DNA of 45,634 bases from a virus, in the IMG/VR virus record IMGVR_UViG_3300015245_000047, positions 1 through 45,634 of that record, one strand, 5' to 3'. Position 1 is the stretch's first letter. Each line of letters starts with the position of its first letter. The position numbers and the translations under genes were made by a program. The notes below the pieces were generated by a model. The model was not told where the DNA came from and did no database searches. It saw only the letters and a program-made list of their open reading frames with translations. Below, piece after piece: positions 1 through 45,634 of this stretch.

Positions 1-13
1 CATATATTTATCT

Positions 14-196
14 TCATGGCACATGATCCGTAACTGTCCAACAAGAATGGTAACGTATTTCAGCTAGACGCTTAGGCCATAAGAAATCTTGTTCTTTAAC
101 CCACGCATCAGCAATTTCTTCAGAAGAGACAACACCTTTAATTTCACCGGGACTGTCCCAATGTTGATTTTCTACTAATACCCATACATCAGTCAT
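14..196 (-). CDS. Small hypothetical protein, 60 aa
   Basis: I do not recognise this protein. It is acidic and soluble-looking, rich in Trp (VWVLVENQHWDSP near the start), with no membrane segment. Its ATG overlaps the stop of the gene at 193-306 in an ATGA junction, so the two are probably translationally coupled. It is the last minus-strand gene visible before the window edge, at the tail of the replication arm. The start-stop coupling is what supports it as a real gene. Confidence 0.7.
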   Translation of the reverse strand: MTDVWVLVENQHWDSPGEIKGVVSSEEIADAWVKEQDFLWPKRLAEIRYHSCWTVTDHVP

Positions 197-306
197 TGTA
201 TTTGATCCGCTATGTATATGGACAGGGCAATCAATCCTGCCATGAAGCCTGTGATAAATCCTGTACTATACCACGCTAAACCAAACCAGAAGGGATGTTT
301 CATCAT
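193..306 (-). CDS. Micro-protein with one membrane segment, 37 aa
   Basis: A very short frame between endonuclease I and the 60-residue protein. Its ATG overlaps the endonuclease stop (ATGA), and its own stop overlaps the next ATG, also as ATGA. The protein begins MMKHPFWFGL and consists almost entirely of one hydrophobic helix (about residues 6-32) with Gly, Ala and aromatic residues, ending in a short polar tail. It is probably an inner-membrane micro-protein. No family was recognised. Double coupling and a clean transmembrane pattern support it. Confidence 0.65.
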   Translation of the reverse strand: MMKHPFWFGLAWYSTGFITGFMAGLIALSIYIADQIQ

Positions 307-647
307 AGTCCTTTTATCCATTCAGGAGGGATATCTCCAAAGGCGTACCTGAAGCCGTTCTTAACTGCCCATTTACTATTCATTTTGTTGGGGGCATAAA
401 ACAAGAGCCTAAGATCTATCTCTGGATGTTGTTTCTTTACTGCAATAAGCTTAGCTTTATCTTCTCTACGTAGATGACCTTTAGTCTCTACATAAACCTT
501 ACCTAACGGAGTCTCCAGGATAAAGTCTGGCAAGTAAAAGCGAGCGAGGATATATGGTACTCTAATGCTTTCGTAATCAAACTTGATCTTCGCCCGCTTT
601 AATTGGCTGTATATCTTGGTCTCGAATTTGTTTCTTAATTTCTTCAA
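303..647 (-). CDS. T7 gp3-like endonuclease I (Holliday-junction resolvase), 114 aa
   Basis: The sequence matches phage endonuclease I, the PD-(D/E)XK resolvase that cuts branched DNA and helps degrade host DNA in T7-like phages. The core is visible: an N-terminal helix (RNKFETKIYSQLKRAKIKF), a Tyr-Glu pair, YLPDFIL (metal-binding Asp), VYVETKGH (the ExK element), then KQHPEIDLRLLF and PPEWIKG, in the order of the T7 enzyme. It is somewhat shorter than T7 gp3, mostly at both ends. No ATG is available. TTG at 647 overlaps the preceding stop (TTGA), so coupled initiation is the best start, although no strong ribosome-binding site is visible. Confidence 0.9.
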   Translation of the reverse strand: MKKLRNKFETKIYSQLKRAKIKFDYESIRVPYILARFYLPDFILETPLGKVYVETKGHLRREDKAKLIAVKKQHPEIDLRLLFYAPNKMNSKWAVKNGFRYAFGDIPPEWIKGL

Positions 648-757
648 TCGTAGGGGACTTCTACAATCAGAGAGGCTATCTTCTTCTCTAAGATTTCTAT
701 TCTTTTCTCTAGTTGTTTTACTTTGCCTAAGGCAATCATTCCTAAATTAGCTGGCAT
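644..757 (-). CDS. Micro-protein with coiled coil, 37 aa
   Basis: Short frame just upstream of endonuclease I. Residues 11-32 form a Lys/Glu-rich heptad pattern (KVKQLEKRIEILEKKIASL) predicting a small coiled coil that may self-associate. Its stop overlaps the TTG start of endonuclease I, and its ATG lies inside the 3' end of the gene at 747-887. The upstream ribosome-binding site is weak, so translation may depend on coupling. No family was recognised. The coiled-coil pattern makes a chance frame less likely. Confidence 0.55.
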   Translation of the reverse strand: MPANLGMIALGKVKQLEKRIEILEKKIASLIVEVPYD

Positions 758-887
758 CTTCTGTTTCTTTTACAGCGTAATAAGCTTTCCAGAATTCTTT
801 AAGAGTATCTTGGTTCTGGCTCATACAAGCATTATCTGCAGCTTCTCTGAGCCTAGCTAACGCTATCTTATTGAGTTTAATATCCAT
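747..887 (-). CDS. Small hypothetical protein, 46 aa
   Basis: A helical, charged 46-residue protein (MDIKLNKIALARLREAADNA at the start). Its ATG overlaps the stop of the nuclease gene as TAATG, a strong coupling signal. There is no membrane segment or metal motif. It sits between the PD-(D/E)XK nuclease and endonuclease I in the same polycistron, so a role near DNA breakdown or recombination is possible, but position is the only basis for that. Confidence 0.6.
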   Translation of the reverse strand: MDIKLNKIALARLREAADNACMSQNQDTLKEFWKAYYAVKETEDAS

Positions 888-1747
888 TAATTATACACCA
901 CTTTACCAAATCTGTCCACTTCTAATACATCTGGCTTACGGACTACCTTGGTGAGGTAGACGGGTCCTGCTGCATATATGAAGGTTCTAAGCTCTGGTTT
1001 GCAGAGATACTTAAATGGATTGTAGCTTGCTTTAATATCAAGCTTAAGGTTTCCTGATTGCCCGTCGCTAACCACTCCACAAGTGCAAGGTGGAGGAGTG
1101 TCTTCTCCGACAATCCTAATGGACTCTTTAACTCTAGCTCGTATGTGATCTTCTCTAATCCTATGTTCATACAAACACATATGTCCTAATGTTTTGTCTA
1201 TTGCTAACAGGTATCCCTTGTCCTTTACGGTAACCAGAGGATCACTAAGGGAACCGACAAGATAACCATCCAACTGTTCCAGATACCCAAAACTGTCAGA
1301 ATGTTTAATAGACCCGTCCCGAAACTTCTTAAAGCCAATGGAAGAAGTAGACTTGACGTCAACCACACAACCATCGATGACACAATCACGGTGCCCAAGT
1401 ATTCCATCAACAGAGACTTCATCCTGCTCTCCCGTGACTGTGTGTCCGGCAGCTCTTGCTAGCGTGATGGCCAAGGCTTCAAGGATGTGCCCGTAGCTAT
1501 ACTTAATTTCAGCCCACGGAGGTAGGCGCTCAGCCTCGTCTGGCGAGTGAATACTGTGCCAGAGTTGACACGGGCATTTCGGTCCCATTTGAGAAAGGCG
1601 GAGCGTTGCTGTCTGCGCTCTCCCGAAGTGAGCAGATAAGCGTCTGGCCACATCCTGTGAGAAGGCGGCGGATAATTCATCATTGAACCACCCATCCTTT
1701 TGAGTGACGAGTTTCTGTATGTCAGGTATTAAAGTGTGGATATTCAA
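887..1747 (-). CDS. PD-(D/E)XK-superfamily nuclease (RecB/Cas4-like), 286 aa
   Basis: The signature of RecB-type nucleases is visible: VDGILGHRDCVIDGCVVDVKSTSS (about residues 107-130) supplies an Asp, then DVK as the catalytic (D/E)xK, and YLEQLDGYL supplies the QxxxY-type motif. Cysteines (CPC near residue 60, PPCTCG near 217, YLCKP near 248) recall the iron-sulfur clusters of Cas4/AddB-like enzymes, but the pattern is not conclusive. It may replace the T7 gp6 exonuclease in recombination or host-DNA recycling. The start is TTG at 1747, because no in-frame ATG precedes the domain. AAGGA lies upstream with loose spacing. Nuclease call strong, substrate inferred. Confidence 0.8.
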   Translation of the reverse strand: MNIHTLIPDIQKLVTQKDGWFNDELSAAFSQDVARRLSAHFGRAQTATLRLSQMGPKCPCQLWHSIHSPDEAERLPPWAEIKYSYGHILEALAITLARAAGHTVTGEQDEVSVDGILGHRDCVIDGCVVDVKSTSSIGFKKFRDGSIKHSDSFGYLEQLDGYLVGSLSDPLVTVKDKGYLLAIDKTLGHMCLYEHRIREDHIRARVKESIRIVGEDTPPPCTCGVVSDGQSGNLKLDIKASYNPFKYLCKPELRTFIYAAGPVYLTKVVRKPDVLEVDRFGKVVYN

Positions 1748-1753
1748 AACGTA

Positions 1754-2074
1754 TTAGTGTCCTTGAAATGCTTTCACAATAAACAGAATGGTTAATGCGT
1801 TGGCTAAAATAATAAATGGTGAAACAGCAAAACATACGGCTACCTGCTGCAAGTAAGTCATCGCAGACTTCTTGTCGTCAGGTTTCTTTTCATCAGGCTT
1901 CTTCTTGCCATCTTCAAGTTCCTTCATAATCTTCTGGAACTTCAAGAACTTCTTCATCTCGGATTTGCTCTTAGGAGCAGGCATGAAGACTACACGTTCA
2001 GTAGGGCCAGCCGCCGGAGGATAACCATACATCGGCGGAGGTGCATATGTACTCCATCTGGGATCATAATTCAT
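1754..2074 (-). CDS. Small tail-anchored membrane protein, 106 aa
   Basis: I place the start at the internal ATG (protein MNYDPRWSTYAPP...) because GGGAGAG precedes it at good spacing. The N-terminal extension of the longer frame looks like read-through of noncoding sequence. Order of parts: a Pro/Tyr-rich stretch (residues 1-22), a basic helical Lys/Glu region with DEKKPDDKK, then a C-terminal hydrophobic helix (AVCFAVSPFIILANALTILFIV). It is probably a tail-anchored inner-membrane protein of unknown role. It is the first convincing gene downstream of the long noncoding tract. Confidence 0.75.
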   Translation of the reverse strand: MNYDPRWSTYAPPPMYGYPPAAGPTERVVFMPAPKSKSEMKKFLKFQKIMKELEDGKKKPDEKKPDDKKSAMTYLQQVAVCFAVSPFIILANALTILFIVKAFQGH

Positions 2075-2463
2075 TGCTTCTCTCCCTTTCAGGGGGCAAT
2101 ATTGTTTAACCGAGCTCTTGCGAGGTTGTAAACTAAATGTATTGAGACTGTGGGGAGAGTGGCATAACAGCACCTGTATTAATGCTTGGCGCTCACTCTC
2201 CTCCACCGATGCCCTGTAGTCGCTTAGGGCGGCCGTTTGGGGGCCACGCGGATAATGTCGATCATCTGTCGTCTTCCTCCGCTGTTGGGCAGAAGCAGAA
2301 CATGATCGTACCTCCATGTTGAGACCAGCCTAGGCAAGATTTACCGCCAATATTAAGGTGGGCGAACTAGGCGTTACGGTCGTGTGGCTTTGGACGGATA
2401 CCTGCTTACGACTGATACATGGTTCGGTGGGGACAGAGGTTGTCTTAGGCTGAGAAGTGAGAC

Positions 2464-2664
2464 TCAGCTTCGTCGGTCTCTTATCCTTGCCCACCATTCC
2501 TCAACACCTAAGCTTGGATCAGAGGACGATGGTCGTTCGATATAGTCAGTGTCTTCGTACCTTGGCTGTAGAAGATCCCCCAGTTTATTAAGCATCCCGC
2601 AGACTAAACATTGGGACGGGGGTAGGCCGGTATTTCTAGCCCTACATACATCTTTCAGCTTCAT
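2464..2664 (-). CDS. Doubtful 66-aa frame inside the noncoding tract
   Basis: An ATG frame with some protein-like features: CLVCG in the middle, and an acidic, Trp-containing C-terminus (GVEEWWARIRDRRS). No ribosome-binding site precedes the ATG, there is no coupling with a neighbour, and it lies within the hairpin-dense tract. It may be either a small gene interrupting the tract or chance. I list it only because its composition is better than that of the other frames there. Confidence 0.25.
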   Translation of the reverse strand: MKLKDVCRARNTGLPPSQCLVCGMLNKLGDLLQPRYEDTDYIERPSSSDPSLGVEEWWARIRDRRS

Positions 2665-2812
2665 ACGGCTAATGAGACCGCTGCTTTCCTACTAGATGCA
2701 GTTCTGTCTTACCTTCAGAGGGAGTTAACAGAACTGAAGAGGGACTTTATTCCTGTGTGTTTACCACCCCCATCAAATTAAATCAAGGGGATCTTTTTTC
2801 ACCATCTGCGTG

Positions 2813-2887
2813 TGCTTGCAGAGAGGGACTCGAACCCTCAAGGTTCCCTTTAGGAGAACCACAGGACAGTTTTTCTCATGTCTTGCA
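2813..2887 (-). tRNA. tRNA-like element, degenerate
   Basis: Read on the minus strand, this has a perfect T arm (5-bp GAGGG/CCCTC stem with loop TTCGAGT) and an anticodon-like arm (GTTCT/GGAAC stem around CCTAAAG). It also has a possible D arm (GACA/TGTC) and an acceptor TGCAAGA/TCTGCA that needs a bulged A. The overall length is about right. Against a functional tRNA: C instead of U before the anticodon position, no GG in the D loop, and AGCA rather than CCA after the acceptor. It may be a decayed tRNA or a tRNA-mimic domain of the surrounding RNA. If functional, the anticodon would read TAA (Leu). Confidence 0.4.
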
Positions 2888-4081
2888 CTACCGTGGAGAG
2901 CCATAGAGCTCTACGTCAAAGTCAGTGCCTTACACCTCGGTCACGTCATCTTACTGTACCCTTACAGCAATGAGATCTAGAGGTAGGGGAGTGACGATAC
3001 CCACTCATTCACCATGTTGCACATGGCTGCGTTCGTTCACAGACCTGTCACCACTCAGTAAAGCATGTCCGGAGATCTTTGCCTGTTGCTCCCCGTTGGG
3101 GCTAGGGATTTCCACCATGTCTCGATCATCCAGCTGGGACTCTACCTTAGACCAGCCGTTACCAAAACCTGGGTGGTTACGATCCACATATGCTGGCCAA
3201 GACATCTGCGTTTCCGCTTCACCGCTACCAGTTCACTGCGTCAGTATTTTCATTCCTTCCGGAAGAGGGTACTTTAGCCTTGCAGTCTGTCCATCTACGT
3301 CATGTGCAGGAGCTCTGCGATGTTTACCCCACTGGGTCATCTTGACACAAGGTAGATCGAGAAGAGCAAGCTTAGGAGACGCCCTGCCACCTCTATTTAT
3401 CACCACAGAGATCTTTTGGAAACCCCACAGTCCCGGTCTTCTGCTTATGACTGCAGAAGCACATGCTGTTGAAAGGAGGTTGGCTAGACCTTTAGCCGGG
3501 GGATGGAATATTCCTCTTTACTACCAGAGGGCCACCTTGTCGCCCGTTCCTTCTCCCGCTTATCTGGCGGGTGCTGTTTACTGTCGACGCCTCAAGCGGA
3601 GGCATCACCACAGCATGACCTAAAGCCGAATCAGCCCTAGTCCTAGTTGATACTCCCGTAGATTATACGGGATGACCGCAGACAACTTTCATAACACCTT
3701 TGCACTCCCACCGCTCAGTTCCCTCCTGACTAGCACTGAGACTATCCGGGATCGCACCGGAATGTAGCGGCTTGTATAGGGCTTGCTTGACTGATCTCGT
3801 TGTCACCGTAGGTGTTGTCGGTTAGGTCCTAGCCCACAGAGACGTAGTGCTCTGCTGTGACATCTATTTGATACTCCGCGTATGGGGCAACCGCGGATCT
3901 CCCCGCTTACCTAGGGGCTACTGGGCTTGACACCGCAGGGGTCTCGCGCGCAACTTTGGACATTGTGCACGCACGGGTGGGTTCGCTACGTCCTTCTACG
4001 CGCTCTAAATAGAGGCGCAGGCAACCAGGGTTCTGTCGTCAGAACCAGCGATTTTCTACTACCCCGTGGCTTCATAAGAAG

Positions 4082-4330
4082 CTAAGGAAGTATTTCGAAA
4101 GGTCCCCAAGCTTTCTTAAGCTGGCGTTGGTAAGCTCTAATCCAAATTCTTCTTGCAGTCTGCTCCAGACCTTCCCAAGGATGGTTCTGTCTAGCCGCTT
4201 CGTATATCATCCTTGCATGGATGACTAAGGCCATGTCCGGAGGATTATCAGCCGGACGTAAACCTTTCGCACACACCATGTTCAATGTATGCATCTCAGA
4301 CAACGTCAACGGCTGTTCGTTCGACCACAC
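4082..4330 (-). CDS. Small hypothetical protein, 82 aa
   Basis: I chose GTG at 4330 rather than the GTG seven codons upstream because GAGGAGG lies at ideal distance before it, overlapping the stop of the gene at 4341-4445. The protein is helical, with several Trp, Arg and His residues (HPWEGLEQTARRIWIRAYQRQLKKAW), and has no membrane segment. The family is unknown. It is the last convincing gene before the 2-kb noncoding tract. Confidence 0.7.
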   Translation of the reverse strand: MWSNEQPLTLSEMHTLNMVCAKGLRPADNPPDMALVIHARMIYEAARQNHPWEGLEQTARRIWIRAYQRQLKKAWGPFEILP

Positions 4331-4340
4331 GGTAGCCTCC

Positions 4341-4445
4341 TCAGATGGCACTGCGCCAACGGTTGAAGTATTTGTAAGGAGCCTTCACCTCAACGGGAGG
4401 CAAGCCTTTCGTGCGCGCTATGCGCATCAGTTTCTTGATGTTCAT
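4341..4445 (-). CDS. Basic micro-protein, 34 aa
   Basis: Its ATG overlaps the stop of the YodC-like gene (ATGA), and GGGGAAAC precedes it, so initiation is well supported. The protein is strongly basic (MNIKKLMRIARTKG...), with aromatic residues toward the end (YKYFNRW). It could bind nucleic acid or a host protein; no family is known. Its last codons carry the GAGGAGG ribosome-binding site of the next gene. Confidence 0.6.
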   Translation of the reverse strand: MNIKKLMRIARTKGLPPVEVKAPYKYFNRWRSAI

Positions 4446-4663
4446 GTTTCCCCAAACTTCTTTGGTGTATCTTCTTCATCCAGATCAGTCCAGACATCAA
4501 GGCTTCCTTCAGGAAAGGTACCGTGATGGACTGCACCACCAAGCATCTCGTAGGTGTCTGCAGAGAACCAATTACAACGGTAGTTGGTTCCTTCGATGGC
4601 AACGACGGTCATACAAGGACCGCCAGACTTCAGGTTCACAAGATCGCCTACTTCCAGAGCCAT
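4442..4663 (-). CDS. DUF2158/YodC-like protein, 73 aa
   Basis: The sequence fits the YodC-like DUF2158 family almost end to end: VGDLVNLKSGGPCMTVVAI at residues 5-23, a central CNWF, and a C-terminal FPEGSLDVW resembling the family's FPxxSL ending. Members are small beta-barrel proteins without an assigned biochemical role. GGGAGAAC precedes the ATG, which overlaps the stop of the upstream micro-gene (TAATG). The tail PKKFGET carries the Phe-Gly motif seen at the C-termini of several minus-arm proteins. Confidence 0.88.
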   Translation of the reverse strand: MALEVGDLVNLKSGGPCMTVVAIEGTNYRCNWFSADTYEMLGGAVHHGTFPEGSLDVWTDLDEEDTPKKFGET

Positions 4664-4743
4664 TAGAGTTCTCCCAGTTTACGAAGATTGCGCATGATTG
4701 CGCGATGATGACGCTTACGCTTGCAACGTGTCTGCTTGCTCAT
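4663..4743 (-). CDS. Highly basic micro-protein, 26 aa
   Basis: Twenty-six residues, more than a third of them Lys, Arg or His (MSKQTRCKRKRHHRAIMRNL). AAGGAGCACA precedes the ATG at the right spacing, and the stop overlaps the next ATG as TAATG. The same GGAGCAC ribosome-binding core is used by larger genes of this arm, which argues for real translation. It is probably a nucleic-acid-binding or host-takeover peptide. Function unknown. Confidence 0.6.
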   Translation of the reverse strand: MSKQTRCKRKRHHRAIMRNLRKLGEL

Positions 4744-4867
4744 TCTGTGCTCCTTTCAATGAACTAACAAAAGAGTGGCTGTCGCAGAAGGCCCGATGGT
4801 CATTCCTTCTCACAGTCACTACATCCACAACGGCTTTCAACCTAGTAAGGGGATGCAGCTTTAGTCT

Positions 4868-5086
4868 TTAGCTAGCCGGCGTCAGATCCAGCTCAGGGAT
4901 CGGGTGCACGACAGTACCAGTCAGTGCGAACACGCCATAGACGTCTCCCACGTACTTGGTCGCCTGCTTCCGAGCCTTCTCAATCGCCTCGGCTTCACTG
5001 GTGTGGCCAGTGTTCTGATGGCTGGAAATACGCACCTTGCCATCTTCCTCGGTGACCAACTCAGTCACAACAAACATCTTCTGCAT
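4868..5086 (-). CDS. Small hypothetical protein, 72 aa
   Basis: The start is set at the ATG preceded by AAGGAGAAG; the longer frame upstream lacks a ribosome-binding site. The protein has alternating beta strands and a helix (MFVVTELVTEEDGKVRISSH, then SEAEAIEKARKQATKY) and resembles a small alpha/beta domain. No membrane segment or catalytic motif is visible. It lies between the SSB-like gene and the YodC-like cluster. A 124-bp gap (4744-4867) separates it from the next gene, and I see nothing identifiable there. Confidence 0.75.
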   Translation of the reverse strand: MQKMFVVTELVTEEDGKVRISSHQNTGHTSEAEAIEKARKQATKYVGDVYGVFALTGTVVHPIPELDLTPAS

Positions 5087-5120
5087 TGTTCTTCTCCTTG
5101 TTGGGTTCAAAAGAACCTAA

Positions 5121-5612
5121 TCAATAAGCTTCTTGTGGAGCAACGTTCACTAAACCTCTAGTCTGTTTAAGCTCTTCTTCTGTACCATGTTTTATAGCAC
5201 TGTACGGAACAAGATTATCCACACGCACAGAACTTAAACGAAGTGCCCAGGCTTTCTTACCACCCGAACTAGGAACAGTATATGGATAGAGTTCACAGGA
5301 AACTGTTACATCCGATCCATGTCCTATAAATCCTTCAAAGATAGTATTATCTTTGTTTAATACAATAGGAGCAGGGAAGAAACGATCTACGCCTTTATAG
5401 GTCTTTCTCTGATATCTGCCGAAGGTTGCATAGTAGCCATCGTCATCTTTCTGCAGACGAGTGAGAATTCCTTTAACAGCTTGCAGTTCCCTAAAAGCTT
5501 CTAATGAAGGTTCGTTGAAGTAAAGTTTAATAGACCACTTATTGTATTTATCAACGTTGGTCAATGAGTTCCAATGTGCTTTGCCTTGGAAGGCAACCTC
5601 TTTATTCGCCAT
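5121..5612 (-). CDS. Probable phage ssDNA-binding protein, 163 aa
   Basis: The pattern fits OB-fold ssDNA-binding proteins of T7-like and marine podophages. It opens with a strand region (ANKEVAFQGKAHWNSL), has a central block ending FFPAPIVL, then IGHGSDVTVSCELYPYTV and KAWALRLSSVRVDNLVPY, typical of the family's last two strands. Such proteins coat single strands and organise polymerase and helicase. The usual acidic tail is missing; the end is PQEAY, with a terminal aromatic residue. The start is the ATG overlapping the stop of the upstream 65-residue gene. Position just downstream of the DNA polymerase supports the call. Confidence 0.65.
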   Translation of the reverse strand: MANKEVAFQGKAHWNSLTNVDKYNKWSIKLYFNEPSLEAFRELQAVKGILTRLQKDDDGYYATFGRYQRKTYKGVDRFFPAPIVLNKDNTIFEGFIGHGSDVTVSCELYPYTVPSSGGKKAWALRLSSVRVDNLVPYSAIKHGTEEELKQTRGLVNVAPQEAY

Positions 5613-5799
5613 CGTGAATTGTCCCATGGGACTCGATAGCGAAGTCAGTAGGCTGATCCTCAACAGGCACATCTTTTAGATAAGTCTCTTCCACATAAGC
5701 TTCAAACTCAGGTGAAGGATCCTTCTCATTCGCTACAAATAGGTTAGTGGTATTATACATCTTATCTCGATAAGAGTATTCAATTCCAATGTGTGTCAT
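5602..5799 (-). CDS. Small acidic hypothetical protein, 65 aa
   Basis: An excellent ribosome-binding site (AAGGAGAAG) precedes the ATG. The protein is acidic (EKDPSPEFEAYVEE, HDGE end) with an N-terminal beta-like segment. Its end overlaps the start of the SSB-like gene by 11 nt, suggesting coupled translation. No known family was recognised. A helper of replication is possible from its position between polymerase and SSB, but the sequence does not show it. Confidence 0.7.
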   Translation of the reverse strand: MTHIGIEYSYRDKMYNTTNLFVANEKDPSPEFEAYVEETYLKDVPVEDQPTDFAIESHGTIHDGE

Positions 5800-5808
5800 C
5801 TCTTCTCC

Positions 5809-6054
5809 TTAAATATAATAGCAATAGTTATGTCGCCAGCGGTCAACAGAGATATCTGCATCTTTCTGATAACCAGTTTCAATCTTCTTCAAGGCAACAA
5901 TCTGTTCATTGGCTTCCCGAACAAAGTTCAGGTTCATCCTACGATGTCCAACAAAGAACTCGTGAACAGTTACCCCAACAATGCCAAAGGCAACTGAGAA
6001 GGTAATCGCACCAATTCCATAACCAATGAAGTCTGCAGTGTACTGACTAAACAT
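5809..6054 (-). CDS. Small membrane protein, 81 aa
   Basis: The N-terminal third is a hydrophobic helix (FIGYGIGAITFSVAFGIVGVTV), followed by a basic, helical cytoplasmic region (RRMNLNFVREANEQIVALKKIE). AAGGAAAA precedes the ATG. It is probably a single-pass inner-membrane protein. It could anchor replication machinery or act in superinfection exclusion, but nothing specific is visible. It lies immediately downstream of the polymerase gene. Confidence 0.72.
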   Translation of the reverse strand: MFSQYTADFIGYGIGAITFSVAFGIVGVTVHEFFVGHRRMNLNFVREANEQIVALKKIETGYQKDADISVDRWRHNYCYYI

Positions 6055-6065
6055 TCTTTTTTCCT

Positions 6066-8039
6066 TTAATGTGTATAAGCCCAGTTAGTCGCGATAGTAT
6101 AGTCTTTAATGTCATCATTGTAAAAGCTTCCTGCCAATGGGCATTTGAGTTTCAACTCTTCACCTACCATTCTAAGTGACTTGGCTTGTGTTTTTGCAAT
6201 CATCAAAGCCACATCCATATTGTTCTTACACTCGGTTTGCCATTCATCATGAACGAAATTAACAAACTTCCAGTCATCTCCAATAATATCTGGAAACTTA
6301 TTAAACTGATTGTGCCACAGTAAAGTGGCCTTCTTCATTATCACAGCCTCTCCATTCTGTAGATACCCAGACATACAGAGATGTCTCCGTTCAGAGACTG
6401 TCTCGCCGGGAATACGAACGGTGCGTCCGTCAAGGCCCACGAACCATCCCCTCTTAGCGTCAGAGGGAATTGTACTTTCTTTAAGATCGGTGAAGCCTTG
6501 GTATCTATCCATGAGGCGTGCAAGTGCGCTCCTAGCCTCGTCCTCGGAACATCCCAGGATTTCACCCAGTTTGCCAAGTCCTGCTCCCAGAAGTAGAGCG
6601 TAGATAAAACGCTTTGCCGCTTGTCGACTCTTGCAGACAGGACCAAGAATTCGTGCGTTGAGTGAATGTGGGTCACTTTTGTCTTCCTTCTTCCCGTCTA
6701 CCAGAGCTTTGGTGAACTCATGATCATCAATGTAGTGAGCAAAGATACGTAACTGAATGCCTTCTGCATCTACTCCAACAAGGAGACGGTTCTTTGGAGC
6801 ACACCATAAAGAACGCATCTCCTTGCCGAGTAGTTTCTTCTTGCCGAAGGTATCTAACTCATTGGGGATGTTGGCTGTGTTTGGCCGTTGGTGAGCCATA
6901 CGGTGAGTCCACGCACCAATTCCGAGAAACTTACCGTGGATACGATCCTGGTCAACCAAACTCAGCCATTCAGTGAGGGTGCGCCTCCTGCTTTCAAAGA
7001 GGATACGCTGTGCCAGGGTTCTGGCGGGGGCGGGGGCATCTTTAGGCAATGTATTTAAATTATTCTCGTTGACCTTCCAGCCAACCTTCCTCATCCTTAA
7101 TAAACCATCATAGCATGCCGCACGGTCTATGTCAAACGAGCTATCTCGGTTTCTACTCCAGTCTAGCCTCGCAAGCTCTCGCTCTGCATCTAGGTGGGTC
7201 TTCGTTTTGTCTATAGGCTTCCACTGAGCTTCGTTTAAGACTTCGATAATCTGCTTATGGCTGGAAAGATTAAACTCTACTTGCTTCGTGAGTTTATATA
7301 CTTTGTCAGCCTCGTATAGATGGATGTTTTCATGTAAGGACCTAGGTACACTCGTCCGGGATATAGTTCCGTGTTTAGTAAGCTTTGGAGTGAACTCTCG
7401 GATGGTGACAGTTTTCGGTGGGAATTCTTTAAGTATTGCTTCATCTAATATCGCTAGCTCTTCGGCTACTTTCTCTAAGAGATTAGAAGCTTTAGCAGTA
7501 TTAAAAGCAAAGCCATTATCGTGCAGGCTATTAACCACGAGCTGGAATTGATGTTCCAGTTTAATAGCTTCAAGATGAGTTGGGTTAGTAATAAAGCTAT
7601 AGTGCCTGCGATATACCCGCTCACAAATATCAACATCTCTGACACAGTAGTCCTCCATCTCTTGTGAGTATTGTTTGAAGTCGTTGAACTTAATCTTAGG
7701 TTCTCCGAACTCCAAACCATACTGCTCTATCGAATGACCTCCAGTACGCGAGTAGTCCACAAGTCTTGAAACGATAAGGGTATCGATGGAACAGTCAGCG
7801 ACAGTAGGAAGATCAAGACCAATAAGACGGTTGAGTATAGGATAATCATATTCAAGCCAGTTGTGACCGATCCAGAGCGTGACGTTCTTGGATAGTTTAA
7901 GAAATCGGTCAGTATCCGCTTCGTTCTCCGTTGGGCGGAAGACATGCATCTCTCCTGTGTCTAAGTCCTTGCAGACTATACACCAGATCTTAGATGGCTT
8001 AACCAAGCTATTGGTCTCAATATCAATTACTAATCTCAA
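6066..8039 (-). CDS. Family A DNA polymerase with 3'-5' exonuclease (T7 gp5-like), 657 aa
   Basis: This is the replicative polymerase. The N-terminal proofreading domain has VIDIETNSL (Asp6, Glu8), GHNWLEYDYPIL (about residue 58) and YCVRDVDICERVY (about 130). The polymerase domain has motif A LVGVDAEGIQLR (about 421), motif B AAKRFIYALLLGAGLGKLGE (about 475), and motif C NFVHDEWQTE with the HDE triad (about 597). Length is slightly below T7 gp5 (704). Unusual residues: motif A has Gln where many family A enzymes carry the steric-gate Glu. In motif B the Tyr equivalent to E. coli Tyr766 is Leu, while the 762 equivalent is Tyr. The ATG overlaps the upstream stop (8036-8039). Confidence 0.97.
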   Translation of the reverse strand: MRLVIDIETNSLVKPSKIWCIVCKDLDTGEMHVFRPTENEADTDRFLKLSKNVTLWIGHNWLEYDYPILNRLIGLDLPTVADCSIDTLIVSRLVDYSRTGGHSIEQYGLEFGEPKIKFNDFKQYSQEMEDYCVRDVDICERVYRRHYSFITNPTHLEAIKLEHQFQLVVNSLHDNGFAFNTAKASNLLEKVAEELAILDEAILKEFPPKTVTIREFTPKLTKHGTISRTSVPRSLHENIHLYEADKVYKLTKQVEFNLSSHKQIIEVLNEAQWKPIDKTKTHLDAERELARLDWSRNRDSSFDIDRAACYDGLLRMRKVGWKVNENNLNTLPKDAPAPARTLAQRILFESRRRTLTEWLSLVDQDRIHGKFLGIGAWTHRMAHQRPNTANIPNELDTFGKKKLLGKEMRSLWCAPKNRLLVGVDAEGIQLRIFAHYIDDHEFTKALVDGKKEDKSDPHSLNARILGPVCKSRQAAKRFIYALLLGAGLGKLGEILGCSEDEARSALARLMDRYQGFTDLKESTIPSDAKRGWFVGLDGRTVRIPGETVSERRHLCMSGYLQNGEAVIMKKATLLWHNQFNKFPDIIGDDWKFVNFVHDEWQTECKNNMDVALMIAKTQAKSLRMVGEELKLKCPLAGSFYNDDIKDYTIATNWAYTH

Positions 8040-8257
8040 TTAACTGGCTCATTAAGCTCATGATATTTACTATCCTGTCCTAGAACAAAGACAACATCTG
8101 TCTTCTCTTTCACAGGTAAACCTACCTCTTCAAAGAAGATTGTATACAACTGGGTATCAATATTAAAATCTTTGTCTAGGTATCTAAAGATTGTATTAGG
8201 AGCAGGGAAGGTATTCCCCCATCCACGCTCTAGGTTAAACTTATATATTCTATTCAT
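8036..8257 (-). CDS. Small hypothetical protein, 73 aa
   Basis: Overlaps both neighbours by four bases (ATGA junctions), just upstream of the polymerase. The protein is mixed alpha/beta and rich in Phe and Tyr (KFNLERGWGNTFPAPNTIFRYL; VVFVLGQDSKYHELNEPVN). No known domain. Its coupling to polymerase translation suggests co-expression with replication proteins. Confidence 0.72.
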   Translation of the reverse strand: MNRIYKFNLERGWGNTFPAPNTIFRYLDKDFNIDTQLYTIFFEEVGLPVKEKTDVVFVLGQDSKYHELNEPVN

Positions 8258-8568
8258 GCTATCCTACCAAAGTTCTCATCTAAAATATGCACTTGCTCAG
8301 AACCATCGTACTCTTCGATGTAATACCTTGTTCCTTTTGGAACCCAAGCAATACTTACACCGTCATACTCTAAACCACCGGTATAAGCAGTTGGATACTT
8401 CTTCTTTGCTAAAGAAATTAACTCTTCCTTAGTGACAACCTTGTCTATTGCTTCTGCAATATCTTTGTCTGTAGGGTCTACTTCATCAGACCAAGTAGAC
8501 CAGCCAGCTCCATATCCTGGAGAATAGACAACGGCAACTTTACCATCTCTTTCTAACTTATCCTGCAT
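8254..8568 (-). CDS. Hypothetical protein, 104 aa
   Basis: An acidic alpha/beta protein beginning MQDKLERDGKVAVVYSPGYG, with GAGWSTW and a helical ALDK/EELISLAKKKYP-like middle. The C-terminal half has several short strands (YYIEEYDGSEQVHIL). This resembles small globular phage proteins of unknown role that recur beside replication genes, though I cannot name a family. The start overlaps the end of the gene at 8558-8722, and the stop overlaps the next start. Confidence 0.75.
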   Translation of the reverse strand: MQDKLERDGKVAVVYSPGYGAGWSTWSDEVDPTDKDIAEAIDKVVTKEELISLAKKKYPTAYTGGLEYDGVSIAWVPKGTRYYIEEYDGSEQVHILDENFGRIA

Positions 8569-8722
8569 CTTTCACAAACTCTACTTCTTCTAATTTACTA
8601 GTGTTTAAATTAATGCTGTAGATGCTGTCTTCAGTAGCAATCCACAAAGTACTATCGTTGATCTTATACATGAGCATAGGCTTCACATGCTTAGTACGAT
8701 CAATAGTTTCTTTCCATTTCAT
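8558..8722 (-). CDS. Small hypothetical protein, 54 aa
   Basis: A short frame starting MKWKETIDRTKHVKPMLMYK and continuing with strand-like repeats (INDSTLWIATEDSIYSINLN). AAAGG lies eight bases before the ATG, and the last codons overlap the next ATG. The protein looks beta-rich and soluble. No family was recognised. Coupling on the 3' side and good packing into the gap support it. Confidence 0.6.
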   Translation of the reverse strand: MKWKETIDRTKHVKPMLMYKINDSTLWIATEDSIYSINLNTSKLEEVEFVKDAG

Positions 8723-8745
8723 AAGAAATACCTTTGGTTTAAAAC

Positions 8746-8760
8746 CCGGCCGCTGGCCGG
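8746..8760 (-). terminator. GC-rich hairpin, possible weak terminator or attenuator
   Basis: On the minus strand CCGGCC-AGC-GGCCGG forms a perfect 6-bp GC stem followed by GTTTT. It lies between the genes at 8803-9000 and 8558-8722. The T-run is short, so it may attenuate rather than stop transcription toward the polymerase gene. Confidence 0.5.
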
Positions 8761-8802
8761 AAGAGAGAACAAGAACTTAGGCTATTAGCTTGACCAAGAG
8801 GT

Positions 8803-9000
8803 CTACGCTGCTTCTTCTAATAGCACTACTTCTTGCTTCTTGTCAAGAATATCTTTTAACATTTCTTTCTTAAGCTTCTTATGTTTATCTATTGCTATAT
8901 CAAACCTAGGGTTCTCTTTCGCTCGCATAAACTTGACCCCTCTATCCAGTTTAGACATGAGCGCCATCTCTTCCCTAGAGACAGGAATAACAGTAACCAT
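8803..9000 (-). CDS. Small basic hypothetical protein, 65 aa
   Basis: A strong ribosome-binding site (GAGGAGAA) precedes the ATG. The protein is helical and charged, with RAKENPRFDIAIDKHKKLKKEMLKD-like content in its second half and an acidic end (LLEEAA). No domain recognised. It is the first gene downstream of the AT-rich palindrome region and of the promoter at 9292-9319, with a leader of about 280 nt. Confidence 0.75.
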   Translation of the reverse strand: MVTVIPVSREEMALMSKLDRGVKFMRAKENPRFDIAIDKHKKLKKEMLKDILDKKQEVVLLEEAA

Positions 9001-9233
9001 TAGAATTCTCCTCTATAGAGATCTTTTATTATTAACTTATGTAAGAAAGATATATAAACAATAACTAATATATTATATACAGAAGAGGTGGGTAAGAAGT
9101 ATGTAATCCTATATATATTATATAAAGATATTAGAAGAGGTAAAGAATACTTATATAAATACTATAGTATTCTATCGTATACTATAGTATCTATTACGTA
9201 AGAAGATACTTACGTATATATACGTATGTATTA
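9001..9233. repeat. AT-rich intergenic island with three ACTATAGTAT palindromes
   Basis: About 230 bp without a gene and very AT-rich. The 10-mer ACTATAGTAT, containing the 8-bp palindrome ACTATAGT, occurs at 9161, 9181 and 9233, with further TACGTA and TATATA repeats between. Such a cluster suits a replication origin (upstream of the polymerase gene), regulator operators, or phage-RNA-polymerase-type promoters whose core also contains CTATAG. No phage RNA polymerase gene is visible in the window. Confidence 0.55.
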
Positions 9234-9569
9234 CTATAGTATCTCTATCCTTACGTTCTCTCTACTATATAACATACTAGATACATACATATTTATACTA
9301 GAACTACCCGGTATGTCAAGCATTAATAATACATTCCCACCCTTAGTTTTATTAATAATCATCACTTTAATCAATTCAGGACTATTAATCAAATGTTTCT
9401 TCGTACAAAGGAATATATCCCCTGGCTTCATCTTAGACAGCCAGTCATCCTCTCCCGGAGGTAAAGACCCCGCAGCTTTAGCTTTTATCACCTCTTCGAG
9501 ATTAATAATCTCCGCCTCTTCGTGGTACTCTTTCATTAGTTTTCCAATCCAATCTCGCTGTTTGCCCAC
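9234..9569 (-). CDS. Hypothetical protein, 111 aa
   Basis: Starts at GTG 9569 with AAGGAG upstream, overlapping the preceding gene by 34 nt. The N-terminal half is helical (RDWIGKLMKEYHEEAEIINLEE); the C-terminal half is strand-rich (GDIFLCTKK, VMIINKTKGGNVLLML), resembling a small regulatory or DNA-binding fold. No named family. Its 3' part contains a near-consensus promoter (9292-9319), so the downstream genes can be transcribed separately. Confidence 0.72.
   Translation of the reverse strand: MGKQRDWIGKLMKEYHEEAEIINLEEVIKAKAAGSLPPGEDDWLSKMKPGDIFLCTKKHLINSPELIKVMIINKTKGGNVLLMLDIPGSSSINMYVSSMLYSRENVRIEIL
9292..9319 (-). promoter_or_regulatory. Sigma-70-type promoter (TTGACA-16-TATAAA)
   Basis: On the minus strand the -35 TTGACA (9314-9319) and -10 TATAAA (9292-9297) are separated by 16 bp. 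The -35 continues as TTGACATAC, as in three other minus-arm promoters. It lies inside the preceding gene and would drive the 8803-9000 gene and the polymerase cluster. Confidence 0.75.
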
Positions 9570-9979
9570 GGCTTATTCTCCTTAGCAAACTGCTTCCAAT
9601 TACATCTACTTCCCTCTTCTACATACCAAGTAACTACAGTTTCAAAATATTCTGCATAAGGTCTTTCCTCAATCAACTGCTCTGCTACTTTCTCTTCTAA
9701 ACCATATCCCATCGGAAAGGGTTTATAATCCCACTTCCAAGGTTTACAGTCTCCTGTTTTCAAATCTTCAAAGTAATTATCCAACAGTTCTCTGGTCTTC
9801 CGACGGTCTGTTCTTTCCGCTAATTCCAGAAGAACAAGAAAGAATATGAGATACGCAGGAGGCCACATTTCAAACCTTCTCTTCCAATCGTATTCAGGAT
9901 TCGCAGTCTTCCAACGAGGGATAATTTCATTCAGGACTATGATTGCTGCTAACTGCGGGAAAGTTCTCTGCTTTTTCAT
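9536..9979 (-). CDS. Hypothetical protein, 147 aa
   Basis: Helical protein rich in Trp and charged residues (EYDWKRRFEMWPPAYLIFFLVLLELAERTDRRK). The AYLIFFLVLLELA stretch is probably a buried helix rather than a true membrane span. GGATATAGGAT precedes the ATG. No recognisable family. A 115-bp gap (9980-10094) separates it from the upstream HTH gene; I see no gene or clear terminator there. Confidence 0.72.
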   Translation of the reverse strand: MKKQRTFPQLAAIIVLNEIIPRWKTANPEYDWKRRFEMWPPAYLIFFLVLLELAERTDRRKTRELLDNYFEDLKTGDCKPWKWDYKPFPMGYGLEEKVAEQLIEERPYAEYFETVVTWYVEEGSRCNWKQFAKENKPWANSEIGLEN

Positions 9980-10094
9980 ATCCTATATCCCTTCTACGAT
10001 GCCCGTAGGAGCCTCTAGGAAGCTCACTGATGCGTTATTTTAGGGTGCCCGCTACAGGGGTACCTGCCCAGAAAAATAATCGCTGTACGAGGCT

Positions 10095-10355
10095 CTATTT
10101 GCCTTTCCACAGAGGAAGGCCATGTTCATTAGTTTTCACTATAAACTTAGTTAAATCTAAGTCTGCGTAGAAAGCAAGCAGGATTACTCTAGCAGGACCG
10201 TGGAGTATCCCTCGCTCCAACTTACTTAAGTGAGAAGGGTGAATACCAAATTCTTTCGCTGCTTCAGTTAAAGACTTGCCTTGCAGTTCTCTGAAGGACT
10301 TAAGAGCCTCTGCAAAAGACTCGTGATCGAAGGTGTAAGTAGCTCTAATAGTCAT
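10095..10355 (-). CDS. XRE/Cro-C1-type helix-turn-helix DNA-binding protein, 86 aa
   Basis: The HTH is clear at about residues 14-60: ALKSFRELQGKSLTEAAKEFGIHPSHLSKLERG, with the family's Leu-Thr-x-x-Ala-Ala turn, SHLSKLERG recognition helix and following helix. It probably represses or activates phage or host promoters. The protein is single-domain, as is usual for small Cro-like regulators. The ATG overlaps the upstream stop (ATGA) with GAGGGAA before it. Its targets are unknown. The TTGACATAC promoters and the palindromes at 9.16-9.24 kb are candidates only. Confidence 0.9.
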   Translation of the reverse strand: MTIRATYTFDHESFAEALKSFRELQGKSLTEAAKEFGIHPSHLSKLERGILHGPARVILLAFYADLDLTKFIVKTNEHGLPLWKGK

Positions 10356-10627
10356 AGCTTAGTTCCCTCTTCAGAGAGAGGAGGCAGAGTCTTATTCTGC
10401 TGTGGATTAGGAGCTTCAAGAGGTCTCACATTCCCTTGAAACATGAAATAGTCAGGATTGAAATCACACTTCTGACCACAGCCATCCCTACAAACATATC
10501 CCTGAGTACCGTCAGCAGCATTGGAATACCACTGGAATCCTCTGGGATGCCGACATTGAAGTTTGTAGGCAAACTTATTCACACCGTTATACAACAAACC
10601 CCACCTAGCGTTGTATTTGTGTTGCAT
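10352..10627 (-). CDS. Cys-containing hypothetical protein, 91 aa
   Basis: I start at the ATG with CAGGAAATAG upstream. The centre carries a possible zinc site: QCRHPRG, then YVCRDGCGQKCDF (Cys about 25, 46, 50, 54). The end is polar and Pro-rich. Small Cys-rich proteins of this kind often bind zinc and nucleic acid or host proteins; no named family fits. It couples directly to the HTH gene through ATGA. Confidence 0.72.
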   Translation of the reverse strand: MQHKYNARWGLLYNGVNKFAYKLQCRHPRGFQWYSNAADGTQGYVCRDGCGQKCDFNPDYFMFQGNVRPLEAPNPQQNKTLPPLSEEGTKL

Positions 10628-10629
10628 GT

Positions 10630-10851
10630 CTATTTCCTGAATGCTGCCCGCTGCCACAGGATGCAGCGCTCCATGGTAGTGTCGACGGTGTTCATTCCAT
10701 GCTTGAAGGCGAGCTTTGCCTTCTGCATCTTGTCTTCAGGAGCGGCAGAGACCTGCTGCTTCTTGCGTTCATTGGAGAGAAAAGTCGTCCAGTCAGGACG
10801 ATCCAGAACGCGCATGGCGTTCCATTCTTTTCTCAACTTGATCTTGTCCAT
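10630..10851 (-). CDS. Small basic hypothetical protein, 73 aa
   Basis: AAGGAGGGGAG at good distance selects ATG 10851; an ATG ten codons upstream also has GAGGGG, so the protein may be 83 residues. It is helical and basic (DKIKLRKEWNAMRVLDRPDW; SNERKKQQVSAAPEDKMQKAKLAFKH). No family recognised. It lies in a dense run of five small genes between uracil-DNA glycosylase and the HTH regulator. Confidence 0.68.
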   Translation of the reverse strand: MDKIKLRKEWNAMRVLDRPDWTTFLSNERKKQQVSAAPEDKMQKAKLAFKHGMNTVDTTMERCILWQRAAFRK

Positions 10852-10864
10852 ACGCTCCCCTCCT

Positions 10865-11026
10865 TCATGAAAGATCGCCATCCCAGTTCCCCTCGTGAAA
10901 TATCTGTTGGCGCTTGCGCTCTGCGCTCTCGTTATCGCGCGCATGGTAGATGATCGCGCGAATACGCCTACGTTCCGAACGCCGGAACTTCGCTGCGTGC
11001 TTGCGCAGCTTCCTGTTTGAGAGCAT
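10865..11026 (-). CDS. Arg-rich micro-protein, 53 aa
   Basis: CGGAGGATCGAAG before ATG 11026 is one of the best ribosome-binding sites in the arm. The protein is strongly basic at its N-terminus (LSNRKLRKHAAKFRRSERRR), consistent with RNA or DNA binding, and ends acidic. It overlaps the previous gene by 59 nt in another frame, so both reading frames appear used there. Family unknown. Confidence 0.65.
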   Translation of the reverse strand: MLSNRKLRKHAAKFRRSERRRIRAIIYHARDNESAERKRQQIFHEGNWDGDLS

Positions 11027-11234
11027 CTTCGATCCTCCGATAGTGCTTGATGACACGCAGGTGAAGCTTACGCACGTGTTTCTCAAATTTCATGGTTTGA
11101 GAAATCGTGTGATTATTTCGCTTAGCTGCAGGCAACTGTTGACGTTTAGTCACGCCAAAGACACCGTTCTTTCCTTCCTTACGTGCAGCCCAATGGGCCT
11201 TACGTCTTGCCTGCTTCGCTACTGGGAATGTCAT
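10968..11234 (-). CDS. Basic hypothetical protein, 88 aa
   Basis: ATG 11234 has GAGGAGAACGGG upstream. The protein is basic throughout (VAKQARRKAHWAARKEGKNG; KFEKHVRKLHLRVIKHYRRI) and predicted helical, so nucleic-acid binding is likely. It ends SEVPAFGT, one of the Phe-Gly C-termini shared by minus-arm proteins. It overlaps both neighbours (35 nt upstream, 59 nt downstream). No family recognised. Confidence 0.68.
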   Translation of the reverse strand: MTFPVAKQARRKAHWAARKEGKNGVFGVTKRQQLPAAKRNNHTISQTMKFEKHVRKLHLRVIKHYRRIEDALKQEAAQARSEVPAFGT

Positions 11235-11451
11235 TCCCGTTCTCCTCAATAAGATAAGACCCAGTGCTACCGAACTCAGTTCCCCAGAACAGATCAGGGT
11301 CGTACTCTACTCCGGTGGCACGTTCGAACTGCCAGCCCATCCCTGCAGTGATGAGCTTGTCATCCACCTCAGTGACCCGCATACGCATTGGTTTCTCAAG
11401 AAACCATCGTGTGACGATGTCGCCTACCTTAACATGAGAGAAGTCAGCCAT
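11200..11451 (-). CDS. Small beta-rich protein, 83 aa
   Basis: The ATG overlaps the stop of uracil-DNA glycosylase as TGATG, and GGAGG sits six bases upstream. The opening FSHVKVGDIVTRWF, then MRMRVTEVDDKLITAG, reads like a small SH3-like or KOW-type barrel, similar in style to the YodC-like protein at 4442. I cannot assign a family. Coupling to ung implies co-expression with repair and replication genes. Confidence 0.75.
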   Translation of the reverse strand: MADFSHVKVGDIVTRWFLEKPMRMRVTEVDDKLITAGMGWQFERATGVEYDPDLFWGTEFGSTGSYLIEENGNDIPSSEAGKT

Positions 11452-12125
11452 CACATCCTCCAGTCAATAGGCTCCTTGCCTAACTCGTGAAGCTTAGTGT
11501 TCACCGTAGTGAACATGCGAGAACCTAAGAAAGAGTTCTTCGGCATTCTGCCATGCATATAAGCTAACGGAGATGGATGGGAAGTATAAACTACCTTGCT
11601 CGTAGTATCGTCGATATACCTGTCATAAGCAGCTGCTTTAGAACCCATGAGTACGTACACCACTCCTTGAGGATTAAGCTTCTCAAAGATCTCCTTAGTC
11701 AGATAAGTCCACTCACCCCAGTCATGACTAAGAGACTTACCAGTAGTGCAAGTAGGAATAGTATTCCACAACAAGACACCACGATCAGCCCAAGCCAGTA
11801 GATTACCGGATGTAGGGGCGGGATACCCGAGGTCATCACCATACTCCTTGAATATGTTTAAGAGTGTAGGCGGACACTGAGCAATGGGAATGGTTTCAGG
11901 TACACTATACGCGTACCCGGTGGCAAAGGCTTTGTTGGGATAGGGATCTTGTCCAAGCAGCACAACTTTGGTGGAGGCTCTCGGTGTGCGAGCGAGAGCA
12001 GAAAACCAAGCTTTACGATCAGGATTAACAGAAACACCCTTTGCCAGTAAGTCATTGATCCTCTCCCTCACCACTTGGAATTCACCTGACTTCCAGAAAT
12101 TTAATTCAGCCCACGGATAATGCAT
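11451..12125 (-). CDS. ung: Uracil-DNA glycosylase, family 1, 224 aa
   Basis: It removes uracil from DNA by hydrolysing the N-glycosidic bond, the first step of base-excision repair. All family 1 signatures are present: VVLLGQDPYP (about residues 54-63, with the catalytic Asp at 60), CPPTLLNIFKE, RGVLLWNTIPT with the uracil-recognising Asn, and TSHPSPLAYMHG (His-Pro-Ser-Pro loop). The length matches bacterial Ung. It lies between the primase-helicase and small genes, so it is probably an early gene protecting phage DNA from deamination or clearing uracil during replication. Start and stop both overlap neighbours. Confident call. Confidence 0.97.
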   Translation of the reverse strand: MHYPWAELNFWKSGEFQVVRERINDLLAKGVSVNPDRKAWFSALARTPRASTKVVLLGQDPYPNKAFATGYAYSVPETIPIAQCPPTLLNIFKEYGDDLGYPAPTSGNLLAWADRGVLLWNTIPTCTTGKSLSHDWGEWTYLTKEIFEKLNPQGVVYVLMGSKAAAYDRYIDDTTSKVVYTSHPSPLAYMHGRMPKNSFLGSRMFTTVNTKLHELGKEPIDWRM

Positions 12126-12379
12126 TAACGACTCCTTTTCTCCGAATTCTTATATAAAAGATACGTGCTCCTTCCAGGACCTTCAGTCCCTACGACGTAA
12201 TGATCACCATAATCCGATCGAGATAATACTCCATGGATCTTGATGCGTTCACCATCTCTCCACAAACCAATGCTGTCCTCCCAAACATCTCCTTCCAATT
12301 GATTAATCTGACCTAACGAATTGTAACTCAACTTCCAATTACGCAGCTCTGCTCTGAATAGCACTGATTTGATTGTCAT
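12125..12379 (-). CDS. Small hypothetical protein, 84 aa
   Basis: The start overlaps the 3' end of the helicase gene by 41 nt, with GGGGAAGC upstream; the stop overlaps the ung start. The protein is strand-rich (KSVLFRAELRNWKLSYN; GERIKIHGVLSRSDYGDHYVVG), perhaps a small OB- or barrel-like fold. No family recognised. Its place between helicase and ung suggests a replication accessory, by context only. Confidence 0.72.
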   Translation of the reverse strand: MTIKSVLFRAELRNWKLSYNSLGQINQLEGDVWEDSIGLWRDGERIKIHGVLSRSDYGDHYVVGTEGPGRSTYLLYKNSEKRSR

Positions 12380-13976
12380 TGGCAGCTTCCCCTATTTCTG
12401 TGTATTGTCTGGTATTCTGATCAAAGATATAACTACCAGCAGGACCAGTCTTACCGATGTCTCTGCTCTTCGAGATCATCAGATGCATGATGCTACTGAT
12501 ATGCGGATCAGCGTTGGTGAGGTCGCGGGTAATATCGATACGCATATCCGCGACTTTACTGATGTATCTACTCCCTCTCGTCTTCCCATCGTCATTGACG
12601 TGAGATACTACGATGAGCGAGAAGTCGAGTTCTTTGACGAGGATTTCGAGTCTTGTGGCGAGATAATCGAGAGCACGGCGTTCATCTTCTCCTGCAAGGC
12701 CAGAAACAGCCATAGTGATGTGATCCAGAAGCACGAAGCGGCACTGACGACCAGATACAAGGAACCGTATGGTGTCAATGAGGGAGTCTGGATCATCTGA
12801 CCCAAAGTGAGAGTAAATGTTAAGACGCTCATCTTTCTTAACAAGGCGGGATATTGCGTCAGCGACCTCAGCAGGGCTGCGAGAGGTATCAGGAAGATGG
12901 ACTGCTTCTCCGATCTCAATTCCTGCCAATGCTTGAAGATGGCGCTTCTTAGGTTCTTCCAGGTAAATGGCACCGACGTTGGCATCGTCAACCTCCTTGA
13001 GCAACTTGTGCTCGATGGCGTGCATTAGTTCCGTCTTACCCACTCCCTCCTGTGCTGTAATGAGTACAACTTCCGCTGTACGGATGCCGTACGTCATCCT
13101 AGTCAACGTAGGGAACGGGTAAGGTGCTCCCCACTTCGGAGGCTCTTTCAGTATATCTCGGAAATCTTCGAGTGAAGATACGATGCGCTCCGGTTGATAG
13201 CGCTTCGAATTCCACCATATCCTTCGTAGATCGTCCACTTCACCTGCGGACAGATACTCGTTGGCATCTTTTCGCTTGGTAAATTGGACGTGATAAAGTT
13301 TGTTGTAATCAAACAGCTTGCTAACTTCTCGGAGAGCACGTCTACCATGCTCGTCGTTGTCGAACGCAAGGTATATGCGTTCAAATGAATTAAGCCATGC
13401 TCTGTCAATAGTGCAATCACGCACAGCAGTAACGCTGCTTTGCACAGAAACGACCGGACCTTTGAGGATTTCGTAGTAGCTGAGCGCATCTGTCTCTCCC
13501 TCGGTGATGGTCACATACTTATGTGCACCAGCAGAGAACTTATCTCTACCAAACAAACCAGCTTTACCAATATCTCCGGTGGTATAAAAGTCCTTTGTCT
13601 CTAGCTTCCTAGTCTTCGAACTGTCTATATACGGAAAGACAATTGATGTGGGCTTACCATCAGCATCAATCTTCGTCTTGGTATCGTAGACAGCCATAGT
13701 CTCTTTGCTGATACCTCTCCAAGGCAAGTATTCATAAGTGAAAGACAAATTAGGTTCCTCAGTAAAATGTGATGATTTATAAAATCCACAGGAAAAACAA
13801 TAACCATGTCCATCATCGTACTCATGGTACGCATCTGAAGATGGACACTTAGGACAAGGAAGCCTACTTTCTACTAGCCTTGAGTTTGGCTTCCCAAGCC
13901 TTGATCTCGGCAGCAGTTTCGAGTAAGTTTCCAACGTCGTCGTATCGTAGTGGGGTGAGAGTGCGCTTTGGGACAC
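12339..13976 (-). CDS. T7 gp4-like DNA primase-helicase, up to 545 aa
   Basis: Bifunctional replication protein: the zinc-binding and TOPRIM primase makes RNA primers, and the RecA-like DnaB-family helicase unwinds at the fork. Seen in order: zinc ribbon CPKC...CFSC (Cys 41, 44, 60, 63), TOPRIM ITEGETDALS (about 157) and AFDNDEHG (about 206), Walker A TAQEGVGKTEL (about 305), Walker B FVLLDHITM (about 410), then the VSHVND and GSRYISKVAD motifs. The start is uncertain: the GTG at 13976 has no ribosome-binding site and overlaps the upstream gene by 113 nt. The first 35-odd residues look unlike protein, and the zinc domain starts just after the upstream stop. Confidence 0.95.
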   Translation of the reverse strand: MSQSALSPHYDTTTLETYSKLLPRSRLGKPNSRLVESRLPCPKCPSSDAYHEYDDGHGYCFSCGFYKSSHFTEEPNLSFTYEYLPWRGISKETMAVYDTKTKIDADGKPTSIVFPYIDSSKTRKLETKDFYTTGDIGKAGLFGRDKFSAGAHKYVTITEGETDALSYYEILKGPVVSVQSSVTAVRDCTIDRAWLNSFERIYLAFDNDEHGRRALREVSKLFDYNKLYHVQFTKRKDANEYLSAGEVDDLRRIWWNSKRYQPERIVSSLEDFRDILKEPPKWGAPYPFPTLTRMTYGIRTAEVVLITAQEGVGKTELMHAIEHKLLKEVDDANVGAIYLEEPKKRHLQALAGIEIGEAVHLPDTSRSPAEVADAISRLVKKDERLNIYSHFGSDDPDSLIDTIRFLVSGRQCRFVLLDHITMAVSGLAGEDERRALDYLATRLEILVKELDFSLIVVSHVNDDGKTRGSRYISKVADMRIDITRDLTNADPHISSIMHLMISKSRDIGKTGPAGSYIFDQNTRQYTEIGEAANDNQISAIQSRAA

Positions 13977-14634
13977 TTAATGGTTTCTCATCAAAATAAT
14001 CTTTGTATGCAAAATCATAGAACTTAGAAGCTTCTTTCAATGCATCCATGATCGTGAAATGCTCGCCGTAGTCGCGAGTGGTGACTTTACCAAACTGAAT
14101 TCCATTGATCAGTTCGTTCCAGTAGTCCGGAACGCCTACGTACATGAACGGAGCGAAGGTTTGATCTTTGGTGCGAGAGGTATGGACGACTTTAGCGTTC
14201 TCATCCATCACTTGAATACGATGAGGAACGCTAATACGCACACGTCTTCGAATGAATTGTACGCCGTTCTCCCAGTGCTTGTCAAGCTCTTTGATCACGT
14301 CTGTGGGGACAGCGAAGACTTCTCCCCTGATCTTACAGTAGGGAGAAACATTATCTCGGTCAGGAAATGGAATAGGGAATGTTTCTGCTCCCAAGTTCTT
14401 TTTCCACATAGAGAAAGCAGACTTGGTGAATGCTTGCCCGAAGTATTCTGCTCCTTTGAGCATCTCCAGCCTACGATGCCCACGCTTCATGTCACCGTAC
14501 ACGAACATGTAGTGAGCTTTCTTCTCCTCCAGCTTCGCAGCATCAGGAGTGTATCTCAGCATCTCCTTCACCTGCTGAAGGAAATTCTGGGAAGGGAAGT
14601 CCGGCATACCAATAAGCTTCTTGAAGACTTGCAT
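13864..14634 (-). CDS. Gamma-glutamylcyclotransferase-like (AIG2/GGCT fold) protein, 256 aa
   Basis: The GGCT/AIG2 signature is visible at residues 41-56, HYMFVYGDMKRGHRRL, followed by GAEYFGQAFT; the family usually shows VYGTLxxG and a later flexible Glu-Tyr-x-R element. IRGEVFAVPTDVIKELDKHWEN and FIRRRV fit the barrel and supply a plausible catalytic Glu. Family members cleave gamma-glutamyl or gamma-glutamylamine bonds to form 5-oxoproline. In phages GGCT domains occur with amidoligases and class II amidotransferases in peptide-modification clusters (Iyer and Aravind's work on amidoligases). The next gene upstream may be such an amidotransferase. The start is supported by GGAGCACA. Confidence 0.72.
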   Translation of the reverse strand: MQVFKKLIGMPDFPSQNFLQQVKEMLRYTPDAAKLEEKKAHYMFVYGDMKRGHRRLEMLKGAEYFGQAFTKSAFSMWKKNLGAETFPIPFPDRDNVSPYCKIRGEVFAVPTDVIKELDKHWENGVQFIRRRVRISVPHRIQVMDENAKVVHTSRTKDQTFAPFMYVGVPDYWNELINGIQFGKVTTRDYGEHFTIMDALKEASKFYDFAYKDYFDEKPLSVPKRTLTPLRYDDVGNLLETAAEIKAWEAKLKASRK

Positions 14635-14774
14635 CGTGTGCTCCTGTCATAGAGGTTGATGAGGTGGAACCTGGTGATGCTGGTGCAATGTGGCCCAAAG
14701 CCAACACCACCAGGCCACTGCGCGCAGAACAGGGTTAGCGAGACCCCTTTCGGTGATCCGTGCGCTAGCTTCTC

Positions 14775-16286
14775 TTACAGCGAGACGACGCGGATCGGAG
14801 CATCATCCTCATCGTCTGTCGCTGCAGGAGTGGGAGCAGGAGTAGCAACCTTCGCAGGCTCAACCTTGGGAAGAGCCGTCGCCACGATGTCTTCGACCTT
14901 GGCAGTCTTCGGGATCGCTGCTTGTGCCATCGCCCATTTGCGACGGAACTCGATGAACAACAGAACCATGAACTTGGGGAAACCCTTGGTTGCGATGTCC
15001 AGGGAAGCGTAAGGCCAGGTCATGATGTCGTCCATGGACAACCCCATTTGCTCAGTAGCTGACGGATACTTCTCCTCTGCTTTCGCCCATTCTGCCGGAT
15101 TCTTGATCAGCTCACCTTGTGCGATTACGTGTTTCTGGAAAACAGGGCTGGCGATGACGGTGAGCAGGTTCTCCGTCTCGAGATCAGTCAAGATCATCTT
15201 GTCGTCGACCGGAGGCTTGGTCGTCTTCGGGTTGATGTCCTTGAAGTCTTTGACCGGAGCAGCCTTCTCCTTCGCCGGCACCAGGGTAGACGGTCCGATC
15301 AGACCGTTGAGCAGACGAATGTGCTCAGGACGGAGAGCAGACTTCTTCACTTCGATGGTCGGACGAGGCTTGTCCTTCCATCCCACCGGAAGCTGAGCAG
15401 TCTTGCCGATGTAGGTGCGATAGAAATCCTTCGCCATCTGCTGATTGTAATCGTTGGGCGGAGCGATCTTGATGACCTCATCCGGAATTGCTGTTGCCGG
15501 TGTCTCCTTCGGAGGAACGACAACAACATCATCGTCATCCGGAACAACCGGAGTTGCCTTCGGACCGGGAGCAACGATGTTGGCGACAGCCGAGGCTGCG
15601 GTGGAAATCATCGAACCAAATTTACTGGGTGTTGCCGCAGTCACATGCACACCTTCGACTGCCTTCGTGCCGAAGTCCATGCCCATCAGGTTGGATGCCC
15701 AACCGAAAGGTGTGGCACCGCCACGCTTGGAGAAGGCGAGCAAGTGACCGTTATCGCGCATCATCACGATCGCACCATCGCCCTTCTTCGGAAGATCCTT
15801 CAGCGTGCCGCTGACCATCGGATTCTGCAGGTCTTCCCAGAGCTTCTTGAAGTTACGGCCGTTGAGGTCCAAGCTGCTCTGCAGCATCGGGATGATCTTC
15901 GTGGTGGCGACGAAGAATGCTGGTGTGTGGGATGAACCAGACGGAGAGAAGTCTTCGATGAAGCCATCTCCTTCGATCGCGCAGACCAGTTCAGGAACTC
16001 CTTCCTTATCGAACAGAACGAACGGCTGCATATCGTCCTTCTGCAGTTCACCTTCGTGCTTGCCGAGCACGATCAGAGTGGGAACTTCGTAGTGCGCCGA
16101 GATGAAATCCTTGATCTCCGCCGCTGTCACTGGACCATAGTGACCGCAATGGAAAATCGGCTTCCCATCCTTCACGCTCTTGAAGGCGAGACCCGAGAAC
16201 GTATTGAAGTTCTTGGTCACCACTTCCAAGTATGCGTCCGGGATTGGATCGGCCTTGGGGTTCATCGCCAGAATAACTTGCTTCAT
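14775..16286 (-). CDS. Possible class II glutamine-amidotransferase-like (Ntn hydrolase) protein, 503 aa
   Basis: The N-terminal 200 residues resemble degenerate class II amidotransferase domains in phages: TFSGLAFKSVKDGKPIFHCGHYG, then DDMQPFVLF with ELVCAIEGDGF, then KGDGAIVMMRDNGHLLAFSKR and FGWASN. The usual Cys at position 2 is absent, so it may be inactive or a distant relative. A Val/Asp-rich linker (PDDDDVVVVPP) joins an unrecognised helical C-terminal half ending in a Pro/Ala-rich acidic tail. ATG 16286 is chosen because CGGAGCACAAG precedes it. Adjacency to the GGCT-like gene supports the idea. The fold call is tentative. Confidence 0.4.
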   Translation of the reverse strand: MKQVILAMNPKADPIPDAYLEVVTKNFNTFSGLAFKSVKDGKPIFHCGHYGPVTAAEIKDFISAHYEVPTLIVLGKHEGELQKDDMQPFVLFDKEGVPELVCAIEGDGFIEDFSPSGSSHTPAFFVATTKIIPMLQSSLDLNGRNFKKLWEDLQNPMVSGTLKDLPKKGDGAIVMMRDNGHLLAFSKRGGATPFGWASNLMGMDFGTKAVEGVHVTAATPSKFGSMISTAASAVANIVAPGPKATPVVPDDDDVVVVPPKETPATAIPDEVIKIAPPNDYNQQMAKDFYRTYIGKTAQLPVGWKDKPRPTIEVKKSALRPEHIRLLNGLIGPSTLVPAKEKAAPVKDFKDINPKTTKPPVDDKMILTDLETENLLTVIASPVFQKHVIAQGELIKNPAEWAKAEEKYPSATEQMGLSMDDIMTWPYASLDIATKGFPKFMVLLFIEFRRKWAMAQAAIPKTAKVEDIVATALPKVEPAKVATPAPTPAATDDEDDAPIRVVSL

Positions 16287-16308
16287 CTTGTGCTCCGTTT
16301 TCATGGGC

Positions 16309-16824
16309 TCATTGCCCAAACTTAGTGGTAGATCTCGCAGCGATCACAGGTGCTTTCGCATCTGCTTCTTGGGTACGGTCAGGTAATGGTGCTGGCCGGT
16401 CGTAGATCCCGGAGAGAATTCGAGAGGCGATACCCAGCTTGGTATCCTTCTTCGGCTTCAGTTCGGGTATCTTCTGAGCAAAGAAGTGGCGATACTCGCT
16501 TGCTGTCTTTGGATCCATGTCTCCCTCGTCGAGAAGCTTAGACATGGTGTCCTCGATGGCATCGGCGAACGCCCTCTGCTGCAGCAGCGTGCGCTCCCTC
16601 CGCATCTCCCGATCCTCTTTCCAAATGTTGTAGCGTATCTTCGTCCATCCCCATGCCTTGGGCATCAGACGAAGCAGACGTAACAACAGATAGAAACAGA
16701 TGAGGGTAACGATCAACCCCGCCCAGAAGCGGTGAGGATCGTATTCATCTGCAAGGGCCATGAACCGCGCAGGAAGTTTACTCAAGTCTAACTCTTCGAG
16801 ATTGTATTCTCCTGAAACACTCAT
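16309..16824 (-). CDS. Single-pass membrane protein, 171 aa
   Basis: AAAGGAGGATGG gives an ideal ribosome-binding site before ATG 16824. After a soluble start (MSVSGEYNLEELDLSKLPARF) comes one membrane helix (FWAGLIVTLICFYLLLRLLRLM, about 34-55). A basic, helical cytoplasmic part rich in Glu/Arg follows, then a Pro/Ala-rich tail. Topology suggests the N-terminus outside. It ends RSTTKFGQ, one of the recurrent Phe-Gly C-termini. Function unknown; it might recruit phage proteins to the membrane. Confidence 0.78.
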   Translation of the reverse strand: MSVSGEYNLEELDLSKLPARFMALADEYDPHRFWAGLIVTLICFYLLLRLLRLMPKAWGWTKIRYNIWKEDREMRRERTLLQQRAFADAIEDTMSKLLDEGDMDPKTASEYRHFFAQKIPELKPKKDTKLGIASRILSGIYDRPAPLPDRTQEADAKAPVIAARSTTKFGQ

Positions 16825-16851
16825 TCCATCCTCCTTTCGTGGATGAGTAAA

Positions 16852-16935
16852 TGGTGCCTGCTGCCGGAGTCGAACCGGCACGCTTGCGCAAGGGATTTTA
16901 AGTCCCTCTCGTCTACCAGTTCCGACAAGCAGGCA
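16852..16935 (-). tRNA. tRNA-Leu (anticodon UAA)
   Basis: A full cloverleaf can be drawn on the minus strand: acceptor GCCTGCT/AGCAGGC, a D arm with TCGG and the AACTGGTAG loop, and anticodon arm AGGGA-CTTAAAA-TCCCT reading UAA. A long variable arm (TGCGCAAGCGT) typical of Leu tRNAs, T arm GCCGG-TTCGACT-CCGGC and an encoded CCA complete it. Its 5' end directly abuts the stop codon of the NYN gene, so it must be excised from a joint transcript. Confidence 0.96.
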
Positions 16936-17493
16936 CTAAGTACCAAACTGAATAGGTTCTTCTCTAAGAGATTCTCTGAAAGGGTAGAGGATCTTCGGTG
17001 CTACCAACTCACTGATATCAAAGAACTCATCTGCCTGTCGACGGAGTTCATCAGCAAGCATGGAAGGTTTTGTCTTGATGGTGGAACAAACAGTCACGTA
17101 TACACCAAGCTTCTGGAGGTTGTCCACCAAATAGGTGAAGTCTCCATCTCCAGTGAACAGCATGATGTGGTCTACATGCTTTGCCATCAGCATCGCATCC
17201 ACCACCATCTCCACATCCATATTACCCTTTACCTTCATCCTTCCAGTATCTTGATTCAAGAACTCTTTGGTATCTTTCACGTTCATGGTGAAACCGTTGT
17301 ACTCCAACCAATCACACAGCCTGATAATAGGATTGTCGTCTTGATTGGGACGAATGGCAGTGTAGTAATATGCACGAAATAGGCCACGCTCCCTCTTCAA
17401 CCATTCAAGCAATAGCTTGTAGTTAATGGTAAAACCAAGGTTCTTTGCGGAAGCATAGAAGTTCGAACCATCGATGAAAGCTGCGGTCTTCAT
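16936..17493 (-). CDS. NYN-domain (LabA/DUF88-like, PIN-fold) RNase-like protein, 185 aa
   Basis: The NYN fold is clear: KTAAFIDGSNFYASAK with the first catalytic Asp (residue 8) and Asn, KGNMDVEMVVDAMLMA with further Asp, and MLFTGDGDFTYLVDNLQKLG with the last acidic cluster. Eukaryotic and bacterial NYN proteins are metal-dependent RNases; LabA-type members in phages are often next to RNA-processing genes. The start is ATG 17493 with CAGGAGCACAC. Its stop abuts the tRNA-Leu gene. It ends EEPIQFGT (shared Phe-Gly tail). Host or phage RNA or tRNA may be the substrate, by inference. Confidence 0.88.
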   Translation of the reverse strand: MKTAAFIDGSNFYASAKNLGFTINYKLLLEWLKRERGLFRAYYYTAIRPNQDDNPIIRLCDWLEYNGFTMNVKDTKEFLNQDTGRMKVKGNMDVEMVVDAMLMAKHVDHIMLFTGDGDFTYLVDNLQKLGVYVTVCSTIKTKPSMLADELRRQADEFFDISELVAPKILYPFRESLREEPIQFGT

Positions 17494-17578
17494 AGTGTGC
17501 TCCTGTTGAATCGACCTGTCATAGTGCAGAAAGAGCCTCAGCCAGCGCGCAGGGGAGTACGCACCAACTGAGGCTCTC

Positions 17579-18214
17579 TCACTCACCGAACCTAGGCATG
17601 TCCTTGGAGGGAGGGACTACAAGGGTAGGTTCGGACTCGGGATCGAATACCTCCGCCCAGATAACGAGCTGGCACTGGAAGTCTCGATATATTGCATGCC
17701 GATCAGTGTAAACGATGGACCTTCTCCACAATCCATCCACACCGTTAACTAACAAAACGTAATGTGTCCCCTGAAAGAACAGCTTCACACGTTTCTCAGG
17801 ATCAAGGTGGATCATGTTCCACGTGTGTATCTTGTGTCTTCGTAATTCACCAGTCCACATAAATTCTACTTGACTAAGCTTGCTTAACAGAGTAGATTTG
17901 ATGACCGAGTCTTTACGGTCAGCACTAATCTTCTCTAGCTTGTCCAATCGTTGCTGTTCATAGTAACGAACAGGCGTAGCGGCGTCATCGATATTGAAGC
18001 ATCGACAGAGGAACTCGAAGTGTTCCACTTGATCTTCAGAGCGGATGCGTGCTCGATACCTGAACACATCCTCTGCACTCGGTGGAATAAGACGCCCACC
18101 AGGAAACACACCAGCTAGTGATGGTCCCTGTTGAGACTTTGGTTTAACTGCTGCTGAAGAGAAACGTTTGTATCTCTTCTGTCTGCCAGATGGCTTAGAC
18201 TTCTTCCAAGGCAT
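17579..18214 (-). CDS. Hypothetical protein, 211 aa
   Basis: GGGGGAAGC precedes the ATG; a promoter with TTGACA-16-TATACT lies 23 bp upstream. The basic N-terminal 30 residues (PWKKSKPSGRQKRYKRFSS) lead into a helical region (VFRYRARIRSEDQVEHFEFLC) and a strand-rich C-terminal half (KRVKLFFQGTHYVLLVNG). It ends PRFGE, matching the Phe-Gly tails of neighbours. No family recognised; nucleic-acid binding is plausible from the basic start. Confidence 0.8.
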   Translation of the reverse strand: MPWKKSKPSGRQKRYKRFSSAAVKPKSQQGPSLAGVFPGGRLIPPSAEDVFRYRARIRSEDQVEHFEFLCRCFNIDDAATPVRYYEQQRLDKLEKISADRKDSVIKSTLLSKLSQVEFMWTGELRRHKIHTWNMIHLDPEKRVKLFFQGTHYVLLVNGVDGLWRRSIVYTDRHAIYRDFQCQLVIWAEVFDPESEPTLVVPPSKDMPRFGE

Positions 18215-18236
18215 TGCTTCCCCCGATTATAATACC

Positions 18237-18264
18237 AGTATACCAACCCTACCGTGTATGTCAA
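18237..18264 (-). promoter_or_regulatory. Sigma-70-type promoter (TTGACA-16-TATACT)
   Basis: Minus-strand -35 TTGACA at 18259-18264 and -10 TATACT at 18237-18242, 16 bp apart; the -35 is extended as TTGACATACAC like the promoter at 19.9 kb. It directly precedes the 211-residue gene and can drive the NYN, tRNA and downstream genes. Confidence 0.8.
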
Positions 18265-18290
18265 ATGACTGCACGCGTAGGAAGTGATGA

Positions 18291-18494
18291 TCAGATATCC
18301 AGATACCAACAGCCTCCGAAACGGTCTGTCCAACATCCCGTGAACTCCTCACGCTCTAATTCACGCATTGGGTCATCCCCTTTGCTGTAGAATTCAACAG
18401 AGATGGTATTACGATCTGGGAACGAATTGATCCAACCACCCCTGAACAAGAAGTGCCAGACATTATCCCCGATCTCAGGTTTGTCATTCCTCAT
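18291..18494 (-). CDS. Small hypothetical protein, 67 aa
   Basis: Beta-rich and Trp-containing (IGDNVWHFLFRGGWINSFP; GCWTDRFGGCWYLDI), with no known domain. The start is one of ATG 18494 or the GTG codons at 18500/18503 just before it; no strong ribosome-binding site distinguishes them, but the stop of the upstream gene lies only a few bases away, implying coupling. The gene precedes the promoter at 18237-18264. Confidence 0.65.
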   Translation of the reverse strand: MRNDKPEIGDNVWHFLFRGGWINSFPDRNTISVEFYSKGDDPMRELEREEFTGCWTDRFGGCWYLDI

Positions 18495-18496
18495 GA

Positions 18497-18652
18497 TCAC
18501 CACCGAAGATCGATCTTATACCCAACAGTCTTTGGGTAGTCTTTCTTCAGTGCAATCATGTGACCAATCATGACTGCAAGTGTCTTCATGATGCCTGAGC
18601 GTAGCTGTATTGTCTCCCCACGCTCATCGTAAGCCTTGATGATTACATGCAT
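18497..18652 (-). CDS. Small hypothetical protein, 51 aa
   Basis: A frame between two small genes, overlapping the previous one by ten bases and ending just before the next. The protein has an N-terminal strand (MHVIIKAYDERGETIQLRSG) and a helix with several Met residues (IMKTLAVMIGHMIALKKDYP). No known family. The ribosome-binding site is poor, so coupling would be needed. It fills what would otherwise be a gap. Confidence 0.5.
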   Translation of the reverse strand: MHVIIKAYDERGETIQLRSGIMKTLAVMIGHMIALKKDYPKTVGYKIDLRW

Positions 18653-18834
18653 GACACTTCATCCGGATGCATGTCTGAGCGCAGCAACATGAATGCGTCT
18701 GCATCCGAGCCGTCGAATACTTTATCAGCAGCACGGATGCACCATAGCTTCGCTTCTTTCTCGTATAGATCGGCCATCCAACACAAGGGTTTTTCCTCTT
18801 TGTTCAGCAACCATATGTTCCATTTGGCGTTCAT
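18643..18834 (-). CDS. Small hypothetical protein, 63 aa
   Basis: TTAGGAGCAC precedes ATG 18834, using the recurrent GGAGCAC ribosome-binding core. The protein is compact and alpha/beta (AKWNIWLLNKEEKPLCWMAD; ADAFMLLRSDMHPDEVSCM), with three Cys and three Trp. No named family fits. It is one of six consecutive small unknown genes between 18.3 and 19.5 kb. Confidence 0.7.
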   Translation of the reverse strand: MNAKWNIWLLNKEEKPLCWMADLYEKEAKLWCIRAADKVFDGSDADAFMLLRSDMHPDEVSCM

Positions 18835-18845
18835 GATAGGTGCTC

Positions 18846-19040
18846 CTAACCATGCAACGCAGCATCACGAAACGAATCCTTGCGCCATGCAGGAGCCTTA
18901 ACAGCCACCGCACCGCCCAAGAAGTTGAGCTTGAATGGCTGATCCGAATCGAACAACCAACACGTAAGCAGATAGTTCATGTGCGTGGGAAATACACACC
19001 ACACGCTACCGTCGTTCGCTACCCTAACCTGGAATCTCAT
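18846..19040 (-). CDS. Small hypothetical protein, 64 aa
   Basis: ATG 19040 has AGGGGAATG upstream; the longer frame before it is Cys-rich nonsense. The protein is beta-rich (MRFQVRVANDGSVWCVFPTHMN; FKLNFLGGAVAVKAPAW) and soluble. No domain recognised. Its start lies within the 3' end of the gene at 19024-19230, giving a short overlap. Confidence 0.65.
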   Translation of the reverse strand: MRFQVRVANDGSVWCVFPTHMNYLLTCWLFDSDQPFKLNFLGGAVAVKAPAWRKDSFRDAALHG

Positions 19041-19230
19041 GGCATTCCCCTGCGATGTTGATAAGTTCACAAAGAAAGTCGATGTTCTCGTTGCTCGTAA
19101 GCAACACGAATGTATGCAACAACAGACGCACACGCGGATGAAAGCGATCCTTCTTGATCGCGTCACGTAAGCCTTCCATCGTGACTATGGGACCGTATTC
19201 ATCGCCCGATGAATTGCGTGGTGTCGACAT
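19024..19230 (-). CDS. Small hypothetical protein, 68 aa
   Basis: AAGGAA eight bases before ATG 19230 supports the start. The protein is mainly helical (GLRDAIKKDRFHPRVRLLLHTFVLLTS), with LCELINIAGEC near the end. No membrane helix or known family. It overlaps the previous gene by 32 nt and the next by 17 nt. Confidence 0.62.
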   Translation of the reverse strand: MSTPRNSSGDEYGPIVTMEGLRDAIKKDRFHPRVRLLLHTFVLLTSNENIDFLCELINIAGECHEIPG

Positions 19231-19510
19231 GCTGCGCATTCCTTGGGCACAGAGGATACATACAGATGCCTGCCTCACCACACCAGCCACAGTTCATGTC
19301 AGGGCAGGTGTAGGTGGTATTCTTCATCCACGGCCACTTGCCGAAGATCACGCCATCACTCAGTGTCCGACACATGATGCGCAGACACTGGTCTTCAGTG
19401 GTCATCAAGGCGTTGTTGTACAACTTGATGACAACATGCACTGCTTCCGCATTAGGTGCGAAAGACTTGAGGATTGTCCCCACCTTAGCTGCTGCAAGAT
19501 ACTTTTCCAT
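19199..19510 (-). CDS. Cys-rich, putative zinc-binding protein, 103 aa
   Basis: GGAGGGAAAG precedes ATG 19510; an ATG four codons upstream is also possible. The first 75 residues are mixed alpha/beta (EKYLAAAKVGTILKSFAP). The last part has a dense Cys cluster (TYTCPDMNCGWCGEAGICMYPLCP), most likely one or two zinc knuckles. Such proteins often bind nucleic acid or inhibit host factors. No named family recognised. Confidence 0.7.
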   Translation of the reverse strand: MEKYLAAAKVGTILKSFAPNAEAVHVVIKLYNNALMTTEDQCLRIMCRTLSDGVIFGKWPWMKNTTYTCPDMNCGWCGEAGICMYPLCPRNAQHVDTTQFIGR

Positions 19511-19682
19511 CTTTCCCTCCATTGATGTGAGAAGTGCTCCGTGATCCTGATCCTGTGTGTGCCCGTTGCCAAACAGCACTCTTGATCATTGCTCTAAACC
19601 TGCACTCCACAGCTCTGCGAGCCTTGAAGTGAGCGACCGGAGGTTGCGTCGACTATGCCGTCGCAGACGCAATTAACGAAGA

Positions 19683-19826
19683 TTACTGCCCAAACTTAAT
19701 CTGCTTGGGTGCGAAAGCAGGATCGTGGTCACGATCATACTTCTCCTCCCACGGTTTCATCTTGGCAGCGGGAGCCTTATACAACTTGCGCTCCCAGAAC
19801 GCTGCAATCTCTTCTTCTCTGGTCAT
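19683..19826 (-). CDS. Small charged protein, 47 aa
   Basis: GAGGGAAATCAG precedes ATG 19826, and a strong promoter lies 50 bp upstream. The protein is charged and helical at first (MTREEEIAAFWERKLYKAP), then has an extended Pro/Asp-rich part, ending APKQIKFGQ. That tail is nearly identical to the end of the membrane protein at 16309-16824 (KFGQ). The role is unknown. The 170 bp downstream of its stop contain a TTGCGTC/GACGCAA inverted repeat and no clear gene. Confidence 0.68.
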   Translation of the reverse strand: MTREEEIAAFWERKLYKAPAAKMKPWEEKYDRDHDPAFAPKQIKFGQ

Positions 19827-19873
19827 CTGATTTCCCTCTCTCGTAAGCCAGAGGTATTTCCAGCCTATTAACC

Positions 19874-19901
19874 ATAATACCACCACTAGGGTGTATGTCA
19901 A
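19874..19901 (-). promoter_or_regulatory. Sigma-70-type promoter (TTGACA-16-TATTAT)
   Basis: Minus-strand -35 TTGACA at 19896-19901 and -10 TATTAT at 19874-19879, 16 bp apart, with the TTGACATACAC extension. It lies just before the 47-residue gene and downstream of the strong terminator at 20149-20178, so it restarts transcription for the 19.8-18.3 kb cluster. The 250 bp between promoter and terminator hold no gene I can support. Confidence 0.8.
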
Positions 19902-20148
19902 ACAGCCACAACTGTTGGATGTTCTAGTCTTACCCACACCCCGTATCAGTGAGCGCTTGCCCCACGAATAACAGCACTCGTAGTATCAGACCTTTAACTC
20001 ACAGCGGTGTAAACACACATCAAAACCAGCACCTATCACTTGTTTAGGGTAGGAATGGATGCCTATCGTAGGACATGGGATTGTGTGCCCGAGGCGGGAT
20101 TAAAATCATATGTTGCGTTGCCGTTATGTTCTTATTGCAGCGCACAAT

Positions 20149-20178
20149 AAAAAACCCCCCGACCGTGAGGCCGAGGGG
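20149..20178 (-). terminator. Strong Rho-independent terminator
   Basis: On the minus strand CCCCTCGGCC-TCAC-GGTCGGGGGG forms a 10-bp stem (two GU pairs) followed directly by six T. It lies 30 bp after the stop of the 349-residue gene and would isolate that gene from the next transcription unit. Confidence 0.93.
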
Positions 20179-20207
20179 TGAGTTAGGTCACGATAGCAGG
20201 CAGTTGG

Positions 20208-21257
20208 TTAGGCTGCCTTATCCTTGCTGTTCACACCAGCTTGGATAGCGTTCTGTTCTTTGTTGTAGATGTTGTACTCGTGTTCGATGTCCGCCCAAAT
20301 GGGATCGAGACCCATGTACAGCCCTCCGAGCAGAGTAACGAAGCGCTTGCGGTCATCGCCCTTGGGCAGTGACGCAAGCTTGGCGAGAATGCGAGCATAA
20401 CCACGGCTGCTTTCATCCCCATCCGAACCGCGCAGATAGGCAGTCATCTCTGCAGCGTAGTCGCCGAACTTGTCTGCCGATGTGATGTGAGAGACAAGCG
20501 CACCAGCAACAGGCTGCGTTGCCGTTCCCTTCTTCTTGCCCTTCTTGCCGCTGTTCACAAGGGCTTTCCATTCGCCCATGCTTACCTTGTTCTTTTCGGC
20601 GACATCGGGCTTCAGAGAGAGGAACTCGCCGTAGCTGAGATAGCGATAGGCTTGCGGCTTGTTGGTATCGGTACGCGGTGCCTTGTCCAGCACGCAGAAA
20701 GGCGCGTTCGTGTTCATGTCGTAAGTCTCGATTGTCCCGCCTTGCCCATCAGGCTTGTTGACGGTCGCGAACGTAATACCAACCAGCGGAAACTTGTTGC
20801 CAAGTTCCGTGATCTTGTGATGCGCCAAGAGAGAACGACGCACCAAAGACCGCAGCGTAGTGAGACGCGCATTGAAGCGCCGGACAGACGCTTCCTTCTC
20901 AGGGTCCGCGATATCCTTGCTATCCGCGAGGTTGCGGATAGAAGCACGAATACTCGTCCCTTCGTCGAGGTTGTCTGCGAACGTGTTCGTGAACGTACCG
21001 TTTTCCTTCTTAGCGGTCATCTCGTTGACACTTTCGAAGTGATCGGGATTGTTCCCTTCCTTCGAGCCAGGAATAGGCGTCTCGTCCAGCTTGGCCTTGC
21101 CCAACTTGGGCGAGGTGAGCATTCGGATATAGACGCTGTGAACAGACTGCTTGTTCTTTTCCGCAGTTTCCACACCACTGTGAAGCACCTTCTTAAGTGC
21201 CTCGTCCTCGTTTGCAGTGTGAGCAAGCTGGATGGCGCGTTGTGCGATAGTAAGCAT
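20208..21257 (-). CDS. Unknown protein, 349 aa, with its own terminator
   Basis: The start is ATG 21257, with CGGAGCACA upstream; the extra 12 codons of the longer frame have no ribosome-binding site. The protein is soluble: a helical N-terminal part (TIAQRAIQLAHTANEDEALKK), a Thr/Asn-rich middle, a basic helical stretch (RFNARLTTLRSLVRRSLLAHH), a strand region (FPLVGITFATVN), a Lys/Gly-rich segment (SGKKGKKKGT) and a helical C-terminus. No family recognised. The basic segments suggest nucleic-acid binding. A strong terminator right after it implies an abundant monocistronic message or the end of the first early operon. Confidence 0.85.
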   Translation of the reverse strand: MLTIAQRAIQLAHTANEDEALKKVLHSGVETAEKNKQSVHSVYIRMLTSPKLGKAKLDETPIPGSKEGNNPDHFESVNEMTAKKENGTFTNTFADNLDEGTSIRASIRNLADSKDIADPEKEASVRRFNARLTTLRSLVRRSLLAHHKITELGNKFPLVGITFATVNKPDGQGGTIETYDMNTNAPFCVLDKAPRTDTNKPQAYRYLSYGEFLSLKPDVAEKNKVSMGEWKALVNSGKKGKKKGTATQPVAGALVSHITSADKFGDYAAEMTAYLRGSDGDESSRGYARILAKLASLPKGDDRKRFVTLLGGLYMGLDPIWADIEHEYNIYNKEQNAIQAGVNSKDKAA

Positions 21258-21341
21258 AGTATGTGCTCCGTTGTGTTGTGCCATGTAACGCATGGCGCGT
21301 GACCTATCATGTTGCCTACATCTAACCCGCGTAGTGTGTGT

Positions 21342-21632
21342 CTAGATTAGACCAGCTTCGCGGTTGTCCATTTCGGCATGATACCAAATGCCGTTCTCGA
21401 TATCCTGCTCACTATGGGACCATAGCCAAACAGAATATGCAGCTCGATCATACCAGTTGCTCATGATGTAGTTGGGTTTCACAACTGGCATTGGGTAGCG
21501 TGGCGGTAGCTTGCCAAGGGTATACTTCCAATCATCCCAATCACGGAATGCCGCAAGCTTACCAGTGACAACATTCACCTTGCGCGGTGCAAGATGTCCT
21601 CGTGATGGATGGCGAACAATACGAATAGCCAT
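21342..21632 (-). CDS. Small hypothetical protein, 96 aa
   Basis: GAGGGCAGGGC precedes ATG 21632. The basic, strand-like N-terminus (MAIRIVRHPSRGHLAPRKVN) is followed by an aromatic-rich middle (RDWDDWKYTLGKLPPRYP; NWYDRAAYSVWLWSH). Small, soluble, no family known. It lies upstream of the 349-residue gene, after an 85-bp gap. Confidence 0.7.
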   Translation of the reverse strand: MAIRIVRHPSRGHLAPRKVNVVTGKLAAFRDWDDWKYTLGKLPPRYPMPVVKPNYIMSNWYDRAAYSVWLWSHSEQDIENGIWYHAEMDNREAGLI

Positions 21633-21643
21633 TGCCCTGCCCT

Positions 21644-21871
21644 CTAGTTGTGCGATTGGGCTATATGACCACATACACAACGCGGCCAATAACCAGCAGG
21701 CGGGTTTGGTTCCTTGTTGGGGCGATAGTTAGTACAAGAACAGTCATCGCAACGGTAGTCTTTGCGAGTGTGTACCTTGCACCCTTTGTTGTCCATCGCT
21801 GTACCATTAGCGATGAATGTACAAGTACAGATGTCCCTCCAAAACTTAGAGGTATGTTCCTTTATTCTCAT
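21644..21871 (-). CDS. Cys-rich, putative zinc-binding protein, 75 aa
   Basis: Eight Cys in 75 residues arranged in pairs: DICTCTF, GCKVHTRKDYRCDDCSC, and PRCVCGHIAQSHN, the last resembling a C-x-C-G-H knuckle. Two zinc sites are likely. The start has GGGGGCAGGA upstream. No named family. It is one of several small Cys-rich genes on this arm. Confidence 0.72.
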   Translation of the reverse strand: MRIKEHTSKFWRDICTCTFIANGTAMDNKGCKVHTRKDYRCDDCSCTNYRPNKEPNPPAGYWPRCVCGHIAQSHN

Positions 21872-21881
21872 GTCCTGCCCC

Positions 21882-22031
21882 CTACCAGAAACCAGCGCGA
21901 GGCAAGATCAGAGGCCATAAGCAATACTCGCGGCCCTCTCTTGCTGCCTCGTTGGTAGCAAAGCAGTTACCGATATAGAACTCGGACAACTCAGCCTTGA
22001 GTATCCAAGAGTAGGCTTGTCGATTATCCAT
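21882..22031 (-). CDS. Small hypothetical protein, 49 aa
   Basis: AAGGGGAAAG precedes ATG 22031. The peptide (MDNRQAYSWILKAELSEFYI at the start) is mixed alpha/beta, with GREYCLWPLILPRAGFW at the end. No known domain. It is the first gene after the promoter at 22225-22252 and the AT-rich gap. Confidence 0.65.
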   Translation of the reverse strand: MDNRQAYSWILKAELSEFYIGNCFATNEAAREGREYCLWPLILPRAGFW

Positions 22032-22224
22032 TGTCTTTCCCCTTTCCCGTGTTGGAGCACGCGGGCTAGGTGAAGACAACATAACAGGTCGGTTATATCC
22101 CCAATCCATGCGGGATGCATAGCTGGGTATGACAAACAACTGGCCTGTATTCAGGCAGACCGTTTCTTATTGGATACTAAGGTATCTCACGATAGCTTCA
22201 TACCAATAACTACCTTGAAATACT

Positions 22225-22252
22225 ATTGTGGCAGCAATAAGGCATATGTCAA
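22225..22252 (-). promoter_or_regulatory. Probable sigma-70-type promoter (TTGACA-16-CACAAT)
   Basis: Minus-strand TTGACA at 22247-22252, extended as TTGACATA, with CACAAT at 22225-22230, 16 bp away. The -10 matches consensus at four of six positions, so it is the weakest of the set. It would drive the genes at 22.0-20.2 kb. Confidence 0.55.
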
Positions 22253-22672
22253 ACGTAGTTAGGCCATAAATGTGTGCATGTGAGTTTTATGAACAAACAG
22301 ACAGGTAAGCTGGCTATATTGAACGGCTGTTCAGATAGATGAACAAACGGGAAGCCCGCCTCTTCCTTTATCTTCTCTTATATTAATAATGGTAAAAGAA
22401 AGAGAAGTAATCAATTATAATCTCTAATCTCTTCTTACGTTAATATATACCTATTATTATAATCTTATATTAGTTATAAGGTTATAGATCTTCCTTACGC
22501 GTATAATATGCATCATTTTAGCCTTAAAATCTTCTAATTCTTAATCCTGTGAGACTAAATTCCTGCTGATCGAATGTGGGGGGCCTACCCCGCCTACGCG
22601 CCCGAATGAATTAGACGTCAAAAATATCGAGGAATATTTTTTACACACCTCATAAATTACTCACCAAAAATT
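22253..22672. other. AT-rich gap without genes
   Basis: About 420 bp with no gene I can support. It contains two copies of ATGAACAAAC (near 22288 and 22340), long AT runs between 22370 and 22560, and a short GGGG-CCTA-CCCC hairpin near 22580-22591. It could contain an origin or leader region. No promoter stands out beyond the one at 22225-22252. Confidence 0.5.
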
Positions 22673-22777
22673 TTAGGAAGGTTGAACAGCGGATATTCTT
22701 TCCAGCATCAATCTAACTTCTTTCGCTGTCAAGCAAGGGTAAGTATACCCAGCGTGAGTAACTTCGTATAATCTCAT
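22673..22777 (-). CDS. Micro-protein, 34 aa
   Basis: A 34-residue frame (MRLYEVTHAGYTYPCLTAKE at the start, a short helix at the end) whose ATG overlaps the stop of the zinc-ribbon micro-gene as ATGA, with GAGAAAAG upstream. It is read from the promoter at 23705-23732. No family known. The coupling and ribosome-binding site make it more than a chance frame. Confidence 0.5.
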   Translation of the reverse strand: MRLYEVTHAGYTYPCLTAKEVRLMLERISAVQPS

Positions 22778-22860
22778 TTCTTTTCTCCACATTTCTTACA
22801 CTTGCTGTAATAATTAACATATCCACAACTTTTGCAAACCCATCCATAGCTTAAACTCAT
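22774..22860 (-). CDS. Zinc-ribbon micro-protein, 28 aa
   Basis: Only 28 residues, but they form a complete two-knuckle zinc ribbon: WVCKSCGYVNYYSKCKKCG (Cys 9, 12, 21, 24). The ATG overlaps the stop of the preceding gene (ATGA). Its motif resembles the rubredoxin-like ribbons appended to larger proteins, here standing alone. It may bind host RNA polymerase or ribosome parts, but that is speculation. Confidence 0.65.
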   Translation of the reverse strand: MSLSYGWVCKSCGYVNYYSKCKKCGEKK

Positions 22861-23105
22861 GTTTGCTTCCCTTCTTCGTTCTTACGAAGATGTCTTTCGT
22901 ACATGCCCATCTCTCCCGGTTGTCTCTTTCCATAATCTTTAGGATCCTTTCCTGCCATCTCTTCCATATATTTTTCTAAGTTCTTAATTTGTACTTCACA
23001 AGTTTTAATTCCTTGAGGAGTAATAACCCAAGGTTCTGGTATTCTCGCATCCTCTAAAGCTTTCTTCGCTTTCTTGAAATCAGCAAGAGTTAGTTTTTCT
23101 TCCAT
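22857..23105 (-). CDS. Small helical protein, 82 aa
   Basis: I choose ATG 23105 because AAGGAGAAG lies at ideal distance; the GTG-initiated extension to 23228 lacks this. The protein is helical and charged (LTLADFKKAKKALEDARIPE; EVQIKNLEKYMEEMAGKDP). No known family. If the extension is not translated, 23106-23208 is a 100-bp gap in the operon. Confidence 0.72.
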   Translation of the reverse strand: MEEKLTLADFKKAKKALEDARIPEPWVITPQGIKTCEVQIKNLEKYMEEMAGKDPKDYGKRQPGEMGMYERHLRKNEEGKQT

Positions 23106-23208
23106 TTTCTTCTCCTTTGCGTACAGCCTCGTACAGCGTTTCAAATGTGCTTCAGGTAGGGTGATACCTATTTTTAATTTAAACGCACCAGTGACGTATG
23201 GTTTGGCA

Positions 23209-23505
23209 TTATTCTGCCCTTCTAACACGGATCGTCGGTGTATATTCTCTCAGTTTCTTCAGCTTCTCTCCTTCAAGTGGGACGAAAGGGACAAATCTAC
23301 ATTCTCCGTTTACCGCCAACTTAGCTCCTTGGCCTATTCCTCTAACAGTCATTGAAGGCTCATCTGGAATGCTGTCCCTATAAACTTCTAGAATTGTAGA
23401 AGGATCTTTACCATCTTTAATTAGCTTACGACAGTAATCTAAGATTGGAGTATCTTGCTTACTTACTGGTAAGTCTTTCATGTTAACTTTAATTACTTCT
23501 TTCAC
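23209..23505 (-). CDS. Hypothetical protein, 98 aa
   Basis: GTG 23505 is the likely start, with GGAAAGGATAAG upstream running over the stop of the zinc-ribbon gene; an ATG eight codons later has no ribosome-binding site. A helical first half (ILDYCRKLIKDGKDPSTILEVYRD) is followed by a strand-rich, basic second half (KLAVNGECRFVPFVPLEGEK; TIRVRRAE). Family unknown. It is the second gene of the first early operon. Confidence 0.7.
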   Translation of the reverse strand: MKEVIKVNMKDLPVSKQDTPILDYCRKLIKDGKDPSTILEVYRDSIPDEPSMTVRGIGQGAKLAVNGECRFVPFVPLEGEKLKKLREYTPTIRVRRAE

Positions 23506-23508
23506 TTC

Positions 23509-23658
23509 TTATCCTTTCCTACATTTATCACATACCCAAGCAGTATTACCATCCTGTAATACATACATACGTACCCATGTTTCTGTATTACAACTCTCAC
23601 ATAGTCCAGTACAATAAGAGCTTGTAGCCTCGCCAAGAGGCTGCGACAAAGCACTCAT
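23509..23658 (-). CDS. Zinc-ribbon small protein, 49 aa
   Basis: The first gene of the leftward operon, about 40 nt downstream of its predicted start site. A classic zinc ribbon is visible: GLCESCNTETWVRMYV, then TAWVCDKCRKG (CxxC...CxxC). The upstream part of the longer frame overlaps the promoters and is not translated. AAGGAAG precedes ATG 23658. As the first immediate-early product it is a candidate host-takeover protein, by position only. Confidence 0.8.
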   Translation of the reverse strand: MSALSQPLGEATSSYCTGLCESCNTETWVRMYVLQDGNTAWVCDKCRKG

Positions 23659-23661
23659 TTC

Positions 23662-23690
23662 TTGACTTCCTTTCTGTACTCGTGTATAAT
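23662..23690 (+). promoter_or_regulatory. Near-consensus sigma-70 promoter for the rightward arm
   Basis: TTGACT (23662-23667), a 17-bp spacer, then TATAAT (23685-23690): the best promoter in the window. It starts transcription near 23697 toward the packaging and virion genes. Its -35 lies right at the start codon of the leftward gene and faces the leftward promoter. Confidence 0.85.
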
Positions 23691-23704
23691 AACAAATAGA
23701 AATG

Positions 23705-23732
23705 AGTATATACCATGTACAGGGTATGTCAA
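23705..23732 (-). promoter_or_regulatory. Near-consensus sigma-70 promoter for the leftward arm
   Basis: Minus-strand TTGACA (23727-23732), extended as TTGACATAC, a 16-bp spacer, and TATACT (23705-23710). Transcription would start near 23697, essentially the same point as the rightward promoter, so both complexes cannot form at once. Confidence 0.85.
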
Positions 23733-23768
23733 CTACAATAATGTTTATAAACAAAGGATTATTTAATT

Positions 23769-24056
23769 ATGGCTACTTACAAAGGTAGAGAAGTCTCTAT
23801 CGTTAGAGAATTACCACATCCTAACGGAGACCAAGTTACTATAGAACATAAGGATCTTTCTTTAGGAACAGAGATAGTTCCAAGAAATGAAGTAACCCTT
23901 TCTCCTAAAGAGATGGAAGAGGTAAAGAAGCAAAGAGAAGTTAATCTTACTTCTACAGAGTTTAACGTTACTGTAGAGAAGAAACATACAGGTACTATGA
24001 CTGCTCCTAGCCGCAGCCCAAGCGAGGCTGCTAAAACTATTGGTGAGAAGAAATAA
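23769..24056 (+). CDS. Small hypothetical protein, 95 aa, first gene of the rightward arm
   Basis: First plus-strand gene, about 70 nt downstream of the rightward start site. The N-terminal part has a strand pattern (TYKGREVSIVRELPHPNGDQVTIEH), probably a small barrel; the C-terminal part is charged and extended (KEMEEVKKQREVNLTSTEF). A weak AAAGGA precedes the ATG. No family known. Confidence 0.78.
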   Translation: MATYKGREVSIVRELPHPNGDQVTIEHKDLSLGTEIVPRNEVTLSPKEMEEVKKQREVNLTSTEFNVTVEKKHTGTMTAPSRSPSEAAKTIGEKK

Positions 24057-24057
24057 C

Positions 24058-24198
24058 ATGGGACAAGTATTTCACTTCATTAAGATTGCTTGTGCAGTAA
24101 TCTTCGGCGTAGCCGGTGCAGTCTGTCTGTTCGTCGCCCTTCCTTACTGCGTTCCTCTCTTCTTAGGTTCCATGTGCTTCTCTCTGATGCCTGAGTAA
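24058..24198 (+). CDS. Small membrane protein, 46 aa
   Basis: Begins MGQVFHFIKIACAVIFGVAG and continues with a second hydrophobic stretch (CLFVALPYCVPLFLGSM), so it is largely membrane-embedded, possibly as a hairpin. Its stop overlaps the next ATG as TAATG. It might be a holin-type or envelope micro-protein; nothing specific is visible. Confidence 0.6.
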   Translation: MGQVFHFIKIACAVIFGVAGAVCLFVALPYCVPLFLGSMCFSLMPE

Positions 24199-24332
24199 TG
24201 CCTTTCACCAAGATTACTAGTGGAAAAGATAAAGGTAAATACAGAAGTCCTAGCGGACGTAAGTTCACTAAAGGACAAGTGAAAGCATATTATGCAACAG
24301 ACGGCTTTAAAAGAAAAACAAGAAAGACCTAA
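24198..24332 (+). CDS. Basic micro-protein, 44 aa
   Basis: Starts within the TAATG overlap. Strongly basic (KITSGKDKGKYRSPSGRKFT; DGFKRKTRKT). The SGKDKGKYRSPSGRKFTKGQVKAYYAT pattern resembles small phage head or packaging-region proteins of unknown role. The coding sequence overlaps the next frame by 41 nt. Confidence 0.62.
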   Translation: MPFTKITSGKDKGKYRSPSGRKFTKGQVKAYYATDGFKRKTRKT

Positions 24333-24468
24333 CAAAGTTCTTTCTCTCGATGATAAACTAGATAAGGTTATGGAAGCTATTGTCTTCCAACAGCAACTAT
24401 TAGTTACCACTCTCAAAGCAATGGATAGTCTACTTGCTGAAAAGAATAGCAAGATAATTAAGGTTTAA
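24292..24468 (+). CDS. Coiled-coil small protein, 58 aa
   Basis: A helical protein (LSLDDKLDKVMEAIVFQQQL, then VTTLKAMDSLLAEKNSK) with a heptad pattern, probably oligomeric. The ATG lies inside the previous gene. The ribosome-binding site is poor, and an internal ATG at 24372 is an alternative start. Its place before the terminase recalls where small terminase subunits lie, but the length and lack of HTH do not support that. Confidence 0.55.
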   Translation: MQQTALKEKQERPNKVLSLDDKLDKVMEAIVFQQQLLVTTLKAMDSLLAEKNSKIIKV

Positions 24469-24472
24469 TACT

Positions 24473-24703
24473 ATGGGCATGTATACTGCTGGTGGAAAGA
24501 TTAATACAACTACTGTGGTAGGATCTTCCACTACAGGACTGTATGCTGCTGATGGTTCTGTTAATATTGTTCTAGATGATGCAGTCAACAAAGGTGCAAT
24601 CCACCCTTGTGGTGCATTGAGAGTAAGCTCTTCCACAGGAGTTACTTACTCTGATCCATCTGGAGCTGCTTATACTAACCATCTCCTGGGACCAGGGAGA
24701 TGA
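24473..24703 (+). CDS. Small beta-rich, probably virion, protein, 76 aa
   Basis: Gly, Ser and Thr rich (GMYTAGGKINTTTVVGSSTT; GAIHPCGALRVSSSTGVTYSD), in the style of phage structural or decoration proteins. ATG at 24473, close after the previous stop; the stop overlaps the next ATG (ATGA). No family assigned. Confidence 0.72.
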   Translation: MGMYTAGGKINTTTVVGSSTTGLYAADGSVNIVLDDAVNKGAIHPCGALRVSSSTGVTYSDPSGAAYTNHLLGPGR

Positions 24704-25005
24704 ACTTCTCCGAGTGGTTAACTCTAGTCGGCCTCGTAGGCGGAGGGATATTCAGCATCTTAGGATGGTCCATATGGGCTTCCTGGTGGCTGTCTAAACA
24801 GTTTGCTCAAACCAGACAATTAGTCTGGGACAGAGGAAACATCTTACAAGCTGGTATCGAAGCTAAGCTAGAATACCACGAACAACACGACGATAAACGT
24901 TTCGCTGCAGTCACCAATGATCTCTGGGCAATACGCGTTCGTAATGCCGCTAGAGATGGTGAACTCCTTGATCCAAGAGTTCTCACTTCTGATCGTAATA
25001 AATGA
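24700..25005 (+). CDS. Small membrane protein, 101 aa
   Basis: One N-terminal membrane helix (WLTLVGLVGGGIFSILGWSIWASWW, residues 5-29) followed by a soluble helical region (QAGIEAKLEYHEQHDDKRFAAV). The shape is that of a holin-associated or spanin-like protein, but the position directly before the terminase is unusual for one. Both ends overlap neighbours as ATGA. Confidence 0.72.
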   Translation: MNFSEWLTLVGLVGGGIFSILGWSIWASWWLSKQFAQTRQLVWDRGNILQAGIEAKLEYHEQHDDKRFAAVTNDLWAIRVRNAARDGELLDPRVLTSDRNK

Positions 25006-26567
25006 AAAAGAAACTAGTAGTCCTCTCTGACGACCGTCAGGAGAGACGAGAAGCTGCAGAAGCAGACTTTCTAAACTGGGTACATCTTGTTCAACCCAAA
25101 CGGTTGTTAGGACACGTACACGAGGAGTTGGCTAACTTCTGGACTAGATCAGAAGCAGGAACACATCAATTAGTTCTTCTTCCCCGCGATCATATGAAGA
25201 GCACAATGGTTGCTCTCTATGCTGTATGGTTACTTACTAAGAACCCTACAATGTCCATCCTCTACATCTCTTCTACATCTAATCTTGCGACAAAGCAACT
25301 TAAATTTATGAAGGATGTATTAACTTCAGAGAACTATACTCTCTACTGGCCTGAGATGGTCAACAGAGAAGAAGCTAAACGAGAGAAGTGGACTGAACGT
25401 GAAATATCAATCGATCATCCAAAGCGCAAAGAAGAGTCGATCAGATTTCCCAGTATATTTACCGCTGGGCTTACTACTAATATTGTGGGTATGCATTGCG
25501 ACCTTGCAATCATGGATGACGTGGTAGTTGCAGGTAATGCCTATACAGAAGAAGGCAGAAACAAAGTCCGTGAACAGTACGGTTATTTATCTTCCATCGA
25601 AAGTGCAGAAGGAAGAGAACTTGTCGTAGGAACTAGGTACCATCCTTTAGATCTGTATGCTGACTTAAGACAGATGGAAGTAGAAGAGTACGATGAAATC
25701 GGCAATGTTAAACACGCTACGCCACTATTTGAAATCTTTGAAAGAGAAGTGGAATCTGTGGGCGATGGGTCTGGACAATTCCTCTGGCCCCGCCAACAAC
25801 GCTCCGATGGACTGTGGTTTGGATTCGATCAGAAGATTCTCTCTCGCAAGAAATCGCAGTACACTAATCAAATTCACTTTCGAGCCCAATACTACAACGA
25901 CCCTCAGGATATTGATTCTTCTCCCATCAAGAGAGATTTATTTCAGTACTACGAACAAGCTTATCTCGGTCAAGTCAACGGCCGATGGAACTTCAAGGGA
26001 GCTCCTTTAAACGTCTTCGCTAGTATCGACTTTGCTTATAGCTTAGGTAAAAGAGCTGACGCCACTTCAATAGTGGTCATAGGCGTAGACGGCAATCAGA
26101 ACTACTATGTTCTAGACATCGATAGATTTAAAACAGATCAAACCTCAGAGTACTACAAACACATCTTCTTAATGTTTGAGAAGTGGGGCTTTAGAAAGAT
26201 AAGAGCTGAAGTCTCTGTCGCCCAGAAAGTAATCGTTAATGAACTAAGAGAGAATTACATACGTAAGTATGGTCTTTCTCTAGTCGTAGAAGAATCTAGA
26301 CCCTCCCGTTGGGAAGGTTCCAAACAAGAGAGAATTCTAGCAGTCTTAGAGCCTAAGTATGCTAATGGACAAGTCTGGCACTATCGTGGAGGTAATTGCC
26401 AACTCTTAGAAGAAGAACTCTTATTCGCCAATCCTCCCCACGATGATATAAAGGATGCTCTGTCCTCTGTCTTAGAAATGGCATTAGCTCCAAAGAACAT
26501 ATTTAGAATGATTAAACAAAATATACCTAATTTTAGCTTCAATAGTAAATTCGGTGGCGTACAATGA
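25002..26567 (+). CDS. Terminase large subunit, 521 aa
   Basis: The motor that packages DNA into proheads and cuts it. ATPase: Walker A LLPRDHMKST (59-68) and Walker B LAIMDDVV, followed by the coupling motif (VVGTRYHPLD). Nuclease: ASIDFAYSLGKRADATSIVV with the first Asp, and PPHDDIKDALSSVL with the last acidic pair. The length and order fit T7 gp19-type terminases. The start overlaps the previous stop. No small subunit was found in the window. Confidence 0.96.
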   Translation: MKKKLVVLSDDRQERREAAEADFLNWVHLVQPKRLLGHVHEELANFWTRSEAGTHQLVLLPRDHMKSTMVALYAVWLLTKNPTMSILYISSTSNLATKQLKFMKDVLTSENYTLYWPEMVNREEAKREKWTEREISIDHPKRKEESIRFPSIFTAGLTTNIVGMHCDLAIMDDVVVAGNAYTEEGRNKVREQYGYLSSIESAEGRELVVGTRYHPLDLYADLRQMEVEEYDEIGNVKHATPLFEIFEREVESVGDGSGQFLWPRQQRSDGLWFGFDQKILSRKKSQYTNQIHFRAQYYNDPQDIDSSPIKRDLFQYYEQAYLGQVNGRWNFKGAPLNVFASIDFAYSLGKRADATSIVVIGVDGNQNYYVLDIDRFKTDQTSEYYKHIFLMFEKWGFRKIRAEVSVAQKVIVNELRENYIRKYGLSLVVEESRPSRWEGSKQERILAVLEPKYANGQVWHYRGGNCQLLEEELLFANPPHDDIKDALSSVLEMALAPKNIFRMIKQNIPNFSFNSKFGGVQ

Positions 26568-28405
26568 CCGGTAAGGTAATGGAACTTAACAGCATCCTCA
26601 CAGAGGATATGTTAGCCACTAGACTTACTGGTAAGTGGATGGAATGGGATATGCTTCGTAATCTCAAACGTAGAGATTGGGAAGAGCTTATTCGTTATAT
26701 TTATGCAACTTCCACTGATCAAACCACCAACGCACAGCTCCCCTGGAAGAATAAGACTACGGTTCCAAAGCTATGTCAAATTAGAGATAACCTCTATTCT
26801 AATTATTCTGCCACTATGTTCCCTCAACGTAAGTCTGTGATTTATGAAGCAGATGAGGAAGACGCTAACTCTGTAGAGAAGCGTAATGCAATCACCAACT
26901 ACATGTACTGGGTGATGTCTCAACCTTCCTTTAAGCATGAGATGGACAAGTGCATATTAGACTATATTGATTACGGCAATTGCTTCGCAACTGTCGAATG
27001 GATTGACCAACGCGTACAGCTTCAAGATAAGACACAAGCTGGTTATGTTGGTCCTGCTCTCCGTCGGATTAGCCCTTTAGATATCGTGTTTAATCCCACG
27101 GCTGAGAATTTCCAATCTACTCCTAAAATGATTCGCTCTCTCATTTCCTTAGGTGAATTGAGAGAATTATTAGATCGTATGTCTAACGATGAGAACCGTC
27201 CTGAATACGAAGCTTTATATAAATACTTAAAAGATATTCGCTACTCCGCCCAGAACTTCCAAGGGGATTGGATCGAAAGAGATAATCTCTATCGTATGGA
27301 AGGGTTCTCCTCTTTCCGCACCTACTTGATGTCGGATACAGTAGAAGTCTTAACCTTCTATGGAGATTACTATGATTACGATAACGATGTCTTTAAAAAG
27401 AATCGTGTCGTCACTATCGTTGATCGTCATAAGCTTATTGGCGATAAGCCTAATCCATCTTACTTTGGGTATCCACCCTTCTGCCATGTTCCTTGGAGGA
27501 AACGACAGGATAATCTTTGGGGTATGGGACCTCTGGATAATCTCGTAGGAATGCAATACCGCATCGACCATCTTGAAAACATGGCTGCGGATATTTGGGA
27601 CTTAGTTACCTACCCTGTGCAGAAAGTGAAAGGCTTTGTGGAAGATTTCACTTGGCAGCCAGGAGAGAAGATTTTTGTCTCAGAAGAAGGAGACGTCGAA
27701 CTAGTTACGCCTGATGTAAATGTCATGCAGTCAGACATGAAGATCGAACATCTCAAGAATACTATGGAAGAGATGGCTGGTGCTCCTAAAGAGGCCATGG
27801 GCTTCCGTTCTCCAGGTGAGAAGACTAAGTATGAAGTACAGCGACTAGAGAATGCTGCTTCTCGTATCTACCAGAACAAGATTAAACAGTTTGAGGAACA
27901 GTTCTTCGAGCCTCTCTTGAACTTCATGCTTGAGCTTGCACGTCGTAACATGACTGCCACTACAACCATCAAGGTCTTCGATGATGAATTTAAGCAGAAT
28001 ACCTTCCAAACACTTACCGTGGAAGACATCACTGGAGTGGGTAGAATTAAACCAATCGCCGCAAGGCATTTCGCTGAGCAAGCAGAGCTTATTCAAAACC
28101 TCACCAATCTTACTGGATCAGGCTTATGGCCTACTGTCCAACCTCACTTCTCCGGAATTAAACTTGCCAAGATTATCGAAGGTATCTTCAACCTAGAAGA
28201 TTATGAAGTGATGCTTCCCTTCGTTGGACTATCTGAACAAGCACAAGGTCAGAAATACATTCAAGCCTTACAGGAACAATTACATGCATCTGCAGGTACT
28301 GCCACAGGAATGGGCAATGATTACGATCTTAACTCTCAGGGCAATCCCGCTGCCTTAGATCAGGCACCATCCGCACCTCCACAAACATTAGGACCTCAAC
28401 AGTGA
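26564..28405 (+). CDS. Portal (head-tail connector) protein, 613 aa
   Basis: Directly follows the terminase with an ATGA overlap, the usual order. It has the length and pattern of podophage portals: an N-terminal helical wing (RDWEELIRYIYATSTD, LPWKNKTTVPKL), a middle with ISPLDIVFNP, a clip and stem region (MEEMAGAPKEAMGFRSPGEKTKYEVQ), and a helical C-terminus with a Pro/Gln-rich end. It forms the dodecameric ring at one vertex and carries the tail. An ATG five codons in is an alternative start. Confidence 0.92.
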   Translation: MTGKVMELNSILTEDMLATRLTGKWMEWDMLRNLKRRDWEELIRYIYATSTDQTTNAQLPWKNKTTVPKLCQIRDNLYSNYSATMFPQRKSVIYEADEEDANSVEKRNAITNYMYWVMSQPSFKHEMDKCILDYIDYGNCFATVEWIDQRVQLQDKTQAGYVGPALRRISPLDIVFNPTAENFQSTPKMIRSLISLGELRELLDRMSNDENRPEYEALYKYLKDIRYSAQNFQGDWIERDNLYRMEGFSSFRTYLMSDTVEVLTFYGDYYDYDNDVFKKNRVVTIVDRHKLIGDKPNPSYFGYPPFCHVPWRKRQDNLWGMGPLDNLVGMQYRIDHLENMAADIWDLVTYPVQKVKGFVEDFTWQPGEKIFVSEEGDVELVTPDVNVMQSDMKIEHLKNTMEEMAGAPKEAMGFRSPGEKTKYEVQRLENAASRIYQNKIKQFEEQFFEPLLNFMLELARRNMTATTTIKVFDDEFKQNTFQTLTVEDITGVGRIKPIAARHFAEQAELIQNLTNLTGSGLWPTVQPHFSGIKLAKIIEGIFNLEDYEVMLPFVGLSEQAQGQKYIQALQEQLHASAGTATGMGNDYDLNSQGNPAALDQAPSAPPQTLGPQQ

Positions 28406-28662
28406 TTTCTAAGTGGACCTCACACTTACAAACAGACAAAGAAAAAGAAGACTTCCAGAAGGAAGTATACTCTGCTAAACGAGTCTTAGAACGACTTTCT
28501 CAAATGGTCGTAGAGATGGACGAAGAAGCAGATAGAATAGAAACAAATCCCAAGTTCTACGAACTTCCGAACTGGGACTATAGACAAGCAAACAATAACG
28601 GTTACCGCCGTTGCCTGTCTATCTTAAGGAAGATCACAAACCTAGACCAAGGGAACAACTAA
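28402..28662 (+). CDS. Small helical protein, 86 aa
   Basis: Overlaps the portal stop (ATGA) and ends with TAATG into the scaffold gene. Entirely helical and charged (QTDKEKEDFQKEVYSAKRVL; DYRQANNNGYRRCLSILRK). It is probably a head-assembly or portal-associated helper; this slot between portal and scaffold often holds a small protein in T7-like podophages. No family named. Confidence 0.75.
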   Translation: MISKWTSHLQTDKEKEDFQKEVYSAKRVLERLSQMVVEMDEEADRIETNPKFYELPNWDYRQANNNGYRRCLSILRKITNLDQGNN

Positions 28663-29423
28663 TGCCGAATGACCTATTCGCAGGCTCAGACAACGAGAGC
28701 CAAGATACTAAAGATTTCTACGCAGAGCTAGTCGGTGAAGGTAAAAAGTTCAAAGACAATCAAGCTCTCGCTAGAGGTAAATACTTAGCTGATCAGACTG
28801 TGGAAGAAATGAAAGCTCGTCTCGATGAACTTCGAGCGGACTATCAAACTCTCCAACAGACTAGAGAGGCTGGGGCTACGCTGAAGGATTTAGTAGACCA
28901 GCTAAAAACTCAGAAGCCATCAGAAGGCAACTTCACCCCTACTGCCAAAGATGAAAACGTACAGCCCACCGCTGAAGATTTTAAAGCTCAGGCTAAAGCT
29001 GCGTATGCGGAAATTAGAGCCGCAGAAATAGCTGACCAGAACTTAAATATCGTTCTGCAGCGTTTGAGAGAAGAGCATGGTGAGAATTACCAGTCTGCTC
29101 TACAAGCGCAAAGAGAGAATCTCCACCTTACCAACGATGAAGTCAATGCTTTAGCTCGTCGTTCTCCAGAAGCCTTCTTTAGGGTTATGGGAATGACTGG
29201 ACAACGCCAAGACAACACGTTCCAGACACCTCCAAAATCGGCAATGAGAAGCGACAGCTTCTCCCCTACGACTAATAAGCGTACGTGGACCTATTACCAG
29301 AATTTGAAGAAGACAGACCGGAATCTCTACTACTCACCCAAAATATTCAATCAGATGTTGAAAGACGCCGAAGATCTAGGCCCTGCCTTTAAGGACGGTG
29401 ACTATTCAGCATTTGGAGATTAA
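28662..29423 (+). CDS. Scaffolding-like head assembly protein, 253 aa
   Basis: I use ATG 28662 (TAATG overlap) rather than the earlier ATG at 28611. The protein is acidic and rich in Gln, Glu and Ala helices (EEMKARLDELRADYQTLQQT; AQAKAAYAEIRAAEIADQ), with no Cys or membrane segment, and lies between portal and capsid: the profile of a scaffold. It guides shell assembly and is then removed. It ends SAFGD, recalling the Phe-Gly tails of the other arm. Call based on position and composition. Confidence 0.82.
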   Translation: MPNDLFAGSDNESQDTKDFYAELVGEGKKFKDNQALARGKYLADQTVEEMKARLDELRADYQTLQQTREAGATLKDLVDQLKTQKPSEGNFTPTAKDENVQPTAEDFKAQAKAAYAEIRAAEIADQNLNIVLQRLREEHGENYQSALQAQRENLHLTNDEVNALARRSPEAFFRVMGMTGQRQDNTFQTPPKSAMRSDSFSPTTNKRTWTYYQNLKKTDRNLYYSPKIFNQMLKDAEDLGPAFKDGDYSAFGD

Positions 29424-29426
29424 CTT

Positions 29427-29446
29427 ACAGTTCCCATAGGGACTGT
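29427..29446 (+). promoter_or_regulatory. Stem-loop before the capsid gene
   Basis: ACAGT and CCC pair with GGG and ACTGT around ATA (one unpaired T), 15 bp before the capsid start and next to its ribosome-binding site AAGGAG. It may stabilise or space the capsid message. Confidence 0.4.
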
Positions 29447-29461
29447 ATAAGGAGAAACTAA

Positions 29462-30421
29462 ATGGCTGGCTTTATGGATGCCACTAATCAGTTTCTAGTT
29501 AGAACTAATTTATACTCTCGCGAGATGAAGCAGCTCTTACTAGATGATCTGAATGCTATGAAGTTTGTTCGAGTTCTCCAAGACTTCCCAGATGGGTATA
29601 CGTTTAACATTCCGAGCCTCGGCGAAGCGCACACTGCGGACTTCAACGAAGGCATGGCGATCAAGTACAATCAGATGGATCAAGGTAACTTCCAGTTCTC
29701 CTTCGATCAATATAAGTACACCGCTAATGCTATCTCTGAGAAATTTAAACGAGACAGCTTCTGGTCGTCCGATGTCATTGCCGCGTTCCCCACGCGTCAA
29801 CATCGTGCGATTATGGAAGGCGTGGAGTCCCGCATCTTTGCAGTTGCGAACTCAGGACAAACCGCTAGTAACTTAAACGCAATCAACGGTGCTTCGCATC
29901 GATGGGTTGCTGCTGGTACTAGCCAAGCGATTACCTACGCAGACTTTGCGAAAGCACAGAACTCACTCTTCCGAGCGAACGTGCCTCTCAATAACCTCTG
30001 CGCAGTGGTCGACCCTTCGGTTGCGTATACGCTTATGACGCAGGCGAACATTGTCAACTTGCTCTCACCACAAGCTATGGCGCCTAAGATTATCGCAGAT
30101 GGTGCGATGTCTGGCTTCAAGTTTATGTTCAACGTCTTCGGCTTTGACGTCTATATGTCTAACTACCTCCCGGCAGTTGGATCTGAGACTATCAACTCCG
30201 TGTCGGTGACCAACGGTGTGGCAAACTACTTCTTCTCCGCAACTCCTGGCGATACGTTGCCATGGGTCGGAGCTTTCCGTCAAATGCCTACAGTCTATTC
30301 GTCCTTCAACAAGGATCTGCAACAGACTGAGTATGCGACGTTCACTGAGTATGGTTTCAAGCTCTATCGGCCTGAAAACTTAATCACAATCTTAACTAGC
30401 ACCTCTGTTGTGCCGGCTTAA
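29462..30421 (+). CDS. Major capsid protein, 319 aa
   Basis: Preceded by an optimal ribosome-binding site (AAGGAGAAAC), as expected for the most abundant protein. It follows the scaffold. Features of the HK97-like fold in podophages: an N-terminal helical arm (FMDATNQFLVRTNLYSREM), a central beta-rich P domain and a C-terminal A-domain region with VVDPSVAYTLM and FDVYMSNYLP. Length is close to T7 gp10A. Codon choice is smoother and GC-richer than its neighbours, consistent with high expression. No sign of a frameshifted long form was found. Confidence 0.9.
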   Translation: MAGFMDATNQFLVRTNLYSREMKQLLLDDLNAMKFVRVLQDFPDGYTFNIPSLGEAHTADFNEGMAIKYNQMDQGNFQFSFDQYKYTANAISEKFKRDSFWSSDVIAAFPTRQHRAIMEGVESRIFAVANSGQTASNLNAINGASHRWVAAGTSQAITYADFAKAQNSLFRANVPLNNLCAVVDPSVAYTLMTQANIVNLLSPQAMAPKIIADGAMSGFKFMFNVFGFDVYMSNYLPAVGSETINSVSVTNGVANYFFSATPGDTLPWVGAFRQMPTVYSSFNKDLQQTEYATFTEYGFKLYRPENLITILTSTSVVPA

Positions 30422-30433
30422 TAGGAGGATCAA

Positions 30434-30931
30434 ATGGGTTCTTGGATGAACAACGATGGTCTCTACCTTGAGTACGGGACTACAAAGACTACTGCTGAAA
30501 CTGCGGGTGATTACCTGTCATACGGCGATACTCGAGAAATCGAACTCACCATTGACTTGACCACTCTCACCGCTTCTCCGGTCATTCAGTCCAACACGAC
30601 TTTCTTCGGAACTTCAATGTTCATCGAAGAGGTTATTGTTGACACTGAGGTTGGAGCAACTGGTGGTACTTCGTTTAGCGTGGGTCTGGTCCAATTCGAC
30701 CGAACTACCGTTATCTCGAATACCACGTTCTTAGCAGCGACCGTTATCGCAGATCATACCACGGCAGGACAACGTAAGTCCTACACGACTGGTGTGGCTA
30801 CGGCTGGCGCTGGTATTGGAACGACTGTGGCTAACCCTGGTTATATTACGGCTCTTGCAGCGGGTACTTATACCCTCGGCAAGGTTAAAGTTCGTATTAA
30901 ATACCGTGGCTTTGGCTTAATCACTCAGTAA
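30434..30931 (+). CDS. Probable head decoration or minor virion protein, 165 aa
   Basis: Follows the capsid after 12 bp, with AGGAGG upstream, and is Thr, Gly and Val rich with alternating strands (IELTIDLTTLTASPVI; VIADHTTAGQRKSYTTGVAT). This suggests a beta-sandwich protein of the head surface. A GC hairpin ends the capsid message immediately after. No family assigned. Confidence 0.75.
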   Translation: MGSWMNNDGLYLEYGTTKTTAETAGDYLSYGDTREIELTIDLTTLTASPVIQSNTTFFGTSMFIEEVIVDTEVGATGGTSFSVGLVQFDRTTVISNTTFLAATVIADHTTAGQRKSYTTGVATAGAGIGTTVANPGYITALAAGTYTLGKVKVRIKYRGFGLITQ

Positions 30932-30945
30932 TGGGTATTGTGGAA

Positions 30946-30961
30946 GGGGGCTTCGGCCCCC
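30946..30961 (+). terminator. GC-rich UUCG hairpin after the capsid genes
   Basis: GGGGGC-TTCG-GCCCCC is a perfect 6-bp stem capped by the extra-stable UUCG loop. No T-run follows, so it may protect or partly terminate the abundant capsid message rather than stop it fully. Confidence 0.6.
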
Positions 30962-30983
30962 CTCTACTTCGAAAGGAAATCTA

Positions 30984-31244
30984 ATGACTATCTCTTCTAC
31001 TCCAGTTAATATGACTGGCAATCAACTACAGATTGATGGTACCACAATTGGTTGGGATGCAATGACTAACGTTGCTATTCCTGCGGCTACGCAACCTTCT
31101 ACTTGTGCTGGAACTGGTGCTCCTACCTTTTCTGCAAAGAAGGGCACACTCTATATCAATCTTACTGGTTCTTCAGTAGCTACCCGTTTGTATATAAATA
31201 CTGATGGTGCTACGACCTGGACCAACATTACTACGGCTGCTTAA
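30984..31244 (+). CDS. Small virion-like protein, 86 aa
   Basis: GAAAGGAAATC precedes the ATG. Thr/Ser rich with a strand pattern; the end (KKGTLYINLTGSSVATRLYINTDG, then TTWTNITTAA) matches a short module common in phage virion and fibre proteins. It is probably a surface or decoration protein. The stop overlaps the next ATG (TAATG). Confidence 0.75.
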   Translation: MTISSTPVNMTGNQLQIDGTTIGWDAMTNVAIPAATQPSTCAGTGAPTFSAKKGTLYINLTGSSVATRLYINTDGATTWTNITTAA

Positions 31245-31402
31245 TGACTAAAGAACAGCTCCAAGAACGCTTAAATAAACTCATAGGCGAACGTGCCGCA
31301 TACATCACAATGTATGATGGCGCTATTCAAGAATGCAAACATTGGTTAGAACAATTAGATGTCAAAGATAACACTGAACAGCCTAGCAAATCTGCAGAAT
31401 GA
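31244..31402 (+). CDS. Coiled-coil small protein, 52 aa
   Basis: Begins MTKEQLQERLNKLIGERAAY and continues YDGAIQECKHWLEQLD: a short helical hairpin. Similar small proteins commonly precede tail fibre genes in podophages. Its last 44 nt overlap the first tail spike gene in another frame. It may assist fibre folding or attachment; inferred from position. Confidence 0.7.
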   Translation: MTKEQLQERLNKLIGERAAYITMYDGAIQECKHWLEQLDVKDNTEQPSKSAE

Positions 31403-32762
31403 AAATACTGCCGTAACTACGATAAATGCTAATAATGCTACGTTAGTTACTGCTTTAGACAATACTCTGTCTAGAGACGGTACTCTTCCTAATCAGATGA
31501 GTTCTTCAATCGACATGAACAGCAATAGAGTTATTAACCTGGGGATTCCCGCAGGAGAGAACGATGCTGTTCGTTTAGGTGATGTCCAAGATTTAATTGC
31601 AGGGATTACCCCCAACATTATACAGATTGTTGAAAGTTCAGCTACAATGTTTGATATACGTAACTTTGGAGCTGTTTGTAATGGTATAGCAGATGATACT
31701 ATAGCTATTCAAGCTGCTATAAATGCTGCACAAGCCGTCAAAGGTACTGTGCATCTTTTTGGTAGTTGTAAAATATCTAGTACACTAACCGCTACCCATA
31801 ATATCAAGATTATTGGCGACGGAATGAACGATACTTGGTTGTTCCCTACCGCCAGTACTTTTGATGCTCTTTTCTTTAACTCTGCAGATGGCGTGACACT
31901 TACCGAAGGTGTGAACTCTAACTTCAATGACAACGCTACGTGTAGTTTTGAAGGATTCTCTATTCAGTATCCTACTGTACAAGTGCAGGCTAAATATGCG
32001 ATTAAGTTACAAGCGCAAGGTTCTTTAATCACTACTCAACCCGTTATACGCGATATCGGAATATACAACGCCCCTAATGGAATGCTTTTGTATGATGTTA
32101 TCGGAGGTGTAATAGAACGTTGTGTGGTTATGAATTTTGGTACTACAGGTATTGAACTGAATTCTCCAGATGCAGTCGATGGCGGTGGTACAGTTATATG
32201 CCACAACAGTATTGTAAACTATAATAACTATCCTGTTAATCCTCCTGCTGGCTATGGTATTTACTGGCAATCTCCTGGAGGCATTAAAATCATTGATAAT
32301 GGCTTTGCTGTTTTAGGCAGAGGTATTTACGGAAATCTAAATGGTTCTAGTTCACAAATGCATATCAAAGGCAATACCTTTGATAGTCTAAGTGATGCTG
32401 GTATTTATATTACTAGACAAAATGGAAGTGTTACTTTTTCTACAATTCTAGTGGAAGACAATGCTTTTGCAGTTTGTCCAGCTCTATACCTTGCCCCTGA
32501 TACTTCAAACTGGCTTGATACTGTTATATTCACAGGAAATATTGTCAACATGAACCTAGTAGGTTCTGGTGTATTTTTTGATGGGATTATAAATGGACTG
32601 ATCTCTGGAAATATCTTTAGAAACTATGTCGCAACTAATGTCGCTATCAATTTAGCAGCACATTCAAGTATTGTTATGTATGGTCCTAATTTAAGATGTG
32701 GATCCGCATTTAGTGCTAATGCCGATGCAGGCACAGGAAATATAGTGGTTGCTCCCACGTAA
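31359..32762 (+). CDS. Tail spike with pectate-lyase-like beta-helix, 467 aa
   Basis: Residues 1-80 are an adaptor (SKITLNSLANLQ, then TLSRDGTLPNQM and DMNSNRVINLG) that links fibres to podovirus tails. The body follows with MFDIRNFGAVCNGIADDTIAIQAAI, the typical start of pectate-lyase-superfamily spikes, then beta-helix turns with IKIIGDGMNDTW, VIERCVVMNF and IKIIDNGF. It probably recognises and may cut surface polysaccharide. The catalytic site is not identifiable by eye. Confidence 0.9.
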   Translation: MSKITLNSLANLQNENTAVTTINANNATLVTALDNTLSRDGTLPNQMSSSIDMNSNRVINLGIPAGENDAVRLGDVQDLIAGITPNIIQIVESSATMFDIRNFGAVCNGIADDTIAIQAAINAAQAVKGTVHLFGSCKISSTLTATHNIKIIGDGMNDTWLFPTASTFDALFFNSADGVTLTEGVNSNFNDNATCSFEGFSIQYPTVQVQAKYAIKLQAQGSLITTQPVIRDIGIYNAPNGMLLYDVIGGVIERCVVMNFGTTGIELNSPDAVDGGGTVICHNSIVNYNNYPVNPPAGYGIYWQSPGGIKIIDNGFAVLGRGIYGNLNGSSSQMHIKGNTFDSLSDAGIYITRQNGSVTFSTILVEDNAFAVCPALYLAPDTSNWLDTVIFTGNIVNMNLVGSGVFFDGIINGLISGNIFRNYVATNVAINLAAHSSIVMYGPNLRCGSAFSANADAGTGNIVVAPT

Positions 32763-32771
32763 GGATAAATA

Positions 32772-34571
32772 ATGGCTAAAATAACACTTGCAGATGTTTC
32801 TAATTTAATAGATGCAACTACTGCCAAAACTACAATAAATAACAATAGCGCTCTAATAGAAACAGCTATTGAGAATACTTTCTTTAGAGATGGTACTTCT
32901 CCAAACCAAATGGAAGCTAATATGGACATGAATAGTTTTCATGTCTTAAATCTTCCACAACCCGCCACGAACAATGAGCCGCTAAGGCTATCTGACCTAA
33001 ATTCTTTTATAGGTGGTGGAACTGTTACAAACATTCCAGCCGGAGGTTTGACCGCTAATATCTTATCTAAGGCAAGTAATGCAGACTATGATGTTCACTG
33101 GTCTACCCTTGGCTCTAGTTTATTAGCTGGAACAAATATTTCTATTACTGGGACAAACGTTGCTACCATATCCACTGTTGGTGTAATGACTTTAGCAGGT
33201 ACCGAAACTGTTACTGGAGCTAAGACGTTTGCTAATAACGGTGGTTTAAGAGTAGCTGGAAGTTCTACAGGTGTTACTTTCTTTGCTTCTGCTAATGCTG
33301 GAGCTAGTAATTTTACACTAACGTTACCAGCTTTGACAGATAACTTAGTTTCTAGAACTTCTACAGATACCCTCACTAATAAAACACTTACTTCTCCTGT
33401 TCTTACTACCCCTTCTCTTGGTGTAGCTACTGCGACTTCTATTAACAAAGTTACTATAACTGCTCCAGCTACTAGTGCCACTTTAACTTTAATAGATGGT
33501 ACAGTAATCACAGGTCCTTCTGCCACAGGAACTTTAGCGGCATTGAATGGAACCAACAGCTGGGCAGGTGCCAATACCTTCGTTAATGGAGGTGGCTTAC
33601 GCGTCTTAGGTTCCAGTACAGGTTCTACGTTTATTAGCTCCGCAAACGCAGGAGCTTCAAACTTCACTCTTACCCTTCCTGCAGTCACAGATACAGTGGC
33701 TACCCTTGGGGGTAACCAATCGTGGACTGGTGCAAATACTTTTGCCAACAGTGGTGGCGCGCGTATTAAAGGATCTTCCACTGGAACTAACTTCTTAGCA
33801 TCCGCAAATGCTGGTGCTTCTGATTTTACAATTACTTTTCCTGCCACTACAGGAACTGTTGCCTTAACTTCTGGTGTTGTTACTTCTTTTAACGCTTTAA
33901 CAGGAGCTGTTACTACTAACGTTACTAAACAAACATTCTCTGCAACAGGAACTTATACTCCTACTGCTAATATGGCTCACTGCATAATTGAATGCTGGGG
34001 CGGTGGCGGCGGAGGCGGTGGTGCTGCAGGAGCAGGTGCTGCCAACCAAGGTTCAGCTGGAGGTGGTGGTGCAGGTGCTTATGCAAGACTGTACACAACC
34101 GCAGCGGCTATAGGAGCTTCTAAAGCAGTAACTATCGGTGCTTTAGGCACTGGGGGTGCTGCTGGTAATAATGCTGGTGCTGCTGGTGGGTCTACTTCAG
34201 TAGGCGTTCTTTGTATTGCTCCAGGCGGTTCAGGCGGAGCGGGCGCTCCAGCTTCAGCTGGTGCTCTAGGAGGTACGGGTGGAACTGGTGCTACAGGAGA
34301 TATAGCTGGAAGTGGACAGAATGGTTTCTCGGCTGTCGGAGGTGCTGCTTTCGTTACCATAGGATTTTCAGGCGGTGCTGGAGGATCTTCAGGTATCGGT
34401 GGAGGTGGAGCTTCTCCAAATATTACTGGAGCTGGTGGCTTCAATGGAAATGCTGCTTCAGGTTGGGGAGCTGGAGGTTCAGGAGGATCTTCGTATAATA
34501 GTGCTACAACTGCTTCTGGTGGAAATGGTTCCCAAGGATTTGTAGTCATTACAGAATTTATCAATGTTTAA
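32772..34571 (+). CDS. Second tail fibre, Gly-rich receptor-binding end, 599 aa
   Basis: It carries the same N-terminal adaptor as the preceding spike (AKITLADVSNLI, FRDGTSPNQM, DMNSFHVLNL). The middle has three related units (FANNGGLRVAGSSTG, FVNGGGLRVLGSSTG, FANSGGARIKGSSTG), each followed by SANAGASNFTLTLPA or a close variant. A FSATGTYTPTANMAHCIIECWGGGG module then opens a Gly-rich tail. Such tails bind receptors in other phages. The two fibres probably give alternative or combined receptor binding. Confidence 0.9.
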   Translation: MAKITLADVSNLIDATTAKTTINNNSALIETAIENTFFRDGTSPNQMEANMDMNSFHVLNLPQPATNNEPLRLSDLNSFIGGGTVTNIPAGGLTANILSKASNADYDVHWSTLGSSLLAGTNISITGTNVATISTVGVMTLAGTETVTGAKTFANNGGLRVAGSSTGVTFFASANAGASNFTLTLPALTDNLVSRTSTDTLTNKTLTSPVLTTPSLGVATATSINKVTITAPATSATLTLIDGTVITGPSATGTLAALNGTNSWAGANTFVNGGGLRVLGSSTGSTFISSANAGASNFTLTLPAVTDTVATLGGNQSWTGANTFANSGGARIKGSSTGTNFLASANAGASDFTITFPATTGTVALTSGVVTSFNALTGAVTTNVTKQTFSATGTYTPTANMAHCIIECWGGGGGGGGAAGAGAANQGSAGGGGAGAYARLYTTAAAIGASKAVTIGALGTGGAAGNNAGAAGGSTSVGVLCIAPGGSGGAGAPASAGALGGTGGTGATGDIAGSGQNGFSAVGGAAFVTIGFSGGAGGSSGIGGGGASPNITGAGGFNGNAASGWGAGGSGGSSYNSATTASGGNGSQGFVVITEFINV

Positions 34572-34582
34572 AAGGACAATGA

Positions 34583-35209
34583 ATGACCGTATTCACGGAT
34601 AAAGCCAAGGTTTATGTACCTCGGTTAATGAAGGATCTAAAGATCACTAAAGAACAAGCTTGTGGTATCTTCGGCAATATTGGCGGAGAAACCGGTGGTT
34701 TTGTTGCTTTACAAGAAAAGAAACCTACTGTTGCTGGTTCAGCGGGAGGTTATGGCTGGTTACAATGGACTGGACCCCGTAGACGTAAATACACTATGTG
34801 GTGTAAAGCACAGAACATAGATCCTGCTTCTGATGAAGCAAACTATCAATATCTTGTGAAAGAAACTTCTACTGACGAAGCACACAGTTTAGCTCAGCTA
34901 AAGAAGACTTCTACTGTTGAAGCAGCCACCGAAACTTTTATGTCTCAGAACTTACGTCCAGGTGTTCCACATCTTCAAGGACGTATTGATTGGGCTAAGA
35001 AAGCCTTAGTCGCTCAAGAGACTGTTGCTTCTCCCACTACTGCTAAAGTAGGCTCTGCCATCGTCGTTGCCACGACTGGTGCTGTAGTTGCTTCTAAAGC
35101 ACAAGAAACTCACCCACACTTATGGCCTTGGATTATAGGCATCACTGCTGTGGTTGGTATTTTAGGATGGTTTATCATCCACTTCTATAGAAAGAAAACA
35201 AATGTTTAA
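34583..35209 (+). CDS. Phage lysozyme (tail-lysozyme family), membrane-tethered, 208 aa
   Basis: Residues 1-140 fit the phage tail lysozyme family (Phage_lysozyme2): CGIFGNIGGETGGF with the likely catalytic Glu36, GGYGWLQWTGPRR, and the VPHLQGRIDWA ending. It cleaves peptidoglycan. After a Thr/Ala linker comes a C-terminal membrane helix (LWPWIIGITAVVGILGWFII) and a basic tail. Next to holin-like genes it is the probable lysis enzyme rather than a tail part. AAAGGACAATG supports the start. Confidence 0.88.
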   Translation: MTVFTDKAKVYVPRLMKDLKITKEQACGIFGNIGGETGGFVALQEKKPTVAGSAGGYGWLQWTGPRRRKYTMWCKAQNIDPASDEANYQYLVKETSTDEAHSLAQLKKTSTVEAATETFMSQNLRPGVPHLQGRIDWAKKALVAQETVASPTTAKVGSAIVVATTGAVVASKAQETHPHLWPWIIGITAVVGILGWFIIHFYRKKTNV

Positions 35210-35483
35210 TTGGATTAAGACACTTAAAGAAAGTGTCAAAGATAAGTGGTCTAAGTTTGAAGCTTGGGTGAACGGTTGGTTCCCTGGCGCTAAGACCTAT
35301 ATTACTACAGGTTTAGGTGTGATTGGCTCTGCAGCTGCTTACCTGCAACAGTACGTCACAGGATTACCTGTCACGAAGTACATTACTGCCGAGACTATGG
35401 CCTTAGTGACCGCTGGATTGTTCACTCTGTCCTTCTGGTTTAGAGGCTTAGGTGAAAGAGTTCAAGAGCGTAAGGAAGACTGA
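35202..35483 (+). CDS. Holin-like small membrane protein, 93 aa
   Basis: A basic amphipathic start (FNWIKTLKESVKDKWSKFEA), then two hydrophobic segments (AKTYITTGLGVIGSAAAYL and MALVTAGLFTLSFWF) and a charged end. Size and topology fit holins that let endolysin act. It overlaps the lysozyme gene by 8 nt and the next gene by 1 nt. Confidence 0.72.
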   Translation: MFNWIKTLKESVKDKWSKFEAWVNGWFPGAKTYITTGLGVIGSAAAYLQQYVTGLPVTKYITAETMALVTAGLFTLSFWFRGLGERVQERKED

Positions 35484-35884
35484 TGTTAGCTTGGCTCACA
35501 CCATTACTTAGCTTCTTAGGAGGTCCTGTAATATCAGGAGTCATAAGTGGCTATAAAGAGAAATTAGCTGCAGGTAATACTTCCGAACGTATTGCTGCAG
35601 ATCTCGCTAATCGTGAACTTCAAGTTCAACAGCGAGAACTAGAACTTCAATCTCAACTTAAAGTAGCGGAGATTGGAAGATGGTATGAGCCAGATCATTT
35701 GTTCGGATACATTATGGTCACTTACTTCTTCACTATTGTGGTGTGGGATAAGGTGCTAGGTGATTGGACTCACCACACAACTGATCCTATTAAAGGAGAT
35801 GCTGCTCTGTGGGCTGGTATGATTATGACCTTCTATGTGGGAATGCGTGGCTTCCAGAATGTCGCTAGGATATTAAAACGATGA
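35483..35884 (+). CDS. Holin-like, 3TM-holin-family-like protein, 133 aa
   Basis: The sequence (LLSFLGGPVISGVISGYKEKL, a central RELQVQQRELELQSQLKVAE helix, WYEPDHLFGYIMVTYFFTIVVW and the WAGMIMTFYVGMRG end) resembles the 3TM holin family found with gene-transfer agents and many phages. Two or three hydrophobic segments are visible. With the neighbouring gene it probably forms the lysis cassette. Start coupled to the previous stop. Confidence 0.75.
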   Translation: MLAWLTPLLSFLGGPVISGVISGYKEKLAAGNTSERIAADLANRELQVQQRELELQSQLKVAEIGRWYEPDHLFGYIMVTYFFTIVVWDKVLGDWTHHTTDPIKGDAALWAGMIMTFYVGMRGFQNVARILKR

Positions 35885-36780
35885 CTACACAAACACTCCT
35901 TGATATGACACAGGAGATACTCTCAGCTATGTCCTCTGACGAGGTAAATAGCATAGGAGATACTACTGAATCTCTTCAGGTAGCTACCATCATCAAACGT
36001 AAGTACTTCGATATTGTAAGTAGAAGTGCTCTTCCAGAGCACGATCAACTAATTCAGCTTACTTCCTCAGGAGATACCGCTCTTCCTGTGCTTATGTACG
36101 TCCCTGTGGAAGTGAACAATATTAAGTGGATTAAGTACTTCGATACTAATATATTTGATGGTTCTGCTCCTAATACTTATGAACATGATCTTAACACAGA
36201 TATAGTTGCATCTAGTGGTGGTAGCACGGCCACACGTACTCCTGGATACCAATACGTTACTATTCTTCCTATTGAACAGTTCGTCGATATGGTCAATCAC
36301 TTCAATCCTGATGACACCAACGTGGGTACATTTACCTTCACTGATGCTGCCAATAGTTTTCCAGGTAACTTCACCTTTTACTATAAGAATAATGTACAAC
36401 CTCTGTATTGTACAGTAATAGGAAATAAGTACGTTATCTTCGATGCTTTCGATAGTACTCAAGATGATACGTTACAAACTTCTAAGACTATGTGCTTTGG
36501 TCAAGTAGCTCCCGTCTTCCAAATGGTGGATAGCTTTATTCCACGTATAGATGATAAAGAGTTTCCTCTTTTGGTAAATGAAGCGAAAGCTTTAGCGTTC
36601 TATGAACTTAAACAAGTTCCTCATCAGAAAGCTGAACAAGAGATTAAACGACAATGGAGTTCTGTCTCTAAGAATAAGTCTGTAGCTAACAAACCTTCTT
36701 ATTTCGATCAACTACCTAATTTTGGTAGAGGTGCAAATACCTTCCGAAGAGGACCTTACTGGTATGGTAAACGCGACTAA
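35881..36780 (+). CDS. Tail tubular protein A-like (gp11) head-tail connector, 299 aa
   Basis: Resembles T7 gp11-type gatekeepers: a helical start (TLLDMTQEILSAMSSDEVNSIG with a following TTESLQVATIIKRKYFDIVS), then WIKYFD and a beta-rich middle, and a C-terminal helical part (EFPLLVNEAKALAFYELKQV) with basic tail. It would sit below the portal. Position before tail-tube B agrees. Overlaps the holin gene by four bases. Confidence 0.85.
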   Translation: MTTQTLLDMTQEILSAMSSDEVNSIGDTTESLQVATIIKRKYFDIVSRSALPEHDQLIQLTSSGDTALPVLMYVPVEVNNIKWIKYFDTNIFDGSAPNTYEHDLNTDIVASSGGSTATRTPGYQYVTILPIEQFVDMVNHFNPDDTNVGTFTFTDAANSFPGNFTFYYKNNVQPLYCTVIGNKYVIFDAFDSTQDDTLQTSKTMCFGQVAPVFQMVDSFIPRIDDKEFPLLVNEAKALAFYELKQVPHQKAEQEIKRQWSSVSKNKSVANKPSYFDQLPNFGRGANTFRRGPYWYGKRD

Positions 36781-37033
36781 AGATAAGATCTTAATTCTTG
36801 CTCCTCGCGCTAATTCTAAAGATGTTCTAGGATTGATTGATAAACGTTTATTTACTGGAGCTAATAAGCTTCATGCAGTGCTAGAGAACAACGGTCTGTG
36901 GTCTTTCCACTATGACTATGGAATTATGAATGAACCTCTTAAACAAAAGTTTACCAGCTTCTCTATGGCTCTAAAGACTGCTAAACTGTATTTTGATAAG
37001 AGAAATATAGATATCAAGGATATAATTGACTAA
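36764..37033 (+). CDS. Small hypothetical protein, 89 aa
   Basis: ATG 36764 is preferred, with GAGGA upstream, over the earlier ATG at 36722. Mixed alpha/beta (TKDKILILAPRANSKDVLGL; LWSFHYDYGIMNEP). It sits between tail-tube A and B, where an unknown small gene is common. Overlaps both neighbours. Confidence 0.7.
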   Translation: MVNATKDKILILAPRANSKDVLGLIDKRLFTGANKLHAVLENNGLWSFHYDYGIMNEPLKQKFTSFSMALKTAKLYFDKRNIDIKDIID

Positions 37034-39357
37034 TGCCTCAGCAACTAGCTAACACCGTAGAGAACAACTTTAGTAAAGGTTTGATTACTGAGACCAATCC
37101 TCTTAACTTTCCTGAGAATGCTGCCACTGACGCAGACAACTGCATCTTTACTATTAACGGAGAAGTGACTAGACGACTGGGATTCAATACAGAAGAAAAT
37201 TCTGCGAGTTATCCTATAAGTTCTGTTGGTCAATCTATAAACTCCTATACATGGAGTAATGCTGGAGGTGATGGTGTTAACCAGATACTTGTGGTACAGG
37301 TAGGAGCTACTCTTCTTTTCTACTTATCTTCTCAAGCTTCGATAGCCTCTCCACTATCAGTTCAGTTGATTGGCAATACAATTACATTAACAGCGTTCAC
37401 TGCTTTTGGGAATACTTTTGATTCTACTGTAGAGTGCGAATTTACTGATGGTAATGGATATTTATTTGTCTTCCATCCAGATCTAGAACCTTTCTTCTGT
37501 ACTTACTTTGGTGGAGTAATAGTCGCTCAGAATATAAATGTTCAGACCAGAGATTTTACGGGGACTATAGATGGTCTTCCAGTTAATCAACGTCCTGGTA
37601 GCCTGTCTATTGAACATCAGTACAACTTAGCCAATCAAGGCTGGACTCAAGGATCTGCTTGGATTGCAACTGATGCTACTACTATTGTTAATCCTGTCGC
37701 TCTTGGCAGCCATGCATTTACTATAACAGCTGGCTTACCAATCTCTAATGGAGACAACGTTCAGATATTTGCTTCATACCAAACCTACGGATTTGTGCAA
37801 GATTCTGGTGTTCCTGTTATGACGGGCTCTGTCACTTCTTATGTAGGAACTACTTTAACTTTAAATGTTTATAGTATTCTTTCAGGAACTGTCGGCGGAA
37901 ACCTGTCTTCTTTTACTTTAACTCCGATTGGACTTGGGTATGTGAATACTTGGTTCGGTGCTTTAGGAAACTATCCTTCCAATGCTGATGTGTGGTGGAA
38001 GTTTAAGAATGCTTCGGGAGCCTTCGATCCTGCCACAACGAATGTTAAAGTTACCTTAAACTCTGGAGAAGCTCCTAAGGGACATTACATACTTAATGCT
38101 TTCCATCAGCAAAGATCTCTTTTATCAGGTATTGCTGGTCTGACAGATTTGACTACCAATAAGAGACCTAAGACAGGAGTTTGGTTTCAAGGCAGAGTTT
38201 GGATGGCGGGAACTGATGGTTCTACTGCCCCTACTGGAGATCAACTTCACTATTCTTGGAGTGAGAATATCTACTTCTCCCAAGTAATTAGTACTTCTGC
38301 CCAATTTGGCTTTATGTATCAAACAAATGATCCTACCTCTGAAGATTTCTTTGATTTACTTCCCACTGATGGAGGTGTGATCCGAATTCAAGGATCAGGA
38401 TCTATTCATAAATTATTTCCAATTCAAAACGGTCTTTTAGCTTTTGGAGATAATGGCATATGGTTCATCACTGGAAGTCAAGGTATTGGTTTCTCTGCGA
38501 ATGATTATACCGTCACTAAGATATCTTCAATCGAAACTGTCTCCACTACATCCTTTGTCAATGTTCAAGGTTACCCGATGTTCTGGAATAACGAAGGTAT
38601 TTGGGGAGTAAGTCCAGCTGCACAAGGTGGTGGGTTGACTGTAGATAATATTTGTCTAGGAACTATTCTTACCTATTACAATAACATACCTACTCCAAGT
38701 AAACTATACGCTCGTGGAGATTTCGATCCTATTAATTATGTGATCACCTGGATGTTCAAGGGAAATGAAGAAGCAAATGTAACAGACCGATATAGATTTG
38801 AGAAAGCTTTATGTTACAATGTATATACTAAAGCTTTTTACACTTATAGTTTACCATTAGACACATTCTTTATAGCAGGTGTTAAATTTGTCAAAGGGAA
38901 AGGTGGAGAAGATTTTCCTGAACCAAGGTTCAAGTATATTACTACTTTCTTAAATGGAACTAGACTATCCTTTTCTGAAGAAAGGGATAGTACAAATTGG
39001 GTGGACTTCGCTCCTACAAATGTTCCTTACACAAGCTTCTTTACCACTGGATACAAAGTACACGGACAAGCGATGCGTAAATGGCAGCCTATTTATGTTA
39101 ATGTGTTCTCCAATGGAAGTTCACCTACCTTTTATAAAATACAAGGAATATGGGACTTTGCTAATGATCCTAACTCTGGAAGATATTCTAACGTTCAATA
39201 TATAACTAATGCCTTATCTAGATTTGGCTTCATTAATAGACGCCACAAGATACGTGGACGTGGCTTAACATTACAATTTAAAATAGAGTCGGTAGCTGGA
39301 CAACCTTTTGATATTATGGGTTGGAGTACTTTCGAATCTAGCAATACAGGTGTTTGA
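37033..39357 (+). CDS. Tail tubular protein B-like (gp12) tail nozzle, 774 aa
   Basis: Opening NNFSKGLITETNPLNFPENA, DADNCIFTINGEVTRRLGFN is the pattern of gp12 nozzle proteins (signature of fixed N-terminal start followed by RRxGF). The rest is beta-rich, with a propeller-like middle (DGSTAPTGDQLHYSWSENIYF) and a conserved GVWFQGRVWMAG. Six copies form the tail tip. Length matches T7 gp12 (794). Confidence 0.88.
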   Translation: MPQQLANTVENNFSKGLITETNPLNFPENAATDADNCIFTINGEVTRRLGFNTEENSASYPISSVGQSINSYTWSNAGGDGVNQILVVQVGATLLFYLSSQASIASPLSVQLIGNTITLTAFTAFGNTFDSTVECEFTDGNGYLFVFHPDLEPFFCTYFGGVIVAQNINVQTRDFTGTIDGLPVNQRPGSLSIEHQYNLANQGWTQGSAWIATDATTIVNPVALGSHAFTITAGLPISNGDNVQIFASYQTYGFVQDSGVPVMTGSVTSYVGTTLTLNVYSILSGTVGGNLSSFTLTPIGLGYVNTWFGALGNYPSNADVWWKFKNASGAFDPATTNVKVTLNSGEAPKGHYILNAFHQQRSLLSGIAGLTDLTTNKRPKTGVWFQGRVWMAGTDGSTAPTGDQLHYSWSENIYFSQVISTSAQFGFMYQTNDPTSEDFFDLLPTDGGVIRIQGSGSIHKLFPIQNGLLAFGDNGIWFITGSQGIGFSANDYTVTKISSIETVSTTSFVNVQGYPMFWNNEGIWGVSPAAQGGGLTVDNICLGTILTYYNNIPTPSKLYARGDFDPINYVITWMFKGNEEANVTDRYRFEKALCYNVYTKAFYTYSLPLDTFFIAGVKFVKGKGGEDFPEPRFKYITTFLNGTRLSFSEERDSTNWVDFAPTNVPYTSFFTTGYKVHGQAMRKWQPIYVNVFSNGSSPTFYKIQGIWDFANDPNSGRYSNVQYITNALSRFGFINRRHKIRGRGLTLQFKIESVAGQPFDIMGWSTFESSNTGV

Positions 39358-39992
39358 TGGATCCTCTAGATATCAGTAGTGGTGCAGGCTCTAGTGCTTT
39401 AGGCAGTCTTATGTCTGCAGGATTAGGAGCTGCTACAGGAAATCCTTTAGCTATAGCTTCTGGTGTCTTAGGGCTGGGAATGTCTATTGCAGGAGGTGTT
39501 GGACAAGCTGGTGCAGCTAGAGCATCTGCAGAAGCTAAACGACAAATAGCTGGTCTTGAAATGAAACAAGATGCAGCCCGTAAACAAGCAATGGAACTAT
39601 CCGCTCAAAGACAGCAAATGGAGGTTCTTCGTAATGCACAACGTGCAAGATCTCTTGCTTTGAATAATGCCACTTCTCAAGGGGCACAGTTTGGTTCAGG
39701 TCTCCAAGGAGGCTATGGACAAGTTCAAGGAGCTGCTAGTTGGAACAATTTAGGTATCACACAGAACCTAGATCTTGGTGAGCAGATGTTTAGTCTCAAT
39801 CAACATATTAATGAACAAAAGATGAACATAGCAGGAGCTGAAAGTTCTTCTGCTACTTATGGTGGAATAGGAAGTATCGGTAAGACTCTCACAGGAAGCT
39901 TTGGACCAATTAAGAACCTTTCTCAACAAGCTGCAGGTAATCAATCTGGTGGAGGTTCCGCTGGTTGGGGAGCTGCTTACGGTATCTATTAA
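39357..39992 (+). CDS. Internal virion protein, gp14-like, 211 aa
   Basis: Ala/Gly-rich hydrophobic N-terminus (ALGSLMSAGLGAATGNPLAIA), then a long charged helix (AEAKRQIAGLEMKQDAARKQ; SAQRQQMEVLRNAQRARSL), Gly-rich and Gln-rich end. In T7 the gp14 core protein is ejected and helps form the channel through the outer membrane. ATG 39357 is in TGATG overlap with the nozzle gene; the TTG one codon upstream is unlikely. Confidence 0.75.
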   Translation: MDPLDISSGAGSSALGSLMSAGLGAATGNPLAIASGVLGLGMSIAGGVGQAGAARASAEAKRQIAGLEMKQDAARKQAMELSAQRQQMEVLRNAQRARSLALNNATSQGAQFGSGLQGGYGQVQGAASWNNLGITQNLDLGEQMFSLNQHINEQKMNIAGAESSSATYGGIGSIGKTLTGSFGPIKNLSQQAAGNQSGGGSAGWGAAYGIY

Positions 39993-42900
39993 TGGATGAC
40001 TTTCAGATTAACTCTACCTACCCACCTCCGATGCAGGATGCATTCAGCATTGACACTGGAGACTATATGCCTCCTGTCTCTCCTGATATCGCTTCCGCAC
40101 GTACTGTAAGAGCACAGTATGGACTTAAGAATGTGGTGGATATTCCAGCAGATGAAATAAGATCTCAAATACAGCAAGGACAAGAAGGAACTCTTAGAGC
40201 TAATGTTGCTTCTCAAGTAGACTTAAAGAAAGACGCAGATCTTTCTGATCAGATTACTACAGTAGCTTCTAATCATATTATTCCTCAAGATCAGAAGAAT
40301 CAACAGATCTTAGGTCTAGTGCAGTCTAGGAAGCCCACTGATCCTGCTTCTGTCTTCGAAGATACGTTTGCAGTCAACTACACTAATAAGATCTACACTG
40401 TCAATGGTGCTGATCCTTCTATTCCTAAGTTCTCTTGGTTACAAGATGCTATATCTGTTATGCCTGTGGAGACACAGCAATACTACGATCTAGCCACAGA
40501 AGCCGTAGCTAAGCATGTCTTCTCTCGACAACAAGAGGAAGATGCTTCAGAGGTTAGGAAAGCACAGGGTTGGTTCGGACCAGGACAAACTCCCTGGACT
40601 CTATTCGGCGGAGGTTATTTAGGAGATCTTGCGAAGAACTTATCTTTCATTTACCCACAGGTTAAACTTCGTGGACAAGTGGACAATAGAAGTATCTTAG
40701 ATCCTTCCACTTGGACTGATGGTATAACTATCTCTCAAGTGATGGATAGTGAACGCCTACGTCTCTATGGTCTTCCCTATGATGAGTACAAGACTGAGTA
40801 CGCTAGAATTATGAAAGGGTTGAAGGAAGACAATCCTTCTCTCGCCCACGAGTTCGCCCATGGTATGACGGGTCTTACCACCAACGAAACCGTCCTTAGC
40901 AATCTAATGGAATTAGGTGGTGCGGGTGCAGTAGGCGAAGGTTTAACTTTAGCTAAGTATGGTATTAAAGGATTAGGCTTTCTAAATCAAACTAAGAACC
41001 TTGCGAAGAGCATGGTTCGTTCTACTGAGCATCTGGATACCCAACCTCCTGCAGTTACAGCTGCCGCAGGCGTGGGAGATCTTACAGAAGCTGCAGTACA
41101 GAAGTCTACTGTTAATGCTTTATCTGAGCTTGCTGGTACTCCTAATGAAACTAGGAGAGCCTTCGAATCTCTCACCTCTAACTTCAGATTAGACACTACA
41201 GAAGTTGCTTCCAATCCAGGTAGGTTTGGACAGGACTTAGTCAATCGTATTAGAGATATCTATACCGCTGGAGAGAACAGTCTCCTCAACGCTATTACCA
41301 CCTGGAACAGAGTCAATAGAACTCCTGTAGCCACCTCTACTGAAGACATCATGCGTTCTATCGCAGAAGCACAGAGAGGTGAACTAAAAGGAATGGACAA
41401 TGCTGTCTTAGACACCAAAGGTCCTTTCCATGAACCTGCTTCTAATACTTACATCTACGAACACATCATTGGTACATCTGATGGTGAATACTTCAAGAGT
41501 AGAGCTACTGCTCTCGCAAATGCTGACGCAAACGGTATTGTAATACGTCCTACTGTCTCCTCTAAGATAGCAGATATCAACAGAAATATTGGACAATTAA
41601 ACAAAGAGCTTAAGACTACCCCTAATAGACCTCAACCTAGAGTCTTAGGAGAACTGGAGAACCAGGCTCCTAGAGAACTCCCTGAGGCTGCCAACCAGAA
41701 TATATACTCAGGTGGATCTAGGAAGACAGGACCGTTAGATACTAGTCCAAGAGTTAATGTTAAGTTTGGAGCAGAACCTGCTGTAGCTGCCAATGAAAAC
41801 TTAAATGCTTCTCGAGCTTTAAAGACCCAGCACATAAATATGCTTAAGGAAGAGCGTGCAGCGTTAGCTAAGCAATTCCCTGATACAAGCAAACACACCA
41901 CCACTCCTCTTCCCACTACTGAAGGGTTTGAAGTCAAGCAAGCAGATGCAGGTGCTGGTTGGTATATCCAATATACTAAGACTCTACAAGAGACGCACGA
42001 TATTGTAAGAGATAGTTTAATCTCCACTAAGTACGATACTATTGGTGCTTATAAGAAGATGCTCTTCAGTGATGAAGTGTCCACTAGTATTCCTCCTTCT
42101 CGTTTCGGTAACCGTATCAATGCTATATTCGGTAGGTTTAGAACTCCTGAGGAAACTCTCTCTAAACAAGAACGTATAAGCAGACGTATCGCTACTGCTA
42201 CTCCTGCGAGAGTAGCCCAACTCATAGAAGCTAATAAGACTGCTATAGGACAACTACCTTACAGTGCTTATAAAGACTTCGACAGAGTATTAACCTACGC
42301 GCAGAATAAGAGAGATCCTCTTACTTCTAAACCTGGATACTTCGAGAAAGGTCCAGGAGATGTAGACGGTGTCTACAGAAAGATTACTGGAAGAGGTGCT
42401 ACGGAAACTGAGGTAGCTGCTTACTTCGAGTTCAAGAAACTAATAGAATTTGACCGTATCTTTCGTGAGATGGGTAATATGCGTAACCGTGCCCGTGCAG
42501 GTGTGGAAACGCACAGTGTTGCAGTCTTAGACTCTGAAGGTAAGAAAGTCTTCTCTCCTAAGTTCGATGCTATTGGCTTGGACCATATCCCTGGTGGTGA
42601 TGACACTGTGATGGTGATGGGAGATAAACTAGGTGAAGAGAAGTTCTTCGCAGCTAACTCTCCTCAATTACGTTCTCGCTTCCCTGGTATACATAAACAG
42701 GTAATAGAGGGAGAACGTAAGGCTCTTAAACTCTGGAACCCAGAGGACTATCCTTTTGAAGGATTCTCTGATCTAGCTAAGGATAAGAAAGTAAGATACG
42801 TAATCGCTAAAGAGACTAAAGTACAACCTCTCTCTTGGAACTCCATCAACCGTACTGGTGGTGGACACTTAATGCCTGATTACAGTATGTATATCAAACA

Positions 42901-45460
42901 ACGTAAGATAGACAGAGAGTATGTAGGTAATTCAGTCACAGACCATTACCATGGTGATACCACCGCCTATGCAGTTGCAGACAGAGCTGTCGGTGAAGCT
43001 ATGGTCAAGGATATGAACACAGTTCAAGGATTCCTCCGTAGAGGAGATATTGAAGGTGCTAAGGAAGCCTATGCTAATACTAGAGCTCTCCCTGACGACT
43101 GGGACACGTATCTGTCTAAGTTTAAAGGAGGTAAAGGTCCAGACGGCATTTACCGTCGTGCACAGTTCTCTGCTGCTCATGACTTCCAGATAGTTCCTAA
43201 AGATAGATTGATAATCGATCTAGATAATAGTATCCCTCACAATCCTATTTATACCAAACCTGGTTCTAACATCAAGTTCAAGGATGGCACTAAGTCTGGC
43301 TCAGATGCCAGGATGTCTGCTATAGAGTTCACTGGTGAGCGAGACGCTTATGACCTTAAACAGATCACTAGAGAAATAGGAACAGATGGTAATCCTGTCT
43401 TCTCTCTCCAACCGGCTAGATACGTAGATCCTATTACTACAATGGATAGAGGTCTCTCTCGTATTATCAATACTACTGTCGCAGATGATTACAAGTATTT
43501 CGCACAAGAACATTGGTTAGAGAACTCTAAGTTACACATCAATGCAAGCCCATCTGATATTAGATCTGCTCCTCTCTATTGGTTTCATAAAGCAGAGTAT
43601 CTTCCAGGTACTCCCCCTCGTATTAGAAACAACCTAGAACTTCAACGACAGAAAGCTAAAGACTTCTTAGGTGTGGCTTCTGACTTTGATAACTGGGCAG
43701 AAGATATATCTCAGAAGCTTTCTAATGTTACTTATTCAGCTACAGGAAGTTCTAAGCTTGCTTTAGTTCCTGTTAAACTCTGGCCTTACTTAAGAGATCC
43801 TATCTCCCTGGTGAGATCTTGGTCTTACCATATTACCCAAGGTTTTGGTAATCCTAATACTCTATTCACTAATGCAGCCACCTTTGGAAATATCTACGCT
43901 ATAAGCCCCAGACACGCTCCTTCCGGTGCTCTAGCAACAATGCTACACAATATCTCTTACTTCAATAAGTCTGAAGAAGTGATGAACCATTTAGATAAGA
44001 TGGCTTCTTCCTACAATAGAAGTGCTCTTATGAAGATGGGGCTGAGAGTAGATTGGAAACCAGGTTGGTTTAAAGAAGCTGCTCAACACTTAGACAACTC
44101 AGGCTTCGGTACTATTCGTAATGAGAATGCATTCATGTCTACTCCTGAGAACATCAATGTTCTTAAAGGACTCACTAAGAATGCCTCTGTCGCTAGAATA
44201 GCTGAGTATACTTCTAAGGGAATGGAAGCAGGATTAATTCCCTTCAAGGTTGGTAATACATTTACCAGACAAGCTTCCTACTTCACTGCTCACTTAGAGT
44301 GGAGAGCCGCTAATCCTACTGCTGCCTTCGATAGATTCGCAAAGGAAAGTGTCTTACAGAGAGCAGATATTCTAGACCACAATATGTCTAGAGCCTCTAA
44401 CTCTTCTATGCACACAGGTGTGATGTCTATTCCTATGCAGTTTGAAGCTTACTCTATTCGTCTCGGTGAGATGATGTTTGGTAAGCGACTTACTTCTATG
44501 GAGAAGGCTAGATTAGCTGCCACCAGCATGGTCTTCTATGGTGTTCGTTATGGACCTTTAGGAGCTGTTGGTATACCTGCTGCTGGTGCTCTGTATAAGT
44601 ATGCACAAGATAAACTAGGATATATTCCAGGAGATAAACCCTGGTCTACCTTCGTAATGGAGGGAGGGCTTACTGTCTTAGCTGCTTGGATTACTGGTGG
44701 TGGAAACTTCGAGAAGGGTAATCTATACGACTTCTCTCGCTGGGGTAATAAGAGTCCTTCTACCTTCGATACCCTAATGGCTTCTGATAAAACCTTCTGG
44801 GATGTCATTGGAGGAGCTCCCTTGAGCAAGCTAAAGGATATTGTAAACTTTGGTACACCTATGGTTCGTGCTGCTGCTTCTATGTTAGTGAAGGATGATC
44901 CTAATTCTCCTAAAGCTTGGAAGCTTACTTCAGATGATCTATGGGATGCTGGGCGTATCTTAGCTACTGGTAATAAACTTAGACAAACCATCTTAGCAGT
45001 GAATACTGGTAACTGGTCTTCTAAGAATGAGTCTATAATTACTGATGGTGTCTCCAAAGGATCTGCTCTCTTTATGGGACTAACTGGAGTTAACCCCATT
45101 GAACAGGGAGACTCTTTCTCTAAGATCGAATGGGAACGAGAACAGACTAAGCTGCAGAAAGATGCAGGTAATGTTTATATCAAAGAGTATCGCAGAGCCG
45201 TTATGGCTGCAAATAATAAAGATGAGAGCGCATATGATACTCATATGAAGAATGCTTGGGCCGCTCTCAATGCAGCAGATTATCCTTCAGATAAGATGAG
45301 TTCTCTTCTTGCTCTCGCTAATAAAGGATTAGAAGCACAAGCAGCTTCTGTTCCTGAAGCGTACTACACAAAGAACCTTCCAGATGCAAGAGTGAAAGAT
45401 AAGATACAGTCCTTAGGACGTGTACAAGAATTAAATACATTAAAAGGAAAGTCTAACTAA
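39992..45460 (+). CDS. Giant internal virion protein (ejection protein), 1,822 aa
   Basis: ATG 39992 overlaps the previous stop as TAATG. The size and place, after gp14-like, match the largest core/ejection proteins of podophages (T7 gp16 is 1,318). No transglycosylase motif was seen. N-terminal 250 residues are mixed; a HEFAHGM stretch (His286, Glu287, His290) matches the HExxH zinc-protease signature. Middle is long, charged and helical. Residues around 1,490-1,560 are hydrophobic (FYGVRYGPLGAVGIPAAGAL; GGLTVLAAWITGGG), consistent with membrane insertion during ejection. Ends NTLKGKSN. Confidence 0.85.
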   Translation: MDDFQINSTYPPPMQDAFSIDTGDYMPPVSPDIASARTVRAQYGLKNVVDIPADEIRSQIQQGQEGTLRANVASQVDLKKDADLSDQITTVASNHIIPQDQKNQQILGLVQSRKPTDPASVFEDTFAVNYTNKIYTVNGADPSIPKFSWLQDAISVMPVETQQYYDLATEAVAKHVFSRQQEEDASEVRKAQGWFGPGQTPWTLFGGGYLGDLAKNLSFIYPQVKLRGQVDNRSILDPSTWTDGITISQVMDSERLRLYGLPYDEYKTEYARIMKGLKEDNPSLAHEFAHGMTGLTTNETVLSNLMELGGAGAVGEGLTLAKYGIKGLGFLNQTKNLAKSMVRSTEHLDTQPPAVTAAAGVGDLTEAAVQKSTVNALSELAGTPNETRRAFESLTSNFRLDTTEVASNPGRFGQDLVNRIRDIYTAGENSLLNAITTWNRVNRTPVATSTEDIMRSIAEAQRGELKGMDNAVLDTKGPFHEPASNTYIYEHIIGTSDGEYFKSRATALANADANGIVIRPTVSSKIADINRNIGQLNKELKTTPNRPQPRVLGELENQAPRELPEAANQNIYSGGSRKTGPLDTSPRVNVKFGAEPAVAANENLNASRALKTQHINMLKEERAALAKQFPDTSKHTTTPLPTTEGFEVKQADAGAGWYIQYTKTLQETHDIVRDSLISTKYDTIGAYKKMLFSDEVSTSIPPSRFGNRINAIFGRFRTPEETLSKQERISRRIATATPARVAQLIEANKTAIGQLPYSAYKDFDRVLTYAQNKRDPLTSKPGYFEKGPGDVDGVYRKITGRGATETEVAAYFEFKKLIEFDRIFREMGNMRNRARAGVETHSVAVLDSEGKKVFSPKFDAIGLDHIPGGDDTVMVMGDKLGEEKFFAANSPQLRSRFPGIHKQVIEGERKALKLWNPEDYPFEGFSDLAKDKKVRYVIAKETKVQPLSWNSINRTGGGHLMPDYSMYIKQRKIDREYVGNSVTDHYHGDTTAYAVADRAVGEAMVKDMNTVQGFLRRGDIEGAKEAYANTRALPDDWDTYLSKFKGGKGPDGIYRRAQFSAAHDFQIVPKDRLIIDLDNSIPHNPIYTKPGSNIKFKDGTKSGSDARMSAIEFTGERDAYDLKQITREIGTDGNPVFSLQPARYVDPITTMDRGLSRIINTTVADDYKYFAQEHWLENSKLHINASPSDIRSAPLYWFHKAEYLPGTPPRIRNNLELQRQKAKDFLGVASDFDNWAEDISQKLSNVTYSATGSSKLALVPVKLWPYLRDPISLVRSWSYHITQGFGNPNTLFTNAATFGNIYAISPRHAPSGALATMLHNISYFNKSEEVMNHLDKMASSYNRSALMKMGLRVDWKPGWFKEAAQHLDNSGFGTIRNENAFMSTPENINVLKGLTKNASVARIAEYTSKGMEAGLIPFKVGNTFTRQASYFTAHLEWRAANPTAAFDRFAKESVLQRADILDHNMSRASNSSMHTGVMSIPMQFEAYSIRLGEMMFGKRLTSMEKARLAATSMVFYGVRYGPLGAVGIPAAGALYKYAQDKLGYIPGDKPWSTFVMEGGLTVLAAWITGGGNFEKGNLYDFSRWGNKSPSTFDTLMASDKTFWDVIGGAPLSKLKDIVNFGTPMVRAAASMLVKDDPNSPKAWKLTSDDLWDAGRILATGNKLRQTILAVNTGNWSSKNESIITDGVSKGSALFMGLTGVNPIEQGDSFSKIEWEREQTKLQKDAGNVYIKEYRRAVMAANNKDESAYDTHMKNAWAALNAADYPSDKMSSLLALANKGLEAQAASVPEAYYTKNLPDARVKDKIQSLGRVQELNTLKGKSN

Positions 45461-45634
45461 TGGCTGTTTTTAACCCACAGATACCTGATACTCAAGATCC
45501 TAATTGGTTAGGTTGGTCTAAGTCTATTACCCAACCAGAGGGAGATAAGAGCACAGGCATCGCCTTAGAGACTGTTGCTGCAGGGCTAGGTGAAGGACTT
45601 AAGCTAGCAGACACTTCAATGAAGAGTGTCATTG
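45460..45634 (+). CDS. Partial gene at the window edge (58 codons seen)
   Basis: ATG overlaps the previous stop as TAATG. The visible part (MAVFNPQIPDTQDPNWLGWSK, then an Ala/Gly-rich segment) is the start of a further virion gene in the ejection module, probably another internal virion protein. Function cannot be judged from the fragment. Confidence 0.75.
   Translation, partial: MAVFNPQIPDTQDPNWLGWSKSITQPEGDKSTGIALETVAAGLGEGLKLADTSMKSVI

Follow-up and report, generated by a model that had tools for sequence, protein, structure and literature searches.

A putative long structured RNA with tRNA-like modules between the DNA polymerase and exonuclease genes of uncultured T7-like podoviruses

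Introduction

To our knowledge, only a handful of RNA classes above 1 kb have been described in phages. GOLLD is frequently found in or near phage tRNA islands; it accumulates during phage infection and forms a 14-mer nanocage. Bacterial Y RNAs (YrlA) and tmRNA carry a T-arm and further tRNA-like arms inside a larger RNA, and OLE and HEARO are large ornate RNAs of bacteria. GOLLD RNAs are long (many over 800 nt), ornate and phage-encoded, with a conserved and a less conserved part and sometimes with tRNAs within; ROOL is a large phage RNA with a multi-branched covarying structure and no protein partner identified, and both are RNA-only cages (PMC12286853).

Here we analyze a tract in an uncultured T7-like podovirus (an IMG/VR virus record of 45.6 kb, the whole of which is called the window below). 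Like GOLLD, the tract would encode a long, ornate, phage-encoded RNA, and like ROOL a large one with a multi-branched covarying structure; it differs from both in having no Rfam match. It also differs from GOLLD in having no tRNA cluster nearby and no complete tRNA inside (in the window), in its much faster sequence turnover and in its conserved boxes, and from ROOL in lying away from tRNA islands. OLE and HEARO are similarly large and ornate, whereas the tract does not match their Rfam models and is found in the replication locus of a T7-like phage. As in YrlA and tmRNA, a T-arm and other tRNA-like arms would be built into a larger RNA, but there is no acceptor stem, CCA end, tag ORF, or Rfam or ARAGORN match, and more than 1 kb of extra structure is present. 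Large phage RNAs are thus already known; what is new here, as judged by sequence comparison, is that no sequence shared with the catalogued members is detectable and that the class is found at one locus of one phage group. It is also marked by quick turnover and by tRNA-like modules. We found no description of such a class in the open-access literature, which is weak evidence, most subscription papers and preprints being outside the scope of that search.

Results

Gene context and coding potential of the tract

The left arm of the window is transcribed leftward and carries the replication genes, including a primase-helicase, a T7-type DNA polymerase (6066-8039), an exonuclease-like protein (887-1747; named from synteny with annotated relatives, without a Pfam match) and endonuclease I (303-647; PF05367). 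The tract (4081-2075) lies between the polymerase side and the exonuclease/endonuclease I side of this arm. The minus strand is judged to be the RNA strand because of the polarity of the conserved elements described below. Between the tract and the exonuclease gene, 1754-2074 (minus strand) encodes a small protein that is rich in Lys and Asp and has a transmembrane-like stretch at its C-terminus; most relatives have a gene of similar size at this place, and tblastn finds no sequence relative of it. Elsewhere on the minus strand, a uracil-DNA glycosylase superfamily protein (PF03167; 11451-12125) is found in the replication arm, and a protein weakly matched by the gamma-glutamyl cyclotransferase/AIG2-like family (PF06094; 13864-14634) lies between the primase-helicase and a large protein without assigned function.

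A preliminary description of this DNA, made from the letters alone, had reported no frame with a ribosome-binding site in 2075-4081. We likewise see no convincing gene, except that a micro-ORF of 13 codons (MIDIIRVAPKRPP and a stop; 2265-2224, minus strand) has a GGAGG-type ribosome-binding site. The idea that the tract is protein-coding, through small overlapping or antisense genes, could draw on a plus-strand frame that stays open for 232 aa (2925-3623) and on the upstream extension of the frame at 1754-2317. Against these stand the stops in all three coding-strand frames (27, 39 and 43, with a longest open stretch of 94 codons), the absence of Pfam matches for the antisense frame and for the 187-aa frame running into the tract, the lack of a tblastn relative of the antisense frame among the loci fetched, and the insertions of any length that separate the conserved boxes in relatives. 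This evidence contradicts a coding tract, the micro-ORF excepted, and we give that reading almost no credence.

The C-terminus APKRPP-stop of the micro-ORF is also found at the corresponding place in three relatives (L024, L061 and L099, making four loci with the window), with synonymous third-position changes; in these relatives some 380-490 nt separate the ORFs from the exonuclease gene downstream. Its Pro-Pro-stop end suggests a ribosome-stalling regulatory peptide. As the micro-ORF is at 2265-2224, the RNA probably ends before about 2290; its 5' limit (about 4081) is taken from the end of the ORF at 4082-4351. The putative long structured RNA would therefore span about 4081 to 2290 on the minus strand, with both ends uncertain; this segment has no convincing gene, corresponds in position to a gap in relatives, and contains motifs of the family.

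With such a peptide at one end, the tract could instead be a cis-regulatory leader, i.e. a long, structured untranslated region that controls how the genes after it (membrane protein, exonuclease and endonuclease I) are transcribed or translated, with stalling at the micro-ORF. Where relatives have the whole locus, the tract immediately precedes those genes, the Pro-Pro-stop end comes with a ribosome-binding-site match in four phages, and in cluster A a stable hairpin lies near the gene that follows. We nevertheless regard a leader as quite improbable: a covarying multi-domain structure of 1.3-2 kb far exceeds what a leader needs, and the micro-ORF is found in four loci only. Scanning the minus strand for sigma-70 promoters and terminators gave no signal, with fewer promoter-like sites than in shuffles and no terminator-like site.

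Hairpins and folding of the tract

The tract had been described as a hairpin-dense 2 kb, and the five inverted repeats quoted for it (4029-4046, 3875-3897, 3655-3671, 3438-3459 and 2699-2736) are all where they had been placed. The density holds for short perfect hairpins in 2750-4081, where 17 hairpins of at least 5 bp are found as compared to 7.5 +/- 2.7 in shuffles (0 of 100 shuffles reach this number); GGUUCUGACGACAGAACC (4029..4046, minus strand), near the 5' end, is among them. It does not extend to 2075-2749 (1 hairpin vs 3.7 expected) or to folding energy, which, computed over 150 nt at a time, does not fall below that of shuffles or of the flanks (mean z -0.58 for the tract and -0.61 for the flanks). 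As folding energy is ordinary, the term is true for short perfect hairpins only. On the plus strand, a C4/G4 inverted repeat with six consecutive Ts after it (2768-2806) looks like a terminator for plus-strand transcription; seen by eye and absent from the list of the terminator scan, it falls inside the putative minus-strand RNA.

Comparison with known RNA families and tRNAs

The preliminary description had proposed a member of the GOLLD or ROOL type or a new class. Membership of GOLLD or ROOL found no support at gathering or permissive thresholds: no Rfam 15 family reached its gathering score in the whole window or in ten relatives, and permissive searches (E up to 10 for the tract, E up to 1 for six relatives) gave only chance matches to unrelated families, with no GOLLD, ROOL, OLE, HEARO or group I or II intron among them. 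None of these is therefore supported for the window or its relatives. The new-class option fares better, given the conserved position, the covariation in relatives and the family motifs in the window.

Of the tRNA-like element that had also been noted, a perfect T-arm is present (2839-2823), but it is not part of a cloverleaf with an acceptor stem, and neither ARAGORN nor Rfam matches a tRNA or tmRNA in the tract. We also considered ordinary tRNAs missed by ARAGORN and dropped them: reading by eye, we saw no complementary acceptor strand around the T-arm of the window, and the Rfam tRNA model has no match even at E = 10. The sole tRNA that ARAGORN finds in the window is a tRNA-Leu (16852-16934), 13 kb from the tract, and no tRNA cluster is near the tract. 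Adjoining this tRNA gene is an NYN-domain protein (16936-17517, minus strand; PF01936, E 4e-33), a predicted ribonuclease of PIN-like fold.

A coding-free stretch at the same position in relatives

Searching with the polymerase gave 76 loci and an exonuclease profile gave 80, with contigs partly shared; once duplicates are removed, 81 IMG/VR loci, counting the window, reach far enough upstream to be measured. The coding-free stretch before the exonuclease has a median of 1,491 nt and is at least 1 kb long in 64 of the 81 loci, as compared to 0 of 23 control regions upstream of the polymerase. By the same measure the window has 1,587 nt between polymerase and exonuclease. Some relatives have a gap of only 500-900 nt, which counts against the explanation preferred below. 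At L067, L070, L073, L076 and L077 some 300-380 bases interrupt the polymerase match, which suggests an intron or other insertion in the gene.

Among the cultured relatives that we looked at (Zobellviridae and Cobavirinae, the latter with CRP-5 and ICBM2; also CRP-9), CRP-5 and ICBM2 have no such gap because genes, including thymidylate synthase, fill the polymerase-exonuclease interval. In the bacterial and archaeal genomes searched, neither an exonuclease relative nor the exact pattern of the conserved box turned up. When the whole tract of the window was compared by blastn with cultured phages and with its relatives, the outcome was nothing or short patches only. The putative class is located, as far as these genomes tell, between the DNA-polymerase and exonuclease/endonuclease-I blocks of uncultured T7-like podoviruses.

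Covariation in alignable relatives

Nine loci can be aligned with each other (alignment A2), and they show long invariant patches with variable stems between them; the window is too diverged to align full-length and is not in this alignment. The consensus fold has 93 pairs, 94.1% of cells being paired, and 41 of the pairs are changed on both sides; these are the compensatory changes that the preliminary description had said should be sought among homologous tracts. None of 500 shuffles was as good, in a control (a) that does not keep relatedness and with a structure that came from the same alignment, and sliding the partners by 1-3 columns left 33-47% paired. Because of these two properties, the count of double changes bears most of the argument. 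Long-range helices (columns 158-170 with 525-535, and 197-212 with 499-519) enclose two T-arms and a hairpin that resembles an anticodon arm. Judged by its covariation, the tract in these nine relatives is a genuine structured RNA.

Hairpins with 7-nt loops are frequent across the tracts (556 vs 284-325 in shuffled tracts), and a few exact loop words are enriched. Intramolecular kissing partners of the loops CUCAUUA, CAGAUUA/CAGAUAA and CUGUCUA/CUGUUUA were not found above the level of shuffles or of non-carriers; a simple kissing-loop architecture, in which each conserved loop would pair with a sequence elsewhere in its tract, is therefore unsupported.

A tRNA-like module shared by divergent phages

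Iterated profile searches led to a module found in 27 divergent phages. It opens with a G-rich stretch followed by ACGCA or AUGCA; next come a hairpin (loop GUG[C/A]AA), the letters (A)AUG and lastly a T-arm, whose loop is UUC[A/G]ANY, UGCAAGY or, in several phages, GUCGAGC. The arrangement recalls a tRNA's 3' two thirds, with D-loop GG, anticodon arm and T-arm, the acceptor stem being absent. Over the 27 sequences 95.5% of the cells are paired, all 9 pairs have double changes, and 74 cells are double-changed as compared to 18.6 after shuffling. In several relatives the T-arm is swapped for other closed hairpins and the rest of the module is kept.

Tandem tRNA-like arms at a spacing of 60-120 nt in some relatives would fit what is left of a tRNA array after decay, its T-arms and anticodon arms surviving as fossils. 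Decay, though, would not yield covariation, and compensatory changes keep the stems across the 27 divergent phages, with helices that are not tRNA-like covarying just as strongly; a decayed array is therefore contradicted, and we consider it very improbable.

The window has its own copy of the module at 3042-2987 (minus strand; recognized by model R1 and alignment A5): ACGCA, the hairpin GCCAUG[UGCAA]CAUGGU, GAAUG, and a hairpin GAGUG...CACUC in place of the T-arm. The copy is diverged, its second hairpin lacks the T-loop, and its R1 score (6.4 bits) is weak alone. A strict module pattern, composed after the match in the window was known, is found in 18 of 73 tracts and in 0-1 of 73 shuffled ones.

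Conserved box, T-arm and loop words in the window

The conserved box of the family, written CGGUGACA(G)ACGWGAUCAGUC, is found in the window as CGGUGACAACGAGAUCAGUC (3789..3808, minus strand), two edits from the consensus CGGUGACAGACGWGAUCAGUC (two edits from CGGUGACAGACGUGAUCAGUC). Its ends form a 3-bp helix (GAC/GUC, GGC/GCC or CGC/GCG) that is paired in 19 of 19 sequences and in which two pairs covary; the window is included and retains complementary GAC/GUC ends. Because the window is in no alignable cluster, covariation with the window included rests on this helix. Among 2.9 million viral contigs, the exact box pattern is present in 11, all from the same phage group.

A perfect tRNA-type T-arm, GAGGG-UUCGAGU-CCCUC (GAGGGTTCGAGTCCCTC; 2823..2839, minus strand), is preceded by the hairpin GGUUCUCCUAAAGGGAACC; R1 scores 20.0 bits here (2865-2820), and the exact 11-mer GGTTCGAGTCC is found in 27 of 73 tracts. 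Two loop words are also present on the minus strand. The hairpin CCCGCCAGAUAAGCGGG (3555..3571) carries GCCAGAUAAGC (3568-3558), an instance of the family loop motif GCCAGAU[U/A]AGC, which is seen with free stems in 8 + 8 of 73 tracts (any 11-mer in shuffles: at most 4). The hairpin loop motif GUCUCAUUAGC (2668..2678), with the anticodon-loop-like CUCAUUA, occurs unchanged in 16 of 73 tracts, where no more than 4 would be expected.

The relatives keep their short boxes in a largely unchanged order. The order box-module-T-arm in the window is that of L139 and L146, and wherever box and module are both recognized (three tracts: the window, L139 and L146) the box comes first. The positions of some loop words relative to the module vary among lineages, which counts against the explanation preferred below. 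With a stricter local alignment (a very lenient version was uninformative), the best whole-tract match of the window is L096, with a score of 750, as compared to 621 for the highest of 82 null scores. By its box, module, T-arm and two loop words, the window belongs to the putative family as a diverged member.

Discussion

The tract very probably represents a structured RNA class, given its conserved position, covarying relatives and shared motifs. We lean towards a fuller reading, in which it encodes a long, highly structured non-coding RNA (about 1.3-1.8 kb), a diverged member of an undescribed fast-evolving class that would act in trans as an architectural RNA. The RNA would be made together with the replication genes and would fold by itself into a multi-domain particle, with the T-loops serving as internal docking elements, like the T-loop/D-loop elbow of tRNA. 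The particle may then act in trans as an architectural RNA, as proposed for GOLLD and ROOL. A turnover far above that expected of GOLLD or ROOL counts against this explanation, as do the ordinary folding energy of the tract in the window, the missing support for kissing loops, the low R1 score of the module there and the place of the window outside every alignable cluster. For the architectural mode itself, our confidence stays a little short of even. It is preferred because some phages put another loop in the place of the T-loop and keep the module otherwise, an exchange that recognition by an enzyme would not easily allow and that favours a structural role of the T-loop.

The main rival is a tRNA-mimic decoy, in which T-arms and anticodon-like loops would occupy host proteins that bind or cut tRNAs (e.g. 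anticodon nucleases or tRNA-modifying enzymes) and so protect the infection. Known phage tRNAs include some that escape defence directed at tRNAs (PMC10264068, PMC11555353). Many tracts contain 1-4 canonical T-arms, 7-nt loops such as CUCAUUA, CUGUCUA, CUGUAAA and GUCCAAA have U33-like and A38-like bases, the module resembles tRNA-Cys/Phe (loop UGCAA or UGAAA) beside a T-arm, and the tract of one relative weakly matches phage tRNA-Cys genes in blastn. A decoy nevertheless appears unlikely to us: no cloverleaf, acceptor stem or CCA end was found, the loops retain closing pairs (GU-loop-GC) that genuine anticodon arms can do without, U is common at position 37, and several relatives replace the T-loop within the same module. 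A broader formulation, an RNA of at least 1 kb with tRNA-like elbow modules that acts in trans as a tRNA-mimicking particle, whether architectural or decoy, is one that we put forward tentatively, with clear reservations.

A structured RNA class with fast turnover, a fixed genomic place and recognizable tRNA-like modules would offer a handle on the roles of large RNAs, and its module points to testable partners, namely tRNA-handling proteins, the ribosome and anticodon nucleases. Fast-evolving large RNA classes of this kind can escape Rfam and BLAST and yet emerge from position and covariation.
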